From the NCBI GenBank assembly GCA_023954815.1, contig JAGSHB010000058.1, forward strand, positions 1 to 32,289: a stretch of 32,289 nucleotides of DNA. Reading direction: 5' to 3'. Source of the DNA: Myxococcales bacterium (GTDB lineage Bacteria; Myxococcota_A; UBA9042). Positions 1-32,289 of this stretch are shown one piece after another. The translations under genes and the position numbers were made by a program. How positions within the stretch are numbered: position 1 is the first letter of the stretch; every line of letters starts with the position of its first letter. The notes under the pieces were generated by a model. It searched no databases, was not told where the DNA came from, and worked only from the letters and a program-made list of their open reading frames with translations.

Positions 1-309
1 CACGCAACCAACCGCCTGGGCAATAGCGTTGGCCAGGGTGGTTTTGGCCAAGCCAGGGACGCCTTCCAACAACACGTGGCCGCGCGCCAACATGGCGGCC
101 AGAATGAGCGGCACGATGTCCGTGCCCCCGATGTACACGCGTGCTACTTCATCGGAGACCCGGTCGCGCCACTGGGTGGCATCGGCGAGCACATCGTGGG
201 TCAGTGCAACCTGCTGGACGTTAGTGGATGCCAGAGCCTGTGTGGTCGCACTCGAATCGTTCGCAGACAAATCCCCCGCAGCCGACTGGTCAGTGCCCAA
301 ATCGCTCAT
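1..309 (-). CDS. MoxR-family AAA+ ATPase, N-terminal part (truncated by window edge)
   Basis: The first 103 codons of a MoxR-type AAA+ ATPase; the rest lies beyond the left edge. The product starts MSDLGTDQSA, has an acidic, serine/alanine-rich lead of about 45 residues, then the family's N-terminal helix (DIVPLILAAMLARGHVLLEG) running into the Walker A motif GVPGLAKT, which is diagnostic for MoxR rather than other AAA+ families. MoxR ATPases act as chaperones that help assemble or activate metal- or VWA-domain protein complexes at the membrane. The ATG overlaps the stop of the upstream DUF4350 gene as ATGA, so translation is probably coupled. The usual next partners (DUF58, VWA proteins) would be off-window. 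The family call is firm; the specific client is unknown. Confidence 0.9.
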   Translation of the reverse strand, partial: MSDLGTDQSAAGDLSANDSSATTQALASTNVQQVALTHDVLADATQWRDRVSDEVARVYIGGTDIVPLILAAMLARGHVLLEGVPGLAKTTLANAIAQAVGCV

Positions 310-1694
310 GAAACTCTCCTCTGTGCTGAGGTGTGACTCAACACCTGCTCCGCCCAGTCTACCTCGGCAGCCAATTGCGTAAATCGTTCGCGGTCAACCG
401 GATCGGCGGCGCGGTCCGCCACCTCCTGCAGTACGCCAACGAGATCGAGAATGCGGCGACCGGCGGCTTCGGAGATCTGCCCGTTTCCGACCAAACTCTC
501 TATTGTTTCAGGCAGTTCCAATGGCGCAGCGCTCACCCCTCCCATCGTCTGGGCGAGTCGTTCGTCCGCATTGGTGACCATGCGGGTCAAGTGATGGGCC
601 AGCTGCCGGGCTGGTCGGCGGTAGTCGGCGTCGGGCTGCGACAGCCATGCGCGCACCGTGCGGCGCAATCGGCCCTCTCCCCCGGGGCCAGACAGTAGCG
701 CAGGCAATCGAGGGCCGGGCATACGCGCAGCAGTGTAGATTGGCCAAACCAGCGCCAAAACCGCCAACAACCACCACAAGTGACGTAGCCGAGAGTTCGA
801 CAATGTGTTGGAAAGTCCCTCCACCCACTGGTGGACGATGCGCCGGACGTTGCGCGACAAACCGCCGGAGCCGCCGCCGCGATAGGTGCCGTGGACCTCT
901 TTGAGATTGGCCAGGACACGCACGCGGCAGGGCTCGTTGTCGAAACAGAAGTAGCGGAGCAGGTTCGCACTCATCTGCTTGTTGCCGTAAAACCGCCGTG
1001 TCATCGCGTTGATGAGCAGACTCGGATCGGACAGAGCGAGCACCTTGCCCTGCTGACCCGGACGATAGGCTTCCATGGCCCATGCACGAACGCGATCACT
1101 AAAGCGACCCAGTGAGCGGTGCCGCCAGCCACGAACCTCGGTGGCGACGATCGCTGCAGGATGATTCAGGACCACGTGGCCAACATGATAACCCAAGAAT
1201 TCACCCAGCTCGGCGTCACCATCGAGTTTGGGCAGGTAACGAATCCCGGCGGCGTATTGATTGGCCGGTCCGGCCCGATGCATCAACTGCAATCCAAACG
1301 GCGCCATCCACGCCGCGCCTGCACGGAAGTCGTCGGCGATGATCACGCGGCCGCCAGCCCGTATGAAACGACTGAGTTCCAACGCGTTGGGGCCGGGCCC
1401 AACCAGTGGCGCAATGACAAATAGCACATCGTCCGCCGCCAACTCAGACCAGTCCAGGGTGTCTTGTACGTCAGCGGTGACGTTCGCCTCACGGGCGGTC
1501 TCGAGCAAGTAGCCCAGACCGTTCCACCCATCATTTGCTGGGTCGAAGTCGTCGTGATCCCGGGGCGGCGCAGCCTCCGCAGCGACCGCCATCTTTGGGA
1601 GTGTGCAGTTCATGACCAGCGAAGCAGCCAAGCAAATGAGAGTGATTGCCTTGGTCCCTCCCAACAACCGCACGGTTTTGCGTCTCGCGCTCAC
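306..1694 (-). CDS. DUF4350-type membrane protein of the MoxR cluster
   Basis: A 462-residue protein. An N-terminal hydrophobic segment (about residues 15-38) is followed by a periplasmic GATase-like/DUF4350 region with the typical run ELSRFIRAGGRVIIADDF, then a second membrane segment near residue 310 (LWWLLAVLALVWPIY) and a charged cytoplasmic tail. DUF4350 proteins sit in MoxR-DUF58 operons and are thought to serve that membrane complex; no enzymatic function is established. The start chosen is GTG at 1694, 8 nt after AGGAG and overlapping the upstream stop as GTGA; the gene's own stop overlaps the moxR ATG. This chain of 4-nt overlaps argues for one coupled transcript. The family call comes from sequence pattern plus context. 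Confidence 0.8.
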   Translation of the reverse strand: MSARRKTVRLLGGTKAITLICLAASLVMNCTLPKMAVAAEAAPPRDHDDFDPANDGWNGLGYLLETAREANVTADVQDTLDWSELAADDVLFVIAPLVGPGPNALELSRFIRAGGRVIIADDFRAGAAWMAPFGLQLMHRAGPANQYAAGIRYLPKLDGDAELGEFLGYHVGHVVLNHPAAIVATEVRGWRHRSLGRFSDRVRAWAMEAYRPGQQGKVLALSDPSLLINAMTRRFYGNKQMSANLLRYFCFDNEPCRVRVLANLKEVHGTYRGGGSGGLSRNVRRIVHQWVEGLSNTLSNSRLRHLWWLLAVLALVWPIYTAARMPGPRLPALLSGPGGEGRLRRTVRAWLSQPDADYRRPARQLAHHLTRMVTNADERLAQTMGGVSAAPLELPETIESLVGNGQISEAAGRRILDLVGVLQEVADRAADPVDRERFTQLAAEVDWAEQVLSHTSAQRRVS

Positions 1695-3382
1695 CGTTCC
1701 GTCTCCTCGAGGGCATCGCTCACACGCTGGGCGTCAGATAGCTCAGTCTGGCGGCCGTAGAGCGCTGCGTCGGTCACTTCAACCGCGAGCCGAATCGCAG
1801 CATGTCCCCGACGGCGCGCCCGCATCCATCGATCCTCAACTCTAGCGGGCGTCTCATCACGCCAATCGACCGCGCGCCCGGTGTGTTTGTTGACGGTGGC
1901 CGAAAACTGGCCGCGAACGATCGCCCGGCAACTCCGCGGCAGCAACTCACAGCCATCGAACGTACCGTCGTGGGGAATGGTCATCACGACGTCGAGCGGC
2001 TCATGCTCGGTCGTCATGATTCGCAGCGTCCACCGGCCGACGGCCAACCCTGAAATGTCGAAATTGCCGGTCGGAGCGGGCACTGTCTGCGGCTGCGGGC
2101 CATCTAGAATGAGCGTTGCCGGGCTGGGCTGCCCACTTTCCCCGTGGATCACCACGCCGCGCAAAACGGTGCTGTCCGTGCCACTGCCGGTGTGCCGCAC
2201 TTGCAGCACAGGAAGTCCAGCCGCGGTCGCCGCAAGCTCATCTGCCAGCGCGCGTTCCCGTCGGCGATCGAACCAACGCCTGCCCACCAGAGCCATCGCA
2301 ATGAGGCTCAAAAAGCCGAGGTAGAGCCACTCCGAAGGCGAGGACGGAGGCGGAATGTCCACGGCGACCACAGGGCTCCAGCCAACTTCGTGAAAGGGCT
2401 TTGGCACGCGAACCTCGGCCACCACACCAATCGCGCCCGGCGCAAACAGATCGGAGAGCACGTCCATGCGCAAGCGAGCGGCAAATCGCCCATCTGCATT
2501 GGTTCGTAAAATACCAAGCTGATGGCGCTCACCGTGCAAAATCACCGCGGCCCCCTTGACCGGCAGTTCCGTAGCGCCATCGGAGTGAGCTCGCACGCTG
2601 CCTTCAATACACACACTATTGGCTTCGCAGCCAGTGGTGATTCGATGCAGCGCGACGTCCACAGCCACGTGAACTTCAATCGTTTTCGCCACTGTACGGC
2701 CGTTGACGTGGGCTGTCGCTGGCGTGGACACCCGCAGTTGATGCACGCCGGCGGGCAGCAAACGCTTCACGGCGATCGAGACCTCCGCCCAGCCATCTTC
2801 GCCAGTGGTCGCGCGAGCCAAATTCCTGTTGTCGACCGCTACGTTGACCACGTGATTGTGACTGGGCACGCCCGCGAGACCCACGAAGGCGGACACCCTG
2901 ATCTCCTTCAGGTCCGTGAGCACGCGAGTTGGATGAACCTCGACCTCGACGTCTGCGACCGGCCGCCCCACGTGGACAACGCCATCGTAGACAGCCGAAC
3001 CGTGACTTGGGCTATCCGCCGCTTGGGCTCTGAGGCGTATCCGCTGCTCACGCAAAGGCGCCCGGTCGGTCGGCACTTCAATCTCAAATCGTCCCCGTGC
3101 GCCACTGGCTGTCTTTCGGTGAACCCCCACGCCGATGGGGCCAACGGTCGGCGGCGCCAACGACACAGCGACGGGCGCGCCCACGATCCCCCGCCCCCGT
3201 GCGTCAAACACACGACCGCGAACGATAATATTTTCGCCACGAGCGAAAACTTGAGCGGTCACTTGTGACCGGGCTCGGACTTGCAAGCGCAGCGCAGAGG
3301 CAGAAGAGGCAAGGACAAGCAGACCGAGAGCGGTGAGCACCGTCGATAGCCAAAGTCGCCCGCGCCCGCGTGCACGACCCAT
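1691..3382 (-). CDS. Membrane-anchored protein with Ig-like/carboxypeptidase-regulatory-like domains
   Basis: A 563-residue protein, first gene of the MoxR cluster. The start is placed at the ATG at 3382 because it gives a clean signal peptide (RGRGRLWLSTVLTALGLLVL, then SASA before the mature part); an upstream in-frame GTG at 3475 would add 31 residues with no signal character. The exported part is a string of beta-rich repeats with GRVFDARGRGIVGAPVAV and similar turns, as in carboxypeptidase-regulatory-like or transglutaminase-associated Ig folds. One membrane helix lies near residue 350 (EWLYLGFLSLIAMALVG). It is followed by an Arg-rich stretch and another regulatory-like domain (VLRGVVIHGESGQPSPATL). 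The role is unknown; operon context suggests a surface or periplasmic partner of the MoxR complex. Confidence 0.75.
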   Translation of the reverse strand: MGRARGRGRLWLSTVLTALGLLVLASSASALRLQVRARSQVTAQVFARGENIIVRGRVFDARGRGIVGAPVAVSLAPPTVGPIGVGVHRKTASGARGRFEIEVPTDRAPLREQRIRLRAQAADSPSHGSAVYDGVVHVGRPVADVEVEVHPTRVLTDLKEIRVSAFVGLAGVPSHNHVVNVAVDNRNLARATTGEDGWAEVSIAVKRLLPAGVHQLRVSTPATAHVNGRTVAKTIEVHVAVDVALHRITTGCEANSVCIEGSVRAHSDGATELPVKGAAVILHGERHQLGILRTNADGRFAARLRMDVLSDLFAPGAIGVVAEVRVPKPFHEVGWSPVVAVDIPPPSSPSEWLYLGFLSLIAMALVGRRWFDRRRERALADELAATAAGLPVLQVRHTGSGTDSTVLRGVVIHGESGQPSPATLILDGPQPQTVPAPTGNFDISGLAVGRWTLRIMTTEHEPLDVVMTIPHDGTFDGCELLPRSCRAIVRGQFSATVNKHTGRAVDWRDETPARVEDRWMRARRRGHAAIRLAVEVTDAALYGRQTELSDAQRVSDALEETER

Positions 3383-3894
3383 ACGGTTCGACTTCAAGAT
3401 GGAAAAGACGGAACACGCCGACACAAGACCTCCACTTCGCCAAGGATCATGCACGAAGCGTAGACGCGCCACCACCGGAGAGCGATCTCGCCAATCGACA
3501 GAAACTCATCCTGAACACACGAGCAGGTCTTCCTCATTCCCCTCGGCAGCTCGCGGGTTGTGCCGTCCATAAAAAAAGAGCCGACCGAACGATACGAAAT
3601 GGGGTCAAAACAATCCTGCTTTCGCGCCGAACTACCGCCTTGAATCCGGCGCCATTCCGGCGCGGGGTAGCGTTGCGGGGGCAAGATCGCCGTGGTAGCC
3701 TCGCTCGGATTCTAAGGCCACCGAATTGGCGCCAGCGCTACGCTGACGTCTGAGGCTATCGGCAAGCAATCGTACGCTGCCGGAATCGTTGGGTGGCTGG
3801 AATCGAAGGCTGTTTCCTGGTCCAACTCCGGTCGACGAAGTTGGGCGCAAACATGCACGGTTGAGCAATCTCAACCATCGAAGGGGTGAACACC
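3383..3894. other. Divergent intergenic region, no gene seen
   Basis: This 512-bp stretch separates the leftward MoxR cluster from the rightward lipoprotein gene, so promoters for both should lie here. The open frames crossing it lack plausible starts, ribosome sites and family resemblance. A run of seven A residues lies at about 3573-3579. I could not pick a convincing pair of -35/-10 boxes on either strand. Confidence 0.5.
3859..3876 (+). promoter_or_regulatory. Hairpin just ahead of the lipoprotein ribosome-binding site
   Basis: A perfect 7-bp inverted repeat, GGTTGAG / CTCAACC, with the 4-nt loop CAAT, ends six bases before the AAGGGG ribosome-binding site of the gene starting at 3895. 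It would fold in the mRNA leader, where such a hairpin can protect the 5' end or tune translation, or it could be a dyad operator in DNA. The repeat is seen directly; its function is inferred. Confidence 0.4.
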
Positions 3895-4923
3895 ATGGCG
3901 GCGAAGCTGCGCAGGACCTTCAGAATCAACGCGTTCAACATGTCCAATACGATTGCTGCATTCGTCGTGGCCGTCGTTGCGATGGGCGGACTCAGCGGCT
4001 GCGCGGAATTGACGCCGCCTAACCCGGAAGCCGCGGCCCGCTTGGCGGATCTGCGTACAGAGCTTGAGGAAGATCGGGTACTCGTCGAGTACCAAAAGCG
4101 CCGCAAGTCTGAAGCTGTCAAAGACGGCAAGAACCCGGATAAATTCGACGACAGCAAGCTGTTGCGCGCCGAACCGCGATTCAAGCGTCTGTGGAACGCC
4201 CAGCGCAAGCGCTCGTTCGAGCGATTTTACAGCCGCTACAAGGATGTGGCTGGCGACGTCGTTCAACGCTGCATCGTTCAAGCAAACGTCGACGCCCAAG
4301 ACTGGAAGATCGACAAATGCGTCGCCCAGACACCGGAAGCGCAGTACGACCCGCTCAAAACTGTCGGCGTGACCTTCGCGGCGGCGCTGTTGGCGCTGAT
4401 CGGAATGGCGCTGTACCGCCAGGGTCGGCGTAGCATCGATGTCGTCGCCCAGGCGGCCGACGATTTGGGGTTGAACGCGAACCAGGGCCGCCAGACGACG
4501 AGCCTGGAAGGCACGTACAAGAACTTCAAAGTGCGAGTCGAGTCGAGCAGTCCCGAGACAGGTAGTGGCGACCGCTTTGTGCGCGTGCACGTGCTGGCTG
4601 GCATCGACGAGGCAGCCGTTGTGCGCTTTGGCCCGCTGGCCCCGCCGACAGGTCTGGAGTTGCCCGATCTCGATGCGCCCGAAGTCCGCGATAACCGCGT
4701 TCCTCCGGGCTACAAGCTGCGGATCAGCGAAGGCGTGTCGGCAGAGCAGCTGCTCACCGGCGACGTTGGCTTCCAGATCCGTGAGTTCGATCCCGTCGAC
4801 GTGCGCGTCCACGACGGCATGCTCACTGTGACGACTTGGTTCTTGGTCAACGACCGCAGTCAGGTTGTTGAATTGGTCGACCTGACCCTGGCTGTGGCAG
4901 AGCTCTACCCGGCCCGCGGCTAA
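3895..4923 (+). CDS. Putative lipoprotein with an internal membrane segment, function unknown
   Basis: A 342-residue protein I do not recognise. The ATG at 3895 is preferred over the in-frame GTG at 3886 because AAGGGG sits about 8 nt before it. A basic N-region (AAKLRRTFR) and a hydrophobic core lead to the lipobox LSGC, followed by AELTPP, so the mature protein should be lipid-anchored. Residues 40-140 are highly charged and helical (KRRKSEAVKDGK). A second hydrophobic segment near residue 160 (VGVTFAAALLALIGMALY) is followed by a basic stop-transfer-like GRR. The C-terminal 150 residues look like a globular beta-rich domain (VRVESSSPETGSGDRFVRVH). A lipid anchor plus a transmembrane helix is unusual in one protein; the first segment could instead be a plain helix. 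Confidence 0.7.
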   Translation: MAAKLRRTFRINAFNMSNTIAAFVVAVVAMGGLSGCAELTPPNPEAAARLADLRTELEEDRVLVEYQKRRKSEAVKDGKNPDKFDDSKLLRAEPRFKRLWNAQRKRSFERFYSRYKDVAGDVVQRCIVQANVDAQDWKIDKCVAQTPEAQYDPLKTVGVTFAAALLALIGMALYRQGRRSIDVVAQAADDLGLNANQGRQTTSLEGTYKNFKVRVESSSPETGSGDRFVRVHVLAGIDEAAVVRFGPLAPPTGLELPDLDAPEVRDNRVPPGYKLRISEGVSAEQLLTGDVGFQIREFDPVDVRVHDGMLTVTTWFLVNDRSQVVELVDLTLAVAELYPARG

Positions 4924-5022
4924 TCACCGGCCATCGCGACCATCTTTCATTCGAGCCCCGGTCGGACCGTGGTTCGCCCGGCGCACACGGCCGCTGCCTT
5001 CTTGCATGACTGACGGGAACAG

Positions 5023-5901
5023 TTGGCTGCTTCTGCTGGTTGTCTTGTTGTGAAGCTACTCCTTCCCATCGCCTTGCTGCTCGGTCTCGTGCTCGGGGTC
5101 ATCAGCGCACTCGCTGGACAATCATTGTTCCTGCTCGGGCTCTGGCCACTGGCCGCTGCACTGGCCGCTGGTTTTATGTTGGTCTCGACCGCTCACTTCA
5201 CGGGGGAGCGCCGATCCGCTGCCCACCTCGCCGCTGCGCTGACGGTCGCCTTGGCTTGGCTGGGGGCCGATCGCGCGGCGAGTGCCTGGCTTTTTCATCA
5301 ACATCAACAGCGTGTTGTGGCTAGCGAGGGGCTGTTGCTCGCCGACCACGCCGTCATCACCGACTCGGACAACCCCGACACGCTCATCGACGCGGCATTG
5401 ATGGCCGAAACCGGGGCTGGCGGTGTTGTGGGAGCGGCGCGGGTGCAGATGCGTAGCGGAATCACGGTTATGCGGGTCCTTGGAGACACGCGCGTCATCC
5501 GGGCGCCCCTGTGGGCAGTTGTGGTTTGGCTGGGGCTACGAGCGGCAATCGTGGCCCTGCTGGTAGCGCGCGCCTTCGAGCAGCTCCGCGGAGAGCCCGT
5601 GTGTGCGGTGTGCAAACAATGGCTACGGCGTGAGCGGATGGGATGGCTCGATCCGGTCACGTTCGACGATCTCAAAGACGATTGGCTGACCGGCAAGCGC
5701 TCCTCTCCTGAGGTTCAGCAACAACCGGGACAGTTGCTGGTTTTCCGCGATACCTGCCCGACCGGCCACAGTGTGGCACCAGGCTTTGAAATCCGTCGGG
5801 CCCGGGGTCGTGGGTTGGGACGCTCGCGCCCGGGGACGCTCGCTGCCTTGTCACCCGCCGTAGCGCTGTCGACGGAGACCGTGGCGCCCCGAGATGACTA
5901 G
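5023..5901 (+). CDS. Polytopic membrane protein with a C-terminal Cys/His motif, unknown function
   Basis: A protein of about 290 residues, not recognised. The N-terminal half has three hydrophobic segments (VKLLLPIALLLGLVLGV, FLLGLWPLAAALAAGFML, AAALTVALAWLGA); after a soluble loop (residues 95-155) comes a fourth (WAVVVWLGLRAAIVALLVA). The cytoplasmic tail carries CAVC and, about 50 residues later, CPTGH, a spacing that could bind zinc. The start is uncertain: TTG at 5023 or GTG at 5050, neither with a good ribosome site; a short ATG frame (5006-5053) ends on the GTG. The tail is Arg/Gly-rich. The stop shares the palindrome CTAG with the convergent NAD kinase gene. It lies 99 nt after the lipoprotein gene and may be co-transcribed with it. 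Confidence 0.7.
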   Translation: MAASAGCLVVKLLLPIALLLGLVLGVISALAGQSLFLLGLWPLAAALAAGFMLVSTAHFTGERRSAAHLAAALTVALAWLGADRAASAWLFHQHQQRVVASEGLLLADHAVITDSDNPDTLIDAALMAETGAGGVVGAARVQMRSGITVMRVLGDTRVIRAPLWAVVVWLGLRAAIVALLVARAFEQLRGEPVCAVCKQWLRRERMGWLDPVTFDDLKDDWLTGKRSSPEVQQQPGQLLVFRDTCPTGHSVAPGFEIRRARGRGLGRSRPGTLAALSPAVALSTETVAPRDD

Positions 5902-6962
5902 TCCACTTCGGTGTCGGGTGACCGCATACCGGCAGCCAGCAAGATCTGCTCGCTAATCTGGCGCACATCGTCGCGCCGCACCTCTACATCGGTGGCGGCG
6001 ATCCAAGGTAGCGGTCGCTTTGACGGCGTGAATGTGATCACGTCACCCGTGCCGAAGAAGACCCGCTTGTGACTGCCATCGATGTAGAGCACTCCGGACG
6101 GAATGTGACTCTCCATCTCCAAGACATCAGAGACCAACCCGCGAACCAAGGGCGATGCGCCACGAACCGACAGCGGAAATAGCTCGCGAACCCGGTACTG
6201 AAGACGCCGCTCGCCAAGGGGGTAAATCGTGCCGCCGGAAGAGCGAATCGCACCGGTTGACCCAGCAGCGGTAGCCACCCAAACCCCGGAAGACTTCTGG
6301 CGTTGTGTCTGCCCACCGGTTCGCAGGGTGTAGCGCGTAGTCTCAGCCGGCACACGATGCGCCACCAGCACATCGTTGAGTGCGAGGTCGCGCACTGACT
6401 CCCCATTGATCGCCACTTGCAGCCGCCAAAGGCCCGAACTCCGCAGCGCGCCGGCCTGCAAGTTGGAAAGCACCGACTCAAAGTTGGTGCGATTGGCGGC
6501 GCAAAAGAAGCCGACCGACGATCCCGTCGCGCTGTTGACCCCTAGCATGGGCGTCCCGTCGTCCTCGTCGCCGCTCTCGACACAATGTGATGCGCGGAGA
6601 AAGGTGCCATCGCCTCCGACGGTCACGATGAGATTGGCCCACCGCGCATCTCGCCGGCGCAGCGCGTCCACCGTCCTTAGCCGTACGCCCTGAGAGCGGA
6701 GAGCCGCAGTCACGTACTCAAGCGTCGCCATGTGCTCGTCGTGCGCACCGACAATCCGAGAAGCATGCAGCCCCCCGGCATCGAGTACAGCGGTCAGTTT
6801 CGGGTCTGGACGACGACGTTGACGCTGCAGGGCCGAGGTCTTGGCTACGAGGACAACACGGTCAATGGACACCACGTCGCCAACGCAATGACGGCGGGCA
6901 GCGGCGCGAACGGCACTGGACCGATCAGGAGGCAGAGATGCCGAACGAGAACTCGAGGTCAT
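5898..6962 (-). CDS. nadK: NAD kinase (ATP-NAD/NADH kinase family)
   Basis: A 354-residue enzyme phosphorylating NAD(H) to NADP(H) with ATP. Motifs in order: GGDGT (residues 116-120, with FLRAS following), a GVN loop extended to GVNSATGSSVGFF, NDVL (196-199), and TAAGSTGA (231-238), the counterpart of the TPTGSTAY motif of bacterial NadK. The long GVN loop and the QKSSG lead-in recall the mitochondrial NADK2 branch more than E. coli NadK; this is by eye. The start is the ATG at 6962, with AGGAA 5 nt upstream; it overlaps the 3' end of the histidine kinase gene by 38 nt. A later GTG near 6872 is possible but has no ribosome site. An N-terminal Ser/Arg-rich lead of about 30 residues is odd for the family and may reflect that uncertainty. 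Confidence 0.88.
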   Translation of the reverse strand: MTSSSRSASLPPDRSSAVRAAARRHCVGDVVSIDRVVLVAKTSALQRQRRRPDPKLTAVLDAGGLHASRIVGAHDEHMATLEYVTAALRSQGVRLRTVDALRRRDARWANLIVTVGGDGTFLRASHCVESGDEDDGTPMLGVNSATGSSVGFFCAANRTNFESVLSNLQAGALRSSGLWRLQVAINGESVRDLALNDVLVAHRVPAETTRYTLRTGGQTQRQKSSGVWVATAAGSTGAIRSSGGTIYPLGERRLQYRVRELFPLSVRGASPLVRGLVSDVLEMESHIPSGVLYIDGSHKRVFFGTGDVITFTPSKRPLPWIAATDVEVRRDDVRQISEQILLAAGMRSPDTEVD

Positions 6963-8721
6963 CCGCTTCCTGTACGGTCGGCATGATGATGCGGAACGTC
7001 GTCCCGCCAGCTGCGTTGGTTTCAAAAGTCAGCGCACCTTGATGGGCGCGGACGATCTTGCGCGAAATATCCAAGCCTAGGCCCAGGCCCTTGTCGCCCT
7101 TGGTGGTGAAGAAGGGTTCAAAGAGGCGGTGGGCGACATCTTGATTGATACCCAGGCCGTTGTCGGACACCTCGATGATGACCTGATCGCCTTGCTCGTG
7201 GAGCCGGATCTCGATGCTACCGTCGGTGTGGTCGATGGCATCTGCGGCGTTGCGAATCAGGTTGATGAACACCTGCCGCATACGCCCGGCATCCATGTCG
7301 ACGAGCGGACGCTCGGTGGGCTCGAATACGACGCTCATGGCTTTGACACGGGCATCGCATTTGACGAACCGAATGACGCCGTCGATCACGCGACACAGGT
7401 CGTGCGGCATGATCTCGTAAGAGGCAGACGCACCCGATGCAAAGTGCCGAATCTCGTCAATCAGCCCCAAAATCCGGCGCTGCGCCTCCAGCATCAACTC
7501 CGCGCTCTCCTGCACGTCTTCGTCTTCCGGGTACTGACGCGCCAGCATATCGGCGAGCATGAACGGGGCGAGGTGATTCTTGACCTCGTGGGCAATACCG
7601 CTGGCGAAACGACCGATGGCAGCCAATGACTCACTGCGAACGAGTTGATCTTGAGCTTTGAGCAGTTGTTCCTGGGCTTCTTGCAGCTCAGCGATGGTGC
7701 GTTCGCGCTGCTGTGCCAGCTCCAGATTCTCGACAGCGACGCCCACCATGGATGCGACGACGCTCAACAAATCCAGGTCGTTTTCTGTGAAGCTGTTGAT
7801 GAGTTGGTTGTTCTCGATCTCGATGAGCCCCGTCACCCGGTCACCGACGACCATCGGCACGGCCAACAAGCTGTGAATGTCGTTGAGAACCAGCGATTCA
7901 GCACCAGAAAATCGCGTGTCACTCATGGCGTCTGACGTGATAACGCCACAACGTTCTTTGATGACCTGCTCCGCGACCGTCTCGCTCATCTTGAGCGTAC
8001 TTCTCATGGGCCCATCTGGGTTGTCTGTGGCCTTGCGATCCAGCACAGCCAGCGGCACCAGCGTGTCGTCTCCGCTTTCGGCGTCCACACGAACCACGAA
8101 CCCGCGGTCGGCTCTGGTGACCTTTAGGATGAGGCCGAGCACGACCTGACACATCTCCCGCGGGTCGGCCATCGTTTGGATAACTTTGGAGATCTCGTGG
8201 AGGAGCGCGAAGTTCCGCGTCTGCTGAACGAGGAAGCGCACCTGTTCGGGCGAGGTTGTATCCGCTTCGCTCGACCCGCCGGCACCGATGGCGTCGAAGT
8301 ACTCCTCAGCGAGCATCTGGGTGAGGCTGGGGTGCGTGTGCGGACTGACTTGCTTGACCAGTTGGGGGTGCAAACCACCCGGGTCACCAACCAGCTGCAC
8401 CGGCGCGCTGTCCTCGATGGCTTCGCGCGCTGTTACCTCAAATTGAGAGGTACCGACACGCACAACATCGGAGGTGAACAGCTGCATGCGAGCGACACGT
8501 TTGCCGTTGACGTACGTGCCGTTGTGACTCTCAAGATCTTCGACAAAGAGGCTGCGGCCTTCGGAGTAAAACCGCGCGTGACGCCGACTCATCCGCCGAT
8601 CGGGAATGAACACGTCACAGCTGGTGGAACGGCCGACAATCAACTCACCGTCGACGACATGAACCTGACCCTGAAGGTCGCCACTCAGGATGTGCAGTTC
8701 GTGTTGAAACCGATGATTCAC
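6925..8721 (-). CDS. FHA-GAF sensor histidine kinase (cytosolic)
   Basis: A 598-residue soluble kinase. The FHA domain spans about residues 20-95 (VGRSTSCDVFIPD, RRMSRRHARF, SHNGTYVNGKRV), which binds phosphothreonine peptides. A GAF domain (about 165-335) is followed by a coiled-coil signalling helix (335-365). The DHp H-box has the phosphoacceptor His378 in IAHEVKNHL. The catalytic ATPase domain carries the N box (Asn491 in LIRNAADA), G1 (DNGLGI, 520-525), F box (FEPFFTTK) and G2 (GLGLGL). No membrane segment and no receiver domain. The start is GTG 8721, 5 nt after AAGGGG. No response regulator gene is visible nearby, so its partner is unknown. FHA plus His-kinase hints at crosstalk with Ser/Thr kinases (inference). 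A small leader ORF lies just upstream. Confidence 0.93.
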   Translation of the reverse strand: MNHRFQHELHILSGDLQGQVHVVDGELIVGRSTSCDVFIPDRRMSRRHARFYSEGRSLFVEDLESHNGTYVNGKRVARMQLFTSDVVRVGTSQFEVTAREAIEDSAPVQLVGDPGGLHPQLVKQVSPHTHPSLTQMLAEEYFDAIGAGGSSEADTTSPEQVRFLVQQTRNFALLHEISKVIQTMADPREMCQVVLGLILKVTRADRGFVVRVDAESGDDTLVPLAVLDRKATDNPDGPMRSTLKMSETVAEQVIKERCGVITSDAMSDTRFSGAESLVLNDIHSLLAVPMVVGDRVTGLIEIENNQLINSFTENDLDLLSVVASMVGVAVENLELAQQRERTIAELQEAQEQLLKAQDQLVRSESLAAIGRFASGIAHEVKNHLAPFMLADMLARQYPEDEDVQESAELMLEAQRRILGLIDEIRHFASGASASYEIMPHDLCRVIDGVIRFVKCDARVKAMSVVFEPTERPLVDMDAGRMRQVFINLIRNAADAIDHTDGSIEIRLHEQGDQVIIEVSDNGLGINQDVAHRLFEPFFTTKGDKGLGLGLDISRKIVRAHQGALTFETNAAGGTTFRIIMPTVQEADDLEFSFGISAS

Positions 8722-8730
8722 ACTGGCCCC

Positions 8731-8787
8731 TTAGTCGGCGGACGGCTGCGCGACGCAAGGAAGACAGTATGAGTCCGTCTTGGTCAT
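8731..8787 (-). CDS. Candidate 18-residue leader ORF upstream of the histidine kinase
   Basis: An ATG preceded 5 nt upstream by GAGGTG opens an 18-codon frame (MTKTDSYCLPCVAQPSAD) that ends nine bases before the kinase GTG; its stop codon overlaps the kinase's AAGGGG ribosome site. This geometry suits translational coupling or a regulatory leader peptide. The CLPC motif is notable but may be chance. There is no homology support. Confidence 0.35.
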   Translation of the reverse strand: MTKTDSYCLPCVAQPSAD

Positions 8788-8855
8788 GCGTCCACCTCTA
8801 CCGGTCACGATGCCATCGCGGCCAAAATGGAACGGCGTGACAGGGGGGAGCAGGC

Positions 8856-10070
8856 CTAAGCCTCTGCGCGATCGGCCTTTTCCCAACGCAGCAGTGCAAT
8901 AGCGCAGAGTTTGGCGCGTGTGATGAGCGAGTGCAGCTTGATACGTTCGTCGTGGGTATGGGCGCCTTGGCCTACGGGTCCGAGCGCGTCAATCGTCGGA
9001 ATCCCCATGCTGCCAGCGAAGTTGGTGTCGGCCCCGCCGCCCGTGTCTTCGGCCTCCAGGGTGACGCCGAGATCGCGGGCCACATCTTGAAAGTGATGCA
9101 CGAGACGGTCACTCGCCGGGGTGCGCTGCCACGGCGGCCGGCTCATGTGCCCAAAGACCTCTGCCGTGGTGCCTGGCACGACCAGCTCTTCACATGCGGC
9201 CCGAAGCGCCTGCTCGACGCGCGTGGCTTCGTCGGCCGACCGCACCCGCACATCGACCTCGAGTTTGCACGCATCCGGAACGATGTTGCGACGCTCCCCA
9301 CCGGTGATCTTTCCGATATTGACCGAGGTTTGCAGCGACGGATTTGCGAGCGCGGCAATGCGCTGAGCAAGTTCGGCAGCGCTGACGATGGCGCTGGCCC
9401 CGAGGTGGGGATCCATGCCGGCGTGCGCCGCACGACCGCGTACGTTGATGAAGAATGCGCCCACGCCGGCCCTGGAGCGCACGACCGCGCCACTCTTGCG
9501 GCCGATCTCAAATCCGAGGCAGACGTCCCTGTCCGCAGCGAGGCGCTCAATGACCTCACGAGAGGTGGGTGAGCCGATCTCTTCATCGCTGTTGTGGACC
9601 ACGACCCAGTCAAAATCGCCGAGTCGCCCGACCTGCTTGAGCCCGCCGAGGAGCGCCTGGGTGACCACAAGTCCCCCCTTCATGTCGCCAACGCCGGGGC
9701 CGGAAGCCCAGTCGCCTTCGCGCTGAAAGGTTAGAAAAACAGAGTCTGAGTTGAAAACCGTATCGACATGGCCCAGCAACATCACCTTGGTCGCGTCAGG
9801 CTTGGTGCTTGGTCGCGCCGCGATGAGGTGCACAAACCCCTGCTCGTGACGAAGGCGTCGGCAGACAAAACCAAGCTGCTCATAACGCTTTTGTAGATCG
9901 TCGAGGATCTCGCCGCGACCAGTTGGATTGTCGAGTCCAGAGTTGGTGTCGACATACCCGCGCAGCTGTGTGATCAGCCCATCTTCCTGCTCGTCGAGCC
10001 AGTTGATGATGCGGCTGCCTTCCATCCGCTGCTCGTGGGTTGGCTGGCGAGGATCTTCGTCGTGGTTCAT
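8856..10070 (-). CDS. M20 family zinc peptidase, glutamate carboxypeptidase-like
   Basis: A 404-residue cytosolic metallopeptidase of the M20/ArgE-CPG2 type, which trims C-terminal residues or deacylates amino acids using two zinc ions. Ligands and catalytic residues in order: His101 and Asp103 in LLGHVDTVF, bridging Asp129 in GVGDMKGG, catalytic Glu163 and ligand Glu164 in SDEEIGS, acidic ligand near Glu188, the dimerisation-domain motif GRAAHAG, and His371 in QGAHTHDE near the C-terminus. All are present, so it should be active; no signal peptide is seen. The ATG at 10070 follows GGAG by 7 nt. It lies 44 nt after the YaeQ-like gene and is probably in its operon. The true substrate cannot be read from sequence. 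Confidence 0.9.
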   Translation of the reverse strand: MNHDEDPRQPTHEQRMEGSRIINWLDEQEDGLITQLRGYVDTNSGLDNPTGRGEILDDLQKRYEQLGFVCRRLRHEQGFVHLIAARPSTKPDATKVMLLGHVDTVFNSDSVFLTFQREGDWASGPGVGDMKGGLVVTQALLGGLKQVGRLGDFDWVVVHNSDEEIGSPTSREVIERLAADRDVCLGFEIGRKSGAVVRSRAGVGAFFINVRGRAAHAGMDPHLGASAIVSAAELAQRIAALANPSLQTSVNIGKITGGERRNIVPDACKLEVDVRVRSADEATRVEQALRAACEELVVPGTTAEVFGHMSRPPWQRTPASDRLVHHFQDVARDLGVTLEAEDTGGGADTNFAGSMGIPTIDALGPVGQGAHTHDERIKLHSLITRAKLCAIALLRWEKADRAEA

Positions 10071-10114
10071 GGGGAACTCCGAGGTCTAGCTGGCCGCGTC
10101 CTGGCGACACTGCG

Positions 10115-10657
10115 TCACACTGCGGGTTTGAGACCGCCTTCCATCTGCTCGCCATCGCAGTCGAGGTACAGGACGCCTTCATTGATGGTCGCGGTCCACT
10201 CCATGTTGCGACTACCGACCGCTTCGAGCTGATTCATCAATGACTGCGAGACGCGATAGACTTCCAGTCGGTCGACGTTACGCGCCCGCGCCGAAGTCAG
10301 CTCCTTCTTGAGCGTCTGCCACTCGTCGAACTGCTCGAGCAAGACGATGATGCGGGCGCCTTTGTGACGACCGAGGGCCTTGACCAGCCGCTTGGTGCGC
10401 TGCGGCATACCGCACTCGATGACCAGGTTCACATCACCGATGAGGTCGTCTGCGAGCAAGTCTGGCTGGGCGGGCTGGGTCCAGCCACCTGCATCCCGGA
10501 GCCGCTCGTCGTAGAAAAAGACGAAGCTCAGAAAACGCAGCAGAATATGCTCGTCCGGCTCGTCCGGCTCTTGGGCGATGGAGATGACACGCTCAGCGTA
10601 GACGCCGCGGTCAATGTCGCTGAGGGACAGGCGGACCTGGCATCGAAAAGCGCGCAT
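10115..10657 (-). CDS. yaeQ: YaeQ family protein
   Basis: A 180-residue protein recognised by LSDIDRGVYAERV near the N-terminus and by the following DEHILLRFLSFVFFYDERL, matching the YaeQ pattern; the length is typical (about 180). YaeQ proteins have a PD-(D/E)XK nuclease-like fold of uncertain function; E. coli YaeQ was once proposed to compensate for RfaH loss, which is disputed. The candidate active-site region reads DLIGDVNLVIECGMP, with acidic residues and a later KGARIIVLLE. The start is ATG 10657, only 15 nt after the sdhB stop, with a weak GGGA ribosome site. It is therefore attached to the succinate dehydrogenase operon with no obvious metabolic link. Confidence 0.85.
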   Translation of the reverse strand: MRAFRCQVRLSLSDIDRGVYAERVISIAQEPDEPDEHILLRFLSFVFFYDERLRDAGGWTQPAQPDLLADDLIGDVNLVIECGMPQRTKRLVKALGRHKGARIIVLLEQFDEWQTLKKELTSARARNVDRLEVYRVSQSLMNQLEAVGSRNMEWTATINEGVLYLDCDGEQMEGGLKPAV

Positions 10658-10672
10658 AAGAGTGTCCCGCGA

Positions 10673-11419
10673 CTAGCGACCCGTAAGGCTCGCTTTGATG
10701 TAGTCGCGATTCATGTGCGCGATCGACTGCACGCTGATGCCTTTCGGGCAGGCGGCTTCACACTCGTACTGGTTCGTGCAAGAGCCGAAGCCCTCCAGAT
10801 CCATCTGCGCGACCATGCTGCTGGTGCGCTCGTAGCGTTCGGCCTGACCCTGGGGCAACAGGGCTAAGTGGCTGAGCTTGGCAGCGGTGAACAGGCTGGC
10901 CGACGCGTTCTTGCAAGCAGCAACGCACGCGCCACAACCGATGCAGGCGGCGTACTCGAAGGCTTCGTCCGCATCACCCTTGTTGATCGGAATCGCGTTG
11001 GCGTCCTGCGGGCCGCCGGTGTTGACCGAGATGTAACCGCCGGCCTCGATGATGCGATCGAACGACGTCCGGTCGACGACCAGATCCTTCACCACCGGAA
11101 ACGCGGTCGCGCGCCAGGGCTCGATCGTAATCGTCTCGCCGTCCTTGAAGGTCCGCATGTGCAGCTGACATGTGGTGGTGCCGCGCTCCGGGCCATGAGG
11201 CGTACCGTTGATCTGAAGGGAGCACATCCCGCAAATGCCCTCGCGGCAGTCGTGGTCGAAGGCGATCGGATCGGTGCCGGCCGCTTCGAGCTGCTCATTG
11301 ACCACGTCGATCATCTCGAGAAACGACATGTGCTCGCTGATGTCCTTGGCATCGTAGGTCTCAAGGCGACCTGCGCTGTTGGGTCCATCCTGCCGCCAGA
11401 CTTTCAAAGTGATGTTCAT
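10673..11419 (-). CDS. sdhB: Succinate dehydrogenase/fumarate reductase iron-sulfur subunit
   Basis: A 248-residue electron-transfer subunit of complex II, passing electrons from the flavin to the membrane cytochrome. The N-terminal ferredoxin domain has Cys58, Cys63, Cys66 and Cys84 for [2Fe-2S] (CREGICGMC motif). The C-terminal domain has Cys159/162/165/169 ([12 protein letters not shown]) and Cys214/220/224 ([14 protein letters not shown]) for the [4Fe-4S] and [3Fe-4S] clusters. The ATG at 11419 follows AGGAG by a few bases; an upstream in-frame extension has no coding character. Last of the sdhCAB genes, 99 nt after sdhA. The pattern fits the non-classical (b558-linked) SdhABC found in deltaproteobacteria and Bacteroidetes. 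Confidence 0.97.
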
Positions 11420-11518
11420 GGCTGGCTCCTGCCGCCCGGATTTCCGGGCTCGGTGCGATTGCGGGTGAACTATGGGCTGAATTTTCAGCCCGCGCGGCAC
11501 ATGCGGCCGCTTTTCGCC

Positions 11519-13429
<1,911 letters not shown>

Positions 13430-13500
13430 GGTCATCTCCTACCAATGCTGACGTGAGGTCAGGGGGTTCGCATCGCGCCGTACGCCATGCGACGGAAAAC

Positions 13501-14223
13501 TCAGGATACCGAGCCGCCAATGAGGCCGAGCAAGACGGCCACAGGCATCAGGACGTTGCCAACGATCGCCACGCTCGCCACCGCAGGGCCAGCCATGTCG
13601 ATGTACTGCTGGTACTTCGGCGTGCGCAGTCCCAACGTCTGAAACATGCTGGTCACGGCGTGGTGCAGGTGCATGCCGATGAGCACGTTGGCGACGATGT
13701 ACAGCCCGGCGTAGACCGGGTTGCGGAAGCCGAGGATGAACATCGTGTAGACGTCGTGCATGCCGTTGGCGAGGTGATGGCCAAAGGCCTCAGGCTGCAC
13801 CAAACCGAGCGTGAAGTGGGCGAGGTGAAAGACGATGAAGCCCAAGATCACCAGCCCCGTGATGAGCATGTAGTAGCTCGACGGCTTAGCCTGGATGTTG
13901 TTGCTCACGGCGTAGCTGTCCGCACGAGCGGCCCGATTGCGCTTGCTCAGCACAATGGCGGCCCACACGTGGGCTGCAAACGCGGCGAGCAGACCGAACC
14001 GGACGGCCCATAGCAAACCGCCGGTCGCCTTGAGCATGGCGGCGTACTTGTTGATAGCGTGAATGCCGTCCTCGGGCATCGGCAACAAGATCTGCAGATT
14101 GCCGACCATGTGGCCGAGCACGAACCCGATCCAGATGAAGCCGGTGATGGCCATCAAGATCTTCATCCCGATGGTCGAGCCTAGCAATCTGCCGATGGCG
14201 TTGCCGCCTGATGCGGTGCTCAT
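13501..14223 (-). CDS. sdhC: Succinate dehydrogenase cytochrome b558 subunit
   Basis: A 240-residue membrane anchor of complex II with five hydrophobic helices. Histidines suited to ligate two b hemes lie at His38 (VLGHMVGN), His85 (AAHVWA), His133/136 (FHLAHF) and His185 (IGMHLHH). A single large subunit with this layout is the cytochrome b558 family, typical of menaquinone-linked complex II, so SdhD is not expected. The ATG at 14223 follows GGAAGGAG. It is first of sdhCAB but follows mdh by 109 nt, a spacer holding two hairpins. Confidence 0.95.
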   Translation of the reverse strand: MSTASGGNAIGRLLGSTIGMKILMAITGFIWIGFVLGHMVGNLQILLPMPEDGIHAINKYAAMLKATGGLLWAVRFGLLAAFAAHVWAAIVLSKRNRAARADSYAVSNNIQAKPSSYYMLITGLVILGFIVFHLAHFTLGLVQPEAFGHHLANGMHDVYTMFILGFRNPVYAGLYIVANVLIGMHLHHAVTSMFQTLGLRTPKYQQYIDMAGPAVASVAIVGNVLMPVAVLLGLIGGSVS

Positions 14224-14280
14224 GGCGCTCTCCTTCCGGGGGTCCGAGGACGCCCCATACCCGGGCGGTAGCCTGGGTCA

Positions 14281-14324
14281 GCCCGACAGCGGGCAGAAAC
14301 GTCCCGGCCTGACACACCGGGACG
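14281..14324 (-). terminator. Tandem hairpins between mdh and sdhC (attenuator-like)
   Basis: Two adjacent inverted repeats lie in the mdh-sdhC spacer. The one nearer mdh (14300-14324) has a perfect 8-bp stem CGTCCCGG/CCGGGACG with a 9-nt loop; in the transcript it is followed by only UUUC, a weak U tract. The second (14281-14294) is GCCCG/CGGGC with a 4-nt loop. They could partly terminate after mdh, stabilise the mdh 3' end, or mark an RNA processing site that sets different mdh and sdh levels. Confidence 0.45.
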
Positions 14325-14332
14325 CAAATTCT

Positions 14333-15319
14333 CTAGCCGAGCAGGTGGGAAACCACGGTCTGCTCTTGCTGGAGCTCAGCGATCGTGGCGGCCAGCTTGC
14401 CCTGGGCCCAATCGCTCATCTCAAGGCCCTGCACGATCTCAAAGCCGCCCTTGCCGTCACTGGTGACGGGGAACGAGCAGATGAGCCCCTCGGGCACGCC
14501 GTAGCTGCCGTCGGAGACAACAGCGGCGCTGAACCAATCGCCTGGTGCGGTCGCGTTCTCGAACGACTTCACGTGGTCGATCGCAGCGTTGGCCGCCGAC
14601 GCCGCGCTGGACTTGCCGCGGGCGTTGATGATCGCCTTGCCACGCTGCTGAACGGTCTTAATGAAGTCGTTCTGCAGCCAGTTGAGGTCACCGATCACTT
14701 CAGCCGCTGGCTTGCCGCCAATGCGTGCGTTCTCGAAGTCGGGATACTGCGTCGCGCTGTGGTTGCCCCAGATGGTGACGTGGCTGATGTCTGCGTTGGT
14801 CACGCCAGCCTTCATCGCCAGCTGTGCTACGGCACGGTTCTGATCGAGACGCGTCATCGCCGTGAAGCGGTCGTTCGGCACGCCAGCGCAGTTGCTCGCA
14901 GCAATGAGCGCGTTGGTGTTGCAGGGGTTGCCGACGACCAGCACGCGAACATCATCCGCGCCGCGAGCAATAGCGTTGCCCTGCGTGGTGAAGATCGGGC
15001 CGTTCTCCAACATCAGATCTTTGCGCAACATACCGGGGCCGCGAGGCTTGGCGCCCACGAGCAGCGCCCAGTTGATACCGTCAAACGCCTCGTTCGGATC
15101 GCCGGTGACCGTGACGCCGGACAGGGTCTTGTACCCGCAGTCCATCAGCTCCATGGCCACGCCTTCAGCCGCCTTCTGGACCGCTGGGATAGGGAGATCG
15201 AGCAGTTTGAGATGCACAGGCCGGTCGCCAAAGGTCTCGCCGGAGGCCAAACGGAACAGGAGATTGTAGCAAATCTGGCCGGCGGCTCCGGTCACGGCGA
15301 CGGTTACGGGCTTCGTCAT
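14333..15319 (-). CDS. mdh: Malate dehydrogenase
   Basis: A 328-residue NAD-dependent enzyme interconverting malate and oxaloacetate in the TCA cycle. It has the nucleotide-binding GAAGQI (11-16), substrate arginines Arg93 and Arg99 in [24 protein letters not shown], the catalytic Asp159 and substrate Arg162 in TRLDQNRA, and catalytic His187 in [12 protein letters not shown]. This is the cytosolic-type (LDH-like fold, type 2) MDH rather than the E. coli form. The start is ATG 15319, preceded by AGGAAAG; an upstream in-frame extension to 15421 lacks coding character. It heads the mdh-sdhCAB block, consistent with coordinated TCA expression. Confidence 0.96.
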
Positions 15320-15414
15320 GGTGCGCTTTCCTGAGGTAGGTAGTGAATTGTGGCCGTTGAAGGTCACGCCGCTATGGGAACTTGTGTGCCCAGGGAGCGA
15401 TTCTGAGGGGCGAG

Positions 15415-15443
15415 AGAACACACCCGCGGGGATCCGAAGTCAA
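15415..15443 (-). promoter_or_regulatory. Possible sigma-70 promoter for mdh
   Basis: On the minus strand TTGACT (15438-15443) is followed after 17 nt by TGTTCT (15415-15420), about 95 nt upstream of the mdh ATG. The -35 box is good (5/6) but the -10 box is weak (3/6). Confidence 0.25.
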
Positions 15444-15489
15444 GGCCGCTCGGCCGCAGCCCAGATCGCCGCCTTTGGCAGAAGTAAGG

Positions 15490-15963
15490 CTAGTTTTCGG
15501 CTGGATCGACTGATCCGACCGGCGCTTTGTTCGTGACCTGGGCGGCCGTCGTCAGAGAATCGGTACGGAGGAGGGCATCAGCCTGTGCTTCGGCCACGGC
15601 GTGCTGCTCTTGCCCACGCACGAAAACGGCCACGCCGGCCATGTCGACCTCTTCCCACTTTGGCCCGGTAAACGGCGCCCTCCCTTCCGTTAGGTACAGC
15701 CCGAAGAAATGACCGAGCAGGTCGAGCAACATCGCCTTGGCATCCGCCGTACGCTGGCCGTGACGCTGGGCGTGCAGCCGCGCCTCAACAGGATAACTGC
15801 GCTGGTCGTCGGTCAGGACAAACCGCACCGTCACCCAGCCGTCTTCCTGCCAGCCATCTACCTCAAACCGTTCGCCGGGCATGAGGGCACCCAGGTGCAT
15901 CTGCCGCAGCATGCGCGCGATGCGCCGGCCCTCAAACTGACCAATCACCGTGACGTGCGCCAT
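15490..15963 (-). CDS. Small soluble protein of unknown function
   Basis: A 157-residue protein that I do not recognise. The ATG at 15963 follows a strong GGGGGAGAAG site; an extension to 16011 is unlikely. It begins with a compact beta-alpha pattern (MAHVTVIGQFEGRRIARMLR) and has an amphipathic middle (DAKAMLLDLLGHFFGLYL) and a low-complexity tail. No signal peptide and no catalytic motif are evident. It starts 28 nt after the outer-membrane-like gene and ends 170 nt before mdh, so it probably shares a transcript with the former. Confidence 0.7.
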   Translation of the reverse strand: MAHVTVIGQFEGRRIARMLRQMHLGALMPGERFEVDGWQEDGWVTVRFVLTDDQRSYPVEARLHAQRHGQRTADAKAMLLDLLGHFFGLYLTEGRAPFTGPKWEEVDMAGVAVFVRGQEQHAVAEAQADALLRTDSLTTAAQVTNKAPVGSVDPAEN

Positions 15964-15991
15964 GTGACTTCTCCCCCTGGCAATCGGCCTT

Positions 15992-16708
15992 TCAGTACCG
16001 CCACCACGCATCGATCGTTGGCCACACCGGAAGTGTCGTCACATTGGTCGGCGAATGAGTGAGTTCAAACCGCCCGTAGCTCATTCCGAGGACGAGGTGC
16101 ATGTTGAAGATGACCTTGAGCTGCTTGATCCAGGCCACCGACACCAGCGGGCGGTCGGCGGCAAGAATGGCGTCCTGGCTTGCCGCACCGGCCGTGCGTA
16201 AATAGGCCGTGACCATCAGTAGGTTGTTCCGGTTGATGAGCATGTGGGCTGCAAGCTGCGCAGCCAAACCGCCCTGAAAGTTATCGTTTTGGCGGGTCGA
16301 AAAGCGCTGTGCGATGAGTAACCCGCCGGTGATGGCGAAGCGAGACCCTATATACACTGTGCCGACGCCGCCAAAGTCGAGCTCACCGGGTTTGTCCTCC
16401 CCGAGGAAAGCCTGTTTGTAGTGAAGGGTCGCCGACAGGACAAAGTTGCCGCGCCGCATGAGTCGATATCTGGCATCCACATTCGGATAGAGCAGCAGAT
16501 CGAATACGGGACTCGACTGCACCATCAACGCATCGGTCACGCCGTAGGCAATCGGGGCAAAGACGCCAAAAGTAATCTCGCCCTTCTCGAGTACATGAGC
16601 TGTACCGCGACTGACATCGCGGATGCCCCGCCACGCAGCCTGCGCCTCGGCAGCGGCCAGTACACAGGTCAGCGCGATCATGACGATCGCAATCTTGTGC
16701 GTCGGCAT
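15992..16708 (-). CDS. Exported, outer-membrane beta-barrel-like protein
   Basis: A 238-residue protein. The ATG at 16708 (AAGG 4 nt upstream) gives a good signal peptide: MPTHKIAIVMIALTCVLAAA then AQA|AW. The mature part is rich in alternating hydrophobic/polar strands (GEITFGVFAPIAYGVTDALM, RGNFVLSATLHYKQ, IGSRFAITGGLLIAQRFS) and ends in aromatic residues WWRY, as beta-barrel proteins often do. The pattern resembles unnamed deltaproteobacterial outer-membrane proteins whose barrel starts with FAPxxYG; no specific function can be claimed. An upstream in-frame extension to 16873 looks non-coding. First gene of the leftward run. Confidence 0.7.
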   Translation of the reverse strand: MPTHKIAIVMIALTCVLAAAEAQAAWRGIRDVSRGTAHVLEKGEITFGVFAPIAYGVTDALMVQSSPVFDLLLYPNVDARYRLMRRGNFVLSATLHYKQAFLGEDKPGELDFGGVGTVYIGSRFAITGGLLIAQRFSTRQNDNFQGGLAAQLAAHMLINRNNLLMVTAYLRTAGAASQDAILAADRPLVSVAWIKQLKVIFNMHLVLGMSYGRFELTHSPTNVTTLPVWPTIDAWWRY

Positions 16709-16866
16709 CAGCCTTGAGCCCTGACGATTGCGGCCGACCACCACGTGCTCTCCATGGGCGACAATACCGTGGCTCAATACCAGCGCTGCGGTCGACCTAC
16801 TATCGCTGAGAGTAGGTGATCGGTCCTCCATAGCAACCTTCAGTGGCCAGCAAGCCATTTGTGTCC

Positions 16867-16895
16867 TTGACATCCATGCGTGGTGGCTCTAGATA
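16867..16895 (+). promoter_or_regulatory. Possible sigma-70 promoter for a non-coding transcript
   Basis: TTGACA (perfect) at 16867-16872, a 17-nt spacer and TAGATA at 16890-16895. It points into the inverted-repeat region and then toward tRNA-Val and infC. The -10 box matches only in part. Confidence 0.3.
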
Positions 16896-16939
16896 CGGCC
16901 GCCCACGAGTGACCTGCGCGGTCCCGTGGTTCTGCGCCA

Positions 16940-16997
16940 TCGATCCTATCTGTGGCTAGTCCTTCGGCGAGTAACGCTGAAGGATCGCCAGGATCGA
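16940..16997 (+). other. Candidate structured RNA element
   Basis: TCGATCCT (16940-16947) can pair with AGGATCGA (16990-16997), enclosing a 10-bp hairpin, TCCTTCGGCG / CGCTGAAGGA (16960-16984, one G-U pair, loop AGTAA). Nested stems of this quality in a non-coding stretch suggest a structured RNA, but I match it to no known family. Confidence 0.35.
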
Positions 16998-17070
16998 GCA
17001 GTATGCTCAGTGCAACCCGCACAAAGCCGGAAAAACTCTCGGCAACCCTGGAAAATCCGGCGGGAAGTGA

Positions 17071-17099
17071 TTGACATCGACGGCGAAAGCTCCTAAACA
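17071..17099 (+). promoter_or_regulatory. Likely promoter of the tRNA-Val/infC region
   Basis: Perfect TTGACA at 17071-17076, 17-nt spacer, TAAACA at 17094-17099. Transcription would begin near 17106, giving a leader of about 107 nt with hairpins before the tRNA. The downstream tRNA, infC, rpmI, rplT and ihfA could all be read from here up to the terminator at 19059. Confidence 0.45.
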
Positions 17100-17212
17100 G
17101 CCCCCTCCCTCGCCAACGCACACGTGCAAGGCAGGGGAGAAGCCGGCTGAAAGGACCGGAATCTGGTAGCGAAAGTGGGGGAAACCCCAGACGGGTCATT
17201 AGACCCATCTTC

Positions 17213-17289
17213 AGGCGCGTAGCTCAGTTGGTTAGAGCACCACGTTGACATCGTGGGGGTCAGCGGTTCGAGTCCGCTCGTGCCTACCA
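17213..17289 (+). tRNA. tRNA-Val (anticodon GAC)
   Basis: A complete 77-nt cloverleaf with encoded CCA. The acceptor AGGCGCG pairs with CGTGCCT (one G-U), the D arm is GCTCAGTTGGTTAGAGC, the anticodon stem CCACG/CGTGG holds the loop TTGACAT with anticodon GAC, a five-base variable loop follows, and the T arm is AGCGG TTCGAGT CCGCT. It reads GUC and GUU codons. It lies 117 nt before infC on the same strand, so the two may be transcribed together and the tRNA cut out. Confidence 0.97.
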
Positions 17290-17406
17290 TCGCAACCAGA
17301 ATCCGAAGAGGGCAACTGCCCCACCGGACAGCAGCCGTCGAAACAATCCTCGGCGTCAAGATGATCCCGCTGGTCCACGTGGCTGGCATGAGAGGTAAGT
17401 GCAAGC

Positions 17407-18060
17407 ATGGGTTTCCGTAGGTCCCGCGGTCGGGAAGACAATGAGCGCAGCCGCGAGCCGCGCGTCAACCACCGCATTCGGGTGCCCGAGGTTCGCCTCG
17501 TGGGTCTCGAAGCAGAGCAGCTCGGAATCGTACCTGTGGAGGAGGCCATGCGCCTCGCCCAGGAGGCTGGCGTCGATCTCGTCGAGGTCGCCCCAACCGC
17601 TCGCCCACCTGTTTGCCGGATCATGGACTACGGCAAGTTCAAGTACCTGCAGAAAAAGCGGGCACAAGAAGCCAAGCGTAGTTCGACCCACATCGAGGTG
17701 AAAGAGGTCAAGTTTCGTCCCAAGACGGAGCGCCATGACTTCGAGACCAAGATGAACCGCGCGCGTCGCTTTCTCGGCGACAACAACCGCGTCAAGGTCA
17801 CGATCATGTTCCGTGGTCGCGAGATGGCCTACACGGATGCACAGCGCAAGCGTCTGCTGGAGATCTCACAGCAGTTGAGCGACATCGCCATCCTGGATGT
17901 ACATCCGAAGATGGAAGGTCGCACGATGAGCATGATGCTCAACCCGAAAAAGGGTGGAGCAGCGAAAGAGAAGAACACCGATAAGAGCCCCGAGAAAGCG
18001 CGCGCCGCTGCCCCGGAGCAGAACAAGACCCAGGTGACCCATAAGGGTCGCCAGAGCTGA
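17407..18060 (+). CDS. infC: Translation initiation factor IF-3
   Basis: A 217-residue factor that binds the 30S subunit, keeps it apart from 50S and checks the start codon. The N domain begins [14 protein letters not shown] and has [14 protein letters not shown]; the linker is KKRAQEAKR; the C domain has [16 protein letters not shown] and [13 protein letters not shown] lysine-rich tail of about 35 residues ([20 protein letters not shown]) exceeds the E. coli length of 180, as in many deltaproteobacteria. The start is an ordinary ATG, not the rare AUU used for autocontrol in E. coli; GAGAGG lies about 11 nt before it. It is followed 10 nt later by rpmI. Confidence 0.97.
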
Positions 18061-18070
18061 GGCAAGACCG

Positions 18071-18268
18071 ATGCCGAAAATGAAAACACGCCGCGGTGCG
18101 GCAAAGCGTTTCTCCATCCGCAAGAGCGGTAAGATCAAGCGGGCGAGCGCCTACCGCCGCCACTTGCTTGAGCACAAGCGCCGGAAGATGAAGCGTCACC
18201 TTCGTGGCAGCGACACGGTGGACTCGACCAACGAGAGCGCCATCCGTCGCATGATGCCGTACGGCTGA
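18071..18268 (+). CDS. rpmI: 50S ribosomal protein bL35
   Basis: A 65-residue basic ribosomal protein with the family's start [14 protein letters not shown] and the later [15 protein letters not shown]. Length and sequence are typical. GAGG lies 8 nt before the ATG, and the gene begins 10 nt after infC, as in the conserved infC-rpmI-rplT operon. Confidence 0.98.
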
Positions 18269-18277
18269 GCCAAGGCA

Positions 18278-18326
18278 CTGCTTCGGCAGCGAACATATCC
18301 GAGACAACAGACAGATTTTGTCTCGG
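18278..18326 (+). promoter_or_regulatory. Two hairpins in the rpmI-rplT spacer, possible L20 control site
   Basis: CTGC-TTCG-GCAG (18278-18289) is a short stem with the very stable UUCG tetraloop. It is followed by a perfect 9-bp stem CCGAGACAA/TTGTCTCGG with a 10-nt loop (18299-18326), ending 26 nt before rplT. L20 represses its own operon in E. coli by binding structured mRNA; these hairpins could play that role here, or simply slow decay. Neither has a terminator-like T run. Confidence 0.4.
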
Positions 18327-18351
18327 TAGCTAGAGATAAGAGGAGGCAGCT

Positions 18352-18711
18352 ATGCCGCGCGTAAAGACAGGGTTCAAAGGACGTCGTCGTCACAAGAAGT
18401 TCCTGAAGATGGCCAAGGGAATGCGGGGCGCTCGTTCGCGTCTGTACCGCACCGCTCGCGAGCAGGTGCTGCGCGGTCTGAAGATCGCCTACAAAGAGCG
18501 TCGTCGCAAGAAGCGCGCCTTCCGCGCCCTCTGGATCGCTCGGATCAATGCAGCGACCCGTGGTCTCGGTGGCAAGTACTCCGTGTTCGCCGGCTGGCTG
18601 AACAAGACGGACATCGAGCTCGACCGCAAGGTCCTCGCTGAGATGGCCCTCAAAGATCCGGCAGCTTTCCAGGCTGTCTACGAGCAAGCGAAGGCACAGG
18701 CCGCGGCCTAA
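18352..18711 (+). CDS. rplT: 50S ribosomal protein bL20
   Basis: A 119-residue ribosomal protein needed for early 50S assembly. The start MPRVKTGFKGRRRHKKFLKM and later RKKRAFRALWIARINAA are family signatures; length is typical. A consensus AGGAGG precedes the ATG. In many bacteria pheS and pheT follow; here an IHF gene starts 27 nt after the stop. Confidence 0.98.
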   Translation: MPRVKTGFKGRRRHKKFLKMAKGMRGARSRLYRTAREQVLRGLKIAYKERRRKKRAFRALWIARINAATRGLGGKYSVFAGWLNKTDIELDRKVLAEMALKDPAAFQAVYEQAKAQAAA

Positions 18712-18738
18712 GCCCCACAATCACGATAGGAGAACGTC

Positions 18739-19017
18739 ATGACCAAGGCTGATATCGTCGAGTCGGTGTACGACAAGCTGGGTGGATTCTCGAAGCGCGA
18801 AGCCGCTGAGATCGTCGAGCTGGTCTTCGAGACCCTCAAAGAGACCCTCTCAGAAGGCGAGAAAGTGAAAATCTCGGGCTTCGGTAACTTCGTCGTTCGC
18901 GAGAAGAAGTCGCGCATGGGTCGCAACCCGCAGACGGACGAGCCGATCCTGATCTCGGCTCGGAAGGTCCTGACCTTCAAGCCGTCGCAGGTGCTCAAGC
19001 AGCAGCTCAACGGCTAA
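18739..19017 (+). CDS. ihfA: Integration host factor alpha-like DNA-bending protein
   Basis: A 92-residue HU/IHF-family protein that binds the minor groove and bends DNA. The sequence MTKADIVESVYDKLGGFSKR, then VKISGFGNFVVREK and the DNA-inserting arm with RMGRNPQTDEPI and ISARKVLTFKPSQVLK, is closer to IHF-alpha than to HU. HU usually reads RNPQTGE; the D at that point is a small departure. GGAGAA lies 7 nt before the ATG. Last gene before a strong terminator, in the position ihfA holds at the end of the E. coli infC-rplT-pheST-ihfA array. Confidence 0.93.
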   Translation: MTKADIVESVYDKLGGFSKREAAEIVELVFETLKETLSEGEKVKISGFGNFVVREKKSRMGRNPQTDEPILISARKVLTFKPSQVLKQQLNG

Positions 19018-19058
19018 TCGGTGCAGCGAGCCGCAAGGTTCGCGCCCCAAGAAGTCTT

Positions 19059-19102
19059 GCGCCAACCAGCCCCTTTTCGGAGGGGTTGGTTGGCGCTTTT
19101 TT
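19059..19102 (+). terminator. Strong rho-independent terminator after ihfA
   Basis: A 15-bp stem (19059-19073 with 19082-19096; one G-U pair) around the 8-nt loop TTTTCGGA is followed at once by six T residues. It ends the infC-rpmI-rplT-ihfA unit and separates it from the MerR-type gene. Confidence 0.95.
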
Positions 19103-19176
19103 GTCTGACTCATTTTTGTCAGGCTACTGCGTCTGCGCGCATTGCATGACGTGGCTCGCCGTGGTGAGATCGGACC

Positions 19177-21123
19177 ATGAATACCCAGCCTCCCCCGCTC
19201 GAACTTCCCAACAAGGTCTACTTTCGCATCGGCGAGGTCGCCAAGCTACTGGCCGTTAAAACCCACGTCGTGCGGTTCTGGCAGCAGCAGTTTTCGTCGG
19301 TGCGACCCGAGCGATCGAAGACGGGCCGGTTCCTCTACACCAAGACGACTGTCGAGCGTCTCCACCTGATCAAGCACCTGCTCTACAACGAGGGGTACAC
19401 GATCAACGGTGCGCGAAAAGCCCTCAAATCCGGTCCCAAAGCCACGGGTACGTCCACCACACCCAAGGCCAAAGCAGCAAGCAGCGCGCCTACCCCCCCA
19501 GAGCCCGACGTAGCGAAGGCGGACAACGGCGTATCCGATGCTAGGCAGGCCGAGATCGAGGGGCTGCACGCCCAGGTTGACTCGCTGCGGCTGCGGGCAG
19601 CGGAAGTTGAGTCCTTGCGGGTCCAGGTCGCGGAGATGGAGGAGTTGCGCACGCAGGTCGGTGAGATCAGTGCCTTACGCGACGCGCTCGCAGAAGCGCG
19701 AGCCTCGGCCGATGCCGCAAACAGTGGCCACGAGGAAGGCGTCGACTTGCAGACAGCTGTGGCCGGAGCGACACAGCGCGCCGATGAGCTGGCAGCGTCA
19801 CTGGCAACGACGAAGGCCGCTCTGAATCAAGCGGAGCAGGCCCGCGCGGACACCATCAAGCGCGCCGCACGGGAGCTGAAGCGCACCAGTGAACGCGCCG
19901 ACGCCGCTGATGCCACTGTTGCCTCGTTGACGGAAGAACTGAGCGCGGCAAAGGCGAGCGCGGCAAAAGCCGAGGCCAACCTCCAGGCGCTGCGCCAGGC
20001 AGCCGATGCTCGGACAGCCGGGGAAGCCTCCAGTGCTGCGGAGACGGACGAACGACTGGCAGAGCTCGCTGGCTCGCTGGCAGAGGCGCGGCAACACGCG
20101 GACGCGGCTGATAAACGAACGGCCGCCATTGAGGCGAAGCTTGCGCGTGCCAACAAGCTCGCTGAAGGCGCAGCGCTCAAGGCCAAGGCGAGTAAGAACG
20201 ACCTGAAGGCCGCCTACAATGACGTCAAGGCTGCCAATGATGGACTGAAGGCTGCCTACGACGAATCCATGGCGGCCAAGGCGCAACTGCAGGCGCGTGA
20301 GACGAAGCAGGCAGCGGCACATGAGGCGCTGCAGACTGCGCACGCCAAGTTGCAATCAGAGCGCGCGGCCGATCAAGTCAAGATTGAGCAACTCACCGCG
20401 CAGACAGACGAGCTCTCGGCAGCCAACGCCCGCCTCACAGACGAAAGCGATGCGCTCAAACGCGAGGCTGAACGCCTGACGGCGTCGAACCTCTCCCTGG
20501 CCGACAACGTCGAGAAGTTGCAGGGCACTATCGCTGACCTGACAGCTGAACGAGGCGCATTTCAGGGCGCGAATGAAGAGTTGCAGACCGCCAATGAGTC
20601 GCTCTTGGAACAGCAAACCACCGCCACGTTGCGGGCAAGTGACCTCGCGGCGGACAACGACCGACTAAAGGCAGCGCAGGCGCAATTGGAGAGTCAGGCG
20701 GCCGCCGCAGAGGCAACCATGGTCACGCTGACTGCGGCCCATGAGGAGCTGAAGTCTGGCGCGAGTGCCTTGCGTGATGACAACGGCGCGCTACAGACCC
20801 AACTGGACGAACAACGCGCCGCCAACGAGGCGCAACGCAAGCGAACCGATAGCGAAGCCGATCGCGCGACACTCGCGGAGTCGAGCCTTGCCGACGCGAA
20901 CGCTGCGCTTGAGCAGTTGCGGGTTGCGACGGAGTCCGGCGGGGTGAACATTGTCGATTTGGAAGCCGAATTGCGTGACGCTGTGCGGCAACTTGAGGAT
21001 CTACAACTGGCCCTCGCCGATGCCGAAAGCGCTGAAGTACAGGCGGTTGGTCGAGCGGCTGTGCTGGAGTCGAGTTTGCGCGAAACCCTTGGTGAACTAA
21101 GGGTTTGGGCGACAGCCAACTAG
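19177..21123 (+). CDS. MerR-family DNA-binding protein with a giant coiled-coil tail
   Basis: A 648-residue protein. Residues 10-80 are a MerR winged helix-turn-helix: KVYFRIGEVAKLLAVKTHVV, RFWQQQF and TINGARKAL. This type of MerR regulator follows ihfA in many deltaproteobacteria but is normally short (about 110-250 residues). After a Ala/Pro/Lys linker (to about residue 125), some 500 residues are almost unbroken alpha-helical coiled coil rich in Ala, Glu, Gln and Leu (for instance LRVQVAEMEELRTQVGEIS and NDLKAAYNDVKAANDGLKAA, visible internal repeats). No membrane or ligand-binding domain is seen. It could be a DNA-bound scaffold or nucleoid protein rather than a metal sensor (inference). 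No strong promoter; a short spacer after the terminator. Confidence 0.85.
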   Translation: MNTQPPPLELPNKVYFRIGEVAKLLAVKTHVVRFWQQQFSSVRPERSKTGRFLYTKTTVERLHLIKHLLYNEGYTINGARKALKSGPKATGTSTTPKAKAASSAPTPPEPDVAKADNGVSDARQAEIEGLHAQVDSLRLRAAEVESLRVQVAEMEELRTQVGEISALRDALAEARASADAANSGHEEGVDLQTAVAGATQRADELAASLATTKAALNQAEQARADTIKRAARELKRTSERADAADATVASLTEELSAAKASAAKAEANLQALRQAADARTAGEASSAAETDERLAELAGSLAEARQHADAADKRTAAIEAKLARANKLAEGAALKAKASKNDLKAAYNDVKAANDGLKAAYDESMAAKAQLQARETKQAAAHEALQTAHAKLQSERAADQVKIEQLTAQTDELSAANARLTDESDALKREAERLTASNLSLADNVEKLQGTIADLTAERGAFQGANEELQTANESLLEQQTTATLRASDLAADNDRLKAAQAQLESQAAAAEATMVTLTAAHEELKSGASALRDDNGALQTQLDEQRAANEAQRKRTDSEADRATLAESSLADANAALEQLRVATESGGVNIVDLEAELRDAVRQLEDLQLALADAESAEVQAVGRAAVLESSLRETLGELRVWATAN

Positions 21124-21169
21124 TTACTTCGACATGCACTGGCGTCGCTGCTGCCCATCATTGCGACCG

Positions 21170-21189
21170 AAACGGGCCGTGAACCGTTT
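21170..21189 (+). terminator. Weak hairpin after the MerR-type gene
   Basis: A 6-bp stem AAACGG/CCGTTT with an 8-nt loop lies 46 nt after the stop. It is followed by GAATTTATAG rather than a clean T run, so it may terminate poorly or not at all. The rest of the 271-bp gap to 21395 shows no gene and no clear promoter. Confidence 0.25.
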
Positions 21190-21394
21190 GAATTTATAGC
21201 AGTCTAAGCTGTTGTTGCATGAAGCTCTTGCGTCGCTCTATCCGGACCACAATTGACGGCGCCCGCCCCTGGTGACGAGACGGGGGCTGTGCTATGCGAA
21301 TCGGCCCGATTGGCGGCCTGTGAAGTCGTGGCCGGGGACGCTGCGACACACGGATACGCAGCACTGGTCAATCGCCCCTTGGAGACCCCTGCAG

Positions 21395-22105
21395 ATGGAT
21401 GACACACAGCTGCTGCTTGAGACCGCTGAGGATCTCGATGGACCGCCCAAGGTCGAAGATGAGTTGCTCGCGCGCCGCGCTGAGGAGATCTGCGCCCACC
21501 TGCTGATCCGTCGCTACCTGCCCAAGAAGAGCTGCCGTGACCTGCTGCTGGACGACGAGCTGCGCGATAGCGTGCGCCGCCGGCTCTCTGGTGTGGGTCT
21601 CGAACTTGTCGATAGCTACACCTCTGACCACTTTGCCGTTCGGCTGGCGCCGCATATCGAAAGTGATGTGCGCTTCGACTGGGCGACCAACACCCGCCTG
21701 CCACGCGGTGCCCTCGCCCTGTTGGTGATCTTGTGGTCGAAGCTGGTGCTGCCGCGCCGGGTGGCCGGTGACGAAGCCCGGCGTAAGCGCCTGGAGCAGG
21801 CCGATGGTGACGGCGAAGCGATTGTGCCACCGGTGCTGCCCCGACCGACTGTAGCGCGTGCGGCCCTGTACGCCGAGTTCGGTCACCGCTTCGGCAAAAC
21901 GTCGTTTACCCGGTACGTTGGCCAACTCAAGAACGCCGGCTTCATCACCGAGAGTCGCGCCGGCGACCTGCGAGAGGGACCGCTACTCGATCTGCTCATC
22001 GACGGCGTTCAAATGGCTCGAAAACTCCGGGATTCTGTGCTCTGGGACCTCTTGGACAGCCAACAGGCGCAAGCCGCGGACGATGGCTATGGGGAGGAAG
22101 GCTGA
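21395..22105 (+). CDS. KITE/MukE-JetB-like winged-helix subunit of an SMC complex
   Basis: A 236-residue protein. After an acidic N-terminal helix (ETAEDLDGPPKVEDELLARR) it has a helical region with RRRLSGVGLELVDSYTSDHF, then RGALALLVILWSKLVL, a linker, and a second winged-helix-like stretch (YAEFGHRFGKTSFTRYVG, ending LKNAGFI). This order resembles DUF4194/JetB and MukE, the tandem winged-helix (KITE) subunits of MukBEF-type and Wadjet condensins. Its stop overlaps the SMC-like start by one nucleotide (TGATG), which strongly supports a stoichiometric complex. The ATG at 21395 is preferred over an upstream GTG; GGAG lies about 10 nt before it. The family call is by pattern and context. Confidence 0.7.
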   Translation: MDDTQLLLETAEDLDGPPKVEDELLARRAEEICAHLLIRRYLPKKSCRDLLLDDELRDSVRRRLSGVGLELVDSYTSDHFAVRLAPHIESDVRFDWATNTRLPRGALALLVILWSKLVLPRRVAGDEARRKRLEQADGDGEAIVPPVLPRPTVARAALYAEFGHRFGKTSFTRYVGQLKNAGFITESRAGDLREGPLLDLLIDGVQMARKLRDSVLWDLLDSQQAQAADDGYGEEG

Positions 22106-24921
22106 TGTTCACCTTTCGCGCCGTTGAGGTGATGAATTGGGACTACTGGTCGCACGTGCGCTTGCCGCTCGACGACCGCGTGGTGCTCGTCGCGGGCCCC
22201 AATGGCTCCGGCAAGACGACCCTGCTCGATGCCATTCGTGTGCTGCTCAACGCCACCCGTCTGTCGACCTCGCGCAAGCTGCCGCAATACCTGCGGGAAG
22301 ATACAGGCGTCGCGGTTATCAAGGCCTTGGTCGACAATCCACCCACCCACGCTGGCAGGCGCCCGTGGAGCCATCTCGGTCGCTTTGAGGATGAGGTGAC
22401 GCTCGCGTGCGTGCTGGAACGCAAGAAGGGCAAGTGGGAGCGCCGGTACCTCGTCGTGGGCGGCGATGCGCCGATCGAGACGCTGAAGGACTTGAGCGGC
22501 TCGCTGCGGCCGATGGAATTCTCGCGCGAGCTGGAGCTGGCGCAGGTGCCCCGAACGCTGCTCAAGATCCTGGCACTTGAGCAGGGTGAGACCCACAAGC
22601 TCGCACGGCGTACCCCGGTGCAGCTGCTTGAGTACGTGCTGGAAATGCAGGGTGACAAGGCCGTCTTGGAGCGCTACGGCGAGGCCCGCGCGACCTTTCT
22701 CAGCGGCCAGCGCGACCTCGAAGGCTTCGAGCAGCGGTTGACCGTGATGCGCCTCCACGTCGACACCCTGCGGCGCGATGCGGAGAGCTATGAGCGCTTC
22801 GTACAACTCAAGGATTCCGAGCAGGAAGTACGGGAAGAACGGCTGCCGGCAGCGCGTTTCAAGGCGCTGACCGATCAGCTCGCGACCCTGAAGGTCGAAC
22901 GGGAGCGTGCGCAACGCACCCTGGCCGAAGCAGACGGCGTGCTCAGTGGATTTCACCGAGAGAGCGATGGTCTGGGCAAGGGCGTCGAGGAGATCAAAGC
23001 GTCCATCGTCGAGAAAAAGCAGGCCTACCAGACGCTGCTGAAGGACAAGGAAAAGCTCGATAGCAGCTACCGCGATCTTAAGCGCTGGGTGCAGGAATTT
23101 GAGGATTCGGGCGGTAGCGCTGACCAAAAAGATGTGCACAAGCTCATCGACGAGCGCGAACGACTCATGACCGCTGAGGGTGGTATCCGCGGCGAACTCA
23201 CAAGCCTCCTCGGCAAGATTGGCAAGCTGCGCCGCGAGCGGGAGAGCCTCAGCACCGGAGATAGCCGTCGTCGGCCTCCAGACTGGGTGCAGCGCATGGT
23301 TCGCGAGCTGCGCGGGATGGACATTCCGCACTCGCTGGTCGCTGACATGGTCGAGATCACCGACGACCACTGGCACGTCGCAGTCGAGTCCATCTTGGGT
23401 CGCGAGCGGTTCACCATCTTGGTCGACAGAGAGCATACGCTGCCGGCACGAAAGCTGGCACAACGGCAGCGCTATCGTTGTTATGTGTCGGAGTACGGGC
23501 CGAGAACCCGGGCTAAGCCGCGGCGTGGCTCAGCCCTGGATGTGGTGCGCTTTTCCGATCCACGCGTGCCTGAAAACGTCACCCGTATGCTCAACAGCGT
23601 GACGCTGGTGGAGACGGTCGAAGACGGCCACGGTCTCGGTCGTGGCAGCATCACCATCACCCCCGACGGCTACAAGCAGGACGCCCGTGGCGGCATCTTC
23701 GTGGGTACCCAAGATCTCTACTGCGGCTCGGGTGCGGGCGAACATCGGACGCACCAGATCGACGGCGAATTGGGCCAGTTGCGCAGCCGCAGGGACGAGC
23801 TGCAACGCTCCTTGCAGCCCACAAATGCGCGGGTGCGGGTCATCGATGAGCAACTCGCAGCCGCCAAGGCGCGCGGGCGTCTACTCGATCGCCTGGGCGA
23901 CCCGGAGAGCCTGAAGGAGCGCCTCGCCGATCTATCGGAGAAGCGGCGCGCGGCCAGCGAGCGGCTCATGGCCTTGCTCGGTGAGGTCGACGACGCCAAC
24001 AACCAACTCATCGACAAAGAGCGCCGGATCTCGCTGTTGGAGTACCGCCATCGCGAGGCACTGCTAGAGCGCGATCGGGCACGTAGCAGCGCGGCGACAG
24101 TGGACTCGCGGATTTCGCGGGTCACGACGGATCTGGTCGAGGTCGAAAAACGCGTTCCTGAGGCCCTGCGCGGCCCAGCGGCGCTGGAGCTTCTGGAGTC
24201 CGAGGTGGTGCTCGTCGAGCGCCTCAACAGCTTGCGTCGCCGCGTCGAGGGCTGGACAGGTACCCGAGACGCGCGCGCTGTGGCGCTTTGGCAGAAGAGT
24301 CACGCTGAGTTGGTCGATCACGACAGGCAGTTGGCCCGCAGGCGGCATGAGCTCGACGAGTCGACCGACGAGTTGACCCAAGCGCGGCGGGCCTATGTGC
24401 GCGTTGTCGAGGAGACCATTCGCCGTTACCGCCGCAATGTGCTGGCCTTGGGCGAGCTGTGCCGGGTCGAAGTCGACGTGCACGTGCCGGGCGCTGACCA
24501 GCTCCACGCTGAGGGCGACGCCCTGCTCGGTCGTGCGGGTCTCGAGGTGCGCGTCGGTTTCGATGGCAAGCGGCCCGTGCCCGTCAACGACAGCCGGCTA
24601 TCTGGCGGCCAGTCCGTGGTCGCGTCGCTCATCCTGCTGATGGCCCTGACCATGAATGACGACGGCCAGACCGCTGGTTTCTTCATCCTGGACGAGCCCT
24701 TTGCCCACCTGTCCATCGAGCGCATCGACGAGGTCGCCCGCTTCCTAGAAGTGACCCGCGCGCAGTTCCTCATCACCACGCCGACGACCCACAATCTGCG
24801 GGTCTACAACCCCGCAGGTTTGACGCTGAATCTGCGCAAAAAGGCCGGAACTGCGCGGTTTGCGCCCGTACCCACCTTCTTGCGTCGCATCCGTACCGAA
24901 CTACCTCAGGTCGCGAACTAA
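22105..24921 (+). CDS. SMC-like ATPase (MksB/JetC-type)
   Basis: A 938-residue chromosome-structure-type ATPase. The N-terminal ATP-binding lobe has Walker A GPNGSGKT (31-38) and a Q-loop-like LEQGETHKL. Two long coiled-coil arms (about 170-390 and 545-770) flank a globular hinge (about 393-545; DIPHSLVADMVEITDDHWHV is like JetC/SMC hinges). The C-terminal lobe has the signature LSGGQ (832-836), Walker B FFILDEP (Asp863, Glu864) and LITTPTTHN as the D/H-loop region. All ATPase motifs are intact. At 938 residues it is much shorter than SMC or MukB and near MksB. A strong GGAGGAAGG site precedes the ATG. SbcC/RecN are less likely: no zinc hook, and a true hinge is present. It may compact DNA or act in plasmid/phage defence; no kleisin is adjacent. 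Confidence 0.88.
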   Translation: MFTFRAVEVMNWDYWSHVRLPLDDRVVLVAGPNGSGKTTLLDAIRVLLNATRLSTSRKLPQYLREDTGVAVIKALVDNPPTHAGRRPWSHLGRFEDEVTLACVLERKKGKWERRYLVVGGDAPIETLKDLSGSLRPMEFSRELELAQVPRTLLKILALEQGETHKLARRTPVQLLEYVLEMQGDKAVLERYGEARATFLSGQRDLEGFEQRLTVMRLHVDTLRRDAESYERFVQLKDSEQEVREERLPAARFKALTDQLATLKVERERAQRTLAEADGVLSGFHRESDGLGKGVEEIKASIVEKKQAYQTLLKDKEKLDSSYRDLKRWVQEFEDSGGSADQKDVHKLIDERERLMTAEGGIRGELTSLLGKIGKLRRERESLSTGDSRRRPPDWVQRMVRELRGMDIPHSLVADMVEITDDHWHVAVESILGRERFTILVDREHTLPARKLAQRQRYRCYVSEYGPRTRAKPRRGSALDVVRFSDPRVPENVTRMLNSVTLVETVEDGHGLGRGSITITPDGYKQDARGGIFVGTQDLYCGSGAGEHRTHQIDGELGQLRSRRDELQRSLQPTNARVRVIDEQLAAAKARGRLLDRLGDPESLKERLADLSEKRRAASERLMALLGEVDDANNQLIDKERRISLLEYRHREALLERDRARSSAATVDSRISRVTTDLVEVEKRVPEALRGPAALELLESEVVLVERLNSLRRRVEGWTGTRDARAVALWQKSHAELVDHDRQLARRRHELDESTDELTQARRAYVRVVEETIRRYRRNVLALGELCRVEVDVHVPGADQLHAEGDALLGRAGLEVRVGFDGKRPVPVNDSRLSGGQSVVASLILLMALTMNDDGQTAGFFILDEPFAHLSIERIDEVARFLEVTRAQFLITTPTTHNLRVYNPAGLTLNLRKKAGTARFAPVPTFLRRIRTELPQVAN

Positions 24922-24946
24922 GCGCTACCCAGGCCGAAAGTTCGAG

Positions 24947-24975
24947 ATGACAGGCGCGGGCTGGCCCCCTACGAT
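24947..24975 (+). promoter_or_regulatory. Promoter giving a possible leaderless mRNA for the TPR lipoprotein
   Basis: ATGACA (24947-24952), a 17-nt spacer and TACGAT (24970-24975) form a good sigma-70-like promoter. The -10 box ends only six bases before the ATG at 24982, so transcription would start at or next to the A of the start codon. No ribosome-binding site precedes the gene, which fits leaderless translation. Confidence 0.5.
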
Positions 24976-24981
24976 GCGTCC

Positions 24982-26028
24982 ATGAGCCCTTCGCCCACGC
25001 AGCCCACCGGTCCCCATCGCCCGACTGTCGCAGCTTTAGCGGTTGTGGCATTGCTCGCTACGGCGTGGGCCTGTGGTCCCAAACGCGCCCAACTCTATGA
25101 CCGCGACATCGGCCTCAGCGACAGCCCGCTCGAGCGCAGCATCGCGCGAGAGCCGCTTCGTGGCGCGCTCTTCGATGGCTGGAAGGCACTGAAGAAGGGC
25201 GAGTTGGCGACCGCGACGGCGCACTTCCAGCGCCACCTAAAGGCCAACCCACGCTCGGCAGCTGCGCACTACCACCTCGGTCTCATTCATATGGATGAGC
25301 GGCAGTTCGCCAAGGCCCGGGTGCACCTGACCAAGGCAGGCACACTGGAGCCGAATCTGTACGGCGCCTGGTCCAACCTGGGGGTGCTGTATATGCGCAA
25401 TGGCGAGATCGCCGCGGCGACCCGGGCGCTGGAACGCGGCTTGGCCATCGCGCCGACCGATGCCCGCCTGCTGACGAACCTGGGCAATGCTTGGCTGCGT
25501 CGTGGCCGGTGGGCGAGCGCCATGGATGCCTATGAGCGAGCGGGCAAGCTCGCCGGAGAGCACGGTACGGTGCGCTACAATCACGCGCTCGCCTTGGCAG
25601 AACGGCATCAGTACACCGAGGCCCAGCAGCTACTCGACGGCGTGCTCGGCAATCGGCCCGGCTTTGTGTTGGCGCGGGCGCTGCGTGTGGCGTGCCTGCA
25701 GGGCCAGGGGAAGCTCGCCGCAGCAATTGCGCAGGGCGAAAAAGACCTCACGCTGATCACGCCGCTCCCTGAATCTCACGTCGTGCTAGGGCGGGCACAC
25801 CTCGCCAGCGGCCACCTCAAGAAAGGACTCGAAGCGATCGAGCAAGCCGTAGAGCTCGATTCGGACAATCCCATCGCGGTGATGACCTGGGCGGAGAGCC
25901 TGGACGCTGCCGGCCGTCGCAACGAAGCCCTCACGTGGTACGGCCGCTACCTGAAGCTGGAAGACCGGCGCTTCGAAGATGCCCGTCGCATCCGACGCCG
26001 CGTCCGCGCGCTCAAAAAGCGCGGATAA
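24982..26028 (+). CDS. TPR-repeat lipoprotein
   Basis: A 348-residue protein with a Pro-rich N-terminus, a hydrophobic signal (VAALAVVALLATAWAC) and a Cys followed by GP; AWAC is an acceptable though not ideal lipobox. From about residue 70 come some six tetratricopeptide repeats, for example SAAAHYHLGLIHMDERQFAK and AWSNLGVLYMRNGEIAAATR, ending at a basic C-terminus. TPR lipoproteins commonly scaffold envelope protein complexes; no enzymatic domain is present and no specific partner can be named. It follows the SMC-like gene by 60 nt but has its own promoter candidate, so a functional link with that system is uncertain. Confidence 0.85.
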   Translation: MSPSPTQPTGPHRPTVAALAVVALLATAWACGPKRAQLYDRDIGLSDSPLERSIAREPLRGALFDGWKALKKGELATATAHFQRHLKANPRSAAAHYHLGLIHMDERQFAKARVHLTKAGTLEPNLYGAWSNLGVLYMRNGEIAAATRALERGLAIAPTDARLLTNLGNAWLRRGRWASAMDAYERAGKLAGEHGTVRYNHALALAERHQYTEAQQLLDGVLGNRPGFVLARALRVACLQGQGKLAAAIAQGEKDLTLITPLPESHVVLGRAHLASGHLKKGLEAIEQAVELDSDNPIAVMTWAESLDAAGRRNEALTWYGRYLKLEDRRFEDARRIRRRVRALKKRG

Positions 26029-26048
26029 CCCCAAAACATGAGCAATTC

Positions 26049-26822
26049 ATGACCCAAACGCCTCGTCCTCTCTCCCTTTTGCCAGCCGAGAAACTCGCAG
26101 GGATTCGTCTCATCGCCACCGATGTGGACGGCACCATGACGCGCAACGGGAAACTCTCCGCCGACGTGCTGGCGGCCATATCAAGGCTGGCGACCGCCGG
26201 TGTCGAGGTGCTCCCGGTGACGGGTAGGCCTGCCGGTGAGGCGCTCGGGCTGGCTCGCTACCTACCTGAGGTTCGTGAGGCGATCGCAGAAAATGGCGCC
26301 GTGTTGGTGCGACCGGACCAGGATGTCGTCAACCTGTGGAGCAAGCCCGATCGGGACCTATTGCTGCGCGTGGCGGCCGAGATTGCCGGGCCCAATGACC
26401 GTCTGGTCCTCGCCGAAGACGCGTTCTGCCGGGTGGGTGATGTGGCGTTTTTGCGGCAAGGTCGAGGCGACGAAGAAATCGGCAAGATGGCGGAGGCTGC
26501 GTTGGCCCATGACGTCTTTGTCATCTGGTCGTCGGTGCACATTCACCTGAGCCTGTCGGAGCCTGACAAAGGTGCGGCGGTGCTCGGTGTCAGCGCCAAC
26601 CTGGGCTACAGCCCTGAGCAGATTTTGACGATTGGCGACGCCCCCAATGACGCTGGCCTGTGGAAAGCCGGGCGCTTTGGCGTCACGGTAGGAACGGCCG
26701 ACGTCCACCACCATCTTGCTGCTTTGCGCCACACGCCCGATTGGGTCAGCGACAATGTGGGTGCAGATGCGTGGCTGGAGATGGCCGAGCGGCTGATGGC
26801 TGCGATCGCTGCGGCAGACTGA
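26049..26822 (+). CDS. HAD-superfamily phosphatase (Cof/phosphoglycolate-phosphatase-like)
   Basis: A 257-residue soluble hydrolase. Motif I is TDVDGTMT (nucleophile Asp25, acid/base Asp27), motif II PVTGRP, motif III Lys in PDKGAAV, and motif IV IGDAPNDAGLW binds Mg2+. The layout with a C2-type cap suggests subclass IIB, like Cof sugar-phosphatases or archaeal phosphoglycolate phosphatase; the substrate is unknown. The ATG at 26049 has no ribosome site; a four-codon ORF (26038-26052) ends on it as ATGA, so re-initiation may be used. It starts 20 nt after the TPR gene, likely the same transcript, and converges with tldE. Confidence 0.88.
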   Translation: MTQTPRPLSLLPAEKLAGIRLIATDVDGTMTRNGKLSADVLAAISRLATAGVEVLPVTGRPAGEALGLARYLPEVREAIAENGAVLVRPDQDVVNLWSKPDRDLLLRVAAEIAGPNDRLVLAEDAFCRVGDVAFLRQGRGDEEIGKMAEAALAHDVFVIWSSVHIHLSLSEPDKGAAVLGVSANLGYSPEQILTIGDAPNDAGLWKAGRFGVTVGTADVHHHLAALRHTPDWVSDNVGADAWLEMAERLMAAIAAAD

Positions 26823-26841
26823 GCCTTTGTTTTGGCATGCG

Positions 26842-28194
26842 CTAGCCCGCGCCTGCCACCGTCAGCTGATCGACCGCAAAACTGGGCGCAGAGATGCCGC
26901 GCCAGGGGTCGACGTCGTTGGCGCGGGCGCTGATCCCTTGAACCAGCTGATCGAAATTGCCAGCGACCGTGACTTCATTGACCGGGAACTGAATCTCGCC
27001 GTCCTCAAACCACAGCCCTGTCGCGCCCTGAGAGTAGGTGCCCGTGATCAGATCCGTGCCGTGACCCATGGTTGCGGTCACCAGCAGCCCAGTGCCGATC
27101 TCCCGCAATAGAGCGGCCAAATCATCGTCGCCCGGCGCCATATGCAGATGGGTAGAGGCCACGCCCGGCGCGCTACCCACGCTGCGGCTGGCAGAGCGCG
27201 TGTGTCCACAGCCAATACGTGAGGCGGTGCGCAAATTGGTGAGATAGGTCTTGAGTACACCGGCCTCGACCACGGTTGTGCGCTGGCTGGAAAACCCTTC
27301 GCCATCGAACGAGCGGGAGCGCAGCCCCCAAGGCACCAGCGGGTCGTCGATGAGCGTCAACGAGGGATGCATCACGGCGGTGCCGAGGCGATCGCAGAGG
27401 TAGCTGGCGCCGCGTGCCACCCGCGCACCCGACAATCCCGAGATGAAATCGCCCAAGACCCGGCTCGCAACCGGTCCCTCGAAGACCACGGGCACGCTGC
27501 GGGTCGTGATCGGCCGGCCTCCCAGGCGCCGGAGTGCGCGCGTCGCCGCCTTTTCGCCGATGGATTCGGGGGTTGGCATCAAGTCCAAGCTTCTGCGGGT
27601 GTCGGCCCACCAGTCCACTTGCATCTCGCCGTCACGCTCGGCGATCGGTACCGCGCTGACGCTGACCGTGCTCCCTTTACGGGTACGGATGGCGCCGCCC
27701 ATGGAGACCCAGGCCACCGCGCTCTCGCCGGCGCTGGCATCGGCCCCCTCGGTGTTTGTGATCTGGCTGTCGGCGTCCCGTGCGGCTTGTTCGGCCCGTT
27801 GCGCCCAGTCGATGAGCGCTGTGGTTCCGAGCTTGGCGACGGCTGGGTCGTGTCGTTGGACGACCGTCGGCTCTCCGAGTTCGTCCCCCTTGGGTACGCG
27901 ACTGTGCGGATCGGCATCCATCTGACGAGCTGCAGCGACGGCGTGCTCTACCAAAGCCACCAACGCCTCTCTGCGCAGATCGTTGCCGCTGACCATGGCC
28001 GAGCGATCGCCGACAAAGACGCGGAATCCGACCGCGTGCTCTTCAGCGCGCACGACTTGCTCGACCTCCCCAAGACGCACGCGTGCATCGCTGGAGACCT
28101 GGGCGACGGCCACTGCATCGCCATCCGTGGCGCCAGCGCGCTTGGCGACGGCCAGCAGGTCAGACAGAAGATTCGGGTCGATTGGGCTGAGCAT
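26842..28194 (-). CDS. pmbA: TldE/PmbA metalloprotease partner subunit
   Basis: A 450-residue member of the TldD/PmbA family and the non-catalytic-looking half of the TldD-TldE protease, which in E. coli processes microcin B17 and CcdA and otherwise acts on unfolded peptides. Visible hallmarks are the N-terminal VAVAQVSSDARVRLGEVEQV, GFRVFVGDRSAMVSGNDL, SRSFDGEGFSSQRTTVVEAG, TYLTNLRTASRIGCGHTRSA, and the C-terminal GTDLITGTYSQGATGLWFED, with GNFDQLVQGI close to the end. It lacks the HExxxH motif seen in tldD. GAGGG lies 7 nt before the ATG at 28194. It follows tldD by 110 nt, a gap that holds a strong dyad. Confidence 0.95.
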   Translation of the reverse strand: MLSPIDPNLLSDLLAVAKRAGATDGDAVAVAQVSSDARVRLGEVEQVVRAEEHAVGFRVFVGDRSAMVSGNDLRREALVALVEHAVAAARQMDADPHSRVPKGDELGEPTVVQRHDPAVAKLGTTALIDWAQRAEQAARDADSQITNTEGADASAGESAVAWVSMGGAIRTRKGSTVSVSAVPIAERDGEMQVDWWADTRRSLDLMPTPESIGEKAATRALRRLGGRPITTRSVPVVFEGPVASRVLGDFISGLSGARVARGASYLCDRLGTAVMHPSLTLIDDPLVPWGLRSRSFDGEGFSSQRTTVVEAGVLKTYLTNLRTASRIGCGHTRSASRSVGSAPGVASTHLHMAPGDDDLAALLREIGTGLLVTATMGHGTDLITGTYSQGATGLWFEDGEIQFPVNEVTVAGNFDQLVQGISARANDVDPWRGISAPSFAVDQLTVAGAG

Positions 28195-28262
28195 GGATAC
28201 CCTCGAAGACGGGATGACAGCGGGCTGATGGGGTTCGGCGCCTGTTGATCCCAGCTGACGGA

Positions 28263-28296
28263 GCGCTATTTACCCGAATAATCAGGTAAATAGCGC
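28263..28296 (-). repeat. Perfect 12-bp inverted repeat between tldD and tldE
   Basis: GCGCTATTTACC (28263-28274) and GGTAAATAGCGC (28285-28296) form a perfect dyad around a 10-nt loop. The stem is AT-rich inside, unlike the GC-rich surroundings, and no T run follows on the transcribed strand. It could be an operator, an RNA hairpin that attenuates tldE, or a dispersed repeat. Confidence 0.75.
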
Positions 28297-28304
28297 CGAT
28301 TGAA

Positions 28305-29738
28305 CTACGCGACCTGACTGCCGCCGATGGTCATCTGATCGATTCGAAGGGTCGGCTGACCGACGCCGACGGGGACACTCTGCCCCTCCTTGCCGCACAC
28401 ACCCTGGGCCTTTTGAAAGCCGAGGTCATGACCCACAGCGGAGACCCGCGTCAGCACGTCCGGACCGTTGCCGATGAGCGTCGCGCCCTTGAGCGGCGCG
28501 CCGATCTTGCCGTCCTCGATGAGGTAGGCCTCGGTCATCTCAAAAACGAACTTGCCGCTGGTGATGTCGACCTGACCGCCGCCAAAGTCGACCGCCATGA
28601 TGCCTTTGTTGACGCCCCGCACGATCTCTTCGGGATCGTCCTGCCCGGGCAATAGGTAGGTATTGCGCATGCGCGGCATGGGCAGATGTGCGTAGGACTC
28701 CCGGCGGCCGTTGCCGGTAGGAGAGACGCCCATGAGGTGGGCACCGAGCAGGTCGTGCATGTAGCCCACGAGCTTGCCATCTTGGATGAGGGTGGTGTTC
28801 TGCCCCGGCGTCCCTTCATCGTCGACGTTGAGCGCGCCGCGGTCGCCGATGCGTGTGCCGTCATCGACGACGGTGCACAGCTCACTGGCCACCTGCTGCC
28901 CCATCTTGCCCGCGAACGCGCTGGTGCCTTTCCGGTTGAAGTCACCCTCCAGACCGTGACCGATCGCCTCGTGTAGCAGCACCGCTGGCCAGCCTGGCCC
29001 GAGCACCACGTCCATGACGCCGGCGGGCACCTCGATCGCCTGAAGATTGACCAACGCCTGCCGCACCGCCTCCTGGCCTGTGGCCCGCAGCGCTGCTGGC
29101 GTCAGCAGGGGCTGTAACTCCATCCGACCACCGCCGCGGAAAGAGCCGCGCGCGAGCCGACCGTCGGCGCCCTTGGCGATGACCGAGCAGTCCAGCCGAA
29201 CCAGCGGGCGTGTATCCCACACCGCGGAACCATCCCCACGAACGACGCACACGATCTGTTCGGAGACGGAGATCTGCGCCGTCACCTGATGCACCCGCGG
29301 ATCGGCTGCCCGGCACATCGCATCGAGCTCGGCCAAGGCGCTGACTTTCACGTCGAGGGGCAACGCCATGGGCGGCCGGGCTATCGGGTAGCGATTTACC
29401 GGTTGACCACCCGCGCTGACCGCGATGGTCGTCCGCTTGCCATGACCCGTCGCAATCGCGCCACATGCATCGGCGGCCTGCAGCAGAGACGGCACTGTCA
29501 GCACGTCGGTGTGCGCATAACCCTGCCGCTCGCCCGCAATGGCACGGACACCAATGCCCTGCCCCGACGAGCGCTGCGCGGTGCGGACTTTGCCGTCGTC
29601 GACCGCCACCCACTCACTCTGACTCTGTTCGAAAAAGAGGTCGGCGTAGTCTGCGCCACCGGCCAGCGCGCGACTGACAACGCTCGTCAGGTCGGACAGC
29701 TGCAGGTTCGCCCTTTGAAGGATGCTGTGATCAGCCAT
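28305..29738 (-). CDS. tldD: TldD metalloprotease subunit
   Basis: A 477-residue catalytic subunit of the TldD-TldE protease. The zinc motif is HEAIGH (His256, Glu257, His261), followed by GLEGDFNRKGTSAF as in the family. Other marks are VDDGTRIGDRGALNVDDEGT, FVFEMTEAYLIEDGKIGAPL and the C-terminal QPTLRIDQMTIGG. The ATG at 29738 overlaps the trmH stop by 8 nt; an N-terminal extension to 29834 lies within trmH and is not needed. The product starts MADHSILQRANLQLSDLTSV. Co-transcription with trmH is expected, and probably with tldE. Confidence 0.96.
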   Translation of the reverse strand: MADHSILQRANLQLSDLTSVVSRALAGGADYADLFFEQSQSEWVAVDDGKVRTAQRSSGQGIGVRAIAGERQGYAHTDVLTVPSLLQAADACGAIATGHGKRTTIAVSAGGQPVNRYPIARPPMALPLDVKVSALAELDAMCRAADPRVHQVTAQISVSEQIVCVVRGDGSAVWDTRPLVRLDCSVIAKGADGRLARGSFRGGGRMELQPLLTPAALRATGQEAVRQALVNLQAIEVPAGVMDVVLGPGWPAVLLHEAIGHGLEGDFNRKGTSAFAGKMGQQVASELCTVVDDGTRIGDRGALNVDDEGTPGQNTTLIQDGKLVGYMHDLLGAHLMGVSPTGNGRRESYAHLPMPRMRNTYLLPGQDDPEEIVRGVNKGIMAVDFGGGQVDITSGKFVFEMTEAYLIEDGKIGAPLKGATLIGNGPDVLTRVSAVGHDLGFQKAQGVCGKEGQSVPVGVGQPTLRIDQMTIGGSQVA

Positions 29739-30471
29739 TGGATTGCCCCCGTGCCTGTTGCTGCTGGATACGTTTTTGCTGGTCGCGTTTTTGCTCGTAC
29801 GCCGACCGGATTTTGCCGGCCTCGCGCATGCCAAACTCCAACCACCGCTGACGCAGACTCCACTGGCGCTCTACCGACAAATCGCCCATATCTCCAAGCT
29901 GTTTGCGCCGAACCGGCACCACTTGTTGCAGGCTGATGGCCAGCGCGACAGACAGGTTGAAGCTCTGCACCATGCCGCTCATGGGCAGGATGTAGCGCTG
30001 ATCGGCCGCCTGCCGAATCGCTTCGCTCACCCCGTTGGCTTCATTGCCGACGACGAGCGCGATTTTGCCCTCCACCGGCAGCTCCGCCAGGGGTTTTTCC
30101 GCCGCCAGGTCCGAGACCCAAATCTGAAAGCCCTCAGCCTTCAAGTGGGCGATGCATGCGTCCGTGGTGTCCCAACGGTGGGCGGTCATCCACTGGTCGG
30201 CGCTCTTGGTGATCGTCGTCGGCGTCCGATACTCCTCGGTCTCGGTCACCACGTGGACGTCTTGCAGGCCAAACCCCTCACTGGTGCGCATGCAGGCCGC
30301 GACGTTGTGGGGATCGTAGATATTTTCGTAAACCGCAGTAATCGACTGCAGTCGCTGGCCCAGAATGTGGTCGATGCGCTGCACCCGCCGCGGGTTGACC
30401 ACGTCTTCCAGCACGTCCGTCTCGGGCCATCTCGACTGGCCATCGGGCCGCAGGGCTCCGTTCTCTGTCAT
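29731..30471 (-). CDS. trmH: tRNA (guanosine(18)-2'-O)-methyltransferase
   Basis: A 246-residue SPOUT methyltransferase that modifies G18 in the tRNA D loop using SAM. Motif 1 is NIYDPHNVAACMRTSEGFG (with the catalytic Arg), motif 2 LVVGNEANGVS and motif 3 LPMSGMVQSFNLSVALAISL forms the knotted SAM site. The C-terminal tail is basic and Gln-rich (KRDQQKRIQQQQARGQ), as in other TrmH proteins that contact tRNA. The ATG at 30471 is favoured over GTG 30480 because AGAGG is 8 nt upstream of it. RlmB is less likely: no extra N-terminal L30e-like domain. Confidence 0.93.
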   Translation of the reverse strand: MTENGALRPDGQSRWPETDVLEDVVNPRRVQRIDHILGQRLQSITAVYENIYDPHNVAACMRTSEGFGLQDVHVVTETEEYRTPTTITKSADQWMTAHRWDTTDACIAHLKAEGFQIWVSDLAAEKPLAELPVEGKIALVVGNEANGVSEAIRQAADQRYILPMSGMVQSFNLSVALAISLQQVVPVRRKQLGDMGDLSVERQWSLRQRWLEFGMREAGKIRSAYEQKRDQQKRIQQQQARGQSNG

Positions 30472-30514
30472 CACGCTCACCTCTGTCTGTGCAGGAGTGA
30501 CTCACCGCACAGCG

Positions 30515-30545
30515 CCTATAGTGGAGCGTCAGGGCTTGGCGTCAA
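30515..30545 (-). promoter_or_regulatory. Possible promoter for trmH-tldD-tldE
   Basis: On the minus strand TTGACG (30540-30545), overlapping the end of the DsbA-type gene, is followed after 19 nt by TATAGG (30515-30520), about 44 nt before the trmH ATG. The boxes are good but the spacer is long by two. Confidence 0.35.
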
Positions 30546-32289
30546 CGGGGGGCTTGGGTGACTTCATCTGTTGGTCGACCAACGCCCGCAGCTTGGTGTA
30601 GGAAACCGCGCCATTGACCCGCCAGCCGTTGATGAACGTGGTCGGCGTCCCCCGGACCTTTAGCTTGCGGCCGAGTTTTCTATGCCGGGCGACCACGCGC
30701 GGCGCCACGCGCAGATCCTGTTTCCACCGAGCGCGAGCTGCTGCCGTACGACCCATGTGCCCCTTGTCTCGCAGCCAGCGCTCTGTTGCCTTCGGGCTCG
30801 CTTTGATGCCGGCCGGCGTGTGCAAATAGTTGTAGAGCGGCCAAAATGCCTGCTGCCCGTGAGCCGCTACAGCGAGTTGCGCCAGCTTGCCGGCGCCGGG
30901 ATGCATCTTGAGTGGGTAGTGCATGAACACCAGCTGCACGTCGTCCCCGTAATCTGTTCGTAGTTTGGCTAGGCGCGGGGCCAGCTTGCGACAAAAAGGG
31001 CAGCGTAGGTCAGCAAACACCACGATGCGAACCGCGGCGGTATTCGGGCCGAGCCTGGGAGCGGTGGGTGGAATCGCAAACTTCACATGGGCCGGTGCCT
31101 TTGCCTTGGCCGGCTTTTTCTTGGGCTGGACCGGCACCTTTTTTTGCTGCTGCGCTTTGGGAAGGGGAGCGGATGGCACGCGCTCTCCCTTGACCATCCA
31201 GCCGTAAAATCGCTCGCGAATTCGGGGTTTCAGCGGAGATAGCACCGCGTTCCAGTAGGCTTCGTTCACGCGAGGCATGTGCCGCATACTCGCCCGGGTG
31301 CCAGTCAAGGCGACAGTTGTCATTTCAGCCAGCGCGGCGCGGTTGCGCAGCCCCCGACGGTGAATACGCACGCCATTGAACAGCAGCTGAGGCGAGGACA
31401 TCCCGAGGGCGGTCGCCATGGTGGCGTATCCGCGGGCCTGGAGCCGAATCGCGGGCTTGCTCGCAGCGGCTCGGACGGCCGCGCGCCGCCGCTTGGACAT
31501 GCCTCTCAGCAGGGATTTGGCGTTAATCGGACCATTTCGCAACTTCTTGGCCCGCGTGATCAGCTGACCCTTCCGATGCAGGGCCAGCAGCGCACCGCCG
31601 GCCTGCTCGCTCTGGCCCGTCGGCAAGATGACCAGACGAATCCGACCGCCGCGGGGCAGCTCCTTGCGGCGCTCGCCCGGACGCAGAACGCTCAGGGTTT
31701 CACGCAGGATTCGGCCACTGTCCGCGTCGTTGGGATCGAGGGCCAAGACCGCGACGACCGGCGCGTCACTCGGCCCGAAGGAGATCAATCGTGAGCGCAG
31801 CGCCCGACCCTGGGCGGCCGTTTCAGGGTCGCGGCCACTCAACGCCACGCCGGCTTCGGAGGACACGAAAGAGCTCAGGCCGATATCCACGGCAACCATC
31901 GCCATGAAGGAAAGAAGAACGATCCCAGTAATTTGACCGAGACAGCCGAGACATCCCCAACCTTTGGTCTCCACGATGCCCGACGCCGCGGTCGCACCGA
32001 TTGCGGCGGCGACTGGCGCGGCGAGCGGCTCACGCGGCGAACGGCGAAGATCCGGCTTGGCCGATTGCGCACGGCTGCTGGAACGTCTGGCGGCCGGCCC
32101 ACCAGCGGCCATCTCCGCCTTCGTCTCCTTCAGCTTGCTGAGCAGCTCTCTTTTCGAGGGTGTGCGGCCTTCCTTCGCCCGCTGCTTCGCCCATTGTCGC
32201 ACCTGCGCAAGCGCCTCGCTGTGCTGCGTGTCGGAGAGCTCGCCAGCCGGCGCGACGGGCGGCGGCGGCGGTGGGGGGACCGCGGGCTG
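30529..32289 (-). CDS. Membrane-anchored tandem DsbA/thioredoxin-fold protein (5' end outside window)
   Basis: The frame is open to the right edge, so the true start is off-window; 586 residues are visible. A proline run (PPPPPPP) and a basic region precede one membrane helix (IVLLSFMAMVAVDIGL), giving a cytoplasmic N-terminus and a periplasmic body. Two DsbA-fold repeats follow. The first (from SDAPVVAVLALD to SSPQLLFNGVRIHRRG) lacks a CxxC. The second has FADLRCPFCRKLAP, the active-site CPFC, and the cis-proline loop RGTPTTFINGWRV. A Lys/Pro/Ala-rich linker (KKKPAKAKAPAH) joins them. It should act as a thiol-disulfide oxidoreductase on exported proteins. A cytoplasmic CLGCLG lies just before the helix. 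Confidence 0.88.
   Translation of the reverse strand, partial: QPAVPPPPPPPVAPAGELSDTQHSEALAQVRQWAKQRAKEGRTPSKRELLSKLKETKAEMAAGGPAARRSSSRAQSAKPDLRRSPREPLAAPVAAAIGATAASGIVETKGWGCLGCLGQITGIVLLSFMAMVAVDIGLSSFVSSEAGVALSGRDPETAAQGRALRSRLISFGPSDAPVVAVLALDPNDADSGRILRETLSVLRPGERRKELPRGGRIRLVILPTGQSEQAGGALLALHRKGQLITRAKKLRNGPINAKSLLRGMSKRRRAAVRAAASKPAIRLQARGYATMATALGMSSPQLLFNGVRIHRRGLRNRAALAEMTTVALTGTRASMRHMPRVNEAYWNAVLSPLKPRIRERFYGWMVKGERVPSAPLPKAQQQKKVPVQPKKKPAKAKAPAHVKFAIPPTAPRLGPNTAAVRIVVFADLRCPFCRKLAPRLAKLRTDYGDDVQLVFMHYPLKMHPGAGKLAQLAVAAHGQQAFWPLYNYLHTPAGIKASPKATERWLRDKGHMGRTAAARARWKQDLRVAPRVVARHRKLGRKLKVRGTPTTFINGWRVNGAVSYTKLRALVDQQMKSPKPPVDAKP

Follow-up and report, generated by a model that had tools for sequence, protein, structure and literature searches.

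The window, meaning the whole stretch of 32,289 nucleotides that was analyzed, contains two adjacent plus-strand genes that encode a KITE subunit and an SMC ATPase. The KITE gene (P0001, 21395..22105) encodes a JetB/MksE/MukE-like protein of 236 aa, assigned by family alignment, a structure model, Foldseek, and VIA-align. Its stop codon overlaps by one base (TGATG) the start of the gene for a JetC/MksB-like SMC protein of 938 aa (P0002, 22105..24921), assigned by Pfam, PADLOC, and motif conservation. A start at the in-frame GTG at 21272 would lengthen the KITE protein to 277 aa, and the family alignment favors the ATG at 21395. In the SMC protein, the Walker A motif GPNGSGKT (residues 31-38, 22195..22218), the ABC signature LSGGQ (residues 832-836, 24598..24612), and the Walker B motif FFILDEPF (residues 859-866, 24679..24702; FFILDEP is 859-865) are encoded on either side of the hinge domain (residues 410-509, 23332..23631), which is recognized by Pfam SMC_hinge with 24.9 bits against a cut-off of 22.5. 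The glycines, lysine, and threonine of Walker A, the entire LSGGQ signature, and the F, F, D, E, P, and F of Walker B are invariant among 10 relatives. The pair is retained at 56-88% identity across nearly all genomes of the window's family, which is far from chance.

Pfam SMC_N matches the 938-aa protein with an E-value of 1.4e-16, which also exceeds the Pfam threshold, and its top match in the PADLOC search is JetC1 at 118.7 bits, compared with 60 bits for the LmuB (Lamassu) models. The canonical SMC equivalog TIGR02168 scores 82 bits, below its cut-off of 567, and the MukB N-terminal domain PF04310 scores 14.4 bits (E 0.031), below its cut-off of 23. A Rad50/SbcC identity was rejected: the protein has an SMC hinge and KITE and kleisin partners, and the SbcC of the same genome is another gene (L161). 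For the KITE protein, sequence searches of Pfam, NCBIfam, and PADLOC gave no match, and those of PDB sequences gave none that was credible. Its AlphaFold model is a tandem winged-helix protein (pLDDT 76.9), for which Foldseek returned JetB (8as8_C, 9e-6; 8dk1_F, 8e-5), followed by MukE, Nse1/3, and ScpB, the two best solved structures being the JetB proteins of the Escherichia coli and Pseudomonas aeruginosa Wadjet systems. VIA-align likewise gave Z-scores of 12.3 and 11.4 for JetB and 9.1 for the next best match; at Z 12.3, 172 residues were aligned with an rmsd of 3.8. The identification of the two subunits therefore holds, because the ATPase possesses the motifs and the hinge and the model of its partner is JetB-like.

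Upstream of the pair is a conserved infC-rplT-ihfA block (17407..19017, plus strand), which lies outside the complex; rplT and ihfA are present in 17 of 17 family loci and infC in 15, the remaining two loci ending at contig edges. Between this block and the pair, at 19177-21123, is a gene for a MerR-family regulator of 648 aa with a coiled-coil tail of approximately 560 residues. In many relatives the MerR counterpart upstream of the pair appears much shorter (approximately 190-320 aa by simple ORF calling). Downstream of the SMC gene is a TPR gene, and a PmbA/TldD-type metallopeptidase pair of ordinary character is found on the minus strand at 26842-28194 and 28305-29834. A parS-like site was sought within the window and none was found. 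The sequence-only reading of this stretch had described the ATPase with its Walker A, hinge, coiled-coil arms, LSGGQ, and FFILDEP, the overlapping 236-residue winged-helix protein as a KITE partner, and the MerR coiled-coil and TPR genes on either side, and all of these descriptions are borne out by the coordinates, the Pfam and 10-relative alignments, the tandem winged-helix model, and the first place of JetB in both structure comparisons. It had also reported that neither a kleisin gene nor a nuclease gene flanks the pair, and neither was found in the window: a kleisin profile (A4), run against all 374 frames of at least 50 aa, gave a best E-value of 1.7. The MerR coiled-coil protein was considered as a substitute kleisin and rejected, as only its MerR domain was recognized and the kleisin profile did not match it.

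Relatives of the pair were gathered from 284 genomes of the phylum, and a scan of the whole collection found five close loci. In two sister families (G143, G201, G162), a gene encoding 431-474 aa abuts or overlaps the KITE gene, forming a single three-gene operon in the order kleisin-KITE-SMC. The kleisin profile was built from these G143, G201, and G162 proteins, and it detected one strong full-length homolog in 20 of the 22 genomes of the window's family, including the window's own (G000). There, the kleisin is a single gene encoding 448 aa on the minus strand of a contig other than that of the pair (G000:C104:6556-7899; profile E 1.5e-110), so that the three genes do not form one operon. 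The kleisin gene is apart from the KITE-SMC pair in all complete family loci that were read. It is next to mevalonate-pathway genes in the window's genome and, within the family, near these and other household genes. In G026 its neighbor, at a distance of a few hundred bases, is a RecN-like gene (L087 8828-10261 is the kleisin; G026:C171:13411-14970). The kleisin locus thus varies across the family, being near the RecN-like gene in G026 and near mevalonate-pathway genes in other genera.

In the predicted structure of the kleisin, one winged helix lies toward the N terminus (residues ~60-120) and another at the C terminus, with long helices and a linker predicted at low confidence (~279-342) between them. 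Confidence in the model is modest (pLDDT 68.5, pTM 0.36), and the flexible connections between domains keep the whole-chain TM-scores low. The nine best Foldseek matches of the model are all MukF chains (MukF 8.3e-5), with JetA (9qxt and 8q72) just below. By hhalign, the kleisin profile is related to the neighboring gene of the JetD-linked relatives described below (98.0%, E 2.2e-13). The profile had no match among PDB sequences, and Pfam and PADLOC also failed to recognize the kleisin; among the library and structure searches, the KITE and the kleisin proteins were recognized by structure comparison alone. VIA-align of the kleisin was set aside as neutral evidence, since it mainly aligns its single winged helix with unrelated regulators.

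A census of the 52 genomes of the window's class found SMC and kleisin together in 23, SMC only in two, kleisin only in none, and neither in 27. The two SMC-only genomes are G186, which is 81% complete, and G119, in which the SMC gene is at a contig end; most of the genomes examined are fragmented assemblies. In 12-15 genomes of the family, tree distances of SMC and kleisin are correlated with r 0.97, even though their genes are unlinked. The partial correlation is 0.85 when IF3, L20, and IHF are controlled for and 0.84 when RecN is controlled for (Mantel p 0.0005 and 0.001, respectively). RecN was used as the rate control in place of RecF; the RecF set collected here was dropped because it showed near-zero correlation with everything and behaves as non-orthologous. 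Partial correlations for the linked KITE, which is a short protein, are weaker and inconsistent, at 0.02-0.57. The SMC-kleisin correlation supports co-evolution and is no proof of contact, because in one smaller set SMC was also correlated with RecN (partial 0.67).

The genome therefore encodes a complete SMC-KITE-kleisin set of the MksBEF/JetABC kind with an unlinked kleisin gene, as judged by the kleisin homolog at a separate locus, its MukF/JetA-like fold, co-occurrence, and correlated divergence. The sequence-only reading had proposed a reduced SMC complex, with the kleisin role fused, replaced, or encoded elsewhere. The last of these options stands (G000:C104), and a complex without a kleisin is not supported. 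That reading had also suggested looking in related genomes for conserved neighbors and a distant kleisin gene; this comparison yielded the kleisin-KITE-SMC order in the sister families and the unlinked gene in the window's family. A distant MukF/JetA-type kleisin co-evolving with the pair, which the same reading had named as evidence against itself, is what the profile search, Foldseek, and the distance correlation have found.

The JetD Toprim nuclease (PF09983) is absent from the whole genome containing the window, in agreement with the earlier observation that a nuclease gene is missing, and from 20 of the 22 family genomes; the Corynebacterium glutamicum control was positive. In one of the two family genomes with JetD, G079, JetD is beside a separate and larger JetC of 1,131 aa (L167, G079:C208), alongside the window's complex. 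A truncated JetC-like gene is present in G258 (L168, G258:C71), the sole family genome in which neither the window-type SMC nor the kleisin was detected. Among loci of the window's class, none has JetD downstream of SMC, and JetD is directly downstream of SMC in the distant phylum relatives G058, G214, G266, and G253, the last at a contig edge. In the SMC tree, a branch with 100/100 support sets the JetD-less copies apart from the JetD-linked ones; the tree is unrooted and thus compatible with either a loss of JetD or its absence from the start. No full-length copy was found on 72,556 plasmid and 50,697 phage records. Variovorax plasmids carry apparently disrupted pieces of a distant SMC relative (L197 5025-6488, L198 5152-7703) flanked by IS1071 transposases, with a 393-aa uncharacterized gene after the C-terminal SMC piece.

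The presence of Smc-ScpAB was judged by ScpB and canonical SMC profiles. ScpB was detected in 0 of 52 genomes of the window's class and in 194 of 232 genomes (84%) elsewhere in the phylum, and canonical SMC (SMC_prok_B) was likewise detected in 0 of 52, with positive controls. PF02463 was not used as evidence of SMC absence, since it returned frames of RecN or RecF size and missed even P0002. Of the four JetD-linked relatives, no fewer than three (G214, G253, and G266) retain ScpB. The 27 class genomes with neither Smc-ScpAB nor the window's complex comprise one in the window's family and 26 in nine others (f2-f4, f6, f7, f9-f12). AAA_29 matches in these genomes are SbcC where long ones were read, and others have RecN-like frame sizes. 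These 27 genomes have either a condensin too divergent for the profiles used or none. Because no relative of this complex was detected in them either, the absence of Smc-ScpAB alone is no proof of replacement, and the loss of Smc-ScpAB may predate, or be independent of, the complex.

Taken with the core, syntenic distribution of the pair, the class-wide lack of ScpB and canonical SMC makes a chromosomal role the simplest account, and we consider that this JetD-less complex of three MksBEF/JetABC-type subunits with a split kleisin gene is probably the main chromosomal condensin of the family. Of the two roles first proposed from the sequence, chromosome organization or defense, the evidence favors the former. 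We infer that the three proteins assemble and extrude loops on the chromosome. By homology with JetABC and MukBEF, two SMC proteins would dimerize at the hinge, and the kleisin would bridge their heads by contacting one SMC neck through its N-terminal winged helix and the opposite head through its C-terminal one. A pair of KITE proteins would occupy the middle of the kleisin, and ATP binding and hydrolysis would drive DNA loop extrusion. JetD, which would turn the complex into a plasmid-cleaving Wadjet, is absent, and the complex probably acts on the chromosome.

Three other explanations were weighed against this chromosomal role. The complex could serve defense, as a relative of Wadjet acting against plasmids or phages either through a different, unlinked nuclease or through DNA sequestration without cutting. 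The best PADLOC match of its SMC is JetC1, its nearest relatives outside the class have JetD directly downstream, and an unlinked effector is possible because the kleisin shows that operon partners can relocate. However, the complex is distributed as a syntenic core feature (SMC in 21 of 22 family genomes) and not patchily, and all JetD-less copies are on one side of the fully supported branch. Bona fide Wadjet genes exist separately in two of the 22 family genomes, G079 having its own JetC, and plasmid and phage records hold zero full-length copies, which leaves defense quite unlikely. SMC and KITE could also work as a machine of two subunits that has no kleisin at all, the unlinked MukF/JetA-like protein then belonging to some other complex. 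This would fit the tight two-gene unit formed by SMC and KITE in the window's family (f1), beside which a kleisin was never found in the complete loci that were read. Yet a homologous kleisin adjoins KITE and SMC in the sister families, each genome has one strong kleisin homolog that was never found without SMC and whose rates of change correlate with those of SMC, and no second KITE or SMC of the same type was found in those genomes for the kleisin to serve; we regard this explanation as highly improbable.

An accessory condensin for repair or segregation, rather than the main organizer, in cells without any Smc-ScpAB-type condensin or with a divergent, undetected one, is an unlikely reading that draws on the existence of sister families with neither system, in which AAA_29-type matches are SbcC or RecN-sized frames, and on the coexistence of MksBEF with SMC in P. 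aeruginosa (PMC4255302). Against it are the syntenic conservation in almost every genome of the family and the fact that no other SMC-type condensin was detected in those genomes.

Among known systems, the probable main condensin described here resembles MksBEF without MksG, as in P. aeruginosa, in its short-arm SMC of 938 aa, its KITE and MukF/JetA-type kleisin, its lack of a JetD/MksG nuclease, and its probable chromosomal role (PMC10586767, PMC4255302). It differs in that neither Pfam nor PADLOC recognizes the KITE or the kleisin, with NCBIfam also missing the KITE, that the kleisin gene is unlinked from KITE, and that the window's genome has no Smc-ScpAB whereas P. aeruginosa has both. With Wadjet JetABCD it shares a KITE fold nearest to JetB (Z 12.3), an SMC nearest to JetC1 (PADLOC), and four-gene relatives, more distant but of the same phylum, that carry JetD; unlike Wadjet, it is without JetD in 20 of 22 family genomes, G000 among them, and is core rather than patchy. 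MukB is approximately 1,480 aa long, so the SMC protein here is much shorter, and it falls under the cut-off of the MukB Pfam model (14.4 bits against 23). The MukF-like kleisin fold and the presumed replacement of Smc-ScpAB across a whole lineage are common to both, but the mukBEF genes form one operon (PMC4255302) and the kleisin gene here is apart. Smc-ScpAB has the same proposed role and also split loci, with smc usually apart from scpAB (PMC4255302), but here KITE stays with SMC and the kleisin is apart, the SMC reaches 82 bits against the TIGR02168 cut-off of 567, and ScpB is absent.

MukBEF apparently took the place of Smc-ScpAB, and MksBEF of P. aeruginosa is regarded as JetABCD minus JetD; an unsettled proposal derives chromosomal condensins, MukBEF and MksBEF among them, from Wadjet defense complexes through JetD loss (PMC10586767). 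Somewhat short of an even chance, in our estimation, is the broader proposition that a Wadjet-type complex minus its nuclease serves as the sole chromosome condensin in a Myxococcota class without Smc-ScpAB, which would add one more lineage to those of enterobacterial MukBEF and the JetD-less MksBEF, with the kleisin gene split from KITE in one family and some sister families maybe without any recognized condensin. Kleisin and KITE genes can be unlinked, although they adjoin in the published SMC operons consulted for comparison, and genome-context searches will therefore miss such complexes. The lineage is a candidate case for comparing JetD-linked with JetD-less relatives, the latter being in genomes without Smc-ScpAB, and the class-wide lack of Smc-ScpAB is what most deserves further attention.
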